Position numbers and translations under genes: made by a program. The notes below the pieces were generated by a model. The model was given only the letters and a program-made list of their open reading frames with translations, was not told where the DNA came from and did no database searches. From Desulfobulbaceae bacterium (GTDB lineage: Bacteria > Desulfobacterota > Desulfobulbia > Desulfobulbales > Desulfobulbaceae), in NCBI GenBank assembly GCA_012744275.1, contig JAAYIE010000091.1, positions 1 to 55,053 of the forward strand: a DNA stretch of 55,053 nucleotides. The letters run 5' to 3'. Positions 1 through 55,053 of the stretch are shown here, in pieces. The stretch's first letter is position 1, and every line of letters starts with the position of its first letter.

Positions 1-228
1 CACATTGAGCGCATAGGGAGTGCCACCGCTTTCAACCCTGGCAATAGCCTGGGTCAGTTCCGGCGGCACATCTACTTCCTGTGCTGCGGCCTCAAAAAAA
101 GATGCCTGGTTCTCTTCCGCCTCAATCCCGGCAACAAGCTGGGGTTCATCTGTTACCGGTGAGGTCAGGGCAAGGGAAGGACACCAAAAAAGAAAAAACC
201 AGACCACAGCCAGCCAGGGCTTCCTCAT
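1..228 (-). CDS. Lytic transglycosylase, TrbN/VirB1-like (5' part only)
   Basis: This gene begins at 228 and runs off the left edge, so only 76 N-terminal residues are visible. Residues 1-21 form a signal peptide (MRK, then a hydrophobic stretch). The mature part reaches a lysozyme-like SLT motif, AIARVESGG, whose glutamate is the usual catalytic acid. Family members cut peptidoglycan in the periplasm to let a type IV secretion channel through. The ATG overlaps the TGA of the upstream traC-like gene (ATGA). In RP4 the lytic transglycosylase is TrbN. The family call rests on the short SLT motif, the signal peptide and the context. Confidence 0.75.
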   Translation of the reverse strand, partial: MRKPWLAVVWFFLFWCPSLALTSPVTDEPQLVAGIEAEENQASFFEAAAQEVDVPPELTQAIARVESGGTPYALNV

Positions 229-2306
229 CGCTCCACCCCGGCAGGTTCCCTGGTTTTTTCAGCAAGGATGTTTTTCTTTACTGCGGCAAGCCCGCGCGCC
301 TGGTGCAGATCGTTGAAATCTTTCAGGCCCCTTGAGCGCTCATCCTTTGAGAAATCGGCAACCACCACCTTGGCACCGGAAATAGCAGCTGCTGCCTCCT
401 TGGCCTTCATCACGCCTATATTGGTGCCATCTGGCCGGGGAGGGTCATTATCCGCGCAGATGGTGATTTGCGCATTGGGCAGCTTCTTTCTAATCGCCAG
501 GGCCGCATCCTTGATATTGCCTGCATCAAAGGCTACAGCCACTGGCAGACCAGTGGCCTGGTGTACGCTGGCACCGGTGGCATAACCTTCAACCATCAGC
601 ACCACATTGCCTGTTTCAAGGGCATCCTTGTCGGGCAGCACGCAGACCGCTCCTTTCTTCGGGCAGTCTTTCTCAAACCATTTGCCGCCATATTTATTGA
701 TATATTCCACGGTTTGCAGACGGCCTGTGTCCAGATCAAAACCAGGCACCACCAGGTTGCCCTGCCTATCCTGGCGAAGTCCAAAGGATTCAACCCCCTT
801 GCGGTTCAGGTAAGGATGATCCTGTACCGATTCTGCGTTCATCCATTTGGCATAGGCCCTTTTTTGGGCTTTTTCCTGCACAGCCTGGCGTTCAATTTCT
901 GCTGCGCTCAGGGTATTGGCAGCTTCCTTGTGCAGCTCGCGTTTGGCCTCCTCGCTCAGGACATGGCCAGTGGCCAGCCATTTCCCCTGGGCTCCGGTTT
1001 TATGGTTCTGATACCAGCCATTGGGCTTGCCATCGGCAAAACCGCAATAGGCACCATCTTTGGCCCCTGACCTGCCGGTGGCCACCGGCACCCGCTGAAT
1101 CTTCCCGTCCATGACCGGCTCACCCTCGATGAGCAGCCCTGCATCCCGTAACACCTGGCCGAACTCGGCAGCAGGGTTCACCACCGCAGGCGTTTCTTGC
1201 TGTTGTTGCGGTACGGCCTGCCATTGGCTCAGGCGCTCAAGGTCTGCGCCTGCTGGCGCGTACCATCTCTTTTCCTGCCTGTCCCACCTGGCCCCGGCTG
1301 CCTTGGCAATGTTTTTCTCCTTGTACGGCACATCCAACCAAGTCTTTTCAGAAGCACTGGCTGTTTGTGATGGCTGTGCATCCACCTGCTGGTGCTTGTC
1401 TTGCTGAATCCCTTTTTCCCTGCCCATGACATATTCCCTGATATGTTCTGCATCCCGTGCAGCCCTGATAATCTCCTTGGGGTCTTCCTCCAGAGCCTTG
1501 ATCCAGCTGGCAATATAGGCGTGGTGTTGGCCGGGATCATGACCAATACCCAGTTCAGCCCCCAGCATGTAGCTGGCCAGTTCTGCCCTCAGCTCTTCCC
1601 TGGCATAGCCTTCACTGCCAAAGGGATGTTTCAGATCACGGTCAAGCCTGCTCTCATGCCCTGTCCAGTGGCCAAGCTCATGCAGGGCGGTTGCGTAGTA
1701 CCGGTCAGGCGTGGCAAACTGGCCCCGTTCCGGCAGATGGATTTCATCACTTGAGGGCCGGTAAAAAGCCCTGCTCACCTGGTCATTAAAAATTCTGGCC
1801 CCTGACTCTTTCAGGAGTTTTTCAGCCATTTCATGCCGCTGCCATTCCGGGGTTTCAACCCGTGCAGGCAAAGGCGGCAGGCCCTCGATCTGCGAGGCAT
1901 GAAAAACGGTGGAGTAAAACACCCGGGGTCGATCAAGCTCTGTTACTGAATAACGTTTCTGGCCGTTCTCATCGAGAAGCGGTTTCCCTTGTTCATCCTT
2001 GAGCAGGGTTTCTTCCCGAAACTTCCAGTACTGTACTGTGACGCCCTTGCTGCCCTTTTTCACCTGGGCGCCAAGCTGCTGCGCCTGTCTGTAGGTACAC
2101 CAGCGCGGATCAATGTTGTTCCCCTGCTGCATACCCAGCCAGACACGATTTATGCCCCGGTAGGGCTGGCCAGTGACGGCATTGACCGGGCCTTCCGGTA
2201 TCTGGCCAGGTTCCCAGGGAACAACCCATGGAGCTGTGCCGTCCCTGAGCGCTGCGATAACCTGTTCAGCTATCTGCTCAGGGTACGGTTTTTTGTTTTC
2301 TGCCAT
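225..2306 (-). CDS. traC: TraC-like conjugative primase with ArdC ssDNA-binding and zincin domains
   Basis: The product is 693 aa. Residues 1-130 look like the ArdC/TraC N-terminal ssDNA-binding domain (PWVVPW near 26, then NAVTGQPYRGIN). Residues 150-300 are a zincin-like metallopeptidase with HELGH at 209-213. A short module near 325-365 (TWLDVPYKEK, AAGARWD) resembles DUF5710. The C-terminal third carries a Toprim core (VEGYATGASV, then CADNDPP) seen in primases and topoisomerases. Relatives travel with the transferred strand into the recipient, protect it from restriction and prime complementary-strand synthesis. The start follows a GAAGAGGTG ribosome site. It sits downstream of traG and traF as in IncP plasmids. 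Domain identity is clear; the symbol is by analogy. Confidence 0.85.
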   Translation of the reverse strand: MAENKKPYPEQIAEQVIAALRDGTAPWVVPWEPGQIPEGPVNAVTGQPYRGINRVWLGMQQGNNIDPRWCTYRQAQQLGAQVKKGSKGVTVQYWKFREETLLKDEQGKPLLDENGQKRYSVTELDRPRVFYSTVFHASQIEGLPPLPARVETPEWQRHEMAEKLLKESGARIFNDQVSRAFYRPSSDEIHLPERGQFATPDRYYATALHELGHWTGHESRLDRDLKHPFGSEGYAREELRAELASYMLGAELGIGHDPGQHHAYIASWIKALEEDPKEIIRAARDAEHIREYVMGREKGIQQDKHQQVDAQPSQTASASEKTWLDVPYKEKNIAKAAGARWDRQEKRWYAPAGADLERLSQWQAVPQQQQETPAVVNPAAEFGQVLRDAGLLIEGEPVMDGKIQRVPVATGRSGAKDGAYCGFADGKPNGWYQNHKTGAQGKWLATGHVLSEEAKRELHKEAANTLSAAEIERQAVQEKAQKRAYAKWMNAESVQDHPYLNRKGVESFGLRQDRQGNLVVPGFDLDTGRLQTVEYINKYGGKWFEKDCPKKGAVCVLPDKDALETGNVVLMVEGYATGASVHQATGLPVAVAFDAGNIKDAALAIRKKLPNAQITICADNDPPRPDGTNIGVMKAKEAAAAISGAKVVVADFSKDERSRGLKDFNDLHQARGLAAVKKNILAEKTREPAGVER

Positions 2307-2309
2307 GGC

Positions 2310-2495
2310 TTACACCTCTTCTTGTTCCCCTGTAGCCCCTTCCAGGGCATCGGCCTCGCTCATGGCCTCATCAGAAAAGGCACCCATGTGTTCCGCAACA
2401 TCCGGATCAACCGGGATACTCATTCCGGGATTCTCCTCAAGCTGCCGGTATACTGCTTCTGCTGCTGCATTCAGATACGCCTTGTCCTGTTCCAT
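2310..2495 (-). CDS. Small acidic protein in the TraD position
   Basis: A 61-aa, strongly acidic protein (many Glu and Asp, ending EQEEV) with no recognised domain. It is preceded by GAGGA about five bases before the ATG, overlaps the 3' end of traF by 59 bp and ends 3 bp before the traC-like gene. RP4 has small traE and traD genes between traF and traC, so this could be a positional counterpart, but I see no sequence link. The ribosome site and tight packing are the main evidence that it is a gene. Confidence 0.6.
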   Translation of the reverse strand: MEQDKAYLNAAAEAVYRQLEENPGMSIPVDPDVAEHMGAFSDEAMSEADALEGATGEQEEV

Positions 2496-3033
2496 GCTGT
2501 CCTCTTTTTTTGAATGTCAGTACAGGTCGCGCCTGGCGCAAGCTGTGCAGGCTGACCAGACCAAAATAACGGCCGTCAAAGCTGCCCTGGTGATGCAGGG
2601 AAAGTGTTAATGCCTGACCAGCCGGGATAATTCCGGCTGTGAGTTCAGGCTTTGGCATGGGCCGTCCCTTGCTGTCCACGTCCCGGGCTGCACTGCCAGG
2701 AATTGTCTGATGGTTGATGCTGATTAAACCGTCTGCACCGATGCTGACCAGATCACCAGGCAGACCGTAGACTTCCTTGCCCAGGGCGCGAAGAGCGCCA
2801 GGACAAGTGCCTGTCCCTGCATATTCCCGCGCCCGGGCCAGCTTGATAAAATGCTCTGACTCCAGGCAGAAAAAAACAATGCTGCCGCGTTGTGGTCTTT
2901 CATCTGTCAAGCGGTACAGGCCCAGGGGCAGGCTGGAGGTGACATTGACCCGGTAACCGTAAGCCCAGGCAACAGAAAACAAGACAAGAACAAGGCCCGG
3001 AATCACGACCAACCATGCAACTTTTCTGTTCAT
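2437..3033 (-). CDS. traF: TraF-like conjugative transfer signal peptidase (S26 family)
   Basis: The product is 198 aa. One membrane segment spans about residues 7-26. It is followed by TSSLPLGLY at 32-40, where Ser34 matches the family's catalytic serine, and GKEVYGLPGD, where Lys86 matches the general base. In RP4, TraF cleaves and helps cyclise the TrbC pilin in the inner membrane, so the likely substrate is TrbC (13669-14001). The last roughly 20 residues overlap the next small gene and look like a non-conserved tail. The start overlaps the traG stop (ATGA), with GAAGG upstream. Confidence 0.85.
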   Translation of the reverse strand: MNRKVAWLVVIPGLVLVLFSVAWAYGYRVNVTSSLPLGLYRLTDERPQRGSIVFFCLESEHFIKLARAREYAGTGTCPGALRALGKEVYGLPGDLVSIGADGLISINHQTIPGSAARDVDSKGRPMPKPELTAGIIPAGQALTLSLHHQGSFDGRYFGLVSLHSLRQARPVLTFKKRGQHGTGQGVSECSSRSSIPAA

Positions 3034-5003
3034 GCCTGGCCTTCCAGGTGTGCAGGCAGATCATCGAGGTACCGTAAATAGGCAGCGCCTGCTGATTCTT
3101 CAGATACTGGCTCTGGTGCTGCGGTGGTTTTTTCTTTTTTAGCGTTCTCTGCTTTTCCGGCAGGCGGCATGGAGGATCGTGCCAGAAAGATTGGGTCAAC
3201 AAAATGCAGAATCTGCCTGCCATAGATGGGCGCATGTCCGGCAGTAAAAATCAGCATATCACCGGGTGCAATATGGCTTTTCTTCTGCCACCAGCCGCTT
3301 TGTTCCTTGTGGATGCCGGGCAGACGCAGGCATTCATCCGGGGTTAAGAGCGGCCTGGCGGTCTCCTGAATGCTGATTGAGGTGCCCCTACCGCCCTTGC
3401 CTGTGGAAATGCTTTTCTTGCGCTGCACTACAGTGGTGGTGCCGGTCAGTTTTGAGAGGTATTCGGCAGTTTCTGGCAGGTTGGGCGCATAGGCAATGCG
3501 CACCTGGCAGTTGGCCATAAGGGCATTGTCCTGGCCGTAGGCAGCATTGAGCTGCTTGGTGTCCTGCACAATGAAATAACCCTTGATGCCGTAGCCTGCC
3601 ATAAAGGCAATGGCCCGCTCAATGATTGCCAGTTTACCCAGGCTGGTGAACTCATCGAGCATCAAAAGCAGCCGGTGCTTGTAGGCAATCCTGGTGCCGC
3701 CTTGGCCAAACTCCATTTTTTCAGTGAGACGGCCAAGCAGTTGATTGGTGAAAATACGAAAGAGCGGCCGCAGCCGGTCAATATCAGCAGGGGAAATAAC
3801 CAGGTAAAGATTGATTGCCTTGTCCTGGTTCATGAGATCGCTAATGCGAAAATCGCTGGCACCAATGTTCGAGGCCACAACCGGGTCACGGTACAGGGCA
3901 AGGTTGGCGGTGGCCGTGGAGACCACGCCAGCCATTTCCTTGTCTGCCTTGGCAAGCATGCCGCTGGCAGCAGAGGCACAGAAAATGTGCATGGCTTCAG
4001 CCAGTTCATGGCTCATGCCTGGAAACAGGGTTTGCAGATGCCGGGCATGATCTGTGTCAATAATTTCCTGAAACAGTTCCTTTGGCCCGCCTTCGCGCTT
4101 CGGGTCTTCCAGCATGACTGACAGGTCATACATGGTGGCCCTGCGTCCTTCCACAAGCTGCGTCATAATCAGGCAATGCAGGAGCACCCCGCCTAAAAAG
4201 CTAAAGGCTGCCTTGTTCCAGTAATCCCCCAGGCCCTTGCCGTCCGGATCGAGCACCATGGAGACAATCTGCTGCACATCAGCAATGCCGCGCTCAGACT
4301 CAAGCCTGATTTCTTCCAGCGGGTTGAAACGGGCTGAGGTTCTGGACGGATCAGCCGGATCAAAGCGCAGCACCCGGTTGCCCTGGCTTTGCAGCCAGCC
4401 AGAGGTCAGGGCATGGTTTTCAGCCTTGATGTCGAGCACCACTGAGGAATCCGGCCAGGACAAGAGCGTGGGCAGGATCAGGCCCACACCCTTACCGCTT
4501 CTGGTGGGCGCAAAGCAGAGGATATGTTCCGGCCCGTCATGCCGCAGGTACAACTGTCGTTTGCGACCTGCGTCCCACCAGCCGCCCACATACACGCCCT
4601 GGCCATCCAGATAGCCCATATCCTGGATCTCTTTTTTGCCGGCCCAGTATGCCGAGCCGTGCAAATCCCTGACCATGCCCTGCCGGTGGCCATAGGCCAA
4701 GACCACAAGAACGAGTACTATGGGCGGCCCGGCAAAAATCAGCATTCCGCGTTGCAGAATGAGTTCCACCGCAGGGGTAACCCAGATAATCTTTGGCCAG
4801 TTCCACACTGTAAGCGGACTGTAGCCAACAAGGCTGCCGAAGTGCAGCGGATTACCCAGGGCAGGAGCATAGCCATATACCGCGCCGATTCTGGCTGTTG
4901 TCCAGAAAAAGACGCTGAATGCCCACAAGAGCCCGGCGCACAAAACAAGCCATGGCCACCAGCTGGCATTGCCTGTTTTCTTATGGCCGTACTGGGCCTG
5001 CAT
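3030..5003 (-). CDS. traG: TraG/VirD4-type coupling protein ATPase
   Basis: The inner-membrane ATPase that links the relaxosome to the secretion channel. I chose the ATG at 5003 because GAGG sits six bases upstream; the open frame extends to 5051. The N-terminus carries two or three membrane segments, then HGSAYWAGKKEI typical of TraG. Walker A is APTRSGKG and Walker B is LLLMLDEF. The product is about 657 aa, normal for the family. The tail after about 600 is low-complexity (Ala, Glu, Lys). It overlaps the trbI stop by 23 bp. Placing traG directly after trbI differs from RP4, where Tra1 and Trb are separate operons. Confidence 0.92.
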   Translation of the reverse strand: MQAQYGHKKTGNASWWPWLVLCAGLLWAFSVFFWTTARIGAVYGYAPALGNPLHFGSLVGYSPLTVWNWPKIIWVTPAVELILQRGMLIFAGPPIVLVLVVLAYGHRQGMVRDLHGSAYWAGKKEIQDMGYLDGQGVYVGGWWDAGRKRQLYLRHDGPEHILCFAPTRSGKGVGLILPTLLSWPDSSVVLDIKAENHALTSGWLQSQGNRVLRFDPADPSRTSARFNPLEEIRLESERGIADVQQIVSMVLDPDGKGLGDYWNKAAFSFLGGVLLHCLIMTQLVEGRRATMYDLSVMLEDPKREGGPKELFQEIIDTDHARHLQTLFPGMSHELAEAMHIFCASAASGMLAKADKEMAGVVSTATANLALYRDPVVASNIGASDFRISDLMNQDKAINLYLVISPADIDRLRPLFRIFTNQLLGRLTEKMEFGQGGTRIAYKHRLLLMLDEFTSLGKLAIIERAIAFMAGYGIKGYFIVQDTKQLNAAYGQDNALMANCQVRIAYAPNLPETAEYLSKLTGTTTVVQRKKSISTGKGGRGTSISIQETARPLLTPDECLRLPGIHKEQSGWWQKKSHIAPGDMLIFTAGHAPIYGRQILHFVDPIFLARSSMPPAGKAENAKKEKTTAAPEPVSEESAGAAYLRYLDDLPAHLEGQA

Positions 5004-6207
5004 GATATGCCTCATAATCGTGCGGGGTGTACGGTTCAGAAAACACCACATCCTTGGTGGTAATCACGTTGAACTGATAGCCGGGCCTGATCTCAAGGGT
5101 TGGCTTGATATTCAGGTTGCGCTGCAAAAGCTGCATGGCTGCACTGCCCATCTGCTGCGCCAGCGCGGTTATCATCTCATCCTGGAAGCTGGGGTTGTCT
5201 GAATTGCGGCCATTACTGTCTATTTCATCGAGCGTATAGGCTGTGGTGCCGAGAATGGCACTCATAAAAAAGGCGCTGCCAAAAATGCGCAGATAGTGAT
5301 TGTTCACCTTGTCATGGAATCCGGCATAGCCGCTCATGTCCGCGCCTGGCATGGCCCCCAGGGTAACCGAGCTGCCATCCGGAAAGATGATCCGGTTCCA
5401 GGCAATCAACACCCGCTCCTGGCCATAGACCACGCGCGAGTCATAGACCCCGTACAGCTTTGCGCCCTGTGGTATGAGTAAATGCCTGCCGTTTGAGGTG
5501 TTCCAGACGTTCTGGCTCACCTGGGCAATCATCACGCCTGGCAGATCAGAGTTGATGCCGCTGACCATGACCGCCGGAATCACGGTGCCGGTTTTGATTT
5601 CAAGAAGCCTGCCCTCTTCCCTGGTGTAGCGCCAGAGCCAGCCGCGTTCTCCGGCTCTCGTATCCGCCCTGGTGAAAAAGCCCTCCTTGTCAATATCTGC
5701 TGCCGGATCATAATTTACTGACTGTTGGCCGGGCAGTGTTGCCTGTCCAGGCCCCTTTGTTGCGCGGGCCTCCTGCCCGGCTTCTGCACCAGGCCCTTCT
5801 GTTCTGTTTTGTTTGGCGATCATGGGTGATGCCAGGGCAGCCAGATATTGCTGTTCCTTGCGCTTGCGCATGGCTTCTGCACCCTTGTCTGGTTCGCTGT
5901 CCTTCATCACCACCACCAGGGGCTTTTTAGGCTCCTCCTGAACTGGCGTGCCCTCCACCAGTGCCCCGGTGGTGGGCGGTGGCAGGATAATGCCGGTACC
6001 ATAGCCCTGGGCCAGGGCGCGTTGATCCACCTGCGGCTTGTTCTCCTCAGCTGCCCTGCGGGCATTGCGCTTGTCTGCCTGCTCGATTGCGTAAAAAAGC
6101 GAGACAATCAGGGCCAGAGTCACGCCCAGTACAATGTACATGGGCCGCTTGCTCATACCTCTTTTAGGCGGTTTTGGCGGTTGCAGGCTGTTTGGCGAGT
6201 CTTCCAT
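4981..6207 (-). CDS. trbI: TrbI/VirB10-type type IV secretion scaffold
   Basis: The product is 408 aa. It has a short cytoplasmic proline-rich tail, one membrane helix at about 22-41, a long periplasmic linker and the C-terminal VirB10 beta-barrel domain (IPAVMVSGINSDLPGVMIAQ, then IPQGAKLYGVYDS). VirB10 proteins span both membranes and sense ATP use by the inner-membrane ATPases. GGAGGGGGAAG lies just upstream of the ATG, 15 bp after trbH. The order G-H-I matches the IncP trb operon. Confidence 0.93.
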   Translation of the reverse strand: MEDSPNSLQPPKPPKRGMSKRPMYIVLGVTLALIVSLFYAIEQADKRNARRAAEENKPQVDQRALAQGYGTGIILPPPTTGALVEGTPVQEEPKKPLVVVMKDSEPDKGAEAMRKRKEQQYLAALASPMIAKQNRTEGPGAEAGQEARATKGPGQATLPGQQSVNYDPAADIDKEGFFTRADTRAGERGWLWRYTREEGRLLEIKTGTVIPAVMVSGINSDLPGVMIAQVSQNVWNTSNGRHLLIPQGAKLYGVYDSRVVYGQERVLIAWNRIIFPDGSSVTLGAMPGADMSGYAGFHDKVNNHYLRIFGSAFFMSAILGTTAYTLDEIDSNGRNSDNPSFQDEMITALAQQMGSAAMQLLQRNLNIKPTLEIRPGYQFNVITTKDVVFSEPYTPHDYEAYHAGPVRP

Positions 6208-6222
6208 TGTCTTCCCCCTCCC

Positions 6223-6672
6223 TTATTCTGCCTGGCCCTCGGCAAATCCACCCTGGGCCCGGCCCTGGGCATCATAGACCCGGCCAAATGTCCGCAGCCC
6301 TGTTTCATCCTGCACCTTGAGCCGCAGATACCAGTTGACCACCGGGTCTGTGTCACCAAGGCCGTCCACTGTCCAGCTGACCCGTGGCTCAGAACCGGAA
6401 ACTGGCTGAATCGTAAAGCCCCTGGCCCGCAAACTCCGTTCCAGCACTGGCCCGAACAGATCAACAACCTTCTGCCCTTTTGCCGTGGGGTATTGCAGGT
6501 ACAGGCTGGTATGGCCTGGCGGGTACAAGGTGGCCAGCCGGTTGGCTGCATCAAAGGCAATCCCGGTCAGGGCCGCTTCAGGCACCTCGCCAGTAAACGA
6601 CCGGCCAGTATGCTGGCCACAACCGGCGGCCAAAAAGGACACCAGAAGAAGAAAAACCAGTAAACGAGTCAT
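6223..6672 (-). CDS. trbH: TrbH-like outer-membrane lipoprotein
   Basis: A 149-aa lipoprotein. The signal peptide ends in the lipobox LAAGC, with Cys18 as the lipidated residue. The mature part carries IAFDAANRLATLYPPGHTSL, typical of TrbH-type proteins, and a region rich in beta strands. It probably belongs to the outer-membrane core of the transfer channel, in the role VirB7 plays elsewhere. The ATG overlaps the trbG stop (ATGA). Position between trbG and trbI supports the name. Confidence 0.8.
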   Translation of the reverse strand: MTRLLVFLLLVSFLAAGCGQHTGRSFTGEVPEAALTGIAFDAANRLATLYPPGHTSLYLQYPTAKGQKVVDLFGPVLERSLRARGFTIQPVSGSEPRVSWTVDGLGDTDPVVNWYLRLKVQDETGLRTFGRVYDAQGRAQGGFAEGQAE

Positions 6673-7601
6673 CGGTTAAACCTCCAGGGCAGGTCTTTTT
6701 CATCATCTGTGGCAGTGCTGCTGAAATGGCCAGGCATGGTGCCACCTTTGCGGATTTCAACCAGTTCCTGGGCATTGCCCACACCCACCACCAGGGCCAG
6801 ATGCGGAAAGAGCCCGTCAACTTCCATGGTAAGGCCCTTCACCCGGTAATTGACCAGCACATCCTTTTGACCCTTTTTCACCAGAAGGGCTGGCATCTCA
6901 CCGCTTCCTGTTGAGGACGGCAGCTGAATATACATCTTGCGGCCATCATCATAGACCCGCTCAGGCTTCCATGCGGCAGACCCGGACACATCATATTCAA
7001 AGTTGAGCTTTGATAAATCTGTGACTGCCCCGCTTTGATCTGCGGTGCTCTTCCACTTCTGCTGCCGCTGCTGCTGCGCCTGGTTGGCTGCCACCTGCCG
7101 TCTGAGATCATCCGCATAAACAAAACCGATATAGGGCGTAAAATCGTTTTTCCTCGATACCAGCCGCAGGTGATAGACCCGTCTGTCTGTGGTCACCACT
7201 GCACTGCTTTCAAGACCCACATCCACCGGCTTGATAAAGAGGTGGGTGCTGGCACCTGCTGTACCGCTTTCGACCTGCCATCTGGCTGAATCGCCCACCA
7301 CAATTTCATTGACCATTTCACCTGGTTCCAACTCCACATCCACCACCTGCAAAGGGGCAGCAATCACCACTGGAATACCGCCATCAGCACCATGCACGTA
7401 CACCAGCTGGCCACCCTGCATAAAAGAAGACCTGGCACCGCCTTTTCCTGTACCTGACCATTGCCGAACCAGATCAAGCACCCGTTTTTCCTTTGCGGTC
7501 AAAGGCACGGTGTCTGGTGACAAATACTCTGCTCCATGTGCAGGCATGGCCATCATTCCTGCCACGGCCAGCGCACAACACAACAATCCTGCTCGTTTCA
7601 T
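6669..7601 (-). CDS. trbG: TrbG/VirB9-type outer-membrane channel protein
   Basis: The product is 310 aa with a cleavable signal peptide (cut near MPAHGAEY). The N-terminal domain contains VYVHGADGGIPVVIAAPLQV, and the C-terminal domain has YDVSGSAAWKPERVYDDGRK, the usual VirB9/CagX signature, followed by KMYIQLPSSTG. VirB9 forms the outer-membrane ring with VirB7 and VirB10. ATGA overlaps join it to trbF upstream and trbH downstream. Confidence 0.93.
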   Translation of the reverse strand: MKRAGLLCCALAVAGMMAMPAHGAEYLSPDTVPLTAKEKRVLDLVRQWSGTGKGGARSSFMQGGQLVYVHGADGGIPVVIAAPLQVVDVELEPGEMVNEIVVGDSARWQVESGTAGASTHLFIKPVDVGLESSAVVTTDRRVYHLRLVSRKNDFTPYIGFVYADDLRRQVAANQAQQQRQQKWKSTADQSGAVTDLSKLNFEYDVSGSAAWKPERVYDDGRKMYIQLPSSTGSGEMPALLVKKGQKDVLVNYRVKGLTMEVDGLFPHLALVVGVGNAQELVEIRKGGTMPGHFSSTATDDEKDLPWRFNR

Positions 7602-8287
7602 CTGATCACCTTTGCTGTGGATAGGTTGGTGATGTACACCCCGCCAGGGTTGGCCAGAAGCACTTCTTCTGACTGTGGCGGCAGGATCTCCACCGTGGCT
7701 ATCGCTTCATAATTTTCCCGCGCAAGTTCCACGCCTTGCAGGTTGCGCACAATCTCGTTCCATTCGACCCGGTAACTGCCCTTGCTCACTGGCAGCGGGA
7801 TGCCCTTGACTTCAATGTTGACCAGGCGTCCAGCTTTGGCTACCTCATAGGGGCTGTTCTTCTCGTACCACTGCTTCAACATGCCCTTGCTGGCACCTGC
7901 CGTGTGCATGGTCAGCCTGCCAATCATCCGCCGTTGCAGTTCGGTATCAACCGTGACTGTGCGCCAGTCAACAATGGCCTGGGCAACCGCTGCCTGGATA
8001 ACCTTCTCAGGTGTGCTGCCGCCCTGGCCCTGGATCTTTTCTGCAACTGTCTTGCCCAGCTCATCCACTGCCACAAAGTAGCGCACCACCTTGACCTGGG
8101 TGAGCTGGATGATGTTGCCTGCAAGTGAGAGCACCGCGATAATCAGTGCCAGCACGGCTATCTTGCGCCACTGCGCTGCCCGGCTGATATAGCTGCCGTA
8201 GCGTTCCATCCATTCTTCCCGTGCGTTCAGGTATGGATTGTTGTCGCTGTCTCTGTCCCGCAATACGGTTTGTTTTATCGCGCTCAT
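7598..8287 (-). CDS. trbF: TrbF/VirB8-type inner-membrane protein
   Basis: I place the start at the ATG at 8287 (MSAIKQTVLRD); an upstream ATG at 8326 would add 13 lysine-rich residues. The product has a short cytoplasmic tail with NPYLNAREEWMERYG, a membrane helix near 45-65 and a periplasmic VirB8 fold. VirB8 proteins nucleate assembly of the channel and contact VirB10 and VirB9. Its stop overlaps the trbG start. The ribosome site for 8287 is close and imperfect (AAAGGG), so the start is uncertain. Confidence 0.9.
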   Translation of the reverse strand: MSAIKQTVLRDRDSDNNPYLNAREEWMERYGSYISRAAQWRKIAVLALIIAVLSLAGNIIQLTQVKVVRYFVAVDELGKTVAEKIQGQGGSTPEKVIQAAVAQAIVDWRTVTVDTELQRRMIGRLTMHTAGASKGMLKQWYEKNSPYEVAKAGRLVNIEVKGIPLPVSKGSYRVEWNEIVRNLQGVELARENYEAIATVEILPPQSEEVLLANPGGVYITNLSTAKVIR

Positions 8288-8362
8288 ATCCCTTTGTTTT
8301 GTGTTGGCTTTTTTTAACCGCAGCATTAGGCTGGCTCATTCGTTTTGGTCTTTGACAACTCT

Positions 8363-9841
8363 TTATCTTCCTTCTTTGGAGTTCTCTTTCTGCTGGCGCA
8401 GGGCTTCCCTTGAGGTGGCAGTGCTTCCGGTTGCCTGGGCAGCCTGATCTGCACCAGCTGTTCTGAATGGTGCAGCGCCGTGCTGACCTTCTGACCTGGC
8501 GTCTGCTGCGGCCTGGGCCTGGCCTGCAATGGAACCAAAGGACGCGGCTGCCTGCGCGGCTGGATTGGGCCTCTGGCTGAACGGGGCGGCTTGTGCAGTC
8601 CCACCGGCTGCTGCAACATAGGGGTTGCCGCTGAACTGGTTGCGGCTGTAAGGATTGCCCGTGTAGCTGGAATCACTTGCTGACCGGGCAGCGCTGTACA
8701 TATCACCCAGGCTGGAACCCATGCGCCGCAGTTCACCAACAGCGCTTGGCCCCACACCTGCCCGGCGTTCATCCTGCCGGGCTTCCTGGTAACTCCTCCA
8801 TATTTGGTTGGCTGTACCGCCAACCCCGCCTTCCCCTTGCAGGCTGGCAATCTTGGCTGCCCGGCTGACACCGGAGACCACGCCGCCAGCACCGCCCACA
8901 CCCTTGCTGGCAACAGCATAGGTGGCGGCCATCGCGCCCAGGGCAGCACCGGTCGCTGCCCGAAGGCCCACACCGCCGCCTGTATGTGAACCATTGATAA
9001 TGCCTGCAACGGTCTCCGGGATGGTCTGGATAATGACCAGGAGCACCAGAGACGCGGCCAGAAGGACAAAAAGCACTTCGTATGAGATTTTATCAAAATT
9101 ACCCAAATCCTTGATAAAGCTGATCCCAATGCCAAGGATCAGGTTCATGACCAGCACCTTGAACGCCAGGCTGACCACATAGCGCATGACGTTCACGGCA
9201 TATTCTTTCATAAATGAGGCCGCGCCAAAGCCAAGCAGCAGAATAGCAACGTTCATGGCAATGTAGGCCTCGCAGATCACCACCAGTATTCTGGCGCTCA
9301 TGAGCGCCAGGCAACACAGGATTACAGCACCAATAAGCAGATAGGCAATACCATCAACAACAGCAGAAAAACCCCAGGATAAGCTATTGATCTTTTCTAT
9401 AATTGTATTTAATATTGTAAATCCTAAATCTATTGGTGATAGTTCAAGTTCAGCACCACCAACGTTTGAAGAAATGATATCTGTTTTTTCCAGTATATAT
9501 TTTGTCCAGTCATGATAATACTGGATAGCTACATAACAAAATGCAGCAAAAAGAAGCATGATAATAAATTCTTTGATAACATCAGCGATTTCTGCCCTGC
9601 CAAGGGCAGCCTGGACACCAAAGACCACCACTCCAACCAGGAGAAAGAGTTTGAAAATGCCCAGGGCATAGCCTTTCAGCTTGGTGCCGTATTCTGTTGC
9701 CTTTGTCTCAAATTGAGTTTGAATTTGTTTGGCAACGCTTTGCTTTATTTCAGCTGCATTTGTTATGGATGCCGTACACGTAATTCCAATGAAAGAAAAA
9801 ACCAAAAATACAAGGGAGGTTGTTACAATGAATCGTGCCAT
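8363..9841 (-). CDS. trbL: TrbL/VirB6-type polytopic channel protein
   Basis: The start is taken at 9841 (MARFIVTTSL), giving about 492 aa; an upstream frame extends to 9877. It has an N-terminal signal-like helix, about six membrane segments between residues 45 and 290, and a long Gly/Ala/Gln/Ser-rich cytoplasmic tail, the usual TrbL layout. The N-terminal half, roughly 9370-9841, is visibly richer in A and T than the tail and the neighbouring trb genes. The 5' end overlaps by 14 bp an oppositely oriented lipoprotein gene. VirB6-family proteins are known targets of entry-exclusion factors in some conjugative systems (ConG of ICEBs1, TraG of SXT/R391 and F). Confidence 0.9.
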   Translation of the reverse strand: MARFIVTTSLVFLVFSFIGITCTASITNAAEIKQSVAKQIQTQFETKATEYGTKLKGYALGIFKLFLLVGVVVFGVQAALGRAEIADVIKEFIIMLLFAAFCYVAIQYYHDWTKYILEKTDIISSNVGGAELELSPIDLGFTILNTIIEKINSLSWGFSAVVDGIAYLLIGAVILCCLALMSARILVVICEAYIAMNVAILLLGFGAASFMKEYAVNVMRYVVSLAFKVLVMNLILGIGISFIKDLGNFDKISYEVLFVLLAASLVLLVIIQTIPETVAGIINGSHTGGGVGLRAATGAALGAMAATYAVASKGVGGAGGVVSGVSRAAKIASLQGEGGVGGTANQIWRSYQEARQDERRAGVGPSAVGELRRMGSSLGDMYSAARSASDSSYTGNPYSRNQFSGNPYVAAAGGTAQAAPFSQRPNPAAQAAASFGSIAGQAQAAADARSEGQHGAAPFRTAGADQAAQATGSTATSREALRQQKENSKEGR

Positions 9842-10097
9842 TCCTGTTGCCTGTTTCCTTTTCCTGGCGCTTACCATTTCTTCCTGCGATCAGTCTACGT
9901 CAAACAAATCCACACAAACAAACCAGCAATCAAGTAGTACATCATCTACCGTCAATAATTCAAAATCAGATGAAAACCTGGTGCCCCTGGTTACAGAAGA
10001 AGAAAAACGGAGAGCAGAGGAACAACACAAGGAGGCCACCAAAAACGAAATATTGAATAAAGGAGACGATAATTCGGGAAAAATACGTTTATACTAA
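9828..10097 (+). CDS. Inverted small lipoprotein in the TrbK (entry exclusion) position
   Basis: An 89-aa lipoprotein on the plus strand, opposite to every other gene of the element. AGGGAGG lies eight bases before the ATG. The signal peptide ends with ISSC, with Cys20 as the lipid site. Then come a Ser/Thr/Asn/Gln-rich linker and a charged helix (EEKRRAEEQHKEATK). The last residues, GDDNSGKIRLY, are nearly identical to the TrbJ end GDDNSGTIRLY, and the stop codons of the two genes overlap. RP4 trbK, an exclusion lipoprotein, lies exactly between trbJ and trbL, which suggests the same role here. It is AT-rich. Antisense transcription from the trb operon would cross it. Confidence 0.65.
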   Translation: MNRAIPVACFLFLALTISSCDQSTSNKSTQTNQQSSSTSSTVNNSKSDENLVPLVTEEEKRRAEEQHKEATKNEILNKGDDNSGKIRLY

Positions 10098-10176
10098 TAC
10101 AAACGTATAGTTCCTGAGTTATCATCCCCGGAATTAAGGATTTCTGTTTTTGTTGCTTCCTGATGCTGGGCATTGG
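10016..10176. repeat. Imperfect inverted repeat formed by the ends of the lipoprotein gene and trbJ
   Basis: The 3' ends of the plus-strand lipoprotein gene and the minus-strand trbJ gene are similar at DNA and protein level, giving a tail-to-tail inverted repeat of roughly 65-80 bp per arm centred on 10095. The core ATACGTTTATA matches ATACGTTTGTA on the other strand. Identity falls away from the centre. It may also act as a two-way transcription stop. Confidence 0.75.
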
Positions 10177-10876
10177 CCATTTCTTCCTGCTTTTCTGCCT
10201 TCATCTGCTGGGTAATTTCAGATTGTGCCTGGGTAGCCGCCAGTTCCCGGAACTGGCGCATCTCCTGAATCTGGAGCGCTGCCAGCTGGTTGCCTGCCTG
10301 AATTGCTTCCATGTGCCCTTCAGGATCGTTAAGCAGATTTTCCAGGTAATCTCGCAGTTCACCGCTTTCTTCCATATCCTTCAACTGTCGGCCTGAGAGC
10401 TGAAAGGTGGCCATGGTGGCCTCATCAATGGCCTTTGACCATTCCTCGTAGTGTTTCTGGTACTTCTCATTGGCAGCCTTGATCTCATCCCGTGTTGCCC
10501 CTGCCAGGTCGGCAAATTCACTCTGTTCAGGGAAGAGCTCGTTAAATATCTGGGCCAGAAGGTTTTCATCTGCCCGGTAGGTGTTGAGCTGGGCGGTTTT
10601 GTGCGCCAGGTCAAGCAGGGTATCCAAAGGGTTGTTGCGCAGGTCTTCACCCAGTTGTTTCAGATTCTTGATCTGCATTTCAGTCTGCTTGATGGCTTCC
10701 TTGGTCTGACTGACCAGTTCTGCCAGTTCTGCCAGCTGGGTTGCGTATTCCAGGGCTTGTTGCAGGTTGGTACTACAGTTAGCGCAGACAAAGGCATAGG
10801 CGTTGGCAGTGCCAGGCTGCTGACAAATCAGGAATGCGGACAAGGCAGCTATGGAAAACAGTTTTTTTATCTTCAT
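10094..10876 (-). CDS. trbJ: TrbJ/VirB5-like secreted transfer protein
   Basis: The product is 260 aa with a signal peptide cut near GTANAYA. The mature protein is almost all helix and coiled coil (LAELVSQTKEAIKQTEMQIK), as in TrbJ and VirB5, minor components at the pilus tip that help contact the recipient. A CANC pair lies just after the cleavage site. GGGGGA lies six bases before the ATG. The C-terminal EILNSGDDNSGTIRLY is shared with the inverted lipoprotein next door. Confidence 0.88.
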   Translation of the reverse strand: MKIKKLFSIAALSAFLICQQPGTANAYAFVCANCSTNLQQALEYATQLAELAELVSQTKEAIKQTEMQIKNLKQLGEDLRNNPLDTLLDLAHKTAQLNTYRADENLLAQIFNELFPEQSEFADLAGATRDEIKAANEKYQKHYEEWSKAIDEATMATFQLSGRQLKDMEESGELRDYLENLLNDPEGHMEAIQAGNQLAALQIQEMRQFRELAATQAQSEITQQMKAEKQEEMANAQHQEATKTEILNSGDDNSGTIRLY

Positions 10877-10952
10877 GACAGTCCCCCGTTGAGTTTTTCT
10901 TTTTGGCGTATCCTTCAGCCAGGCACTTATGCCCGGCTAGTATTCAAATAGT

Positions 10953-13364
10953 TCAGATTGCCCCGCGTTCCCGCAGCCATAGTTCCTGCCAGCCTTCAGG
11001 GTGCTCTGTCATGAGCGCCCGAATCCTGGCTATGCTGTCCCGATCAGATGCACCGGTAAAGGCCAGGGTTTTTGGGCCCAGCGCCAATTGCACTCGTCTG
11101 CGGCCAGAGGGCTGCACAATGTAGTAGTCCTGCTTGGGCGTCATGGTCTTGGCAATGATTGAAATCTGCCGTTCATTCAATCCGGCCATGCGGTAAAGCT
11201 GGGCAGGCTGCTCTTCTTCAGCTGCATGGTTGGCCAGGAATATCTTGGTTGGGCAGGATTCCACAATAACGTCCATGATGCCTGAGTTGCTGGCATCGGA
11301 AATGCTCTGGGTAGAGAGCACCACTGCGCAGTTTTTACGGCGGTAGGTCTTCAGCCATTCCCGGATCTTGTTTCTGAAGATGGGATGCCCCAGCATGACC
11401 CAGGCCTCATCCAGGATCAAAAGCCCTGGCTGGCCCTTCAGGGCTTTTTCAATGCGGTGGAACAAATATTCCAGTACCGGAATCAGGTTGGATTCACCCA
11501 TTTCCATAAGTGATTCAATCTCGAACACCACAAAGCTGGACAGCTCCAGATTATCAGTCTGCGCATCGAGCAGGTGCCCCAGGGCTCCGCTCTTGGTGTA
11601 GTGCTTGAGCGCCTGTTTCAACTCCTGATCCTGGATCACATGCCAGAAGTCTGTCAGGCTGCGCATGTTTTCCGGGTTGTAGCGCAAGGTATCCAGGGCC
11701 TGATGAATCGCGTTTTTATGCACCGGTAAAACAGTCATCTTTTGCAGTTCAGCCAGGCTGGCTATCCAGTTTGCTGCCCAGGAAAATTCCTCTTCAGATT
11801 CGTCAATGCGCTGAAGCGGAGCAAAGGAGAGCGCACCCCGGCCTATGTCGTGATGGTCGCCGCCTGCGCCACTGGCCAATGCAAACATGGACAGGCCCTT
11901 GTCAAAGACAAAGATGGATGCTTGGGGATATGTTCTGAACTGCGCCACAATCAGGGCCAACAGCGTACTTTTGCCGCTGCCAGTGGGGCCAAGAATCACT
12001 GTATGGCCCAAATCGCCCTCGTGCAGGTTTAGTCGGTAGGGGGTGCTGCCATCTGTGGTCAGCACTGCCAGGCTGCGGGAATGCTCCGGGTAGAAGGGGC
12101 AGGGATTATACGCATGGCCTGTCCAGGCGCTGGAGAGTGGCAGAAAATCTGCCAGGTTCATGGTATTGACCAGGGGTCTGCGCACATCTGCCCAGCCATT
12201 GCCCGGGTGCGTACCCAGCCAGGCTTCAAGAGTGTTTATGGTCTCGATCCGGCCTGCAAAGCCCAGGGACATGAACAGACGCCGCACTTCCCTGGACATT
12301 TCCGCAAGTAACCTCTGATCTCCATCCATGAGCACCACGCAGGCCGTAAGAAAACCAGCGCCCACCGCACCTGATCTGACCTCAGCTTCGGCCTGTTCCG
12401 CATCTTCGTGCATATTGGCTGCATCCCGGTTGATGCGCGGGTTCTTCTTGCTGGTGAGCTGGTCAATCACCCTGGTCATGGACTGCTGCCAGCCCTTGCG
12501 GTACTTGTTGATTTCCTTGACCGCATCCCACTGATCGAGAAAAAGATAACGGATGCAGAAACGGTACGGCAGGGACAGGCTGTCCAGCCTGGAGAGCATG
12601 GCTGGCCAGGACTCCAGGGGAAAACCGCCCAGGCCGACTACGCTGATATAGTTGTCACCCAAAACCGGGGAGGTGCCGTCCAGGGTCAGATCACCTGCGC
12701 CCAGTACCGCATCCAGGTACATCGGTACCGGTGGTACCCTGATCAGCTGATTCTCTCCGGTCAGGCAGAGTTGCAGGTGACTGAGCAGGTCTGATACTGT
12801 AATGCGCTCATCACCATTCATGGATGGGCGCTCTTGCAGGCGCTCCATCTTCAGCACCGAAGCCAGGGTGTCTTCAACCTGGTGCAGCATGAGCTGAAAG
12901 TATTCCAGGGTCTCGTCAAAAATGTTGGTTTCCTGGTTGTTCTGCGCCTGCCGGGCCAGCTTTGCTGCCTGGAAATTCGGTTTGTAGCTCAGACAAAGCA
13001 CGGTGGTGGTGGAATAGCACCAGTCTGCGCCAAAAAAAGCCCGGCGCTCATCATCAATCATCTGGGTGATTGCATCAGGGAAACGGCTGGACTCTTCCGG
13101 CGGATAGGCCCGGCTGTATTCCCTGTTTGCATTCATGTGCAGCATCCAGCCCGTACCCAGTTGGCGCAGGGCATCATTGGCCTTGCCGCTGATCCAGGCC
13201 ATTTCATCAAAGGTGGAACTGGCCGTGTCCTGGCCGCGCACTGTCCAGGCAGCAAGCAGACTGCCGTCCTTGTTCAGCACCACGCCTGGCGCAACCAGGG
13301 CTGCCCAGTGGAGCAGATCTGGCAGACCCTGTGCCTTTGGCCTGTAGTCCGCAAGTCGAATCAC
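10953..13364 (-). CDS. trbE: TrbE/VirB4-type transfer ATPase
   Basis: The start is set at the GTG at 13364, overlapping the trbD stop (GTGA), with AGGA seven bases upstream; an in-frame TTG at 13388 is less likely. The product is about 803 aa and begins RLADYRPKAQGLPDLLHWAA, the usual TrbE opening. Walker A, GPTGSGKST, lies near residue 460, and Walker B is LLILDEAWVML. VirB4-family ATPases power pilus assembly and substrate transfer at the inner membrane. Confidence 0.95.
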   Translation of the reverse strand: MIRLADYRPKAQGLPDLLHWAALVAPGVVLNKDGSLLAAWTVRGQDTASSTFDEMAWISGKANDALRQLGTGWMLHMNANREYSRAYPPEESSRFPDAITQMIDDERRAFFGADWCYSTTTVLCLSYKPNFQAAKLARQAQNNQETNIFDETLEYFQLMLHQVEDTLASVLKMERLQERPSMNGDERITVSDLLSHLQLCLTGENQLIRVPPVPMYLDAVLGAGDLTLDGTSPVLGDNYISVVGLGGFPLESWPAMLSRLDSLSLPYRFCIRYLFLDQWDAVKEINKYRKGWQQSMTRVIDQLTSKKNPRINRDAANMHEDAEQAEAEVRSGAVGAGFLTACVVLMDGDQRLLAEMSREVRRLFMSLGFAGRIETINTLEAWLGTHPGNGWADVRRPLVNTMNLADFLPLSSAWTGHAYNPCPFYPEHSRSLAVLTTDGSTPYRLNLHEGDLGHTVILGPTGSGKSTLLALIVAQFRTYPQASIFVFDKGLSMFALASGAGGDHHDIGRGALSFAPLQRIDESEEEFSWAANWIASLAELQKMTVLPVHKNAIHQALDTLRYNPENMRSLTDFWHVIQDQELKQALKHYTKSGALGHLLDAQTDNLELSSFVVFEIESLMEMGESNLIPVLEYLFHRIEKALKGQPGLLILDEAWVMLGHPIFRNKIREWLKTYRRKNCAVVLSTQSISDASNSGIMDVIVESCPTKIFLANHAAEEEQPAQLYRMAGLNERQISIIAKTMTPKQDYYIVQPSGRRRVQLALGPKTLAFTGASDRDSIARIRALMTEHPEGWQELWLRERGAI

Positions 13365-13669
13365 TTTCTGTATCCTTCCCTTGCCCAAAAGGGGCTGCGT
13401 GCCCGGTAAAAATTTTTATAGCCCATGTGCCTGCGCCATACCCTGGTCATGTCCGGGTCTGCCTTGGCCATCCTGCGGAACACAAAGACCACGCCAAAGT
13501 AGAAAGCCAGGGCTATGAAAACCGTAACAAAGGCTGCCTGTACTGCACCGACAATGCCGGTAATAATCGCCATGAGCGCCGCGCACATGACCGGTTCACG
13601 TTCACCGCCCATGACCAGCTCTGGCCGGTGCAGGCTCTGCCGGATCGGGATTGACCTGGGTTCATCCAT
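13361..13669 (-). CDS. trbD: TrbD/VirB3-like inner-membrane protein
   Basis: A 102-aa protein with PIRQSLHRPELVMGGERE at the start, the conserved TrbD/VirB3 opening, two adjacent membrane segments near 28-65, and a basic C-terminus containing KADPDMTRVWRRH. VirB3 proteins work closely with the VirB4 ATPase, and in some systems the two are fused. TGATG joins it to trbC upstream and GTGA to trbE downstream. Confidence 0.92.
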   Translation of the reverse strand: MDEPRSIPIRQSLHRPELVMGGEREPVMCAALMAIITGIVGAVQAAFVTVFIALAFYFGVVFVFRRMAKADPDMTRVWRRHMGYKNFYRARSPFWAREGYRK

Positions 13670-14001
13670 CAGATCACCGCGCCGCTAAAGCTGAACATGG
13701 CTGTTACGATGGTGGAGGCAAAGGCGATAAAGCAGATGCCGAATACCACCTGGAGTAACATCTTGAAGCCCTCGCCCATGTCCTGGCGGTTAAAGATGAA
13801 GACCACGCCACAGACCGCCATACCTGCCACGGAAATAAGCTGGCCCCATTTGCCGGTAATGGTGTTCACCACCTTTTCAAACGGCCCGGCAAACTCATCC
13901 AGGCCACCAGAGGCCAATGCTTGTTCCGGCACCAGGACTGCTGCTGCCAGCATCACGATTGCCAGGCTCAGCCACACAAAATGTTGTTCTGTCTTCTTCA
14001 T
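13669..14001 (-). CDS. trbC: TrbC/VirB2-like pilin precursor
   Basis: The start at 14001 (MKKTEQ) has GGAGG ten bases upstream and overlaps the trbB stop (ATGA). The 110-aa precursor has a long signal peptide cut near QALASGG, then a short loop and two membrane helices. This fits the pilin that RP4 TraF cyclises. The peptidase TraF in the same module is its likely processing enzyme. Confidence 0.9.
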   Translation of the reverse strand: MKKTEQHFVWLSLAIVMLAAAVLVPEQALASGGLDEFAGPFEKVVNTITGKWGQLISVAGMAVCGVVFIFNRQDMGEGFKMLLQVVFGICFIAFASTIVTAMFSFSGAVI

Positions 14002-14966
14002 GCTGCCAATTCCTCCACACTGTAGATGGGTTGGGTGAGATAACACTGTTCTGCAAAATTGCAGCCGCCCACGCGCAAGACCTCGGCTATGCGACGGCCC
14101 ACGCCAGGCGCTCGTTCTATATGCACCACCAGATCAACTGCATGCCCGATGAGCCGCTGCTTGGGGGCCTGGGTTGCTTCAGCTATCAGTTCTTCCAGCC
14201 GGTACAACCCTTCCTCTGCACTGTTGGCATGGACGGTGGCGATACCGCCGGGATGCCCCGTGTTCCAGGCTTTCAACAGTGCCAGGGCTGCACCATCGCG
14301 CACTTCACCAATCAAAATACGATCCGGCCGCATACGCATGGTCATGCGCAGGAGCCTGGTCATATCCACGCTGTCTGAAGTTCTGAAAAACTGGCTGTTT
14401 TCTGAAAGGGATTGCAATTCCATGGTGTCTTCCAGGATCACCAGCCGGTCATTGGGACACAGTTCAGACAGGGCACGAATCAGGGCATTGACAAAGGTGG
14501 TCTTGCCGCTGCCTGTGCCGCCCACCACCAGGAAATTCTTTTTGGTCAGCAGGCCATCATGAAACGCATCAATCAGAAAGGAGGGCATGATTCCGGCTTC
14601 GGCATAGCTTGCCAGCTCAAAAACCTTGCTGGCCTTCTTGCGGATAGCAAAGCTGGGTGCGGTACAGATAGGCGGCAGGGTGCCTTCAAAGCGCGATCCA
14701 TCAAGCGGCAGTTCGCCTTCAACAATGGGGTTTTGGGCTGTCACCACGGTTTCAAGGGCGCTGGCCACCAGCGAAATAACCAGGCGGCCCTGGGCAGCAG
14801 ACATTGCGCCAACTATTTCCATGTCATGGCCCAGCCGCTCCATCCACAGGCTGCCATCTGAATTGAGGATGATTTCAATTACATCCGGATCATGCAGCCC
14901 GGCCATTACCACCGGGCCAAGATTGTACTCCAGGTTGGCGAGCAGCCGGGAATCAGCTTGCATCAT
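13998..14966 (-). CDS. trbB: TrbB/VirB11-type secretion ATPase
   Basis: The start is the first ATG of ATGATG at 14966, preceded by AAGGTG and overlapping the stop of the small upstream gene. The product is 322 aa, close to the 320 aa of RP4 TrbB. Walker A, GGTGSGKTT, is near residue 150, the Asp box is RLVILEDTMELQ, and GEVRDGAAL is the conserved His/Asp region of this family. VirB11 ATPases form hexamers on the cytoplasmic side and switch the machine between pilus building and DNA transfer. Confidence 0.94.
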   Translation of the reverse strand: MMQADSRLLANLEYNLGPVVMAGLHDPDVIEIILNSDGSLWMERLGHDMEIVGAMSAAQGRLVISLVASALETVVTAQNPIVEGELPLDGSRFEGTLPPICTAPSFAIRKKASKVFELASYAEAGIMPSFLIDAFHDGLLTKKNFLVVGGTGSGKTTFVNALIRALSELCPNDRLVILEDTMELQSLSENSQFFRTSDSVDMTRLLRMTMRMRPDRILIGEVRDGAALALLKAWNTGHPGGIATVHANSAEEGLYRLEELIAEATQAPKQRLIGHAVDLVVHIERAPGVGRRIAEVLRVGGCNFAEQCYLTQPIYSVEELAA

Positions 14967-15139
14967 TTCACCTTTGGTACATGGTAGAGAGTGCTGCCGT
15001 TCCAGCGGTGCAGCGCCCCGCAGGCACAAGGGAGAGTGGATTTTTTCTCAACCAGCAGTTTACGGCTGCACCAGGGACAAATGACAGAGACACGCGGTTT
15101 ACGCTGGCGACAGGGCCTGGTGATAATCTCAAGAGCCAT
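14963..15139 (-). CDS. Small zinc-ribbon protein between traM and trbB
   Basis: A 58-aa basic protein with CPWC and, 16 residues on, CAC, the layout of a small zinc ribbon, ending HRWNGSTLYHVPKVK. It starts at 15139, three bases after the traM-like stop, with a GGGGG run upstream, and its TGA overlaps the ATGATG of trbB. This makes translational coupling to trbB likely. I do not recognise a named family. A nucleic-acid or metal-binding helper is a guess from the cysteines and positive charge. Confidence 0.65.
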   Translation of the reverse strand: MALEIITRPCRQRKPRVSVICPWCSRKLLVEKKSTLPCACGALHRWNGSTLYHVPKVK

Positions 15140-15142
15140 GCT

Positions 15143-15619
15143 TCAACCCCCCAAAAGAAACAGCGCCACAAACACGCCAACATTCACCAGGGCACTGATG
15201 GTGGTGATTGCTGCCAGCCAGAACATGCTTGTTGTATGCTTTTGCAGGGCAAATTCATGCTGCCGCATGGCCTCTTGCTGGCCTGAAAAAGCAGTGTGCA
15301 GGGATTGCACAGCCTCAGAAGCCAGGGTGTTGCCCAGGGCATCAAGCGTCTGTTGCACTGACTGGACAAAATTGTCTGTTTTGTCAGACATGACCTGGGC
15401 AAGTGCCCCTTTGTGGCGCTCCTGCAAGGCGTGCTGTTGGCTCAAAAAGACATTGCACAGGGGCACCATCATCATGATTGGATCGTCTACCCTGACAATG
15501 GTCTCACTTTTCTTGCTCAACTCCTCTGCAATTTCCTCATAGCCAAGGCCAATTCCATCGGGCAGCGCTGGCATGGCAGGAGGGGTCTGAGCTGTTTTGC
15601 CTTCGTCTTCAGCGCTCAT
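15143..15619 (-). CDS. traM: TraM-like membrane-anchored transfer protein
   Basis: A 158-aa protein with an acidic, proline-rich N-terminus, a helical middle containing DDPIMMMVPLCNVFL, a coiled segment, and a C-terminal membrane helix (about 133-155). RP4 TraM is a small protein of similar size encoded beside TraL and TraK. Here the gene follows traL and the Rha-family gene and overlaps the latter's stop (ATGA). The function of TraM in IncP transfer is poorly defined. The name rests on layout and order. Confidence 0.65.
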   Translation of the reverse strand: MSAEDEGKTAQTPPAMPALPDGIGLGYEEIAEELSKKSETIVRVDDPIMMMVPLCNVFLSQQHALQERHKGALAQVMSDKTDNFVQSVQQTLDALGNTLASEAVQSLHTAFSGQQEAMRQHEFALQKHTTSMFWLAAITTISALVNVGVFVALFLLGG

Positions 15620-16542
15620 GACTGTTCCTCACCGTCATCCACCTGGGGTGGTGGTTCTTCTGATTTGCAATGTTTGCCGTCTGCCTTTTGCGCACGACGC
15701 TTGATCTCGTTAATGGTCAGGGTTTGCACCAGGTGCTGATGCAGCATGTTGTAGGCAATGCCTGCGATTCGTTTCGCCTCGCCGCTGGAAGCAGCCACAA
15801 TGGTTTCAATGCTGACCCCGTACTCTTCCTGCAAGAGGTCATAGATGTCCCTGTCCCGCGAATACCTGAACTGGGCGCAGGCTTCCACCAGGCATTTGAT
15901 GGTGTTGATCTGTTCCTCAGTGGCAGGCTGCGTGTCCTTGTTGGAATGGACAATCACCCGCTCAAGAAAGTCGGACATCTCGCTGAACTGATGTCGGGAC
16001 AGGTCAAGATCATCAAGTCTGCGCAGCCTGCCAACGGCGCAGACCGCAGACTCCGCCGCTGCAAGCGGCATCTCTTCAAGCATGGCCCAGTATGCAGCCT
16101 GTGCCCGCAGCAGGTTCAGGCCCCGCTGGTTACGCACAGTATCCGCCTCCCTGGGAGGTGTTGGACAGATTTGTTCCAGCGCCTGCGTCAGCCCGCCGAT
16201 CCAGATTTTTTGTTGAAGCAGCTCCGCTTCCATAGCATTGAAGGCCGCTATGTAGGCTTCTTTCCAGATGGCTGCCTTTGCGCCGGTAAATCCCATGCAA
16301 AGGAAGCTGAACCCGTCGCGGGTCATTTCGTAGTAGGGAAACTCTTGTCCTCTGTAGGTAAATTTAAGTTGCGCAAAATTGCGCACCTTAAATTCCTGGG
16401 AACAGTCAAGCAGATCAATTGCACGAATAACATCCCTATGCTGTTTGCCGAACTTCTTGGCAATGTCTCTGGATGAAGCTGTCACTTTCCCGTCTTGTAC
16501 GGTGAGGGCCAGATCGGAAGTAGTTGGCTTTTGATTACTCAT
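15616..16542 (-). CDS. Rha-family regulatory protein inside the conjugation operon
   Basis: The start at 16542 (MSNQKPTTSD) follows CAGGAGC. The 308-aa product carries a Rha domain at about 10-110: VTASSRDIAKKFGKQHRDV, then FKVRNFAQ, YYEMTRDGFSFLCMGFTG and AFNAMEAEL. Rha proteins are phage and prophage proteins linked to infection control in IHF-lacking hosts. The C-terminal two thirds are helical and unrecognised, ending in an acidic tail. A Rha protein between traL and traM is not part of the RP4 plan, so it may be an operon-borne regulator taken from a phage. Confidence 0.8.
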   Translation of the reverse strand: MSNQKPTTSDLALTVQDGKVTASSRDIAKKFGKQHRDVIRAIDLLDCSQEFKVRNFAQLKFTYRGQEFPYYEMTRDGFSFLCMGFTGAKAAIWKEAYIAAFNAMEAELLQQKIWIGGLTQALEQICPTPPREADTVRNQRGLNLLRAQAAYWAMLEEMPLAAAESAVCAVGRLRRLDDLDLSRHQFSEMSDFLERVIVHSNKDTQPATEEQINTIKCLVEACAQFRYSRDRDIYDLLQEEYGVSIETIVAASSGEAKRIAGIAYNMLHQHLVQTLTINEIKRRAQKADGKHCKSEEPPPQVDDGEEQS

Positions 16543-16678
16543 GGTATGCTCCTGCAAGGCCGTCACAGGTTATGAACCGGTACCCCGCGCCAAAAATGGC
16601 GAGGGGCTGTATTTCGATCTCCTCATTTTTGAGGTGAGTGAGCTCTTCTGGTACTTCAATCGCCTCGATAATTTTCAA
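16535..16678 (-). CDS. Possible 47-aa protein between traL and the Rha gene
   Basis: A short open frame with a TTG start, reading MKIIEAIEVPEEL and ending GLAGAYHE. It fills most of the 170-bp traL-rha gap and overlaps the rha start by 8 bp, as other junctions in this operon do. The upstream GGGA is weak and an in-frame TGA lies two codons before the TTG. No domain is recognised. It may be real, or part of a leader for rha. Confidence 0.35.
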   Translation of the reverse strand: MKIIEAIEVPEELTHLKNEEIEIQPLAIFGAGYRFITCDGLAGAYHE

Positions 16679-16712
16679 AATTCACATCCCAAAAAAAGAA
16701 AAATCAGCAGGT

Positions 16713-17453
16713 TCACTCATTGGGCAGCGCGTCAATAATCCCTGTCTTATCAATAGCCTGGCACACTTCGCTCCAGAAAATTTTCAGCCGTTGCCTGGTC
16801 ATAACCGGCAGGGATGCATCCACTGCGGCCTGGGCAAAGGTCTGGTGGCGAGAAAAAAGCTCCTCAAGATCCCTGCCGAATGTTTGCGGTGATTTCATTG
16901 GAATGTAGATGAGTCCTGCAATCTGGTCCTGATTCTCGCGGTATACCTTGAACTCCTCGAACTGCTTCCCAGCTGTGGCGATTTCGCCAAAATAGCGGTT
17001 CAGCCACACCACCAGCGGCACAGTGGGAAAATGACGGGCCAGAGACACCAGGCCGTCAGCTGTTTCCTTCATTGCCTGGCCACCGGTAAATACCGTATGC
17101 ATCAGCACTCGCATCCCGGCTTCCTCAAGAAAATCAACTGTCTGATTTTCCTTCAGATACGAGCTCAGGGGAACAAAGGTGGCAGCACCGTTGTCCACCA
17201 CCACATCGTCTGATGCACTCAGAACAGCCTCAATGAGCTGATCGAATCTGCGCCGATCAATGTCGTCGCCCTTCATCAGCTTCAACTCTTGCACCGGCAA
17301 GTCTTTGTACCCAGTCAGGGTTTGGTTGACAGGATCTGTATCAAAGGCAAGTATTTCACGGCCTTGCTCTATCAAGTACTGGCATAAAAGAGAGGCTACA
17401 AGTGACTTCCCGACCCCGCCCTTTCCCTGCAATATCAAATGGACAGTTCGCAT
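16713..17453 (-). CDS. traL: TraL-like ParA-family ATPase
   Basis: A 246-aa P-loop ATPase with the deviant Walker A KGGVGKS at 11-17 and AFDTDPVNQT as switch I. RP4 TraL is a 241-aa nucleotide-binding protein encoded beside traK and traM, so size, fold and position agree. Its job in transfer is not well known; a role in positioning the transfer machine is plausible from the ParA fold. AGGA lies seven bases before the ATG. Confidence 0.82.
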   Translation of the reverse strand: MRTVHLILQGKGGVGKSLVASLLCQYLIEQGREILAFDTDPVNQTLTGYKDLPVQELKLMKGDDIDRRRFDQLIEAVLSASDDVVVDNGAATFVPLSSYLKENQTVDFLEEAGMRVLMHTVFTGGQAMKETADGLVSLARHFPTVPLVVWLNRYFGEIATAGKQFEEFKVYRENQDQIAGLIYIPMKSPQTFGRDLEELFSRHQTFAQAAVDASLPVMTRQRLKIFWSEVCQAIDKTGIIDALPNE

Positions 17454-17465
17454 ATTGTTATCCTG

Positions 17466-17792
17466 TTAAAAGACTTCGTCTTCTGGTTTCCTGATAATGC
17501 CGAATTCATCTTTTTGATCTGTCGATAATTTCAATTCATTTATATTTTTATCCATAGAAATAAGCGCATATTGTTCAGAAGGATGCTCAACAGTAATCCC
17601 TATTTTTTTAATGACTCTTGGCCTGATCTTCATCTTCTTCAATAAATCATGAAAATGACTATATTTTATTGTAATTTTACCATTAGATAATAACTTTCTA
17701 TGCACATAAGCAATTGTGTACCCATCGTTTAATATATTGACGATTTCATCTCGACAAGCGAGTACCTCCCTGATTCCATATCCTCTTTTCAT
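17466..17792 (-). CDS. TraK-like protein, second copy (traK2)
   Basis: A 108-aa protein whose first 55 residues (ILNDGYTIAYVHRKLLSNGK, then YSHFHDLL) resemble the RP4 TraK core, which has a similar DAGYAMKTIWEHMRETGR stretch followed by a Tyr-x-x-Phe helix. TraK binds and wraps oriT DNA. The rest is unrecognised. The ATG overlaps the stop of the first copy (TAATG) just after nine adenines. The DNA is AT-rich compared with its neighbours. Confidence 0.6.
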   Translation of the reverse strand: MKRGYGIREVLACRDEIVNILNDGYTIAYVHRKLLSNGKITIKYSHFHDLLKKMKIRPRVIKKIGITVEHPSEQYALISMDKNINELKLSTDQKDEFGIIRKPEDEVF

Positions 17793-18007
17793 TATTTTTT
17801 TTTATTCTGTCTTGGCCTGGCAATTGCTGAAAATGTCCTTTGAGCCATGGTTATCTTTCCTTCATTAAATAGTTTTAAATATATGTGACGAATACTGTAT
17901 CCATCGTTAACCATTTGCTGTATTTCATCGAGATTAGCAATGAATTGCACTCTTGCCTCACCAGGAGACAGCCTCACCGGGTTCTTTTCCCCTTTCTTTG
18001 CAATCAA
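17792..18007 (-). CDS. TraK-like protein, first copy (traK1)
   Basis: A 71-aa basic protein beginning at a TTG (GTGGA upstream) inside the 3' end of the rep-like gene. Residues 27-60 (EIQQMVNDGYSIRHIYLKLF, NEGKITMAQRTF) are the same module as in the next gene and in RP4 TraK. It ends in a lysine run encoded by A9 directly before its TAA. The start codon is not certain. It could be a stand-alone DNA-binding subunit or the first half of a fused TraK. Confidence 0.55.
   Translation of the reverse strand: MIAKKGEKNPVRLSPGEARVQFIANLDEIQQMVNDGYSIRHIYLKLFNEGKITMAQRTFSAIARPRQNKKK
17795..17803 (-). other. A9 slippery run at the traK1-traK2 junction
   Basis: Nine adenines on the coding strand run straight into TAATG, which ends traK1 and starts traK2. 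A -1 shift, or one extra A added by the polymerase, lets the ribosome read AAA AAA ATA ATG and continue into traK2 without a stop. The sequence shows the option; use of it is inference. Confidence 0.45.
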
Positions 18008-19295
18008 TTTTCCACCATGGTCTATTGTTAAGCCATTTACTCAATCCGGGTATCCAGCGTCCTGCATCCCGGTTCCAATCATCTGACTGCCTTTTTGCCT
18101 CAATCATCTGCAAAAGTTCAGATATTTCAGGCAATTCTCCTTTACGCGCCAAGCGCTTGAATGTTCGCCAGGCAAACCATTCACCGCTTGTTTTGCGCGG
18201 ATAGGCGTTCAGCAAGGCTGCGAACTGCTCTTGCAGCGGCATGCTTCGTAATGCTTGCGCCTGGCGTTCTGCATGTCGGGCTGTTTCAACCCGCAGTTCC
18301 TGATTCTTTTCCTTTTGGAGTGCCTTTTCTTGTTCTCCGAATGAAAAATAAAACTCCGTAATTCCAACTCGTTGCAACGCACTTCTGATGTCGCTGCCAA
18401 AGTGTTCCTGAACCCAGGCCATGCTGTACCTGTCCGGGCAATCCAGCCGAAGCCCTGTTGTAGTCTGCTCTGTGCTGATCGACCTGATCCATAGAACAAC
18501 ATCCTGTTCCGGCAGCTTTTGTAGCAGGATGGCTAACGCTGCTTGCCATTCAGTATTGGTTGGTGGACACGTTTCCTCAATTCGCTCAAGGGCGGCAGTT
18601 TGCTGAAGCGTTGAGGATTCACGTCGTAGCCCGCCAGTACTGACGCTGCTTGAAGCTCTTCTACTGATCGGCATCCCAGCGCACTGACCAGGCACACCGT
18701 TGCTTCGGCAGTCTTCTGGGCAATGCTTTTCTTGCGGCTCAACATGCGTTGCAATTTTTTGCTCATGTTCTCTCTCCTTAGACGCGTTAGCGATTGTGTT
18801 TTGTTGGGGGGTAGGGGGGGATGTATTCATGCTCCCACCGTTCCTTATAGTTAGTTGGGGTGACAACTTGTCGCCAACTTGTCCCTGTTGCCCGGCTGTG
18901 TTGGCTTGCAAAACAGCTGCCTGGATCGACTGTTCTGCATCCTTTTCGCTATTCCCATAGAGCCTGACCACAACTCCCCTGATTGTTTTCAGCAGGTCAA
19001 CGATCCACTTGTGGGCGTTGAGATAATGACCCTGCCTCCAACAGCCGGAGACGAACTTGCGGCCACTGCTGATAAAACCGTTTTCGCGAAGCATTTTCAG
19101 CCATCGTCGTACTGTCCGGGCATCTACACCGTGTTCATTTGCTATCCGCTCTATTGATGCGTAGCTGAAGTTTGTTTTTCTGCAGGTCAGGAGCAGGTAG
19201 ATGTATGCCTTTACCGGCCCGTCACCAAATACCTTGCGGCCAGAAGGCCGCCTGTGCGACCAGAACATGAATTTGATCTGCCGCACGATGTTCAT
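17958..19295 (-). CDS. Replication-initiator-like protein: winged HTH plus DnaA domain I-like module
   Basis: The start at 19295 (MNIVRQIKFM) has GAGGGG upstream; the open frame reaches 19334. The product is 445 aa. Residues 25-85 form a replication-type winged helix (VKAYIYLLLT, SIERIANEHGVDARTVRRW). Residues 120-245 are a low-complexity linker. Residues 249-322 match DnaA domain I (WQAALAILLQKLP, WIR, CPDRYSMAWVQEHF). Residues 360-427 (AYPRK, then WIPGLSKWLNNRPW) resemble the C-terminus of phage and plasmid replication proteins. There is no AAA+ domain. In DnaA, domain I binds DnaB helicase, so this may recruit host helicase to element DNA. It heads the conjugation operon and overlaps traK1 by 50 bp. 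Confidence 0.72.
   Translation of the reverse strand: MNIVRQIKFMFWSHRRPSGRKVFGDGPVKAYIYLLLTCRKTNFSYASIERIANEHGVDARTVRRWLKMLRENGFISSGRKFVSGCWRQGHYLNAHKWIVDLLKTIRGVVVRLYGNSEKDAEQSIQAAVLQANTAGQQGQVGDKLSPQLTIRNGGSMNTSPPTPQQNTIANASKEREHEQKIATHVEPQEKHCPEDCRSNGVPGQCAGMPISRRASSSVSTGGLRRESSTLQQTAALERIEETCPPTNTEWQAALAILLQKLPEQDVVLWIRSISTEQTTTGLRLDCPDRYSMAWVQEHFGSDIRSALQRVGITEFYFSFGEQEKALQKEKNQELRVETARHAERQAQALRSMPLQEQFAALLNAYPRKTSGEWFAWRTFKRLARKGELPEISELLQMIEAKRQSDDWNRDAGRWIPGLSKWLNNRPWWKIDCKERGKEPGEAVSW
18533..18766 (-). CDS. Nested 77-aa basic protein inside the rep-like gene
   Basis: A complete open frame lies out of register inside the rep-like gene, on the same strand, over the part that codes for the low-complexity linker. 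AAGGAG sits exactly five bases before its ATG, the strongest ribosome site in the region. The product (MSKKLQRMLSRKKS, then CLVSALGCRSVEELQAASVL) is basic at both ends with a helical middle. No family is recognised. The good ribosome site and protein-like composition argue for a real overlapping gene; chance is still possible. Confidence 0.5.
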   Translation of the reverse strand: MSKKLQRMLSRKKSIAQKTAEATVCLVSALGCRSVEELQAASVLAGYDVNPQRFSKLPPLSELRKRVHQPILNGKQR

Positions 19296-19330
19296 AATGG
19301 ACGTCCCCTCACAACACACTGATATTGTTT

Positions 19331-19427
19331 GCATTTAACGTTTTCTCCCGGGCCGGAAAAAACAAAAAACTTCCCTGTCTTCTTGACACCCCATTTTTTT
19401 TCGGGTAATCTGTACCCGCATTTAACG
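19331..19427. repeat. Direct repeat GCATTTAACG, two copies
   Basis: GCATTTAACG occurs at 19331-19340 and 19418-19427, 87 bp apart, upstream of the rep-like gene. Spaced direct repeats before an initiator gene can be initiator or repressor sites. Two copies are too few to call iterons. Confidence 0.35.
19383..19411 (+). promoter_or_regulatory. Sigma-70 promoter with operator-like palindrome
   Basis: TTGACA (19383-19388), 17 bp, then TAATCT (19406-19411) form a near-consensus promoter reading away from the rep-like gene. The palindrome CGGGTAATCTGTACCCG (19402-19418) covers the -10 box, so a bound protein would block it. No protein-coding frame follows within 200 bp. Confidence 0.55.
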
Positions 19428-19487
19428 GTTACAGAAGTCTCAAGACTTCACGGAGGGCTTCAAGCGCGCCAACGCTTGAAGCCTTTC
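19418..19487 (+). ncRNA. Candidate small RNA of about 70 nt
   Basis: Between the promoter above and a terminator-like hairpin lies a short region with no start codon. It holds the inverted repeat GAAGTCT-CA-AGACTTC (19434-19449), an unpaired CGGAGGG (19451-19457), then GGCTTCAAGCG / CGCTTGAAGCC (19456-19466 and 19473-19483, perfect 11-bp stem, 6-nt loop) followed by TTT. The layout is that of a small regulatory RNA. The exposed GGA-rich stretch could bind a ribosome-site partner or a CsrA-type protein; that is inference. Confidence 0.35.
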
Positions 19488-19586
19488 TGTTTTCTACAGC
19501 CTGTTATTTCAGTCCATGGTCTCCCACCTGGCCTGAATGAATCGTTTGCTGGCCTAAACACCTGCACCAGCGCCATAAACAAAAAA

Positions 19587-19619
19587 GCCTCCCCGGAACT
19601 TTTGCTGTTCCAGAGAGGC
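19587..19619. terminator. Bidirectional hairpin terminator
   Basis: A stem pairs GCCTC with GAGGC and GGAAC with GTTCC around the loop TTTTGCT. An A6 run lies on its left and TTTT on its right, so it can stop transcription from both sides: the small-RNA side and the tRNA side. Confidence 0.7.
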
Positions 19620-19680
19620 TTTTGCATACGCCGGTGGCAGGGCAACGCATTCAAGCGGCCTGAAGGAGGCGAAACAGGAA

Positions 19681-19710
19681 AGCCCCCTGGAAAAAAAATT
19701 CCAAGGGGCT
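19681..19710 (-). terminator. Terminator of the tRNA-Lys/tRNA-Glu transcript
   Basis: AGCCCCCTGG and CCAAGGGGCT (plus strand) flank an A8TT loop, giving a 9-10 bp stem 38 bp past the tRNA-Glu 3' end on the minus strand. Read in that direction it is followed by TTTCC. Confidence 0.65.
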
Positions 19711-19747
19711 TATCTGGTGAAAGTCAGCTAACCAGCTGAAATTATTG

Positions 19748-19825
19748 TGGCGTCCCCAACCGGATTTGAACCGGTGTTGCCGGCGTGAAAGGCCGGTGTC
19801 CTGGACCTGACTAGACGATGGGGAC
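19748..19825 (-). tRNA. tRNA-Glu (anticodon UUC)
   Basis: The minus strand gives a full cloverleaf: acceptor GTCCCCA with TGGGGAC, anticodon loop containing TTC, T arm CCGGTTCAAATCCGG, and an encoded CCA at 19750-19748. Its 3' end faces the conjugative element, and tRNA 3' ends are common integration sites for such elements. Confidence 0.95.
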
Positions 19826-19841
19826 AAATTGCAAATGCTCA

Positions 19842-19917
19842 TGGTGGGTCGTGCGCGACTCGAACGCGCGACTCTCTGCTTAAAAGGCAGATACTCTACC
19901 GGCTGAGTTAACGACCC
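19842..19917 (-). tRNA. tRNA-Lys (anticodon UUU)
   Basis: The minus strand gives GGGTCGT paired with ACGACCC, the anticodon stem-loop CTGCCTTTTAAGCAG with anticodon TTT, T arm GCGCGTTCGAGTCGCGC and an encoded CCA. It lies 16 bp upstream of tRNA-Glu, most likely on the same transcript. A TTGACA on the minus strand at 19965-19960 is a candidate -35 box; its -10 box is not clear. Confidence 0.95.
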
Positions 19918-20135
19918 CCCAACCAAAGAGTTATCCTACTTACTCGCTTCCCCAAGTACTGTCAACCAAAAATCCATTCAACCATCATCCTGGTAACAGG
20001 TATGCATAATATTTTTTGCAGTGATTTTACAATACCTTTTCCGGATGTCGACCTCTCCTTATATTATGTGTTGAACGGCATTGTGCCGAACTGACAACAA
20101 CATCTGCTCCATGCTAAACAAACGGAGGCGCCCAA
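19918..20135. other. Intergenic region between the tRNAs and a small membrane protein
   Basis: It holds the tRNA promoter region on the left, an AT-rich stretch near 20000-20065, and a short palindrome CGGCA-TTG-TGCCG at 20076-20088 that could be an operator for the next gene. Nothing else is seen. Confidence 0.4.
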
Positions 20136-20315
20136 ATGCGTAAAAAAGATGCAGCAAAAATCGTTGCCACCACTGCAGCAGCTAGTGCCATGTTTGTTGG
20201 CTTGGTTGCTTTCAGGCTGGCCAAAGGTGTCGTGCTTATTGCTCAGATTCTGCGGTCAAAGCCGCACCGATCGACTGCCCAGCCAAGGAGTAAGGCAGAG
20301 CCTGGAGAAAAGTGA
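20136..20315 (+). CDS. Small membrane protein, unknown
   Basis: A 59-aa protein with a basic start (MRKKDAAK), one hydrophobic segment at about 9-37 rich in Ala and Val, and a basic, proline-containing tail. CGGAGGCG lies eight bases before the ATG. No family is recognised. It stands alone between the tRNA genes and the ercA-like operon. Confidence 0.5.
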   Translation: MRKKDAAKIVATTAAASAMFVGLVAFRLAKGVVLIAQILRSKPHRSTAQPRSKAEPGEK

Positions 20316-20609
20316 AGTGCGGCCCTTCATCTTATTTTGTGTATGGCACTCTCTTTTTTGTTTTTGACCTCCTCAGCCTGTAGGGAGCATTGTTGGAATA
20401 AAGAATAACGAAATATAGAGGAGATCGTGTAGAATTCCAAGGAATGGGATGCCTGAAAGCGCAGGCCTGTCTGCTCGACGTCATACAATAAAGACAACCT
20501 GCCAGACGCATGCGCTGCGTGCAAAACAGACGAAATTTCGGCCTGCCAGTATCCTCCACTCTCTGCATGGGAGAAGCGTATTCTCTGAGAACTCCCTGGC
20601 TCTTCTGAT
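20316..20609. other. Region upstream of the ercA-like operon
   Basis: About 290 bp with no convincing gene. A TGGCAC at 20344-20349 resembles half of a sigma-54 site, but the GC at -12 is missing. The promoter of the ercA-like operon should be here but I cannot place it. Confidence 0.3.
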
Positions 20610-21758
20610 ATGCATATTTCCAAGTTTGCTATTCCGGAAATCATCTTTGGTCGCGGCAGCCTCAACCACGCAGGGCAATGCGCCCGCAGTCTGGGTGCAA
20701 AGAAGGCCTTTGTGGTCAGTGACAGCGGTATTGAAGAAGCGGGCTGGCTGCAATGCCTGCAGAATATCCTGGAAAGGGAGGGCATACGCTGGGTGTATTA
20801 TCCGGGCGTGACTTCCAACCCCCGGGATTTTCAGGTGGAGCAGGGCGCTGAGCTCTACGTGAAAAACGGCGCAGATGTGATTATCGCCATTGGCGGTGGC
20901 AGCGTGCTTGATACAGCCAAGGGCGTGGCCATCCTGGCCAGTAATGGTGGCAAAATAGCTGATTATGAAGGGGCCAACCGGGTTGCTCGCCCCCTGCCAC
21001 CCATGCTGCTGATCACCACTACGGCGGGTAACGGCTCGGATATCAGCCAGTTCTGCATTATTACCGACCAAAAACGGCATGTGAAGATGTCCATCATCAC
21101 CCGCACGCTGGTGCCGAACATCTCCATTATAGATCCGCTCATCCTGCGCACCAAGCCGGAATCACTCATTATCCACTCCGCCATCGATGCCCTTGCGCAT
21201 GCCATCGAAGCTTACGTGTCGCGTATTGCTTCGCCGCTGACAGAGATGCATTCCTTAAAGGCGGTGGACATCATTCTTGATCAGCTGCCTGTAGCCGTGG
21301 TCACCCGATCGATCGAGTCGCTTGAACAGTTGAGTATCGCTTCGATTTCTGCATCTATGGCCTTCAGCAATGCCAGTTTGGGGGCCGAACACGCTTTGGC
21401 CCATTCCCTGGGTGGACAATTCGACATGCAGCATGGAGTGGTACATCCCATCCTCCTGCCCAGCGTCATGCGCTTCAACCTGCCCTTTAATACCCACAAA
21501 ATGGCGGAACTTGGTCGGGTTATTCTGAAACGGGATCTGGGCTCAGACGAAGACACCGCGCGGGCAGGTATAGAGCGGCTCGACACCTTTTTTGCCTCAT
21601 TCAATGTGCCGCTTCGACTGAGGGAAATTGTGCCGGAGCAGCAGCACTCCACCCTTGTTGCCATCTGTCAGATGGCCGTGCAGGACGCCTGCAATCTGAC
21701 CAATCCCAAGCCAGCCACCTGGGAAGAATTCTTGCAGATTGTTGAAGAGGTGTGGTGA
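20610..21758 (+). CDS. ErcA-like iron-type alcohol dehydrogenase
   Basis: A 382-aa group III (iron-dependent) alcohol dehydrogenase. GGGSVLDTAKG binds NAD. The metal ligands are present: Asp and His in IDALAHAIEAY, then His in EHALAHSLGG and in MQHG. The opening (KFAIPEIIFGRGSL) and the placement directly before a PAS histidine kinase resemble ErcA of Pseudomonas, an alcohol dehydrogenase-like protein with a regulatory role in ethanol oxidation. The stop overlaps the kinase start (TGATG). A plain catalytic role is also possible because all ligands are kept. Confidence 0.75.
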   Translation: MHISKFAIPEIIFGRGSLNHAGQCARSLGAKKAFVVSDSGIEEAGWLQCLQNILEREGIRWVYYPGVTSNPRDFQVEQGAELYVKNGADVIIAIGGGSVLDTAKGVAILASNGGKIADYEGANRVARPLPPMLLITTTAGNGSDISQFCIITDQKRHVKMSIITRTLVPNISIIDPLILRTKPESLIIHSAIDALAHAIEAYVSRIASPLTEMHSLKAVDIILDQLPVAVVTRSIESLEQLSIASISASMAFSNASLGAEHALAHSLGGQFDMQHGVVHPILLPSVMRFNLPFNTHKMAELGRVILKRDLGSDEDTARAGIERLDTFFASFNVPLRLREIVPEQQHSTLVAICQMAVQDACNLTNPKPATWEEFLQIVEEVW

Positions 21759-22951
21759 TGCGCCGCACAACTACCTTGGCGGATCTTGTTGGTATCGAGC
21801 ACTGCAAGGTGGGTTTCTACCAGGAACTGCAGGCCAAGATTGAGCTTTTGAAGCAGTCCAACCTGGAACTGGAGAATAAACGCAAGGAAATCCAAGCGCT
21901 CCTGGACGGTATCACTGACGTGATGGTGGTGCTTTCTGATACCCTCATTATCCAGCGGGTGAACCCGGTTTTTATGGCGTGGTTTCCGCATGAGCAGCCC
22001 ATCGGGCGACACTGTTATGAAATATTCCGGGAACGGCACACCCGTTGCGAGGAGTGTCCTGCCCTGCGGGCGCTTGACCTGGAAGAGGTGGTAACTGAGC
22101 TGTGCATCTACAAAGTGAAAGATGAGTTCAGGCACTTCGAGGTGATTGCCTCACCGCTTAAAATCAGGGCTGCCGGAGAGCGGCGGGTGCTCTTGTTCAA
22201 GCGTGATGTTACCATGGAGAAAAAATTTCAGGCCCAGTTCTACCAGGCAGAGAAGATGGCGACTGTTGGTGTGCTGGCAGCGGGCGTTGCCCATGAAATT
22301 AACAATCCCCTGGCCGCCATCCATGGCTTTGCCCAGGGTTTGAAGCGAAGGTTGAGCCGCCTTGAACCGCAGGTGGAGCACGAGCTCTTCAGCGATTTTC
22401 AGGAATACACCGAAACCATTGTCGCAGAATGCCAGCGTTGCCACGACATTGTGCGTACCCTGCTTACCTTCAGCCGTCCAACGACCCTAAGTGTGGGCTA
22501 TGTCAATCTTAATCAGTGCGTGACTGACGCCCTCTTTATTCTAAAGCACCGCATTAAGGAACGCACAGGTTTGCTGCTCCAGGCAGAGCTTTGTCCTGAC
22601 ATCTCGGCAATCACAGGAGATGAGTCGCAGCTCAAGCAGGTGATCATCAATCTGCTCAGTAATGCCTTCGACGCCATTGCGGGCGCTGGCTGTATCTGTA
22701 TCAGCACTCAAGCACGAGAGGACGGTGTGGAGCTGATCGTTGCCGACACCGGTTGCGGCATTCCTGAAGAGTTGAAAGAAAAACTGTTCGAACCGTTTTA
22801 CACCACCAAACCGGTTGGGCATGGTGTGGGTATAGGCCTGTCTACCTGCTACTCCATTGTGTTGCAGCACGGTGGTAGTATCTGGGTTGAAAGTTCGGTG
22901 GGTGAAGGCGCTTCCTTTCATGTGCTGCTGCCAGGGGTGCCGCTGCCATGA
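21758..22951 (+). CDS. PAS-domain sensor histidine kinase
   Basis: The start at 21758 has GAGGTG six bases upstream. The 397-aa protein has no membrane segment, so it senses a cytoplasmic cue. A coiled N-terminus (20-50) leads to a PAS domain (45-155) with RCEECP, a Cys pair at 97 and 100 that could be redox- or metal-responsive. The H box VAHEINNPL has His179. The N box is VIINLLSNAFDAI, and the G boxes include DTGCGI and GVGIGLS. The partner is the response regulator encoded next (ATGA overlap). Coupling to the ercA-like gene suggests sensing of alcohol oxidation or redox state. Confidence 0.9.
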   Translation: MRRTTTLADLVGIEHCKVGFYQELQAKIELLKQSNLELENKRKEIQALLDGITDVMVVLSDTLIIQRVNPVFMAWFPHEQPIGRHCYEIFRERHTRCEECPALRALDLEEVVTELCIYKVKDEFRHFEVIASPLKIRAAGERRVLLFKRDVTMEKKFQAQFYQAEKMATVGVLAAGVAHEINNPLAAIHGFAQGLKRRLSRLEPQVEHELFSDFQEYTETIVAECQRCHDIVRTLLTFSRPTTLSVGYVNLNQCVTDALFILKHRIKERTGLLLQAELCPDISAITGDESQLKQVIINLLSNAFDAIAGAGCICISTQAREDGVELIVADTGCGIPEELKEKLFEPFYTTKPVGHGVGIGLSTCYSIVLQHGGSIWVESSVGEGASFHVLLPGVPLP

Positions 22952-24285
22952 GGCAGGAGCATTACGCAGTTCTGGTCATTGATGACGAAGAGCCGATCAG
23001 GCGCTTACTTCAGAAGGAACTGTCCAACAGCCACCGGGAAATTCATGTTGCCGCTGATGCCGCCACAGCCCTGGCACTGATGCATGTCCACTGGTTTGAG
23101 GTTGTCCTCATGGATTTGCGTCTGCCGGATGTGGCCGGACTTGACTTGCTGATTCAGGTGCGTGAATCCATACCCCATGCCGAAGTCATTATGATCACCG
23201 GTCATGGCGATGTTGACGTCGCGGTGGAAGCTATGAAGCTGGGCGCTTATGATTTTATCCGCAAACCCTTTCACCTTGATCGGCTAGATCTCCTGGTGGA
23301 AAAAGCGCACCAGCGGGTGTGGCTGGCAAGGGAAAACGACAGGTTGCGGCACGGGGTTGAAAGCGGACCGGATTCGGTTCGTTTCATTGGGCATTCCAGC
23401 AGCATTTCCGAGGTGCAGTTTTTAATTAACAAGGTTGCACCTGCAAGGATACCAGTGCTCATCACCGGCGAGTCTGGGGTGGGCAAGGAAATTGTGGCCA
23501 GGGCCATCCATAGTGGCTCGCCTCTTGCCGCCAACCGCATGGTAACCAAGAACTGCGCCTCGTTTCAAAAGGAGCTGGCGCGCAGCGAATTGTTCGGCCA
23601 CCTGAAAGGCACCTTCACCGGTGCTGATGCCACCCGGGAAGGTTTGCTCTCCTTTGCCCATGGCAGTACGCTTTTCCTGGATGAAATCGGGGAGCTGCCT
23701 TTGGATGTGCAGGCTTCGCTTCTCAGGGTGCTTGAAACCGGATCGTTCAGACGGCTTGGTGAAAAGGAGGAGCGCAACGTCAGCGTTCGTTTTCTTTTTG
23801 CCACCAACCGCCGCTTACAGGAAGAGGTGGAGGCCGGCCGTTTCAATGAGGCCTTTTTTCATCGCATCAACGCCTTTAATATCCACCTTCCGCCCCTCAA
23901 GGAGCGAATGGAGGATATACCTTTGCTGGTGGATTACTTTCTAAGCGCACTTGGTCCGGAGCATACCCGCTACCGGGTTGTGACCGGCGCCATGAACTGT
24001 ATGCTGCGCTACAATTGGCCTGGCAATGTGCGGGAGCTGCGTAATACGATTGAGCGCGCCATGATCCTGGCTGAAAATGGCATCATCACCGAGCGCTGCC
24101 TGCCGCGGGATCTGCAGGAAGCAGCCGATGGTGGCGAGAAGGCGCTGACACTTGATGCCGTGGAAAAGCAACATATCCTCGAACTCCTGGACGCATTTGG
24201 TGGCAATCGTCAGCAAACTGCAGAAGCACTGGGGATCAGTCGCAAGACCCTGTATCGAAGATTGCTCCGGTATAATATCGGATAA
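22948..24285 (+). CDS. NtrC-family sigma-54 response regulator
   Basis: A 445-aa regulator. The receiver domain has phospho-acceptor Asp56 (VLMDLRLPD) and Lys106. The AAA+ domain has Walker A GESGVGKE at 174-181. The sigma-54 contact loop reads GTFTGA (221-226) rather than GAFTGA. The C-terminal Fis-type HTH is GGNRQQTAEALGISRKTLYRRL. It should activate sigma-54 promoters; the GG-N10-GC promoter before adh, about 200 bp downstream, is the obvious target. The start overlaps the kinase stop (ATGA). Confidence 0.92.
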   Translation: MRQEHYAVLVIDDEEPIRRLLQKELSNSHREIHVAADAATALALMHVHWFEVVLMDLRLPDVAGLDLLIQVRESIPHAEVIMITGHGDVDVAVEAMKLGAYDFIRKPFHLDRLDLLVEKAHQRVWLARENDRLRHGVESGPDSVRFIGHSSSISEVQFLINKVAPARIPVLITGESGVGKEIVARAIHSGSPLAANRMVTKNCASFQKELARSELFGHLKGTFTGADATREGLLSFAHGSTLFLDEIGELPLDVQASLLRVLETGSFRRLGEKEERNVSVRFLFATNRRLQEEVEAGRFNEAFFHRINAFNIHLPPLKERMEDIPLLVDYFLSALGPEHTRYRVVTGAMNCMLRYNWPGNVRELRNTIERAMILAENGIITERCLPRDLQEAADGGEKALTLDAVEKQHILELLDAFGGNRQQTAEALGISRKTLYRRLLRYNIG

Positions 24286-24313
24286 ATTCTTGACGCGGGA
24301 CATTTTGGCCAGG

Positions 24314-24356
24314 CGCCTGTTTGTGGTGGGGCATTTTGTCCCACCACAAACAGGCG
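24314..24356. repeat. Perfect 17-bp inverted repeat, likely activator site
   Basis: CGCCTGTTTGTGGTGGG (24314-24330) and its exact complement (24340-24356) flank a 9-nt spacer, GCATTTTGT. It lies about 130-175 bp upstream of the sigma-54 promoter, the normal distance for an NtrC-type upstream activating site. It has no T-run, so it is a poor terminator for the regulator operon, though it could slow RNA polymerase. Confidence 0.6.
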
Positions 24357-24485
24357 TTAAACCCGCAGGATTATGCCCCAGCGGCTTTGTTTTCTATTTT
24401 GCACAATCTGTTTTCCGGCCTAACTCACAGTTTTCTCGGTCTAACTGCTTTCTGGCTGGCATCCGACTTCCAGGCATGTCGATGT

Positions 24486-24503
24486 CAGGCATGGATATTG
24501 CTT
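24486..24503 (+). promoter_or_regulatory. Sigma-54 (-24/-12) promoter of adh
   Basis: CAGGCATGGATATTGCTT holds GG at 24488-24489 and GC at 24500-24501, exactly ten bases apart, and matches TGGCAC-N5-TTGC well. Transcription should begin near 24513, about 60 bp before the adh ATG. The NtrC-family gene just upstream supports it. Confidence 0.7.
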
Positions 24504-24574
24504 TGCAAGGGTAGGCGTCCAGCATGCGCAATGCAGGATATCACTCTTGGAACCTTCTTCATAAGGGGGACAAT

Positions 24575-25756
24575 ATGGCAGTGCGAGAGCAGGTTTACGG
24601 TTACTTCATTCCCAGTGTCACGTTGATAGGAATTGGTGCAGCCAAGCAAATTCCTGAGAAGATTAAGGCCCTCGGCGGTTCCAAGCCGCTCATTGTCACC
24701 GACAAGGGTATTACCGCGGCAGGCATCACCAAGGAGATCACCGATCTGCTTGGTGCCGCAAAGATGGAATATGTTGTCTTTGACGAAACCATTCCCAATC
24801 CGACGGACAAAAACGTACACGATGGCGTTGATGTCTACAAGAAGAGCAAGTGTGATAGTCTCATCACCCTGGGCGGCGGCTCCTCCCATGATTGTGGCAA
24901 GGGTGTTGGTCTGGTTATTGCCAATGGCGGCAAAATTCATGACTATGAGGGTGTGGACAAGTCATCCAAGCCCATGCCACCTTATCTGGCGGTAAATACT
25001 ACTGCAGGTACGGCTTCGGAAATGACCCGTTTCTGCATCATCACTGACACCTCTCGTCATGTGAAAATGGCCATTGTTGACTGGCGTGTCACCCCTGGTG
25101 TTGCTGTGGACGATCCGCTTTTGATGATGGGTATGCCGCCGGCCCTGACGGCAGCCACCGGTATGGATGCCCTCACCCATGCGGTTGAGGCTTATGTGTC
25201 CACCATTGCCACCCCCATGACCGACTCTGCAGCCGAGAAGGCCATTGAGCTGATTGCCAAGCACCTGCGGCCGGCAGTAGCTAACGGGGCTGACATTGAA
25301 GCCCGCGAAGGAATGTGTTTTGCCCAGTATCTGGCTGGAATGGCTTTTAACAATGCCAGCCTTGGTCACGTTCATGCCATGGCGCACCAACTGGGCGGCT
25401 TTTATGATTTGCCCCACGGCGAGTGCAACGCCATCCTGCTTCCGCACGTGGAGCGTTTCAACTTGATCGCCAAGATGGACCGTTTTATAAAGATTGCCGA
25501 ACTGATGGGTGAGAACACCGCAGGACTTGCCCCAAGGGATGCGGCTGAACTGGCTCTGGTGGCCATCAAGAAACTGTCGGCAGATATCGGTATTCCGTCT
25601 GGACTGATCGAACTGGGCAAGCGTTATGGCAAGGAAGTCAAGGCAGAGGATATTGACACCATGGTCGCTAATGCGCAGAAGGATGCCTGCGGCTTGACCA
25701 ATCCGCGTTGTCCCAAAGATGTAGATGTGAAGGCTATTTATACGGCAGCACTGTAA
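24575..25756 (+). CDS. adh: Iron-containing alcohol dehydrogenase
   Basis: The start at 24575 (MAVREQVYGYF) has GGGGG six bases upstream. The 393-aa enzyme oxidises short alcohols to aldehydes with NAD. GGGSSHDCGKG is the NAD site. Metal ligands are Asp and His of GMDALTHAVEAY, His of HAMAHQLGG and His of DLPHGECNA. The family is normally 380-390 aa. It has its own sigma-54 promoter and a strong terminator, so it is a single-gene unit under the upstream regulator. The product aldehyde would be the substrate of Mop, encoded next. Confidence 0.93.
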   Translation: MAVREQVYGYFIPSVTLIGIGAAKQIPEKIKALGGSKPLIVTDKGITAAGITKEITDLLGAAKMEYVVFDETIPNPTDKNVHDGVDVYKKSKCDSLITLGGGSSHDCGKGVGLVIANGGKIHDYEGVDKSSKPMPPYLAVNTTAGTASEMTRFCIITDTSRHVKMAIVDWRVTPGVAVDDPLLMMGMPPALTAATGMDALTHAVEAYVSTIATPMTDSAAEKAIELIAKHLRPAVANGADIEAREGMCFAQYLAGMAFNNASLGHVHAMAHQLGGFYDLPHGECNAILLPHVERFNLIAKMDRFIKIAELMGENTAGLAPRDAAELALVAIKKLSADIGIPSGLIELGKRYGKEVKAEDIDTMVANAQKDACGLTNPRCPKDVDVKAIYTAAL

Positions 25757-25867
25757 TGGGTTGTCAGTAAAGTCAGCTAGGGTGATGCAGTCATAATGGT
25801 AATAATGTATGGATTGAAATGCTGCATCATTGACGAATGATTGGCAGGAAGGAGGATCAATATAGTA

Positions 25868-25905
25868 AACAACGGGGTGGAATGCAACTCATCCCGTTGT
25901 TTTTA
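25868..25905 (+). terminator. Rho-independent terminator of adh
   Basis: AACAACGGG (25868-25876) pairs with CCCGTTGTT (25893-25901), a perfect 9-bp stem, and is followed by TTTATT. It lies about 110 bp after the adh stop. An 8-bp pairing TGATGCAG / CTGCATCA further upstream (about 25782-25828) may form a second fold. Confidence 0.75.
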
Positions 25906-25953
25906 TTGCAGTGACACAGTTTTTACGTGTTATTATAATAATGATTTAAAGTA

Positions 25954-25981
25954 TTGCAAAATAGAAAAATACAAATAATAT
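25954..25981 (+). promoter_or_regulatory. Candidate promoter of mop
   Basis: TTGCAA (25954-25959), 16 bp, TAATAT (25976-25981) in a very AT-rich stretch about 50 bp before the mop ATG. No GG-N10-GC site is seen here, so mop seems to use a sigma-70-type promoter, unlike adh. Confidence 0.4.
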
Positions 25982-26032
25982 TAAACGTAAATATTTGTAT
26001 ATCAATCGTCTGAACAAGGAGCAGGAGGGAAC

Positions 26033-28750
26033 ATGATTCAACGAAAATTGCTGGTTAATGGCATTGAACGCACCGTTTTTGTCGAGGAATCCGATTTTCT
26101 GTCAACGGTGATCCGCAACGGTTTGCACCTGACCGGCACCAAGGTGGGCTGCGGTCAGGGACAGTGTGGCGCCTGCACGGTTATCCTGGATGGTAAGCTG
26201 GTTCGCTCCTGCATCACCAAGATGAACCGGGTGCCTGATGGCGCGGTGGTGACTACCGTGGAAGGCATTGGTACGCCTGCGGACCTGCACGCCATTCAAA
26301 TGGCCTGGATGGTGCATGGCGGCGCGCAGTGTGGTTTTTGTACCCCGGGTTTTATTGTTTCCGCCAAAGCGCTCCTGGATCAGAATAGCGACCCCTCCCG
26401 CGAGGATATCCGCGACTGGTTCCAGAAACATCGCAATGCCTGCCGTTGCACCGGCTACAAGCAACTGGTGGATGCGGTCCAGGATGCAGCCAAGGTGCTG
26501 CAGGGCAAGTTGAGCATGAAGGACCTGGCCTATACCCTGCCTGCGGACGGTAAAATTTTCGGCAGCAATATGCCGCGGCCAAGCGCAGTAGCCAAGGTGA
26601 CTGGTACTTGGGATTTTGGCGCTGACGCCATGCAGCGTCTGCCGGAAAACACACTCAAGCTTGCCCTGGTACAGGCTGAGGTTTCCCACGCCAATATCCT
26701 TTCCGTGGACACCAGCGAGGCGGAGAAGATGCCCGGTGTATTCAAGGTGGTAACCGCCAAGGATATTAAGGGTAAAAACCGTATCACCGGCCTGATCACC
26801 TTTCCGTCCAACAAGGGCGATGGCTGGGAACGGCCCATCCTCTGCGATAGCAAGGTGTTCCAGTACGGTGACGCCATTGCTATTGTCTGCGCCGACACCG
26901 AGAAAAATGCCAAGGAGGCTGCGAAAAAGGTCAAGGTAGAGTTGGAAGAACTGCCCGCCTACATGAGCGCACCTGCGGCCATGGAACCGGATGCCATTGA
27001 AATCCATCCTGGCACGCCTAATGTGTACTACATCCAAAAAATCGCCAAGGGTGAGGAAACTGCACCTATCTTTGAAAAAGCCGACGTGGTGGTGGAGGGA
27101 GATTACTATACCAGCCGCCAGCCGCATCTGCCCATTGAGCCGGATGTCGGTTTTGCCTACTATAATGACGAGGGTAAACTGGTCATCCATTCCAAATCCA
27201 TCGGTCTGCACCTGCATCTGTATATGATTGCTCCGGGTATCGGTGTGGATGCGGAAAATCTCATCCTGGTGCAGAACAACACTGGCGGCACCTTTGGCTA
27301 CAAGTTCAGCCCGACCATGGAGGCCTTGGTGGGCGTGGCTGCAGTGGCCACCGGCCGGCCGGTCTATCTCTGCTACGATTACTACCAGCAGCAAACCTAT
27401 ACCGGCAAACGCTCGCCGTTCTTCACCACGGTGCGCTACGCGGCCAACAAGGACGGCCAACTGCTCGCCATGGAAACGGATTGGTCTGTGGATCACGGCC
27501 CTTATTCTGAGTTCGGCGACCTGCTCACCCTGCGCGGGGCCCAGTACATTGGCGCTGGCTACGATATCAAGCATATCCGCGGCGAGGGCCGCACTGTTTG
27601 CACCAACCATGCCTGGGGTTCCGCCTTCCGCGGCTATGGTGCGCCGGAAAGCGAATTCCCCTCTGAAGTACTGATGGATGAACTGGCCGAAAAGCTGGGT
27701 ATGGATCCGCTGGAACTGCGCTACAAGAACGTATACCGCAAGGGGGCCACCACTCCCACGGGTCAGGATCCGGAAGTGTACTCCCTGCCCGAAATGATTG
27801 ATAAGCTGCGGCCAAAATATGAAGAGGCCAAAAAACAGGCTGCTGCCAAGTCGACTGCCGAAGTGAAGCGAGGCGTGGGTGTGGCCCTTGGTATTTACGG
27901 TGCTGGTTTGGACGGTCCTGATACTTCCGAGGCCGATGCTGAGCTGAACGCCGATGGCAGCATCACCATTTTCAACACCTGGGAAGACCATGGCCAGGGC
28001 GCAGACATGGGCACCCTGACCGCAGCCCACAAGGCGCTGGAACCCATGGGCGTTCCTGTGGACAAGATCAGATTGGTGATGAACGATACCGGAAAATGTC
28101 CCAACTCCGGCCCGGCCGGCGGCAGCCGCAGCCAGGTGCTGACCGGTAATGCCACTCGGGTGGCCTGTGAAGAATTGATGGCCGCCATGAAAAAGCCGAA
28201 TGGCTCCTACCGTAGCTATGAAGAAATGGTGGCGGAAAAAATTCCCACCAAGGTACGCGGCAAATGGACCGCCCCGGCCACGGACTGCGACGCCAATGGG
28301 CAGGGCAAGCCCTTCTGCTGCTATATGTACGGCCTGTTCATGGCCGAGGTAGCGGTGGAGATTGCCACTGGCAAGACCACGGTGGAAGGCATGACCTGCG
28401 TGGCCGATGTGGGCGTGGTCACGAATAAATTGGTGGTGGATGGCCAGATTTACGGCGGCCTGGCCCAGGGCATCGGCCTTGCCCTCACTGAGGATTTTGA
28501 GGACATCAAAAAGCACTCCTCAATTGCAGGCGCCGGCTTGCCATATATTAAACAGATCCCAGACAAGATGGAGATTATCTACGTGGAAACCCCGCGTCCG
28601 GACGGCCCCTTTGGCGCTTCAGGCGTCGGCGAGATGCCGCTCACCAGCCCCCATGCGGCGGTGATCAACGCTATCTACAATGCCTGCGGAGCGCGGGTGC
28701 GCCATCTGCCTGCCCGCCCAGAAAAGGTACTGGCGGCAATGCCGAAATAA
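26033..28750 (+). CDS. mop: Molybdopterin aldehyde oxidoreductase (Mop type)
   Basis: A 905-aa xanthine oxidase-family enzyme, nearly the length of D. gigas Mop (907 aa) and very similar throughout. Cys40, 45, 48 and 60 bind the first [2Fe-2S] cluster; Cys100, 103, 137 and 139 (QCGFC, CRC) bind the second. The molybdenum-cofactor part contains GGTFGYKFSPT, the RGYGAPES loop, and the catalytic Glu867 in GASGVGE. It lacks an FAD domain, as do the Desulfovibrio enzymes, so electrons should leave by another carrier. It oxidises aldehydes to acids, probably in the cytoplasm. AGGAGGG precedes the ATG. Confidence 0.96.
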   Translation: MIQRKLLVNGIERTVFVEESDFLSTVIRNGLHLTGTKVGCGQGQCGACTVILDGKLVRSCITKMNRVPDGAVVTTVEGIGTPADLHAIQMAWMVHGGAQCGFCTPGFIVSAKALLDQNSDPSREDIRDWFQKHRNACRCTGYKQLVDAVQDAAKVLQGKLSMKDLAYTLPADGKIFGSNMPRPSAVAKVTGTWDFGADAMQRLPENTLKLALVQAEVSHANILSVDTSEAEKMPGVFKVVTAKDIKGKNRITGLITFPSNKGDGWERPILCDSKVFQYGDAIAIVCADTEKNAKEAAKKVKVELEELPAYMSAPAAMEPDAIEIHPGTPNVYYIQKIAKGEETAPIFEKADVVVEGDYYTSRQPHLPIEPDVGFAYYNDEGKLVIHSKSIGLHLHLYMIAPGIGVDAENLILVQNNTGGTFGYKFSPTMEALVGVAAVATGRPVYLCYDYYQQQTYTGKRSPFFTTVRYAANKDGQLLAMETDWSVDHGPYSEFGDLLTLRGAQYIGAGYDIKHIRGEGRTVCTNHAWGSAFRGYGAPESEFPSEVLMDELAEKLGMDPLELRYKNVYRKGATTPTGQDPEVYSLPEMIDKLRPKYEEAKKQAAAKSTAEVKRGVGVALGIYGAGLDGPDTSEADAELNADGSITIFNTWEDHGQGADMGTLTAAHKALEPMGVPVDKIRLVMNDTGKCPNSGPAGGSRSQVLTGNATRVACEELMAAMKKPNGSYRSYEEMVAEKIPTKVRGKWTAPATDCDANGQGKPFCCYMYGLFMAEVAVEIATGKTTVEGMTCVADVGVVTNKLVVDGQIYGGLAQGIGLALTEDFEDIKKHSSIAGAGLPYIKQIPDKMEIIYVETPRPDGPFGASGVGEMPLTSPHAAVINAIYNACGARVRHLPARPEKVLAAMPK

Positions 28751-28779
28751 AGCCGTCTGCAGGCACTGTATGTTTCTTT

Positions 28780-28804
28780 CTGGCGCACGCATATTGTGCG
28801 CCAG
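28780..28804. repeat. Hairpin CTGGCGCAC-N7-GTGCGCCAG after mop
   Basis: A perfect 9-bp inverted repeat lies 30 bp after the mop stop with no T-run. A second weaker stem (ACCCGG / CCGGGT, 28821-28850) follows. They may stabilise the mop mRNA end or reduce read-through into the accessory genes. Confidence 0.5.
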
Positions 28805-28879
28805 CCTGTATTGCAACCGTACCCGGAGAGGATGGCTTCCCTTTCCGGGTATTTATGTTTGCCGCAACGAGGAATATCC

Positions 28880-31180
28880 ATGGATCAACAGGCATTGAGG
28901 GCTTTGGAAGCCTGCTGTGTGCAGGAAGAACCGCCCTTTTGCAGCGCAGCCTGCCCGCTTCGGGTGGATGTGCGCGCCTTCATGGCTGCCCTGACCAAAG
29001 GGGATACGCGCAGCGCACGGCGCGTGCTCGACAGGCACATGCCTTTTCCGGCCATTGTTGGCCGTTTGTGCGAGGCCCCTTGCCAGGCAGCCTGCAAGCG
29101 GATCGAGGTGGACAGTACCTTGGCCATTGGCCTTCTTGAACGCTATTGCGTGGCAGCAACTGAACAGGTGCTTAAACCGCCGAAAATGCCAGCCAAGGGT
29201 GGCCGAGTGGCGGTAGCGGGTGGCGGTCTTTTTGGCATGACCGCAGCGCTCGACCTGGCCCGTAAAGGCCGTGAGGTGCACCTGTTTACTCCGGCAAAGG
29301 AACTGGGTGGCACGCTTGAGGAGAAATTCCGCTCTCACCTGCCTGACGATGCCTTTATCCAGGCAGCCAGTACCCTGAGCGGCTATGGCGCGCATCTGCA
29401 TTTTCAGGTCCGGCTAGATGCGGATGCCCTCAAGGCGTTCGCCCAAGATTATGAGGCGCTTTGCCTTGATGGCAACGAAATCGACATGGCCGGGCTGCCT
29501 TTTGCGGCCAGTACACCCGACCCCGTCACCCTGGCGGTGAATGATGTGGGCTGTTTCGGTGGTGGTGCGCCTAATGGTCCGGATTTTCAGGTGATTCGCC
29601 AGGTTGCAGATGGCCGCAGGGCCGCGCTTTCGGTGGAGCGTTTTCTGCAAAAGGTTTCACTTACTGCTGAGCGCGAGCGTGAGGGCAGCATTAGCACCCG
29701 CCTGTTCACCAGTATTGAACAGGTGCAGCCCCAGGCGGCCATCCTCCCGGCCAGTGGTGCAGAATACAACAGCACCGAGGCCAGGGCCGAGGCCAGCCGC
29801 TGCATCCAGTGCGAATGTCTGGAATGCGTCAAGCAGTGCGCTTTTTTGCAGGAATTCAAGGAATACCCGAAAACCCTGGTGCGACGGGTATACAATAATT
29901 TGTCCATTGTTCAGGGTACGCGCAGCGCCAACACCATGATTAACTCATGCAGTCTGTGCAGCCAGTGTACGATTATTTGTCCGCATGATTTTCCCATGGC
30001 CGCGCTGTGCCGTGATGCCCGGGAGCGTATGGTGCAGACAGAGCACATGCCGCCTTCTGCCCACGATTTTGCCCTGGAGGAGATGCGTTTTACCTTAGGC
30101 GATGCCTGCAGCCTGGCCCGGCATCAGCCCGGTATGGATGCAAGTCGCTATCTCTTTTTTCCGGGTTGCCAGCTTGCCGGCTCCGCACCTGAGCAGGTGA
30201 GCGCTACGTACCAATTTCTCATGGATCAGCTCCAGGGCGGTGTTGGTCTGCTCTTGTCGTGCTGTGGGATTCCTGCCCAGTGGGCTGGCGATGAGGCCCT
30301 TTTTCAGGAAACCTTGGCCTCGCTGCAAGCGACTCTGGATGCGTTTGGTAAACCCGAGCTGATCTGCGCCTGTACCTCCTGCCTGGCCTTGGTACGGAAG
30401 CATCTGCCCGCCTATGCCAGTACCTCGCTATGGGAAATACTGGCAGCGCTGGAACACCTGCCACCAGAATGCCGCACCCCCACCCAGCCCCTTGCCCTGC
30501 ACGATCCCTGTGGAGCGCGCGACAATGCCGGGCTGCGCGCCAGTGTGCGCCAGCTCTGCGGGCGGCTCGGGGTGCAACTGCATGATACAACCATGCCGGA
30601 AGAACTGGCCGACTGCTGCGGCTATGGCGGGCTGATGCAGTTTGCCAACCAGCCCTTGGGCCGCAAAGCCGCCACAGTCAAGGCCGGTCGCAGCGAATAT
30701 CCGGCCCTGGCCTACTGCGCCATGTGCCGCGATAATGTGGCAGGAGCGGGCAAAGCCAGCGCCCATCTGCTGGAATATCTTTTTCCGGGCAAGGCCGGGG
30801 ATGATCCACTTGAGCGGGCCAATCCCGGTTTTTCCCTGCGCCATGAAAACCGCAGCCGTCTTAAGGAGCAGCTTATGCACAGTTTGTGGCAGGAAACAGC
30901 AGGTGACGCGCCTGCCCACAGCGCTTTGCGCCTGATTATTGCGCCTGATCTGACCAGTTTGCTGGAGAGCCGCCATATTTTGCATGAAGATGTGCAGAAG
31001 GTTATCTTCCATGCAGAACAGGGCGGCAATTATCTGCTTAATCCGGAAAATGGGCATCGCCTGGCCAAATATAAACCAGTTCGGGTGACTTACTGGGTGG
31101 AATACGAGGCAACAGACAATGGTTTTATTGTCCATAACAGCTACAGCCACCGCATGGTGCTGCCGGAGGCATTGCCGTGA
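28880..31180 (+). CDS. Flavin/Fe-S/CCG-domain redox protein of the Mop cluster (DVU_1558-like)
   Basis: The start at 28880 has CGAGGA six bases upstream; the product is 766 aa. Residues 15-90 are the GltD-type Fe-S domain (PPFCSAACP, CEAPCQAAC). Next comes a Rossmann FAD motif, VAVAGGGLFGMTAAL. The usual inserted NADPH domain seems missing, since the chain runs quickly to the FAD-closing part (DVGCFGGG). Then two ferredoxin-type clusters (CIQCECLECVKQC, CSLCSQCTIICP) and two CCG domains (SCCGIPAQ, DCCGYGG) like HdrB. About 100 further residues are unrecognised. It is a likely electron hub for Mop. The name follows the Desulfovibrio cluster as I recall it. Confidence 0.8.
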   Translation: MDQQALRALEACCVQEEPPFCSAACPLRVDVRAFMAALTKGDTRSARRVLDRHMPFPAIVGRLCEAPCQAACKRIEVDSTLAIGLLERYCVAATEQVLKPPKMPAKGGRVAVAGGGLFGMTAALDLARKGREVHLFTPAKELGGTLEEKFRSHLPDDAFIQAASTLSGYGAHLHFQVRLDADALKAFAQDYEALCLDGNEIDMAGLPFAASTPDPVTLAVNDVGCFGGGAPNGPDFQVIRQVADGRRAALSVERFLQKVSLTAEREREGSISTRLFTSIEQVQPQAAILPASGAEYNSTEARAEASRCIQCECLECVKQCAFLQEFKEYPKTLVRRVYNNLSIVQGTRSANTMINSCSLCSQCTIICPHDFPMAALCRDARERMVQTEHMPPSAHDFALEEMRFTLGDACSLARHQPGMDASRYLFFPGCQLAGSAPEQVSATYQFLMDQLQGGVGLLLSCCGIPAQWAGDEALFQETLASLQATLDAFGKPELICACTSCLALVRKHLPAYASTSLWEILAALEHLPPECRTPTQPLALHDPCGARDNAGLRASVRQLCGRLGVQLHDTTMPEELADCCGYGGLMQFANQPLGRKAATVKAGRSEYPALAYCAMCRDNVAGAGKASAHLLEYLFPGKAGDDPLERANPGFSLRHENRSRLKEQLMHSLWQETAGDAPAHSALRLIIAPDLTSLLESRHILHEDVQKVIFHAEQGGNYLLNPENGHRLAKYKPVRVTYWVEYEATDNGFIVHNSYSHRMVLPEALP

Positions 31181-31386
31181 GCACACTTTCCTTCACCCAT
31201 CCCACCAGTTGGCGCTGTGCGGCTTGTAATCAGGATTTGCAGCCGCAAAAGGTTGCGGTCACTTACCTGCACTCGGTTTTTCATGTTGAGCTGATGGCCT
31301 GCAGCCAATGCGGATTTGTGCTGGTGCCAGAAGATCTGGCCATTGGTAAAATGTTGGAAGTGGAGCAGTTACTGGAAGATAAATGA
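31177..31386 (+). CDS. Small zinc-ribbon redox protein (DVU_1557-like)
   Basis: A 69-aa protein with CAAC and CSQC pairs 24 residues apart, a rubredoxin- or zinc-ribbon-like knuckle layout, and a helical C-terminus. The GTG start overlaps the preceding stop (GTGA) with GGAGG seven bases upstream. Whether it binds iron or zinc cannot be seen. Its place in the Mop accessory cluster suggests a small electron carrier or metal-handling subunit. Confidence 0.7.
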   Translation: MSTLSFTHPTSWRCAACNQDLQPQKVAVTYLHSVFHVELMACSQCGFVLVPEDLAIGKMLEVEQLLEDK

Positions 31387-31423
31387 TGTTGATATCACTA
31401 TTGGCCACGGAGGCTGCTGCCTG

Positions 31424-32149
31424 ATGCTCTATCGTACCCCGGCATTGGAGCAGGGCACGGGCGGTATGCTCCGGCCCGGTGGCCTGGAGCTGACCAGCAC
31501 GCTTGTGGCCCAAAGCGGGCTTGCTCCAGGAGCACGGCTGCTTGATCTGGGTTGCGGCCCGGGCCACAGCCTGGCTTTATTGAGCGACTCCTTCCGGGTA
31601 ACCGGGCTGGATGCCAGTGAGGCGATGCTGATACAGGCAGGCGTACGCGCAGCCAAAGCCACGCTGATCCAGGCAAGGGCTGAGGCCCTGCCCTTGCAGG
31701 ACAGTTCCTTTGACGGGGTTCTGGCCGAATGTGTGCTTTCGCTTTGTGCTCAGCCAGAGACTGTGCTGACCGGAATACACCGCATCCTGCGGCCAGGCGG
31801 CTGCCTGTTGCTCAGTGATCTCTACCTGAAAAACGGCACTTTTTCCTGTGCCTTGCCCAAAGAGGCAGGCTGCCTGCTCCATGCCGCGCCCCTGGAAGCA
31901 ACCATTGCGGCGCTCACTCACCTGGATTTTGAGATACTGTATTGCCAGGACCAGAGCAGAGCACTGATGCAACTGGCAGGCCAGCTTATTTTTGACCAGG
32001 GCAGCCTGGAGGCATTCTGGCAGACTTTTCTGGATGACAGCAGCGCCCGCCAGGCCTGTAGCGCCGTGCGCTCGACTCCGCCCGGCTACTTTGCCTTGCT
32101 TGCCCGCAAGCAAGCAATATGCAAACGAGGGAACACACATGACCGATGA
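31424..32149 (+). CDS. SAM-dependent methyltransferase (DVU_1556-like)
   Basis: I use the ATG at 31424 (MLYRTPALEQ), with GGAGG ten bases upstream; the frame is open further left. The 241-aa class I methyltransferase has motif I LLDLGCGPGHS, the acidic end of strand 2 in VTGLDASEAM, and a motif III region HRILRPGGCLLLSDL. The segment LRPGGLELT before motif I is unusual. Substrate unknown. The pairing with a radical SAM protein and a Mop enzyme points to modification of a cofactor or peptide, but that is inference. Confidence 0.8.
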   Translation: MLYRTPALEQGTGGMLRPGGLELTSTLVAQSGLAPGARLLDLGCGPGHSLALLSDSFRVTGLDASEAMLIQAGVRAAKATLIQARAEALPLQDSSFDGVLAECVLSLCAQPETVLTGIHRILRPGGCLLLSDLYLKNGTFSCALPKEAGCLLHAAPLEATIAALTHLDFEILYCQDQSRALMQLAGQLIFDQGSLEAFWQTFLDDSSARQACSAVRSTPPGYFALLARKQAICKRGNTHDR

Positions 32150-32594
32150 CAGCATCCGCATCTTCAAGTTGGCCAGCCAGGGTTTTTGTTGCAGCCAGAT
32201 CCTCATACAGCTGGCACTGGAAGACATGGGCCAGGATAATCCCGCCTTGGTTCGCGCCATGGGTGGCCTGTGCGAGGGCATAGGCCAGGGAGAAATATGC
32301 GGGGTGGCAACGGGTGCAGCCTGCGTGCTTTCTTTATATGCAGGTAAAGGGGCGGCCGAGGAGCAGCCGCTGGAGAGTCTGCCCGCCATGCTGACCGATT
32401 TCATGGCCTGGTTTCAGGGCAGAAGCAGTACTTGGGGCGGCATCCGCTGCGAAGACATCACCCTGGCCAGCGGCGGCCGCAATGATGAGGTCTGTGGTAA
32501 CATTATGCAGCAGGCGAGGACAACCCTTTTGGGCATTCTCGACAGCCACGGTATTGACCCTTCCCAGGCCAGGGACGATGAGCGGGCCTGGTAA
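32139..32594 (+). CDS. C-GCAxxG-C-C family protein (DVU_1555-like)
   Basis: A 151-aa protein starting at 32139 with GAGGG seven bases upstream. It has GFCCSQILIQ, then GGLCEGIGQGEICGVATGAA, the layout of the C-GCAxxG-C-C family of putative redox proteins, and later Cys residues near 106 and 119. The gene overlaps the methyltransferase by 11 bp and the radical SAM gene by 17 bp. Confidence 0.8.
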   Translation: MTDDSIRIFKLASQGFCCSQILIQLALEDMGQDNPALVRAMGGLCEGIGQGEICGVATGAACVLSLYAGKGAAEEQPLESLPAMLTDFMAWFQGRSSTWGGIRCEDITLASGGRNDEVCGNIMQQARTTLLGILDSHGIDPSQARDDERAW

Positions 32595-33972
32595 GGAAAA
32601 AGGTCGCGTTCTGGGCAGCACAGAAAGCGTCTGCCCGGTCTGCCTGCGCCGCCTGCCTGCAGAGCGGCGACAGCAGGGGGAGGAGGTGCTTTTGTGCCGG
32701 CAGTGTCCGGAGCATGGCTTCTTTGCCCCGGTGATCTGGCGGGGCGTGCCTGATCTTCCCGGCTGGCAGCGGCCCAAAACCCCGGCCTCGCCACAACTGG
32801 CCTATACCAGAATGGCGCAGGGCTGCCCCTTTGATTGTGGCCTGTGCCCACGCCATGGCCAGCACACCTGCACCGCACTCATTGAAATCACCAGCCGTTG
32901 CAACTTGCACTGTCCGGTCTGTTTTGCCAGTGCAGACGAGCAGGGCACGGATCTGTCGCTGGCACAGGCCGCCTTTCTCTATGATCGTATAGCCGCGGCC
33001 TCTGGCCCCTGCAACATTCAGCTCTCCGGCGGCGAGCCCACCCTGCATTCGGAGTTGACCGCTATCATCCGCCTGGGCCGGGACAAGGGCTTTTCTTTTA
33101 TCCAGCTCAACACCAATGGCCTGCGCCTGGCAGAATCAGCCGCATACGCCAAAATTTTGCAAGAGGCAGGGCTTTCCTCTGTATTTTTGCAATTCGATGG
33201 CTGTAGTGCAAAAAGCCATCAGGCTTTGCGCGGCCGTGATTTGGGCCATATTAAGGAAGAGGCCATCCGGCACTGTGCTGCGGCCGGGCTGGGCGTGGTG
33301 TTGGTCCCCACCCTGCTGCCGGGTGCGAACCTGGATGAACTCTGGCAGATCATCACCTATGGCCTCTCCCATGCACCCACGGTGCGGGGTGTGCATTTTC
33401 AACCCATCAGTTATTTTGGTCGCTTCCCTCAATCAGCACAACCAGAGCAGTCGGGTCGCCCGCGGCTCAGCCTGCCGGAATTGCTGCAACTGCTGGAGCT
33501 GCAAAGTAGCGGCGTGCTGCGGTCCGAACATTTTTCCCCGCCAGCCTGCGAACATGCGTTTTGCTCTTTTCATGCCAATTATCTAATTACAGAAGAGGGC
33601 AGCCTTATGCCGCTGGGTGCTGGGCAAAGCGTCTGTTGCAGCACTGGCGAGACACCCTTGCAGCCCTTTCCTGCCCTTGAAGGCCGGGAAAAGAGCGTGA
33701 GCTTTACCGCTCGTCAATGGAGAGCGCCTGCTGCACCTGTGGATGCAGCCGATAATGGGGATGATTTTGACCGTTTCCTTGCCCGTGCCCGCAGTCACCG
33801 TTTCAGCATTTCTGCCATGTTTTTTCAGGATGCCTGGACGCTTGATCTGGAGCGTCTGCGTGGCTGCTGCATCCATGTGGCTGCACCCGATGGTCGCCTG
33901 ATTCCCTTTTGCGCCTATAATCTGTGCAATGCCAGCGGCACTGCCCTGTACCGGGGAAAGATCTCTGTATGA
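32578..33972 (+). CDS. Radical SAM protein of the Mop cluster (TrsS-like)
   Basis: I use the ATG at 32578 (MSGPGKEKGR), giving 464 aa. Two Cys pairs at the N-terminus (CPVC, CRQC) and GCPFDCGLC precede the radical SAM motif CNLHCPVC (Cys108, 112, 115). LSGGEPTLH binds SAM. The C-terminus has GCCIHV and FCAYNLC, which may bind an extra cluster. The family I recall as TrsS includes selenocysteine forms; here all these codons are TGC or TGT, so this is a cysteine form. The reaction is unknown. Confidence 0.82.
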   Translation: MSGPGKEKGRVLGSTESVCPVCLRRLPAERRQQGEEVLLCRQCPEHGFFAPVIWRGVPDLPGWQRPKTPASPQLAYTRMAQGCPFDCGLCPRHGQHTCTALIEITSRCNLHCPVCFASADEQGTDLSLAQAAFLYDRIAAASGPCNIQLSGGEPTLHSELTAIIRLGRDKGFSFIQLNTNGLRLAESAAYAKILQEAGLSSVFLQFDGCSAKSHQALRGRDLGHIKEEAIRHCAAAGLGVVLVPTLLPGANLDELWQIITYGLSHAPTVRGVHFQPISYFGRFPQSAQPEQSGRPRLSLPELLQLLELQSSGVLRSEHFSPPACEHAFCSFHANYLITEEGSLMPLGAGQSVCCSTGETPLQPFPALEGREKSVSFTARQWRAPAAPVDAADNGDDFDRFLARARSHRFSISAMFFQDAWTLDLERLRGCCIHVAAPDGRLIPFCAYNLCNASGTALYRGKISV

Positions 33973-35297
33973 ATCCCTGCCCGCTGGATACCTGGACCAG
34001 GCAACGTCTGCACCTGTCGGGTCGCCCCCTTACCCGGGCGGATTTGACCCGTTACCACAATAAGGCATTGCAGGAGCTAGTGCGTCACTGCAGCGCGCAT
34101 TCAGCCTTCTACCGCCGCACCTGGGCCGGGCTTAATCTTGGCAACATCCAAGGTATAGCAGATTTGCACCGGCTGCCCTGCACCAGTGAAACCGAGCTGC
34201 GCCAGCAAGGTCAGGCAATGCTCTGCGTGAGCCAGGACGCGGTAGCCCGTATTATGACTCTGGCTAGCTCTGGTAGTACGGGCGCGGCTAAACGTCTTTT
34301 TTTTACAGCAGATGATTTGGAGCACACCCGAGATTTTTTCCACCACGGTATGCTCCACCTGCTACAACCCGGTGAACGGGTTGCTATTTTTCTGCCAGGA
34401 GACAGCCCGGATTCCACCGGAGCCTTGCTGGCAGAGGCGCTTAACAGAGTGCCAGCTCCCTGCCGGATTTTCGGTATGGTAGAGGATTTGATGCAAGGCG
34501 CGCGCCAGCTTGCCTCCTGGCAGGCATCCGTGCTAGTAGGACTGCCGGTACAAATGCTGGCTCTGGTCCGCATGGCGCGGCATTTGGGTTGTGTGCCCGC
34601 TTCGCTGAGGTCTGCTTTGCTCTGCTCGGATTATGTTGCCCACAGCATATGCACGGCCCTGTCCGGCCAATTTGGTTGTGCGGTTTTTTCCCATTACGGT
34701 TCGGTAGAAAGTGGTCTGGGGGCAGCGGTGGATTGCAGCGCCCACAATGGGCTGCATGTGCGAGAGAGCGATATATTCTTTGAAATAGTGGACGAATGTT
34801 TACGGCCGTTGCCGCCAGGAGAATGGGGTGAGATTGTGTTGACCACCCTCAGCCGCCGAGGCATGCCGCTGGTGCGCTATCGCAGCGGTGATTGGGGCCG
34901 TCTGCTGCCTGGAGTCTGTAGCTGCGGCAGCACGCTTGTCCGGCTCGATCAGGTGCGGGGTCGCATGGCCGGATTTGTATCACTGACAAAGGGTGGACAG
35001 CTCAGCCTGGCAACACTGGATGAAGCCCTGTTTTCTTTGCCCGGACTGCTGGATTTTCAGGCTGGTTTGTGGCGTGGTTCTTCTGATGAAGAACTGCTGC
35101 AGGTGCGGCTGAGTACTCTACCAGGGCATGAACAGAGCACTCTGGAGCAGGCCCGGACCATCCTCGCCAGTACGCTGTCGCACTTGTGCGGTCTACCTGT
35201 GCAGCTGCATTGCAGCAGCAACCCAGAGATCATGCATGTGGGTAAACGTCAACTGCATAATTATAGGGAGAATTCAGGAAATGAGAATACTTATTGA
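33969..35297 (+). CDS. AMP-dependent ligase (phenylacetate-CoA ligase-like; DVU_1553-like)
   Basis: The ATG at 33969 overlaps the radical SAM stop (ATGA). The 442-aa product is PaaK-like: TLASSGSTGAAKRLFF is the P-loop of adenylate-forming enzymes, HYGSVESGLG the A5 motif, and LVRYRSGDWG the A8 region. It would activate a carboxylic acid as an adenylate and perhaps a CoA ester. A CoA ligase would suit acids made by Mop, but its position among maturation genes leaves the substrate open. Confidence 0.8.
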   Translation: MNPCPLDTWTRQRLHLSGRPLTRADLTRYHNKALQELVRHCSAHSAFYRRTWAGLNLGNIQGIADLHRLPCTSETELRQQGQAMLCVSQDAVARIMTLASSGSTGAAKRLFFTADDLEHTRDFFHHGMLHLLQPGERVAIFLPGDSPDSTGALLAEALNRVPAPCRIFGMVEDLMQGARQLASWQASVLVGLPVQMLALVRMARHLGCVPASLRSALLCSDYVAHSICTALSGQFGCAVFSHYGSVESGLGAAVDCSAHNGLHVRESDIFFEIVDECLRPLPPGEWGEIVLTTLSRRGMPLVRYRSGDWGRLLPGVCSCGSTLVRLDQVRGRMAGFVSLTKGGQLSLATLDEALFSLPGLLDFQAGLWRGSSDEELLQVRLSTLPGHEQSTLEQARTILASTLSHLCGLPVQLHCSSNPEIMHVGKRQLHNYRENSGNENTY

Positions 35298-36324
35298 TAC
35301 CTTGTGCACCACCCTTGCCCGGCAGGAACCCTGCGTCTTGGCCACAGTGGGCAGCCAATCTGGCTCTACCCCCAGGGTAGCAGGCGCCAGGATGCTGGTG
35401 CGGGCAGACGGTACTATTTGCGGCACCATAGGCGGTGGCATTGTGGAGTCCGAGGCCATTTCTGAAGCCAAGACGTGTTTTGCCAGCAAGCAGGGAATGC
35501 AGCGTCATTTTGATTTGTCCAACGCCGATGCATCAGTCACTGATATGATCTGTGGTGGTGCTATGGAGTTGTACATGGAATATATTGAAGCATCTGCAGA
35601 AAATTTGCATTTCTTCCGTCAATTACAGGAGGCCCTGCAAGGTGGTCGCAGGGTTGTCGTGGTGAGCAATCCTGGTGGCACCATTCCACGCTTTTTCGTT
35701 GATCAGCGGGGACAGTGCAGCAAGCCCGACCTGGACGCCGAGTTGAATCAACTGCTGAGCCAGACAGCCACTGCCCTCACTGGTGCCACCTTGTTAGATT
35801 TTCGAGGTACGCGTTTTTTTCTTTCATCCTTTGCGGTGGGCGGCACGCTTGTTCTGGTAGGTGCGGGTCATGTGGCTGCCTGCACAGCCGAGGCTGCGGC
35901 CCGGGTTGGTTTTCAGGTGACCGTGTTGGATGACCGGGCCGAATTTGCTAATCTGGAGCGTTTTCCTCTGGCCAGTGAAGTCCGGGTGTTACCAGATTTT
36001 ACCCATTGCCTGGATGGGCTGGCCCTTGATCAGGATAGCTATATCGTCATTGTCACCCGCGGGCATATGCACGATCAAGAAGTGCTGGAACAGGCCCTGC
36101 GCACTCAGGCAGGCTACATTGGCATGATCGGCAGCAGGCGCAAGCGAAATGCCATCTATACCCAGTTGCTGGACAGGGGCTTCAAGGAGGCCCAACTGGA
36201 GCAGGTGCGCTGTCCTATCGGTATGGCTATCGAGGCGGATACCCCCGAAGAAATAGCAATCTCCATAGTGGGCGAACTGATCTATCAGCGCGCCACTGGC
36301 AGGCGGGCATGGCATTTGGCTTAA
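35281..36324 (+). CDS. XdhC-family maturation factor
   Basis: A 347-aa protein with the XdhC N-terminal domain (TVGSQSGSTPRVAGARMLV, GTIGGGIVE) and the C-terminal Rossmann domain (LVGAGHVAACTAEAA, VTVLDDRAEF). XdhC proteins bind the molybdenum cofactor, help sulfurate it and insert it into xanthine oxidase-family enzymes. Mop, nine kilobases upstream, is the evident client. It overlaps the ligase gene by 17 bp. Confidence 0.9.
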   Translation: MRILIDTLCTTLARQEPCVLATVGSQSGSTPRVAGARMLVRADGTICGTIGGGIVESEAISEAKTCFASKQGMQRHFDLSNADASVTDMICGGAMELYMEYIEASAENLHFFRQLQEALQGGRRVVVVSNPGGTIPRFFVDQRGQCSKPDLDAELNQLLSQTATALTGATLLDFRGTRFFLSSFAVGGTLVLVGAGHVAACTAEAAARVGFQVTVLDDRAEFANLERFPLASEVRVLPDFTHCLDGLALDQDSYIVIVTRGHMHDQEVLEQALRTQAGYIGMIGSRRKRNAIYTQLLDRGFKEAQLEQVRCPIGMAIEADTPEEIAISIVGELIYQRATGRRAWHLA

Positions 36325-37487
36325 GCGTTCCCAACAAGGCCAGCGCCATCATTCTGGCGGCAGGGCTTTCATCTCGCATGGGCAGGCTCAAGCCACTTTT
36401 GCCCCTGGGCACAGGTACGGTGCTGGGCCAGTGCATTGCAGTGCTTAAGCAAGCAGGAGTCAGCGATATCCTGGTCGTGGCAGGGCATCGTAGCGAAGAA
36501 GTGGCTGCCGAGGTCTGCGTACATGGTGCCCGACCGGTACATAACCCTGATTTCCTGGAGGGGATGTACAGCTCCATAGTTGCAGGGGTGCGGATGCTGG
36601 ATCCGAACCTGGCAACGGTTTTGCTGCTGCCGGTGGACATACCGCTTATCCGTGTGGGCACTGTGCTATTGCTGCAGGAAGCGATGCAAGCCCGTGGCGC
36701 GCAGGTGGCGCATCCAGTTTTTGCGGGCGAGCGCGGACACCCGCTTTGCATCCGTGCCACCCTTTTACGCCAACTCACCCAGGGAGAAAAAGGCCAGGCT
36801 GGGTTGAGACCACTCTTGGCTAATCATGAACAGAAGCACCCCAAACAGGTGTGTGAGGTGAGAGTGGCAGATGCCAACATCCTCGTTGATCTGGACACAC
36901 CCGAGGCTTACAAGCAAGGTTGCGAGCGGTTTGGGCACCGCGACTATCCTGCACCAGAAGAGGCAGAGGTAATTGTCCGCTATATTCATCCCATGCCGGC
37001 TAAGGGTATTGTCCATGGCCGGCTGGTTGGTGAGCTGGCCGCACTTTTTGCCACGGCCATCAACCGGCAACAGGAAAGTGGGTTGAATGTCGAATTGTGC
37101 CGGACCTGCGGCCTGTTGCACGATCTGGCCAAGGGGCAACCCCACCACGAGGCGACCGGTGGGCTGTGGTTGACTCGCCTTGGTTTTCCCAAGGCAGCAG
37201 CCATTGTGGCGGCGCATAAAGATCTGGACTGGCAGACAGGCGGGGCCATCACCGAGCGGGAACTGGTGCATCTGGCAGATAAACTAGCGCGGGGCGGTTA
37301 TCTGCTTTCCATTGATCGCCGTTTTACCGAAAAAAAAATTCTGTACGCCCACGATGCCGAGGCGCAGGCCGCCATCCGCGACCGCCATGCCTTGGCCCGA
37401 AGGCTGGCTCAGGCCGTGGAGGAAGAAAGCGGTCAGGAGCTGAGCGCTCTGTGCCGCCCACTGGCCCACCTGCAACTGCCATGCTGA
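36309..37487 (+). CDS. MobA-like nucleotidyltransferase fused to an HD domain (DVU_1551-like)
   Basis: A 392-aa fusion. Residues 10-200 form a MobA/MocA nucleotidyltransferase with LAAGLSSRMGRLKPLLPLG and the metal-binding LPVDIPLI. Relatives add CMP or GMP to molybdopterin, giving the dinucleotide cofactor; Mop enzymes use the cytosine form. Residues 220-350 form an HD domain (HGRLVGELA, CGLLHDLAKGQPHHEATGG, AAHKD), a phosphohydrolase fold of unknown substrate. It overlaps the xdhC-like gene by 16 bp. Confidence 0.87.
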   Translation: MAFGLSVPNKASAIILAAGLSSRMGRLKPLLPLGTGTVLGQCIAVLKQAGVSDILVVAGHRSEEVAAEVCVHGARPVHNPDFLEGMYSSIVAGVRMLDPNLATVLLLPVDIPLIRVGTVLLLQEAMQARGAQVAHPVFAGERGHPLCIRATLLRQLTQGEKGQAGLRPLLANHEQKHPKQVCEVRVADANILVDLDTPEAYKQGCERFGHRDYPAPEEAEVIVRYIHPMPAKGIVHGRLVGELAALFATAINRQQESGLNVELCRTCGLLHDLAKGQPHHEATGGLWLTRLGFPKAAAIVAAHKDLDWQTGGAITERELVHLADKLARGGYLLSIDRRFTEKKILYAHDAEAQAAIRDRHALARRLAQAVEEESGQELSALCRPLAHLQLPC

Positions 37488-38086
37488 TTTATCTACTGCG
37501 CCACGCGGCTGTGGCCAAGAGCCAACCCCATCGATTCCTCGGCCAGTCAGATATACCTTTAAGCGAACAAGGCCTGGCCCAGGCAAGGGCCTTGGCTGCA
37601 CGGCTTGCCCATATTCCCTTTACCGCAGTCTATGCCTCGCCACTGGAGCGCGCCTGGCATACCGCCATGCTGGTCAGCGGGCATAGCGGTGTAGATATGC
37701 AGATTGTCGAGGAGCTGCGGGAAATCAATCTGGGTGACTGGGAGGGCTTGACTGTGGCAGAGGTGCGGACGCGTTATCCCGGTGCCTACGAAGCCAGAGG
37801 GGCTGACTTAGCCCATTTTCGGCCGCCTGGCGGCGAGAGTTTTACTGATCTGGCTGAACGCGTCTGGCCGGCTCTGCTCAATATTGCTCGAAGCATGGAT
37901 GCAGCCAGGGACGTGACTGGGCCGGTGCTGGCTGTAGCCCATGCTGGGGTCAACCGGGTGCTTCTGGCTAGGATCAGTGGTGTGCCCTTAGCGCGCCTCT
38001 TCACTATACCCCAAGACTACGGCGCGCTTAACTGCCTGCGCTACCGAGCAGGAAGCTTTGAACCTGTGGATGCATGGCTGGTTTGA
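37481..38086 (+). CDS. Histidine phosphatase (CobC/GpmB-like)
   Basis: The start is the ATG at 37481 (MLIYLLRHAAV), overlapping the previous stop by 7 bp. The 201-aa product has the phosphohistidine motif LLRHA (His8), the second arginine in ASPLERAWHTA, REINLGDWEGL, and the second His in AVAHAGVNR. CobC-type enzymes remove a phosphate from small molecules. Closing the Mop accessory cluster, it may act on a nucleotide or cofactor intermediate. Confidence 0.85.
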   Translation: MLIYLLRHAAVAKSQPHRFLGQSDIPLSEQGLAQARALAARLAHIPFTAVYASPLERAWHTAMLVSGHSGVDMQIVEELREINLGDWEGLTVAEVRTRYPGAYEARGADLAHFRPPGGESFTDLAERVWPALLNIARSMDAARDVTGPVLAVAHAGVNRVLLARISGVPLARLFTIPQDYGALNCLRYRAGSFEPVDAWLV

Positions 38087-38387
38087 GCCATGCCTGCTAT
38101 CCTGGCGGAATGTATTTTCTTCTTTTGTCTTGGTGATTGTTTGCCTGACAGACTTTTACTTGTACAATAAGGCGCTATCCTGGAACGCGCGTGGCAGACG
38201 CCAGCTTGCCGGCTTAAGGAAATTTTTAGACGGTACTTTATTTTTTGGGTTATCGAAGCTTTAGCCTTAAAGTCAGAGCTGAGAGTTTCAGAAACTAACT
38301 GCCAGAGTGCGCCGCGTTCATGATGCAGCACGATAGGGAATGGTTCAAAAAATGGAGTAGGGAAACCCTCTCACCATTTGGCCAGGA
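38087..38387. other. Gene-free stretch before the moeA remnant
   Basis: No convincing gene. It may be further decayed moeA sequence, but I cannot recognise motifs in any frame. Confidence 0.4.
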
Positions 38388-38754
38388 ATGTTCTGGTTGC
38401 GTTTTGCAGGAAAAATGGGTGACCGGGAAAGTATTCCATCGCATTTGGCCTGTATGGTTAAAGAGGTTGGGGCCGAGGTTTGTGTTAGTCCGATTTTGCC
38501 GATGGTTTCAATGTCATCAGAATACATCTGCTTGCCATCTTGGAAGAGGGGCAGGCCTGGTGGTAGTCAACGCGGGTACATCTGCCGGCAGCGCCGATTA
38601 CACGGTGCGGATTGTGGGGGAACTGGGCGAGGTGCTGGTGCATGGAGTGCTGTATGCCGTAGGACAGCCCACACCTCCCTTGGCAATTTTTCACTACGCC
38701 TGCCCGGATTTTAAGGGAATACCTTGGGACCACAGTGCAGACTCTTTTTATTGA
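38388..38754 (+). pseudogene. Decayed moeA-like molybdopterin molybdenumtransferase remnant
   Basis: Two frames carry pieces of one MoeA-type protein. In the frame of 38388, IPSHLACMVKEVGAEV resembles the MoeA stretch before its cofactor loop. After a shift near 38510-38550, the frame of 38320 continues GLVVVNAGTSAGSADYTVRI and GELGEVLVHG, the best-known MoeA motifs. It then stops after GIPWDH. The N-terminal half and the C-terminus are missing. The remnant follows the Mop accessory genes directly, so a cofactor gene of this cluster has probably been lost. Confidence 0.7.
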
Positions 38755-38945
38755 TGGTGCGGCTGCAAGTTGAATGCACCCCCTTTCCAAGCCCCAAGCT
38801 TGCTCTTCCTTGATAAGAGGAAAGTGGCGATTGTCGATGTGTTTCAGGTCTGCCTTCAGCATCCCATTATTGGGCTGTACAGTTGCAAGTGCTTGACCAG
38901 TATGGATAGCAGTTGTGCTCGTCTGATTGGGCAAATAGTTTATGA

Positions 38946-38975
38946 TTGACAAAAATGGATGGGAATGAATATTGT
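38946..38975 (+). promoter_or_regulatory. Candidate promoter of comEA
   Basis: TTGACA (38946-38951), 18 bp, TATTGT (38970-38975), about 115 bp before the comEA-like ATG. The -35 box is perfect; the -10 box and spacing are fair. Confidence 0.35.
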
Positions 38976-39089
38976 TCATATGCTTAAAACGTGCCGAACT
39001 GTAAAGAATAAGAGCAAGTAACAATATGTAACACTTCGGGACGCGGGCCGTGCTGTAAGCAAATTCACGCTGATACAAGGAGGAGGATT

Positions 39090-39344
39090 ATGAAAAAAGC
39101 CCTTTTTGCCCTGTTTTTTCTGCTTTTCTTTGCTACCGCAACATTTGCCAAAGTGAATATCAATACAGCCACGGTACAAGAGCTGACAACACTGCCCGGT
39201 ATTGGCCCGGCAAAAGCCGAGGCAATTATCAAACACCGCGAGGCAAACGGCCCTTTCAAGACCGTGGATGAACTTGGCAATGTCAAAGGGGTCGGTCCTA
39301 AGACTCTGCAGGATCTCAGGAGTGAGGTAAGCACCGACAACTAG
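39090..39344 (+). CDS. ComEA-like secreted helix-hairpin-helix protein
   Basis: An 84-aa protein with a signal peptide (cut near ATFAKV) and a double helix-hairpin-helix domain: VNINTATVQELTTLPGIG and FKTVDELGNVKGVGPKTL. ComEA-type proteins bind double-stranded DNA outside the inner membrane and pull it in during transformation; many bacteria also keep short versions of unknown role. GGAGGAGG precedes the ATG. It is a single-gene unit closed by a strong terminator. Confidence 0.9.
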   Translation: MKKALFALFFLLFFATATFAKVNINTATVQELTTLPGIGPAKAEAIIKHREANGPFKTVDELGNVKGVGPKTLQDLRSEVSTDN

Positions 39345-39405
39345 ATTTTACTTCTATTGAAGCACACACGGTCTCGGCGTATCCGGAGAAATGTTACAGA
39401 AAGAG

Positions 39406-39450
39406 CCCTTGTGCAGGCCCGACAAGAGGGGGTGCACAGGGGTTTTTTTT
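39406..39450 (+). terminator. Terminator after comEA
   Basis: CCCTTGTGCA (39406-39415) pairs with TGCACAGGGG (39433-39442), with one G-T pair, followed by T8. Confidence 0.75.
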
Positions 39451-39484
39451 GTGGTAAACTCGCACATTTTCCAAACCTTAGCTT

Positions 39485-39507
39485 AAATGCCTTTCGGGCA
39501 TTTTTTT
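39485..39507 (+). terminator. Second hairpin, terminator or attenuator before the export permease
   Basis: AAATGCC pairs with GGCATTT around TTTCG, followed by a T-run to 39507. It ends only 17 bp before the permease ATG, so any transcript of that gene must pass or start after it. This suits attenuation. Confidence 0.7.
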
Positions 39508-39523
39508 GAATTCAAGAACCTGT

Positions 39524-40345
39524 ATGCAGCAATTTGCCCTGTACCCCCAAGAAATTATCGCCAGCCTCTGGCGTAACCGCTACCTCATCAAGAAATCCAT
39601 CCAGCGAGAAGTGCTTGGCCGTTACCGCGGCTCGGTGCTTGGCGTGCTCTGGTCGTTTTTTCACCCCCTCTTCATGCTGGCTGTGTACACCTTTGTTTTC
39701 AGTGTAGTGTTCAAGGCGCGCTGGCCCTCGGCGGCAAGCGATTCAAAGGTCGAGTTCGCCATGGTGCTTTTTTCGGGATTAATGGTCTATGCGGTCTTTG
39801 CGGAATGTATCAACCGTGCGCCAGGGCTTATTCTGGCCAATCCCAGCTATGTGAAGAAGGTGGTGTATCCTCTGGAGATTTTACCCTGGATTAGTTTGGG
39901 GAGCGCAACCTTTCACCTCGGTATCAGCTTTCTGGTTTGGATCCTGGCCTATATGGTTTTCTTCGGTCTGCCTTCGGCCAGTATTCTGCTTTTTCCCATT
40001 GTCCTCATTCCACTTTTTTTGTTCACGGTGGGGTTATCCTGGTGGCTGGCCTCGCTTGGCGTCTATCTTCGTGATGTGGCACAACTGGTTGGAATTCTCA
40101 CCACTGCCCTGATGTTTCTCTCGCCGATTTTTTATGCTATTTCTAGTGTGCCTGAAAATTTTCGCTTCATCATGCACCTCAACCCCCTGACCCCGATTAT
40201 TGAGCAGGCCAGGGCAGTCCTTTTCGGCAAGGGAGGGCTGGATATGCTGCTGCTCCTGTACTGCTATGCCATCTCCATCGTCGTCTCCTGCCTGGGCTTT
40301 GCCTGGTTCCAGAAAACCCGCAAGGGTTTTGCCGATGTGCTCTAG
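39524..40345 (+). CDS. ABC-2 type polysaccharide export permease (Wzm-like)
   Basis: I use the ATG at 39524 (MQQFALYPQEI); the frame extends to a TTG at 39506. The 273-aa protein has the conserved opening LIKKSIQREVLGRYRGSVLG, six membrane segments and the typical end KGFADVL. Such permeases move O-antigen or capsule chains through the inner membrane. They need an ATPase partner (Wzt), usually the next gene, but none is present: a glycosyltransferase starts 36 bp later. Confidence 0.9.
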   Translation: MQQFALYPQEIIASLWRNRYLIKKSIQREVLGRYRGSVLGVLWSFFHPLFMLAVYTFVFSVVFKARWPSAASDSKVEFAMVLFSGLMVYAVFAECINRAPGLILANPSYVKKVVYPLEILPWISLGSATFHLGISFLVWILAYMVFFGLPSASILLFPIVLIPLFLFTVGLSWWLASLGVYLRDVAQLVGILTTALMFLSPIFYAISSVPENFRFIMHLNPLTPIIEQARAVLFGKGGLDMLLLLYCYAISIVVSCLGFAWFQKTRKGFADVL

Positions 40346-40380
40346 TAGCGACTTTTCGGTGTATCTGCCGCCCCTGAAGG

Positions 40381-43300
40381 ATGAGCGTGAATCAACAACA
40401 AGATAGCTCCCGGAAGGCGTGTCCCGTGTATACCCACAGCATGGGCGCGGTTGCCTGGCGGGAAACCGTGGCAAAGCCCACCGGCTGGAGAGGCCGCCTC
40501 CATGCCCTGCTGGAGAGGTTGCGCCATCAGTTCGATCCCCGTCTTAAAACGCAGCACCTGCAGCTACAAGCGGCGTTGCAGGATACCCCACTTTTTGATG
40601 CAGCATACTATATACGTAATGACCAGACCCTGGCCGCTGCTACCCTTGATCCGCTCCGGCACTACTGCACCTGGGGGGTGAGGGAAGGGAGAAACCCCAA
40701 CCCTTATTTTTTTACGTCCTGGTATCTGGCAGAATATCCTCAAGTGGGTAAGAGCGGTATCAATCCGCTCCTCCATTACATATTGTACGGTGTGCAGGAG
40801 GGTACAAACCCGAACCCCTACTTTTTTACCAGGTGGTACTTGCAGCGTTATCCCCAGCCGCAAACGCAAGGCATGCACCCGCTTCTACATTACCTCAGTT
40901 ATGGTGCGGCGGAAGGCGCCTGGCCCAACCCTTACTTTGATACATCCTGGTACAGCCGCACCTATCCTGAATCAGTCGGAACAGAACCCCTGGCCCATTT
41001 TTTGGCCCATGGCGCTGAATTTGGCTTCCAGCCCAACCCCTGTTTTGATATCCACTGGTATCAGGAGCAGAATCCCCAGGTGCGGCAGATGGGCCTGCAC
41101 CCTTTGCAGCACTACATCAGTCATGGTATGGCCGGTGCAGTCGATCCCCACCCGTACTTTGATTCCCGCTGGTATCTGGAAGAATATCTAGGGGCAGGGG
41201 AGGGCGGGCTTTGCCCCTTGGCACATTACCTGGAACATGTGGCCAGCCGCACGGTCAATCCCAACGCCTATTTTGACGTAGCCTGGTACTGCGATACCTA
41301 TCCGGAGGTACCAAAAAATAAGCTGGACCCAGTGCTGCACTACGCTCTATTTGGCGTGAAGGAGCGCCGAGACCCTGGTCCCTACTTCAGTACAGACTGG
41401 TATCTGTGGAAATATGCCGATGTCTCGGCCCTGGTCATGAACCCGCTGCTGCACTTCCTCCGTATTGGCGCGGCTGAAGGCCGGGATCCGGGCCCTTTTT
41501 TTGACAGCCATTGGTATGCACAGCAGTATCCGGAAACGGCTGCCTCTGGCCTGCCGCCCCTGCTCCATTTCCTCCGCTTTGGCCGTAAGCAGGGGAAATT
41601 ACCCTATAACCCTGAGGAAATCAGCCGCGGCAATCGTTACGCTGCCTGGAATGAGATCTTTTTTGCCTTGCAAGGAGAAGACAGAGTTCTCATGCGGCGG
41701 CATATTGAGGCCTTTGCCTATCAGCCGCTCATTTCCGTTGTCATGCCGGTCTACAATCCGGAGCCTTCCTTTCTCGTCGCGGCGATCGAATCTGTCCGGG
41801 CGCAGTTGTATCCGCACTGGGAATTATGTATCGCCGATGACGCTTCCACCGACGGGCGGATTATCGAAATATTGCAGAGCTATCAGAAAAACGATGCTCG
41901 CATCAAGGTGGTGTTCCGCACGGAAAATGGTCATATATCCAGGGCGTCCAACTCGGCCCTGGCCCTGGCTGCGGGCGAATTTGTCGCCCTTTTAGATAAT
42001 GATGATCTGGTCACTGAAGATGCCCTATTCTGGGTGATTGAGGCCCTGCAACGCTATCCTGATGCAGGCATTCTCTATTCCGATGAAGACAAGATCGACA
42101 GCAAGGGGCTGCGTCAGGATCCCTATTTCAAATGCGATTGGGATCCGTATTTATTTTGGGGTCATAATCTGATTACCCATCTCGGAGTGTATCGCCGCTC
42201 ACTGCTTGAAGAAATCGGTGGTTTCCGGGTTGGTTATGAAGGCTCCCAGGATTATGACCTGGCAGCGCGCGTGGTTAAACACTTACAGCCCGAGCAGATC
42301 ATCCATATTCCCCGGGTTTTGTACCACTGGCGCATCAGTGCAGGCAGCACTGCCGCCGGGGTGAGTGAAAAGCCCTATGCCAGGGTGGCGGCGCTTAAGG
42401 CCATCAATGAGCATCTGCACCGGCTTAATATTCCGGCCCATGTGGAGACCGCTCCGGACAAGGGCTCGGTACAGCAGGTAATTTTTGACGAATGCACCAA
42501 TCCTCCCCTGGTTTCCATTCTCATTCCCACCCGCAACGGTGCAGAGCTGGTGCGCACCTGTATTGAGAGTATCCTCGCCAAAACAAGTTATGCAGCGTAT
42601 GAGATTTTGCTTATTGATAACGGTTCGGATGAAGAAGCTGCGCTCAGCTATTTTCAGCACTTGGCAGACCAGTGCGCAGTGCGGCTTCTGCGTGACGATC
42701 AGCCCTTTAACTTCGCGCGCCTGAATAACTTGGCGGTTGAGGCAGCGCAGGGTGAAGTGGTGGTGCTTCTCAACAATGATACTGAGGTTATTCACCCGCT
42801 ATGGTTGCACAGCATGGTGCAGCTTGCCCTGCTCCCAGAGGTGGGAGCGGTAGGGGCGAAGTTATTGTATTCAAATAATACCCTGCAACATGCCGGAGTG
42901 CTTTTAGGCATAGCTGGTGGTGCTGCCCATGCATACATGGAGTTGCCCGGCGATGCCCTGGGCTACAGCAATCTGGCTTTGCTGCTGCGCGGCTATTCGG
43001 CCCTGACCGCAGCCTGTCTTGCGGTCAGCAAAAAACGCTACCTGGAAGTTGGCGGTCTGGATGAAGGACGTTTCGCCGTTGGCTATAATGATGTTGATTT
43101 CTGCCTCAAGCTGCGCGAGCGTGGCTACCGGAACGTGTGGGCTCCGCAGGCCCTGCTCTATCATCATGAATCGCTTTCCCGGGGGACAGAGGACACGCCG
43201 GAGAAGAAAGCCCGTTTCTGGAATGAGCTGTCTCTCCTTAAAAAACGCTGGCCCAATGCCTGGTACCATGATCCGGCCTACAATCCCAAACTGACGCTTT

Positions 43301-43929
43301 CCAAGGTCGATTACGACCGTACCATGCAGCCCCGGCTGGTACTAAATGCCCAGCACTGGCCCGAACCCTTTAGTGCAAGCTATGTTGCACCGCAAAGCCA
43401 GGGCCTGCGTCTCTTGCTGGTGCTGCCCAAAGATGAAGATGCCACCCAGGAAGATGCCAGAATGCTTAGACTTGCCCGTGTGCTGCTGGAAAAGGGCCTG
43501 ATCAACTCCTATGCCGCTGCCCATGGTTCCGGTTTTTTTGAGGTATCGGCCAAGGCCTGTGGCTGGTTTGATGTGGTTTGTCTGCAGGGCGCGCCCCTTG
43601 ATCTGATGTGGTTTGAACGGTCCCTGATGAAATATCTGCCGTTTCTGATCGACGTGGAGGATACCGCGCCCTTTTTAGCTGCACCCCAGCTTGAGCGGGA
43701 TAATGTGGCCTACCAGGCCCTGGTGCATGCCACGGTGCTGACCGCCCCGGATGAAGGCACGATAGATGCTTTGACGCGACTCTATGGCCTTAGCCTGGCC
43801 GAGTGCAGCCAGGTAGTGGCTGCACCGCAGAATGGAGACAGCGCGGCAAGCGCCCAGAAATGGCCAGCCTGCCTGGAGCAGGCGCACATGGCAGAACCTC
43901 TCCCGGCCTGCAGGATACGTTTTTTCTAA
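40381..43929 (+). CDS. Very large repeat-containing glycosyltransferase, two GT2 domains
   Basis: A 1182-aa protein. Residues 75-415 hold about eight repeats of some 38 residues, each with NPYF-x2-xWY, YP, PLLHY and a Gly-Glu-Gly turn. Two GT2 domains follow: SVVMPVYNPEPSF with LLDNDD (near 450-680), and SILIPTRNGAELV with LLNNDTEV and DFCLKLRERG (near 705-960). The last 200 residues begin LLLVLPKDEDATQ and look like a partial GT4 fold. It probably adds several sugars to a surface glycan exported by the adjacent permease. The GAAGG before the ATG is too close to be ideal, so the start may be at 40441. Confidence 0.85.
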   Translation: MSVNQQQDSSRKACPVYTHSMGAVAWRETVAKPTGWRGRLHALLERLRHQFDPRLKTQHLQLQAALQDTPLFDAAYYIRNDQTLAAATLDPLRHYCTWGVREGRNPNPYFFTSWYLAEYPQVGKSGINPLLHYILYGVQEGTNPNPYFFTRWYLQRYPQPQTQGMHPLLHYLSYGAAEGAWPNPYFDTSWYSRTYPESVGTEPLAHFLAHGAEFGFQPNPCFDIHWYQEQNPQVRQMGLHPLQHYISHGMAGAVDPHPYFDSRWYLEEYLGAGEGGLCPLAHYLEHVASRTVNPNAYFDVAWYCDTYPEVPKNKLDPVLHYALFGVKERRDPGPYFSTDWYLWKYADVSALVMNPLLHFLRIGAAEGRDPGPFFDSHWYAQQYPETAASGLPPLLHFLRFGRKQGKLPYNPEEISRGNRYAAWNEIFFALQGEDRVLMRRHIEAFAYQPLISVVMPVYNPEPSFLVAAIESVRAQLYPHWELCIADDASTDGRIIEILQSYQKNDARIKVVFRTENGHISRASNSALALAAGEFVALLDNDDLVTEDALFWVIEALQRYPDAGILYSDEDKIDSKGLRQDPYFKCDWDPYLFWGHNLITHLGVYRRSLLEEIGGFRVGYEGSQDYDLAARVVKHLQPEQIIHIPRVLYHWRISAGSTAAGVSEKPYARVAALKAINEHLHRLNIPAHVETAPDKGSVQQVIFDECTNPPLVSILIPTRNGAELVRTCIESILAKTSYAAYEILLIDNGSDEEAALSYFQHLADQCAVRLLRDDQPFNFARLNNLAVEAAQGEVVVLLNNDTEVIHPLWLHSMVQLALLPEVGAVGAKLLYSNNTLQHAGVLLGIAGGAAHAYMELPGDALGYSNLALLLRGYSALTAACLAVSKKRYLEVGGLDEGRFAVGYNDVDFCLKLRERGYRNVWAPQALLYHHESLSRGTEDTPEKKARFWNELSLLKKRWPNAWYHDPAYNPKLTLSKVDYDRTMQPRLVLNAQHWPEPFSASYVAPQSQGLRLLLVLPKDEDATQEDARMLRLARVLLEKGLINSYAAAHGSGFFEVSAKACGWFDVVCLQGAPLDLMWFERSLMKYLPFLIDVEDTAPFLAAPQLERDNVAYQALVHATVLTAPDEGTIDALTRLYGLSLAECSQVVAAPQNGDSAASAQKWPACLEQAHMAEPLPACRIRFF

Positions 43930-43948
43930 AACAGTTTTTTTTAACATT

Positions 43949-46354
43949 ATGTGGTCCTTGCTTTTTTTTTTAATCAACCGTCGCCTCTTTGATGGCCAGT
44001 ATTACCGGCAGCATGCCCAGGATCTGGGCTGGTACCGCTTTGTTCCCCTGCTGCACTACCTGAAGGCGGGCTGGCGCGAGGGCCGCAACCCGCACATCCT
44101 CTTTGCCAACGACTGGTATCTCAAACGCTACCTGGCGGATGCGCCGCAAAACCCACTCATCCACTATATACGCTCTGGTTGGCGGGATGGATGCGATCCA
44201 AACCCGCTCTTCAGCACCCGTTTTTTTCTGCAGCATTATGCCGCCCTGTTGCGACCAGGGCAGAGCCCCTTGGCTCTGTATCTGGCCAGATGGCAACAGG
44301 CGTCACGGATTAATGCTTTTTTTGATAGCAAGGTCTTGGCAGGGCCGGGGGCTGCTTCCCTGCAGGCCAGCGCACCTCCACCGCTTGCTGCTTGCCTGAC
44401 AAGTCCCGAAAGCACGCTCTTTCAGCCCTTCCCATTCTTTGATCCGGACTATTACCGGGAGTACAATCCGGCTGCAGCCCGTGAGTGGCCGGTGCTGCTC
44501 AGGCATTATTTTGAATATGGTGCAACCGAAGGTTCTCGGCCCAATGCCCTTTTTGATCCAGATTTTTACCGCAGAACCTATCTGGATGCAGATACTTCGT
44601 TTTTAGACACCTTCCTCCACTATGTGGACAGCGGGGCAGCCCTTGGTAACCGGCCCAACCAGTTTTTTGAGCCGGATTTTTATCTCAACCAGATGGCAGA
44701 AGAAGAAAGGTCGCAGAAGGGCCAGGCGCTCATGCACTATCTTGAGCAGGGCTGTGGCCTAGGCCTGTACCCCTGCAGCGAGGTGGCCCGGCTTGAGCGC
44801 AAGCCTGTTATCAGCATCCTCACCCCGGTGTATAATACCGAGGCCAATCAGCTCTGGCGCTGTGTTCATTCAGTGCTGGTGCAGCCCTATCCACACTGGC
44901 AGCTCTGTCTGGTGGATGACGGTAGTTCGGCGGTACATATCCGGCCTTTACTGGAAGCCTACGGCCAAATGGATAGCCGCATCCGGGTGGCCTTTCTGGA
45001 GGAAAATAGCGGCATTGCCACCGCGACCAACCGGGCAGCGGAACTGGCCAGCGGCGCATACCTGGCCTTTTTGGATCATGACGATGAACTGGCACACGAT
45101 GCCCTGTACCAGCTGGCGCTGGCCATAAATGAACAGGATGCAGACGTTATGTACAGCGATGAGAGCCTAGTCAATCTGGAGAGCAGACATCTGGATACCC
45201 TATATAAATGTGCGCTGAACCGCGAGCTTTTATACAGCCATAACCATCTCATGCATTTCTTTGTGACCCGGCGGGAGCTTTTTACGGCTGTAGGCGGGCT
45301 TGATTCCGAATGCGATGGAGCCCAGGATTATGATCTGGCCCTGAAGCTGGCGGAGAAAACCAATAAGGTGCTGCATATCCCCCAGGTGCTCTACCACTGG
45401 CGGGCCCATGCCACCTCCTCAAGTATCCACCACGAACAGAAACACTATGCCGATGAGGCCGGGCGCAGGGCGCTTGCGGCGGCCTTAAACCGGCAGCAGA
45501 TAGAGGCTGCAGCCGAAACCACGGATCTGCGTTTTTTTTATCGGGCCAGGCGGAATTTGCCACAGAGCGGGCTGGTCTCTGTATTGGTGGATGGGATCTG
45601 TGGGGATGATGCTTGTGCCGGGGTAGCCTTCCCGCCCTGGTGTGACCAGCTTGTCGCATCCTGGCCCTGGCTGGAATGGCTGTCGCTGGAGGGCTTCATT
45701 GAGGATGGGGTGGAGAGGCGGCCGCATGTGCAGCGCAATCTTGCCGCCCAAGAGGCACAGGGTGAGTATCTTTTTTTTATTGATGCAGGTATCCGCTCTC
45801 TTCGTCCTGAAAACCTGCCCGCGCTTTTGGAATACGCGCAGGATGCATCAGTGGCCATGGTTGGCGGCTGGCTGGAGCAACCTGAAAACGCACACCGACA
45901 CCGGGGTTCTATACCGGATATCGCCAACACTTCTCCCCTGTATTATGCCTCCTTTCTCCGCGATGTTTCGGTGCATCATAACCGCTTCCACTGCGCTCAG
46001 TATAGCTGGGCTGTGGCAGAGCAGCTCTGTCTGATCAGGCGCGGGCTTTTTCTGGAGGCAGGTGGCTATGATTCTGCTTATCAAACTTTGACCTTTGCCC
46101 ATCTTGATCTCTGTTTTCGCTTGTATGGGCAGGGGTTGCACCTGGTGTACACACCCTATGCTGCTGCGGTTATGGGCGAAACAAGGCTGCCGAGCGCAGT
46201 GCAACAGGTGGTTGCTGCACAAGATCGCAGTATTTTCCAACAACGCTGGCAAGCGCTCTTGCACGCTGGCAACCCTTGGTATAACCGGGGCATGCTGGCG
46301 AAGGAAGATGTTGATCCTGCTGCTTTTGCGGTTTGGATGAGCGGAACGCCATAG
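43949..46354 (+). CDS. Second repeat-containing GT2 glycosyltransferase
   Basis: I use the ATG at 43949 (MWSLLFFLIN), after the previous stop; no ribosome site is seen and a longer frame reaches 43832. The 801-aa product begins with five or six diverged copies of the same repeat (LFDGQYYRQ, PLLHYLKAGWREGRNP, FFDPDYYREYNP). A GT2 domain follows (SILTPVYNTEANQL, LDHDDE, GAQDYDLALK). The C-terminal 250 residues look like a degenerate second GT2 domain. T8 (43935-43942) and T10 (43962-43971) surround the start and could cause slippage. Confidence 0.82.
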   Translation: MWSLLFFLINRRLFDGQYYRQHAQDLGWYRFVPLLHYLKAGWREGRNPHILFANDWYLKRYLADAPQNPLIHYIRSGWRDGCDPNPLFSTRFFLQHYAALLRPGQSPLALYLARWQQASRINAFFDSKVLAGPGAASLQASAPPPLAACLTSPESTLFQPFPFFDPDYYREYNPAAAREWPVLLRHYFEYGATEGSRPNALFDPDFYRRTYLDADTSFLDTFLHYVDSGAALGNRPNQFFEPDFYLNQMAEEERSQKGQALMHYLEQGCGLGLYPCSEVARLERKPVISILTPVYNTEANQLWRCVHSVLVQPYPHWQLCLVDDGSSAVHIRPLLEAYGQMDSRIRVAFLEENSGIATATNRAAELASGAYLAFLDHDDELAHDALYQLALAINEQDADVMYSDESLVNLESRHLDTLYKCALNRELLYSHNHLMHFFVTRRELFTAVGGLDSECDGAQDYDLALKLAEKTNKVLHIPQVLYHWRAHATSSSIHHEQKHYADEAGRRALAAALNRQQIEAAAETTDLRFFYRARRNLPQSGLVSVLVDGICGDDACAGVAFPPWCDQLVASWPWLEWLSLEGFIEDGVERRPHVQRNLAAQEAQGEYLFFIDAGIRSLRPENLPALLEYAQDASVAMVGGWLEQPENAHRHRGSIPDIANTSPLYYASFLRDVSVHHNRFHCAQYSWAVAEQLCLIRRGLFLEAGGYDSAYQTLTFAHLDLCFRLYGQGLHLVYTPYAAAVMGETRLPSAVQQVVAAQDRSIFQQRWQALLHAGNPWYNRGMLAKEDVDPAAFAVWMSGTP

Positions 46355-46639
46355 TTGAACAGAGCTGTCACCTGTTACCTGTTTTCGCACCAGAACCTCC
46401 CTGTGTCGCTTTTAGCGAATGCTTCCCAGGGGTATATCATATCTCATGTACGCCTGCGCTGTATTTGCCCCATTTTCTTGCTAGAGCGGCTTTGCTTTGG
46501 GACCGGGGCGGTACCTTGAAAGATTGAGCCCATCCGACAGGCAGACCGTCCCTTTTGACCATCCCTTCACTGCTGACTCCCGTAGTATTCTGCAGAAATC
46601 ACTATATTTTCATTGTTTTTAGCTCGCGTTCACGCTTAG
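46355..46639. other. Gene-free stretch after the glycosyltransferases
   Basis: I see no convincing gene, terminator or repeat here. Confidence 0.4.
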
Positions 46640-46818
46640 GCGTACAGCGTTGTTCATGGGAATAGAGTATAATTTTTTTTGACTGTGCCCATTGCCGGAA
46701 AGGATGGATGGAGTATGAGATAGAGAACACCTGGTGTTGCTAAGACAAAAAAGTGAGTATAATTGAGATTTATTGAGCTATTATTAGATTTGCCGAGTTT
46801 GTGCTTTTGTTCATACTT

Positions 46819-46827
46819 TGTGGATAA
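46819..46827 (-). promoter_or_regulatory. Perfect DnaA box
   Basis: TGTGGATAA is the exact complement of the consensus TTATCCACA. It may serve origin firing or dnaA autoregulation. Confidence 0.65.
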
Positions 46828-47001
46828 CCTGTGCATTGAAGAATATCCCATCGTTCCCACGCCGTTTCTCTCCCCTGTATCCACCCCATCCAAAAAACAG
46901 GGTCTTAACCGGATTAGAAAATGATAAGGTCGTAGTTACAATGTGATGTGGATTGGTGGCATATCTTTTATTTTCGTCGCTCAAATCTGACCAATCCGCT
47001 T

Positions 47002-47030
47002 TTGCATCGGGCAGCCGCCTCTGCTATAGA
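47002..47030 (+). promoter_or_regulatory. dnaA promoter
   Basis: TTGCAT (47002-47007), 17 bp, TATAGA (47025-47030) give a good sigma-70 promoter with a leader of about 80 nt. Confidence 0.6.
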
Positions 47031-47118
47031 ACACAATCATTTGGGGCCGCACGCCGACAGGAACCGTAGGCGTGCAAGTAGTATTATGTAGAAACAACAG
47101 AAGCAAAGGGGCTTTTTA

Positions 47119-48459
47119 ATGCTCTGGAAAACTATTCAAACTGACATCGCCGCTGTCCTTCCGGCCAGTGAGTATGAGTTGTGGATCAAGCCGATCGTCT
47201 GTACGCAGGAACATGAAAAGGGAATAACACTTGCCGGACCGGACCGTTTTTTTTGCGCGTGGGTGGAGCAGCGTTATTTGGATTTGATCAGGGAAAAGAG
47301 TGTGGCGGCTGGTGGTAGCGATGTCATCCTTTTTCAGGTGGATGCGGGCCTAGGCGAAAAAGGAAGGGCCCCACTTGGTGTTTCGGGAAAACAGCTGCGG
47401 CTGCCGGGAGTGCCGCAGGGCGCACTCCAGTTGCGTTCCCTGCATCCGGCCTTTACCTTTGAGCAGTTTATGGTGGGTGAGTCGAATGTACTTGCCCAGT
47501 CGGCCTGTAAGGCCCTGGCTGAGAACGATTACACCTTTGGCCGCTGTCTATTCATGGACAGCACTACCGGGCTCGGCAAAAGCCATCTCACCCAGGCGGT
47601 AGTACACCAGGTACTGAGGAGCGCCCCAGCCACCCGTCTGCGCTATCTGACCGCACAGCAGTTCAGCTCTGAGATGGTTAAGGGAATCCGCAATAAGAGT
47701 ATGGACCAGTTTTCCAGGAAGTACGTGGACGATTGCGATATGCTGCTCCTGGAAGACGTGCACACCCTCACGGGTCGTAGCAAGACTCAAGAAGAACTCA
47801 ATATTGTGCTGGACTATCTTCTCAAAAGTGGGCGCCGGGTTATTTTGACCTCAGCCTTGGCCCCGGATAAAATTGAAGGATTGGATACGGATTTCCGCAG
47901 TCGTATGGCCTCGGGCCTTTTGGCCAGCATCCAGCCACCTGATTTTGCTACCCGGGTGAGTATTATCCGGAACAAGATGACTGCGCAGGGTATGCAGGTG
48001 CAGGACGATTTGGTGGAATACATGGCCGAAACGCTCCAGGGCGATATCCGTCGCATGGAAAGTGCGATCATGAATGTGAAGGCCAGGTCTTGTCTGTTGA
48101 AGATGCCGCCCGATATGCTCATGGTCCAAAAAGTTCTTGGCGACTTTGCCGGCGGAGTTGTGCCGGCAGGCCCCACGGCCAGGATGATCTGCGACTTTAT
48201 CAGTAGCCGCTTCAAACTCAGTCGAGAGGATCTGCGCTCCCGCTCAAGAAAACGCAGCATTGTCTTCCCGCGGCAAATGGCGATGTACCTCACCCGCAGG
48301 TTTACTGAACATACTTTGAGTGAGATCGGTGAGATGTATCAGCGTGATCACTCCACGGTTCTGCACTCCGTTAAAACCATTACCCAACTCATGGTACGCG
48401 ACACCTCAGTACGTGAGCAGGTAGACTTGATTGTGGACACCTTAGAAAAAAGGCGCTGA
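47119..48459 (+). CDS. dnaA: Chromosomal replication initiator DnaA
   Basis: A 446-aa DnaA with AAGGGG before the ATG. Domain I (1-75) has LPASEYELWIKPI and PDRFFCAWVEQRYL. The AAA+ domain has Walker A TTGLGKSH near 149-156, Walker B DMLLLEDVH, and the arginine region DFRSRMASG. Domain IV ends with the DnaA signature DHSTVLHSVK. It binds DnaA boxes and opens the origin. The Walker A residues differ a little from the usual GGVGLGKTHL. Many genomes of this phylum can carry a DnaA paralogue, so whether this is the main copy is open. Confidence 0.93.
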   Translation: MLWKTIQTDIAAVLPASEYELWIKPIVCTQEHEKGITLAGPDRFFCAWVEQRYLDLIREKSVAAGGSDVILFQVDAGLGEKGRAPLGVSGKQLRLPGVPQGALQLRSLHPAFTFEQFMVGESNVLAQSACKALAENDYTFGRCLFMDSTTGLGKSHLTQAVVHQVLRSAPATRLRYLTAQQFSSEMVKGIRNKSMDQFSRKYVDDCDMLLLEDVHTLTGRSKTQEELNIVLDYLLKSGRRVILTSALAPDKIEGLDTDFRSRMASGLLASIQPPDFATRVSIIRNKMTAQGMQVQDDLVEYMAETLQGDIRRMESAIMNVKARSCLLKMPPDMLMVQKVLGDFAGGVVPAGPTARMICDFISSRFKLSREDLRSRSRKRSIVFPRQMAMYLTRRFTEHTLSEIGEMYQRDHSTVLHSVKTITQLMVRDTSVREQVDLIVDTLEKRR

Positions 48460-48863
48460 GCGCAGACTGCATGCAGCAGATGGATTGCGTGGGTGTACTG
48501 AGTTTAGATGCCCAGCAGGGGGCAATAGACCCTTGCAGAGCACTCTGAGGGCAAGACCTGCAAATCTAGTCTCTACGCTAGGCGTCAGCTAACACCGTGC
48601 AAACACATCCCCGGCCAGACGAGTTCTATGGCCGGGATATGATTCTGCCCTTTCGTTGTGTTTCCAGTTCCACGTCAAGCACTGCCTCACTACCTTGGTC
48701 AGCGTCGGCCAAGGTCAGCAGACTCTACCCCAAGCCGTATCTGTAAGTATTCCTTTGCCGCATTTTTTGCCCGCCATCCTTACAGCAGTGTCTTTGATCT
48801 GGATCTGAAAGTAAAGAGGCCTGCTGGATAACCATCTCCCTTGTTAAAAGAGGGGTTGCGCCC
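48460..48863. other. Intergenic region after dnaA with an inverted repeat
   Basis: No convincing gene. An 11-bp inverted repeat (ATCCCCGGCCA with TGGCCGGGAT, 48607-48638) could form a hairpin but has no T-run. The ribosome site of the next gene (AGAGGGG) is near 48847. Confidence 0.4.
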
Positions 48864-50507
48864 ATGAAAACGAAAGCACCGGTACTCAATGTATGGCTGG
48901 CCATGGCCATGGCAACAGTCATGGCGTCGGCCCTGGTGCTCTGCCACGCCTTTGTCCAGGAATACCGGTACATTCAGTGCCAGGTGCTGGTCGAACATGA
49001 AACAGTCTTTGCCCTCTATACCGATACAGGAGCAGGGTTTAACGAAAACCAGGTTGATTATATCAGGCTCCCACCTTCCAGCCTGTGGCAATCCGTTAAG
49101 TTTAAAATTAATAAAAAAATTTTTAACAGGTTAAGGATGGATTTCGATGCACCTGATGGCAGGGTTGCCTTCAGGCAGTGCGTTGTCAATGATTGGCTGG
49201 GGTTTGATGTTGTCCCCAGCCAGTCTTTCTCCATGGTACCCCGCAACCATGCGCGTATAGAGACAGGCAAGGACAACATCATACGCGCCAGTGCGACCGG
49301 TGCAGATCCGCAACTTGCCATCCGCCTTGCCTGGTTTACCCTCATAGTCAAAAATATACAGATTGGCTTCTGGCTGGTTAGCATTGTGCTCCTCTATCCG
49401 GTGGTCACTCTTTTCCTGTATCTCCTGACCAGATTCTCCAGGATGCAGCGGGTGCAGGGGTGGCGGCCCGTAAGTGGCAGACTGCATTGTACCCTGTTGA
49501 CCGGGAGTGTACTGTGCTGGCTTCTGGCTGGTTTGGCCTACTGGTCCGCGCAGTTGCGTTATCAGCCAGTGCCTGCCCCGGCTGCAGAAGCGCCGCTCCC
49601 TGCACCTGCGTCATTTCAGGCCCAGTTTGTTGCGCTGAACCGGGCAGATGGGCTGGAGATTGCCGCCCGGCTCTATCAGGACCACAGCCAGCCTCCATTC
49701 AAGGGGAATATCCTGCTCCTGCACGGCAATTATCCCCAGGGCCAGAGTTTTCCTCTGTACCCACTTTTAGCTGAGTCCCTGGCCGAACGAGGTTACCGGG
49801 TGCTGACTATTGACTTTGCAGGTTTTGGGCAATCAGCAGACCCTTTTGCCGTCGAAACTGCAGTCAGGACTGATCTGACCAGCGAAACAGAGGCGGCGCT
49901 CAGTTATCTGAAGACCTTACCAGGGGGTGGTCAGCGGCTCAGCATCATTGCCCATTCCATGGGTGCAAACCCGGCCCTGGATGTTGGCCTCCGGGATGCC
50001 GGTGTGGCGTCCATTATTTTGATCGGCCCGCCCCGCAGGGCGGGAGACCGTTTCCTTGATGCAGTCGACCTCACGTTTTTCTGGAACTGGGCGCTGGGTA
50101 TCGGTAAGGGCCACTATAACAGGAAAGAATTTCCCTCCTGGTACACGCAGAAACTGTGGCAGGAATATTTTCTTGACCATGACATGCTGCATGCTTTGCC
50201 TGCGCTGGATAGTTGGTCGCACAAACCGGTCTATTTTATGGATGGTGGCGTGGAGCCAGGCGTGGATTTAGCCTTTTTGCGACGGTACGTACAAAAGGTA
50301 AGCGCCCCCTGTGAATACGTGACAGTGTACGGGGCTGATCATAATCTCAATTACCGTTTTTTACAGACTCCTCCTACCTACGAACCCCGCATGATACAAA
50401 CGGCAGTTGAGGTACTGGATAGGTGGTGCAATCATGAAGTGAAACCAGAGGTGCGGTTCTGGTATAGTTTTCAGAATTTTCTGCGCCTGCTGTTCCCGTT
50501 CAGGTAG
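48864..50507 (+). CDS. Membrane-anchored alpha/beta hydrolase
   Basis: A 547-aa protein. It has an N-terminal membrane helix (8-30), an unrecognised periplasmic part to about 160, two more membrane segments (about 165-195 and 215-235), then an alpha/beta hydrolase. The oxyanion strand is LLLHGNYPQG, the nucleophile elbow is AHSMGAN (Ser), and the catalytic His is in GADHNLN. TIDFAGFGQS is typical of esterase-like members. Substrate unknown. It may trim or modify glycans or lipids, given the neighbouring exopolysaccharide genes, but the link is only by location. Confidence 0.75.
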   Translation: MKTKAPVLNVWLAMAMATVMASALVLCHAFVQEYRYIQCQVLVEHETVFALYTDTGAGFNENQVDYIRLPPSSLWQSVKFKINKKIFNRLRMDFDAPDGRVAFRQCVVNDWLGFDVVPSQSFSMVPRNHARIETGKDNIIRASATGADPQLAIRLAWFTLIVKNIQIGFWLVSIVLLYPVVTLFLYLLTRFSRMQRVQGWRPVSGRLHCTLLTGSVLCWLLAGLAYWSAQLRYQPVPAPAAEAPLPAPASFQAQFVALNRADGLEIAARLYQDHSQPPFKGNILLLHGNYPQGQSFPLYPLLAESLAERGYRVLTIDFAGFGQSADPFAVETAVRTDLTSETEAALSYLKTLPGGGQRLSIIAHSMGANPALDVGLRDAGVASIILIGPPRRAGDRFLDAVDLTFFWNWALGIGKGHYNRKEFPSWYTQKLWQEYFLDHDMLHALPALDSWSHKPVYFMDGGVEPGVDLAFLRRYVQKVSAPCEYVTVYGADHNLNYRFLQTPPTYEPRMIQTAVEVLDRWCNHEVKPEVRFWYSFQNFLRLLFPFR

Positions 50508-50585
50508 TCGGGCTTCTGTTCTTTGGCCTTGCCGGGCAAGTGTGGCAGTAATGCGGGATAATACGCATCCCTTCCGGGGAACTGC

Positions 50586-50614
50586 TTGACAATGCCGTGA
50601 TTGTTCGTCATATT
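50586..50614 (+). promoter_or_regulatory. Candidate promoter of the exopolysaccharide-type operon
   Basis: TTGACA (50586-50591), 17 bp, CATATT (50609-50614). Transcription would start near 50621, which favours the later start codon at 50671 for the next gene. Confidence 0.45.
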
Positions 50615-50670
50615 TAATGATTTGTAGTTTCGACATTGTTTACGTTTCCTCTTCTTTGTTGTCCGGTGCC

Positions 50671-51501
50671 ATGCCGCATATCTGTATTGATGGCCATGTC
50701 CATCTCCATCCCTGTTTCCTCATAGAAGATGTGCTCCACTTCGGTCTGCACAACATCCAGGCCGTGGAACAGGCGATGCAAGTCTCCCAGATTACCCGCT
50801 TTCTTTTGCTGACTGAATCTGCTGGTGAAAACGCCTTTGCAGATCTTGCCGCCCAGGCCACGGGTCAGAAGCCGCCTCCTGCCTCCTTTCATATTGAAAC
50901 GACCAGGGAGAGCAACACGCTGTATTGTACGGAAGCCACCGGGGTTGGCATCTACGTGGTAGGCGGCCGCCAGATAGTTACCAGAGAACGGCTGGAAGTT
51001 TTGGCTCTTGGGCATGCAGCGCCATTTCTCGATGGAGCGCCGATTAGTGAGGTGCTGAGCCAGCTTGCGCAGCAAAGCTGTATTACAGTGCTGCCCTGGG
51101 GGGCCGGCAAGTGGCTGGGTCGTCGCGGACAGGTAGTGCGGCAACTCGTTGAGGCAGGCACTGCCATCCCGTTTTTTCTGGGTGACAACGGGAACCGCCC
51201 TTTTTTCTGGCCATTGCCCAAACTTTTTGCCGCTGCCCGATTACGAGGTATTCGTAACCTTCCTGGTAGCGATCCACTCCCCTTCCCGGGCCAGGAAAAA
51301 AAAGTGGGGAGTTTCGGAGTCCAGCTTGAAGGAATCATAGATCCTTTGCGTCCTTTTTCTTCACTCTGTGCCCTGCTGCAGAACCCGGAAACTACGCTGG
51401 CGCCCTTTGGGCAGCCAGAACAGTTGTTTCCATTCGTCAAGCACCAGATCGCCATGCAGTTCAGAAAGAAAAAACCTTCTCCCGGGCCAGTTGCTCCATG
51501 A
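50671..51501 (+). CDS. Unknown protein with DGHVHLH motif
   Basis: I use the ATG at 50671 (MPHICIDGHVH), giving 276 aa; the frame is open from 50617. The HxH after the first strand (DGHVHLHP) is how amidohydrolases and PHP phosphoesterases begin, and LPWGAGKWLG and FFLGDNGNRP could be later strand ends of a barrel. No membrane segment is seen. No family recognised. It overlaps the GT4 gene (ATGA) and so probably works with the exopolysaccharide genes. Confidence 0.65.
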   Translation: MPHICIDGHVHLHPCFLIEDVLHFGLHNIQAVEQAMQVSQITRFLLLTESAGENAFADLAAQATGQKPPPASFHIETTRESNTLYCTEATGVGIYVVGGRQIVTRERLEVLALGHAAPFLDGAPISEVLSQLAQQSCITVLPWGAGKWLGRRGQVVRQLVEAGTAIPFFLGDNGNRPFFWPLPKLFAAARLRGIRNLPGSDPLPFPGQEKKVGSFGVQLEGIIDPLRPFSSLCALLQNPETTLAPFGQPEQLFPFVKHQIAMQFRKKKPSPGPVAP

Positions 51502-52676
51502 AATTTCTTGTTATTGCACCTCAGCCTTTTTTTTCGCCGCGGGGTACCCCGTTCAGTGTGTATTATCGTACCCTCATCGCCTCTGAACTCGGTGCAGATA
51601 TTTATTTTCTCACTTATGGCCAGGGTGAGGATGTCGATCTTCCAGGGGTGCGCTTTTATCGTACGCCAGCACTGGCATTCCTGGGGCCCATTAAAATCGG
51701 ACCTTCCCTGAAAAAACTGGTGCATGACTTTTTTATTTTCTTCAAGATGCTGGCCCTTGTGCTGCAACATCGCCCTGCGGTGGTGCATGCTCATGAAGAA
51801 GCTGTTTTTATGGCGCTTTTTCTCAAGCCTTTTTTCCGCTTCAAACTGCTCTACGACATGCATTCCAGCCTGCCGCAACAGCTGAGCAACTTTAATTTCA
51901 GCCGTAACCGGCTGTTGTTGGGCATCTTTGAATGGCTGGAGAACAAGAGTCTGGCCCATAGTGATGCCATTATCACCATCTGTCCCGACCTGTTTGACTA
52001 CGTCAACAAGGTGTTGCCAGGAAACAGCCGCAATTTTTTGATTGAAAATTCGATCCTGGAACCAGTGCGACTGGCTCGCTCTCAGGGCTGCAGCCAGGAA
52101 GAGAACGAACCGCTGCCCACTGTGCCTGCGCAGTTTAAAAAGGCCGTAGTGTACGCAGGCACGCTGGAGCCTTACCAGGGCATTGAGATACTTTTGGACG
52201 CGATGGCGCTGCTTGTCAAAAAAAAATCTGATGCAGGCTGTATCATTGTCGGCGGCACCAGTGAGCAGGTGGAACAGTATCGCAGCCATGCGCAAAAATT
52301 AGGCATTGTGGATCAGGTGCTGTTCACCGGCAGGGTTTCCCAGCGTGTGGCCAGGGCCTACAGTGAGCAGGCAGGCGTATTGGTTTCGCCGCGCAGCAGC
52401 GGCACCAATACGCCGTTGAAAGTTTATGAGCAACTGGCCAGTGGCATCCCCCTGGTGGCTACCTCTATATACTCGCACACCCAGGTTTTGAGTGATGCTG
52501 TTGCTTTTTTGGTTGCGCCCAATGCCCAGGATATGGCCGTAGGGTTGTTTGCCGCCATGAACGACACCGAATCCGCTGCCAACAAGGCTCGTGCCGCGCA
52601 GGACTTGTATGCCAAGGAATATGCCCGGCCCATCTATGTTGAAAAACTCCGGCGGGTACTGGAGAGCCTGCGCTAA
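51498..52676 (+). CDS. GT4-family glycosyltransferase
   Basis: A 392-aa glycosyltransferase with a GT-B fold. The N-terminal domain opens FLVIAPQPFFSPRGTPFSVY, with the donor-side domain from about 210 (VVYAGTLEPYQGIEILLDA) and the E-x7-E region near SGTNTPLKVYEQLASG. Such enzymes add a sugar to a lipid-linked or growing chain in the cytoplasm. It overlaps both neighbours (ATGA and TAATG), so it forms an operon with them. Confidence 0.9.
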   Translation: MKFLVIAPQPFFSPRGTPFSVYYRTLIASELGADIYFLTYGQGEDVDLPGVRFYRTPALAFLGPIKIGPSLKKLVHDFFIFFKMLALVLQHRPAVVHAHEEAVFMALFLKPFFRFKLLYDMHSSLPQQLSNFNFSRNRLLLGIFEWLENKSLAHSDAIITICPDLFDYVNKVLPGNSRNFLIENSILEPVRLARSQGCSQEENEPLPTVPAQFKKAVVYAGTLEPYQGIEILLDAMALLVKKKSDAGCIIVGGTSEQVEQYRSHAQKLGIVDQVLFTGRVSQRVARAYSEQAGVLVSPRSSGTNTPLKVYEQLASGIPLVATSIYSHTQVLSDAVAFLVAPNAQDMAVGLFAAMNDTESAANKARAAQDLYAKEYARPIYVEKLRRVLESLR

Positions 52677-54568
52677 TGTGTGGTATCACAGGAATAGTTG
52701 GATGTGCCGGTGCGGCTCTTCCAGAGGCGGAGACGCGTATACGCCTGGAGCGTATGGTGCAGACCCTGGTGCATCGCGGCCCGGATTCTTCGGGCATGGA
52801 TCAGGTCGGCAGTGTCAGCATGGGTATGCGCCGCTTGGCCATCATCGATCTGGCCGGTGGAGATCAGCCCATTTTTAATGAAGATCGCAGCATCTGGACC
52901 GTTTGCAATGGGGAGATTTACAACTTTCCCGAGCTGAAAAAGGAATTGCAGGCCTGTGGCCATCAGTTCAAAACTGCCACAGATACAGAGGTGATTGTGC
53001 ATGCCTATGAAGAGTGGGGCCGCGATTTTCCCCGCCATCTCAACGGCATGTTCGCCATTGCCCTGCATGATGTCAAAAAGGATATTTTTATTTTGGTGCG
53101 GGACCACCTCGGCATCAAACCGCTCTACTATCACTGGGCGGCGGAGCGCCTTGTTTTCGGTTCCGAAATCAAGGCGCTGCTCGCAAGCGATCTGATTGAA
53201 CGGTGCTTGGATACCAGTGCGCTGGCAGATTTCCTTTCCTGGGAGTACGTGCCAGGCCAAGCCACCTTGTTTGCTCAAATCCGCAAACTCCTGCCCAGCC
53301 AGATGCTCTGGCTTGACCTGCGGCAAGCGCAGCCTGTCCTCGAAAGCTATTGGGACATTCCTGCGCCAACCGGGGAAGCAGTGCATTCAGAGGCGCTCTG
53401 GCAGGAGCAGATCCTCGCCCAGATGCGGCAGTCAACCAGGAGGCAGATGATCAGTGATGTGCCCTTGGGTGCCTTCCTCTCCGGCGGAGTGGATTCATCC
53501 TTTCTGGTTGCCTGCATGGGGCGCGCCGGTGTGCAGACCTTCAGTATTGGTTTTGACGACCCGAGCTACAACGAGCTTAATTGGGCGAGAAAGGTTGCGA
53601 ATCATCTGGGCGTAGATCATCGCGATGAGATTATCCGACCCGATGTGGTGGAGCTTTTTGATCAGCTCATGCACTTTATGGATGATCCTATTGGCGATTT
53701 TTCTATTTTTCCCACCTACCTTGTTTCGCGCCTTGCCCGCCGCCATGTAACGGTAGCCCTCAGCGGTGATGGTGGCGACGAACTCTTTGCTGGCTACGAA
53801 AGTTATCTTGCCCAGGAAAAAAGTCGCCTCTACGGGCGTCTGCCCGGTTGGATAGGCCAGGGCCTGCTGCCGGCGTTGACCGGGCGGCTCAGACCGGGGG
53901 CTGGCAAAAAAGGGTTGGTCAACAAGGCCAAGCGCTTTGTCGAGGGGGCGATGCTCCCAAGTACCCTGGCGCATGCCCGCTGGCGTCTTTTTGTATCAGA
54001 TGAGCTGAGGAGTCACCTGTTTACTCCTGATGTCTGCGCACAATTCAAGCGGCCTGTCGGCAGCCACATAGAGGAATTGTTTGCTCAAACCGCTACCCGT
54101 GAAGTGCTTGATCAGAGCCTGTATGTTGATGTGCGCAGCTACCTGTGCGACAATATCCTCACCAAGGTTGATCGGATGTCCATGGCAGTGAGCCTGGAAA
54201 CACGCGTGCCCTACCTGGACAAGGATATGGTCGAGCTGGCCTTTCGCATTCCCGGAGAATTGAAACTCAAAGGAAATACCACTAAATTCATTCTCAAGCG
54301 GGCAGCTGCAAGCCTGGTACCACGGGATTGTGTTTACCGGCCCAAGGAAGGTTTTTCTATTCCCATCAAACACTGGCTCAACCACGAATTTAAACCCCTG
54401 GTCAATGAACTGCTTGATGATGCGACAATCCGGCAGCAGGGGCTGTTCAACCCGACATGCATCAGCCGCCTCAAGCAGGAACACAACCAGGGCACCCACA
54501 ATCACAGTCATATCCTCTGGGCCCTGATTGTTTTCCAGGACTGGCAAAAACGCTGGCTGAGCGCATGA
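52676..54568 (+). CDS. Asparagine synthetase-like amidotransferase (exosortase-associated type)
   Basis: A 630-aa class II glutamine amidotransferase fused to an asparagine synthetase domain. Cys2 (MCGITGIVG) is the nucleophile; HRGPDSSG and NGEIYNF bind glutamine; LSGGVDSSF is the PP-loop for ATP. The length matches the roughly 630-aa amidotransferases of exosortase/PEP-CTERM exopolysaccharide loci better than primary AsnB (about 555 aa). It may amidate a sugar or acid group of the polymer. The ATG overlaps the GT4 stop (TAATG). Confidence 0.88.
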   Translation: MCGITGIVGCAGAALPEAETRIRLERMVQTLVHRGPDSSGMDQVGSVSMGMRRLAIIDLAGGDQPIFNEDRSIWTVCNGEIYNFPELKKELQACGHQFKTATDTEVIVHAYEEWGRDFPRHLNGMFAIALHDVKKDIFILVRDHLGIKPLYYHWAAERLVFGSEIKALLASDLIERCLDTSALADFLSWEYVPGQATLFAQIRKLLPSQMLWLDLRQAQPVLESYWDIPAPTGEAVHSEALWQEQILAQMRQSTRRQMISDVPLGAFLSGGVDSSFLVACMGRAGVQTFSIGFDDPSYNELNWARKVANHLGVDHRDEIIRPDVVELFDQLMHFMDDPIGDFSIFPTYLVSRLARRHVTVALSGDGGDELFAGYESYLAQEKSRLYGRLPGWIGQGLLPALTGRLRPGAGKKGLVNKAKRFVEGAMLPSTLAHARWRLFVSDELRSHLFTPDVCAQFKRPVGSHIEELFAQTATREVLDQSLYVDVRSYLCDNILTKVDRMSMAVSLETRVPYLDKDMVELAFRIPGELKLKGNTTKFILKRAAASLVPRDCVYRPKEGFSIPIKHWLNHEFKPLVNELLDDATIRQQGLFNPTCISRLKQEHNQGTHNHSHILWALIVFQDWQKRWLSA

Positions 54569-54643
54569 GCTTGCCAACACCGCAACCTGCGCCATCATCA
54601 ATACAGCAGCCAGGCACCCCTGGCCATCCATATTGTCATCGCC

Positions 54644-55053
54644 ATGACCCGTATCATCCGTGAACCTCGGCTCGCTGCAGTGCAGCATTACGACCTCATT
54701 ATCATCGGGGGAGGGGTGTATGGTATTGCCCTGGCCCTGGAAGCTTCAAAGTTGGGCCTGAAAAATATCCTGCTGGAAAAAAAGGACTTTGGCTGGGCCA
54801 CCACCTATAATCATCTGCGTACGGTGCACGGCGGTTTGCGCTATCTCCAGAACCTGGACCTCAATCGTTTTTTTGAATCCGTTGCCGAGCGCCACTGGTT
54901 TCTCCGGGAATTCCCCGGACTGGTCAGGCCGCTGCCCTGCCTGATGCCCCTGTACGGCCAAGGGGTGTATCGTCCTTCAGTGTTCCGCGCGGCCCTGGCC
55001 TTAAACGACCTTCTTTCCTGGCGTCGCAATCAGGGCGTGCAGCCTGGCCAGGC
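54644..55053 (+). CDS. FAD-dependent oxidoreductase, GlpA/GlpD-like (5' part only)
   Basis: The first 136 residues are visible before the right edge. YDLIIIGGGVYGIALALEAS is the FAD-binding fold, and TVHGGLRYLQNLDLNRFFES matches glycerol-3-phosphate dehydrogenase-like enzymes (HGGLRYL). Such proteins also occur in exosortase-type exopolysaccharide loci, where the substrate is unknown. No ribosome site is seen before 54644, 75 bp after the amidotransferase, so the start is tentative. Confidence 0.8.
   Translation, partial: MTRIIREPRLAAVQHYDLIIIGGGVYGIALALEASKLGLKNILLEKKDFGWATTYNHLRTVHGGLRYLQNLDLNRFFESVAERHWFLREFPGLVRPLPCLMPLYGQGVYRPSVFRAALALNDLLSWRRNQGVQPGQ

Follow-up and report, generated by a model that had tools for sequence, protein, structure and literature searches.

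A copied tail of the pilus-tip protein TrbJ, recurring across many conjugative plasmids, suggests how a cell might identify and turn away a further copy of its element

In the IncP plasmid RP4, a small lipoprotein gene, trbK, lies between trbJ and trbL. Lipoproteins are, of course, recognised by a lipobox, and rules based on the residue at position +2 predict how they are sorted. Elsewhere in bacterial conflict, contact-dependent inhibition systems carry arrays of orphan immunity genes.

Published experiments bear on both trbJ and trbK. In the portion of PMC11045733 available, recipients were made to express the tra2 genes and traF one at a time; of these, trbJ and trbK alone gave protection from being killed by the RP4 machine, and both are said there to have been reported earlier to block RP4 entry. 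For TrbK of plasmid pKPC_UVA01, the accessible sections of PMC8923210 describe a C-terminal region essential for exclusion, a need for the protein in the donor as well as in the recipient, and transfer that remains largely intact after trbK is deleted. Its discussion, as excerpted, describes the donor factor seen by IncP TrbK as not identified. For F and IncI, the exclusion target is a homologue of VirB6, according to the available parts of PMC12624023 and PMC11493245.

The window analysed here is the whole of a 55,053-nucleotide stretch (positions 1-55,053 of contig JAAYIE010000091.1, assembly GCA_012744275.1, Desulfobulbaceae bacterium). It contains a gene order trbL - lipoprotein - trbJ, with the middle gene in the position occupied by the genes for TrbK and EexN. 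Here, however, the middle gene lies on the strand opposite to the trb genes, whereas TrbK and EexN are encoded on the same strand. The features are collected in Table 1.

Table 1. Features of the trbJ-trbL region of the window.
Feature	Position	Strand	Basis
trbL, VirB6-like	8363-9841	-	NCBIfam TrbL_P TIGR02783 + Pfam PF04610
Shine-Dalgarno-like GGGAGG, ATG 8 nt downstream	9814-9819	+	sequence
Convergent lipoprotein gene, proposed exclusion protein, 89 aa	9828-10097	+	ORF and translation
Lipobox Cys codon (Cys20, I-S-S-C), Asp +2	9885-9887	+	by-eye reading of translation
Lipoprotein copied tail EEQHKEATKNEILNKGDDNSGKIRLY	10017-10094	+	20/26 residues identical to TrbJ tail
Imperfect inverted repeat from both tail-coding stretches	10023-10168 (arms 10023-10093 / 10098-10168)	.	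70% complementary
trbJ, VirB5-like tip protein, 260 aa	10094-10876	-	NCBIfam TrbJ_Ti TIGR02780
TrbJ tail NAQHQEATKTEILNSGDDNSGTIRLY	10097-10174	-	translation
trbE, gene for a VirB4-like ATPase, next upstream of trbJ	10953-13388	-	NCBIfam TrbE models, best E 3.6e-267

The profile scores of TrbJ (117.9 bits, cut-off 100.55 for TIGR02780) and TrbL (137.9 bits, cut-off 128.85 for TIGR02783) both stand above their thresholds. The lipoprotein gene on the opposite strand of the trbJ-trbL gap had been called in a first-pass annotation, and its open frame and lipobox bear that call out. The end assigned to it there, 10176, needs correction; the frame stops at 10097, and 10176 falls within trbJ. As that annotation also held, the stop codons of the two genes overlap (TAA at 10095-10097 on the + strand, TAG at 10096-10094 on the - strand). 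At its other end, the lipoprotein gene overlaps the first codons of trbL head-to-head (9828-9841), the trbL ATG being at 9841. Among the listed open frames of at least 50 amino acids, no second lipoprotein-like frame was seen in the gap.

Read by eye, the lipoprotein has a signal peptide followed by its lipobox, and thus an envelope anchor; the Asp at +2 predicts an inner-membrane location. For neither this protein nor its relatives did Pfam or NCBIfam offer a known family above a curated cut-off. TIGR04359, TIGR04361 and NF033894 were absent from its profile matches at E <= 1 as at E <= 0.01; in the profile search, the R751, Ti-type, R388 and Campylobacter proteins match their own family models (E <= 0.01). 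One relative, at locus L042, reaches 21.1 bits (E 2e-4) with Eex_IncN, below the cut-off of 33. The window lipoprotein itself weakly resembles a pore-forming toxin family of NCBIfam (E 1.3e-4, 21 bits, far under the cut-off of 380), in a match that spans its signal peptide and low-complexity spacer.

The most conspicuous feature of the protein is its end, which copies the end of TrbJ. The first-pass annotation had quoted 11 residues; the match, counted by eye, is longer, covering 26 residues. Protein searches within the genome, run in both directions, recover the tail of the partner (E = 1.1e-8 and 1.9e-7). Searched with a degenerate DNA pattern of the tail, the 2.83 Mb genome yields 2 matches, which are the two tails themselves; the reversed control yields 0. 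Thus, the match cannot have arisen by chance. Against the window TrbJ, the tail of the lipoprotein scores 86, the highest among 34 exclusion proteins, the next being 41. A second copy of the arrangement, on another contig of the same genome (C106), has a different tail pair, NGPKNDKKFRLY / NAPKNNKKFKLY, and a lipoprotein 57% identical to that of the window.

A structure model of TrbJ (mean pLDDT 67) gives residues 243-260 a pLDDT below 50 and predicts coil for the last 12. Foldseek returned no match to this model in the PDB at E <= 0.001, and a TrbJ-family profile run against Protein Data Bank sequences gave six matches at chance level, VirB5 not among them. No TrbJ-family relatives were found in viral contigs.

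Convergent lipoproteins were found at eight further loci. With the window and C106 included, the lipoprotein tail agrees with that of its own TrbJ at 10/10 loci, and the inverted lipoproteins and co-varying tails that had been anticipated for related trbJ-trbL gaps are indeed there. A near-identical copy of the window (G011/L015) and truncated trbJ matches (G018, G008) were left uncounted. In 8/21 related trb loci no lipoprotein-type gene was seen in the gap, as judged from lists of open frames and a lipobox-like text pattern. Convergent secreted proteins at three loci (L037, L038, L044) have tails that do not match TrbJ.

The same pattern was sought in plasmids with MPF_T mating systems. Together with the convergent loci, 37 VirB5/Eex pairs have a summed cognate score of 1688, against 576 +/- 53 when partners are shuffled; 0/100,000 permutations reach the observed value. 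The 13 convergent and 24 same-strand pairs, taken separately, each give 0/100,000. The same-strand pairs come from 30 plasmid regions, of which six were dropped: L053, where trbJ is unannotated; L074, whose EexN accession is the same as that of R388; and L047, L049, L063 and L068, where trbJ/virB5 and trbL/virB6 have no small gene annotated directly in between. (In L049, a hypothetical gene of 525 nt precedes the T4SS gene.) Other runs used 34 pairs, leaving out the three convergent secreted proteins that the 37-pair permutation run restored. With 34 pairs, keeping one pair per 60, 40 or 30% identity of the TrbJ body (21, 12 and 10 pairs) again gives 0/100,000 each. The signal is that of the tail itself (cognate 48.4 vs 14.9); the stretch lying 25-45 residues before the end carries none (13.6 vs 13.7).

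Within its locus, the Eex tail outscores all other open-frame tails in 28/34 cases, most stretches being 2-4 kb, and is the best in 5/5 loci with a gap gene in a later sample, three of them from one genus. The rule has exceptions, of course. The exclusion protein of another element, in some cases a close relative, outscores the proper one in 9/34 pairs, and the pairs of L050, L067, L069 and R46 are weak or negative. Most annotated TrbK/EexN proteins paired with a plasmid VirB5 show the same tail match. Many of the plasmid proteins with copied tails are annotated as exclusion proteins; others are called hypothetical.

At the level of DNA, the two tail-coding stretches of the window form a tail-to-tail inverted repeat, as the first reading had noted, with arms of 71 nt each and an RNA fold z of -5.84. 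Could the tail match be simply a by-product of that repeat, maintained as a bidirectional terminator or antisense control element? The long complementary arms and the strong fold would fit, but the codons make this scarcely tenable. Over the last 20 codons of the window tails, pS is 0.87 and pN 0.14, and mismatches at codon positions 1, 2 and 3 number 2, 3 and 13. Nine convergent pairs behave similarly (pS 0.84, pN 0.24; mismatches 54, 28 and 102), their synonymous sites saturated and their residues kept. Thus, the match is maintained in the protein and not as a palindrome in the DNA. Shared residues use the identical codon in just 43/112 cases, against a fraction of 0.43 expected from the codon usage of the window tail; conversely, this gives no clear effect of codons chosen to avoid a perfect palindrome. 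(The codon test took only pairs scoring at least 38, being 9 convergent and 12 same-strand.) A scan of 9500-11100 for a G+C-rich stem with a T run found one site, at 10160-10176 inside trbJ, where 2.3 are expected by chance; thus, there is no excess of the kind that a bidirectional terminator at the junction would give. Further, same-strand pairs match likewise without forming any inverted repeat, so antisense overlap, which the first-pass annotation suggested could make the two transcripts mutually exclusive, cannot be the general cause. On the codon positions and the same-strand cases, we reject the view that a DNA palindrome or terminator brought about the match, and we read the inverted repeat as a consequence of the matching protein tails.

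We therefore have a tail that is copied, that co-varies locus by locus, that is constrained at the protein level, and that recurs in most of the MPF_T plasmids sampled. The first-pass annotation had proposed that an exclusion lipoprotein mimics TrbJ and occupies its partner. Mimicry is the reading best supported by the tail copy, the co-variation and the permutations; exclusion, and occupation of a partner, we infer. On balance we lean toward viewing the window lipoprotein as a TrbK/Eex analogue in convergent orientation, in which the copied tail would serve as a decoy for the tip protein and carry the specificity of exclusion. Signal peptide and lipobox would deliver the protein to the envelope, probably to the inner membrane, where its spacer would present a C-terminal peptide resembling the flexible tail of its own pilus-tip TrbJ (VirB5). 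In a recipient already carrying the element, the docking site for the TrbJ tail of an arriving donor may be taken up by this decoy, and the transfer channel could then not complete its connection. Because each lipoprotein copies the tail of its own TrbJ, the tail would act as a tag of self-identity. The protection by trbJ and trbK alone, as described in the available text on RP4, is what would be expected if presenting the TrbJ tail suffices. Against a decoy stands the donor-side need for pKPC_UVA01 TrbK, in the part of that report available, a need that would not follow from a simple decoy in the recipient. So does the lack of a TrbK/Eex family match in the window lipoprotein, whose role in exclusion is presumed.

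Where might the tail dock? Candidates are TrbL/VirB6, the seat of VirB5, or the VirB5 pentamer. Between loci L011 and L013, where the TrbJ bodies are 85-98% identical, the switch of tail class extends to eex and to part of trbL, and between the window and L016 trbL also switches with the tail. These support TrbL as the reader of the variable residues. The window and C106 contradict it; their tails differ, but residues 41-300 of TrbL are still 80-100% identical. Thus, TrbL is not required as the reader of the variable tail residues, which weakens docking on TrbL as a step of the mechanism.

The absence of TrbL co-variation between the window and C106 invites a different hypothesis, in which like binds like. 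Here, the lipoprotein tail of the recipient would bind directly to the identical TrbJ tail of the donor, or to the TrbJ assembly, with no third reader, tail identity being itself the lock. Joint changes of the two tails over a largely constant TrbL (residues 41-300) are consistent with this, as is the need for pKPC_UVA01 TrbK on both sides in what is available of that report. Direct pairing is not favoured, however, by the charges of the paired tails, which correlate positively (r = 0.46, 37 pairs), strongly opposite in 0/37 and strongly same-signed in 2/37; nor by the loci where trbL does switch with the tail. We consider it unlikely. (These 37 pairs are the 34 plus L083, L093 and L097, distinct from the 37 of the permutation test; a lysine count took the 34 of them with scores of at least 20, and the reduced set was picked by hand.) Alternatively, the lipoprotein might serve the structure or assembly of the donor machine, for example as a second protein docking the VirB5 tail or as a VirB7-like part, with no role in exclusion. 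Its place between the VirB5 and VirB6 genes would suit such a part, and a shared tail might imply a shared partner in one machine. This is made quite improbable by the opposite strand of the gene, by the 8/21 related loci where no such gap gene was seen, by the exclusion names that many (though not all) of the plasmid proteins bear, and by the transfer that survives deletion of trbK from pKPC_UVA01 in the text to hand. Hardly to be believed is that several envelope proteins of the element share the tail as a signal for sorting or processing. One C-terminal tag is indeed common to two exported proteins, but in those 28/34 loci no other tail within the stretches covered matches TrbJ as well, and the tag varies among close relatives, changing in pairs, unlike a general signal.

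If the decoy reading holds, its implications reach beyond one locus. The convergent arrangement suggests that selection keeps the tail, rather than the body or the orientation. Whether a general rule exists for MPF_T systems we regard as an even question. Under such a rule, any exclusion protein, irrespective of its anchor, body or gene orientation, would carry a copy of the tail of its own VirB5, the hypervariable tail serving as an exclusion barcode. New groups would arise by swapping a cassette of VirB5 tail, eex and part of VirB6, and eex arrays with old tails could accumulate; at L103, a single example, several eex-like genes lie around one trbJ, their tails related yet not identical. With a decoy of the VirB5 tail, the recognised part of the donor would come down to a single flexible peptide together with its dock, and peptides could be used to test this. 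Mutual exclusion between conjugative elements could be predicted from sequence, and entry exclusion would be tied to the pilus tip.

In the literature searched, whose reach excluded key older papers, no report of tail copying was found; several of the known systems nevertheless contain it. IncP was represented in the tail tests by R751 in place of RP4. The R751 TrbK gene, like that of the window lipoprotein, lies between trbJ and trbL, and its product carries a clear near-copy of its own TrbJ tail (GDFKPSPKREW / GSYRASPARTW). IncP TrbK differs in lying on the trb strand, and that of R751 matches TIGR04359, which the window lipoprotein does not. Ti-type TrbK (TIGR04361) is also encoded between trbJ and trbL and, in L046, copies the TrbJ tail; there its last 27 residues match the last 26 positions of a TrbJ model (E 0.0012, 18 bits). 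It differs in its strand, the same as trb, and, as read from the sequence, in an N-terminal hydrophobic segment without a lipobox.

EexN (NF033894; IncN R46, IncW R388, Campylobacter L054 and others) is likewise a lipoprotein encoded between the VirB5 and VirB6 genes, and many of its members copy the VirB5 tail (L054, with 15 identical end residues; L073; L070). The likeness is partial in R388, with a short match (GMPxI) such that 16/496 other open-frame tails of its record score as high, and in R46, where it is weak. EexN genes differ in lying on the same strand, and the window lipoprotein does not match NF033894. On R388 and L054, that model covers the body and leaves the tail outside the match.

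More distant are TraS/TraG of F and ExcA/TraY of IncI, which share, in the passages available, the recognition of a donor machine part by an exclusion protein, but belong to other mating systems. The eex-like array of L103, with its differing tails, resembles the orphan immunity arrays of contact-dependent inhibition, except that it concerns exclusion rather than immunity to a toxin.

The trb-type conjugation cluster of the window lies on the minus strand. In its trbJ-trbL gap, the first-pass annotation had seen an opposite-strand lipoprotein gene with a lipobox, and had held that the end of its product copies the end of TrbJ, the VirB5-like tip protein. Both observations stand. The encoded signal peptide ends in a lipobox, ISS-C, with Asp at +2 (by eye), and 20 of the last 26 residues are identical to those of TrbJ, a relation that a sequence search recovers with E values of 1.1e-8 and 1.9e-7. 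Across the 2.83 Mb genome, the tail pattern occurs in two places only, which are the two tails of the window.

Features of the window at and near the trb cluster
Feature	Position	Strand	Basis or remark
Lipoprotein gene, 89 aa	9828-10097	+	between trbJ and trbL, opposite orientation
Shine-Dalgarno-like GGGAGG	9814-9819		upstream of lipoprotein gene
Overlap, 3' end of lipoprotein gene with trbJ end	10094-10097		4 nt
Overlap, lipoprotein gene with first trbL codons	9828-9841		14 nt
Coupling protein		-	Pfam T4SS-DNA_transf
trbL, trbJ, trbE		-	confirmed by family models
Further ORFs fitting other trb genes			order and look; names by eye
Small lipoprotein-like ORF, trbH/virB7 position	6223-6672	-	
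Rha phage regulatory protein homologue	15616-16566	-	PF09669, E 1.4e-25; adjoins cluster
ParA/CbiA-like ATPase	16713-17453	-	PF01656, E 1.5e-9; near cluster

On a further contig of this genome, C106, there is another trbJ that faces a convergent lipoprotein gene. Here, the tails (TrbJ NGPKNDKKFRLY, lipoprotein NAPKNNKKFKLY) agree with each other, and both are unlike those of the window. Among eight trb ORFs compared between the two copies, the one in the trbH/virB7 position diverges most (54% identity, others 67-82%).

Relatives were searched in the genus (23 genomes), the family (73), the order (257) and, evenly sampled, the phylum (395). By our own count, this gave 21 separate loci in which the 3' end of trbJ is intact. 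A convergent lipoprotein is found in 10 of these (window, C106, L016, L009, L010, L011, L013, L026, L027, L042), and in all ten its tail matches that of its own TrbJ. The two tails thus co-vary across related gaps, a comparison that the first-pass annotation had proposed. The L013 frame is open without a start codon, and the gene may be broken. Three loci (L037, L038, L044), where the TrbJ tail ends in DPF, have a convergent secreted protein with neither lipobox nor TrbJ-tail match (scores 16, 19 and 6); in the trbJ-trbL gaps of the other eight (L028, L029, L030, L035, L036, L039, L040, L041) no such gene was seen. Compared with the window lipoprotein, that of C106 is 58% identical overall and those of L016, L009, L010 and L011 are 17-24% identical; the L027 and L042 proteins look unrelated to it by eye. 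Judged from sequence, what the convergent lipoproteins have in common is the tail match and the anchor; their bodies differ.

A family-model search (TIGR02780) of the phylum sample gave eight further loci as a replicate. Five have a gap gene whose product looks membrane-anchored (L083 and L093, plus L095, L096 and L097 from a single genus). In all five, its tail is the best TrbJ-tail match of the locus, narrowly so in L097 (29 vs 27). No such gap gene was seen in L098, L099 or L100.

Tail copying appears to be wider than the convergent lipoproteins, extending to same-strand exclusion genes of plasmids. Plasmid records were chosen by gene position, not by tail, and 24 of 30 regions gave a pair, with a small gene annotated in the interval from virB5/trbJ to virB6/trbL. 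In Campylobacter coli, TrbJ and EexN both end in GSSWGKSNPDALKWK. The corresponding tails are YSRDREEQLARARAAAGM and YSRDREDQMARARKAAGM in Sphingobium wenxiniae, TKPTPIGTYQN in both proteins of Sphingobium YBL2, NRDIRSGQTMEPRW and DRDVRSGQEMKPRW in Mesorhizobium, GSYRASPARTW and GDFKPSPKREW in R751, and QGMPTIQ and DGMPKIR in R388. The match is weak or negative in the plasmid pairs Vibrio L050, L067, L069 and R46. In the Ti-type TrbK of L046, the final 27 residues match the last 26 positions of an NCBIfam TrbJ model with E 0.0012; the score of 18 bits lies far under that model's cut-off.

To score each pair, the final 20 residues of the two proteins were aligned locally with BLOSUM62. Summed over 34 cognate pairs, 10 convergent and 24 same-strand, the score reaches 1647, whereas random pairing yields 541 +/- 55 (0/100,000); in 25 pairs the own exclusion protein is not outscored by that of any other element. 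Adding the three non-matching convergent proteins gives 1688 against 576 +/- 53 (0/100,000), the own protein being best or tied in 25/37 and strictly best in 20/37. The convergent (13) and same-strand (24) sets each give 0/100,000 alone, as does each of three reduced sets in which all TrbJ bodies stay below 60, 40 or 30% pairwise identity (21, 12 and 10 pairs; own best or tied in 18/21, 10/12 and 8/10). The segment 25-45 residues from the end carries no cognate signal (13.6 vs 13.7), compared with 48.4 vs 14.9 for the tail. Against 2,599 other ORFs of at least 40 aa on both strands, the Eex tail outscores every other ORF tail of its stretch in 28 of 34 loci, the exceptions being L050, R46, R388, L067, L069 and L070.

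Is this a match of DNA or of protein? Over 170 aligned codons in nine convergent pairs, mismatches number 54, 28 and 102 at codon positions 1, 2 and 3, with pS 0.84 and pN 0.24; the codon is identical at 43 of 112 shared residues, the share expected from codon usage alone being 0.43 for the window tail. The tail match is therefore old and kept at the protein level. The tail-to-tail inverted repeat that the first-pass annotation described is present, but the codon analysis makes it, long as it is, and its RNA hairpin by-products of similar proteins being encoded in opposite orientations. In twelve same-strand pairs, pS is 0.60 and pN 0.26; low pS in L054, from Campylobacter (0.37), and L064 (0.24) suggests that these tails may be recent copies.

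What might such a copy do? Published work places a VirB5 pentamer on a VirB6 pentamer (PMC9259494), describes VirB5 as forming the pilus tip (PMC12624023) and makes the VirB6 homologue the exclusion target in F and IncI (PMC12624023; PMC11493245). Of the RP4 tra2 genes and traF, each expressed alone in recipient cells, trbJ and trbK were the only ones to protect against killing by the RP4 machine (PMC11045733). Together these suggest that the recipient's tail copy probably acts as a competitor: displayed on a membrane anchor in the recipient, the copied VirB5 tail would compete with the tail of the incoming VirB5 for that tail's dock. A structure model of moderate quality predicts the TrbJ tail to be flexible and to follow a long helix. 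Both the decoy step and the dock are our inference. The main rival is a like-with-like contact of the two tails; the finding that pKPC_UVA01 requires TrbK in the donor too fits this contact better than it fits a decoy.

TrbL, the VirB6-like protein, may be the dock. The trb loci L011 and L013 sit in the same genome. DNA identity between them is 85-98% along the first 650 nt of trbJ, drops to 36% at the trbJ tail, is 47-64% across eex, varies from 53 to 82% over the leading two thirds of trbL, and then returns to 85-90%. Besides the N-terminal 40, the TrbL residues with the greatest differences are 121-160 and 221-240. The window and L016 show the same pattern at lower identity, and L009 and L010, of a common tail class, show no such drop (76-92%, with 71% over the initial 150 nt). 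Against TrbL reading the tail, however, TrbL 41-300 remains 80-100% identical between the window and C106, whose tails differ; the variable tail residues therefore need not be read by TrbL.

Four genomes (G000, G002, G139, G390) have two trbJ loci, with tails differing within each; G000 (contigs C54, C106) and G002 (C2, C55) have a lipoprotein at both copies, with different tails. Mutual exclusion of equal tails would predict this, but with two relevant cases in fragmented assemblies it is only suggestive. Another locus, L103 (reverse complement, 5532-8053), has tandem eex-like lipoprotein genes around one trbJ, with related but different tails. One has an in-frame stop, one is followed by a truncated trbL-like piece, and only the gene adjoining trbL has a near-exact TrbJ tail in an intact frame. 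A lysine bias emerged post hoc: over the final 12 residues of 34 pairs scoring at least 20, exclusion tails gained 32 lysines relative to VirB5 tails and lost 5 (23 and 3 in a hand-reduced set), 17 of the 32 gains lying at positions 3-4 from the end; exclusion-protein bodies are also lysine-richer (8.3 vs 4.6%).

In the literature searched, no paper was found to describe a VirB5-tail copy in exclusion proteins, a mention in Haase 1996, Lyras 1994 or Pohlman 1994 being possible. The first-pass annotation had called the window protein an entry-exclusion-type lipoprotein. In two features of membership it differs from TrbK/Eex: it matches no family model of that group, and its gene lies on the opposite strand. 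In anatomy it is alike, and on this anatomy it would work as TrbK/Eex does.
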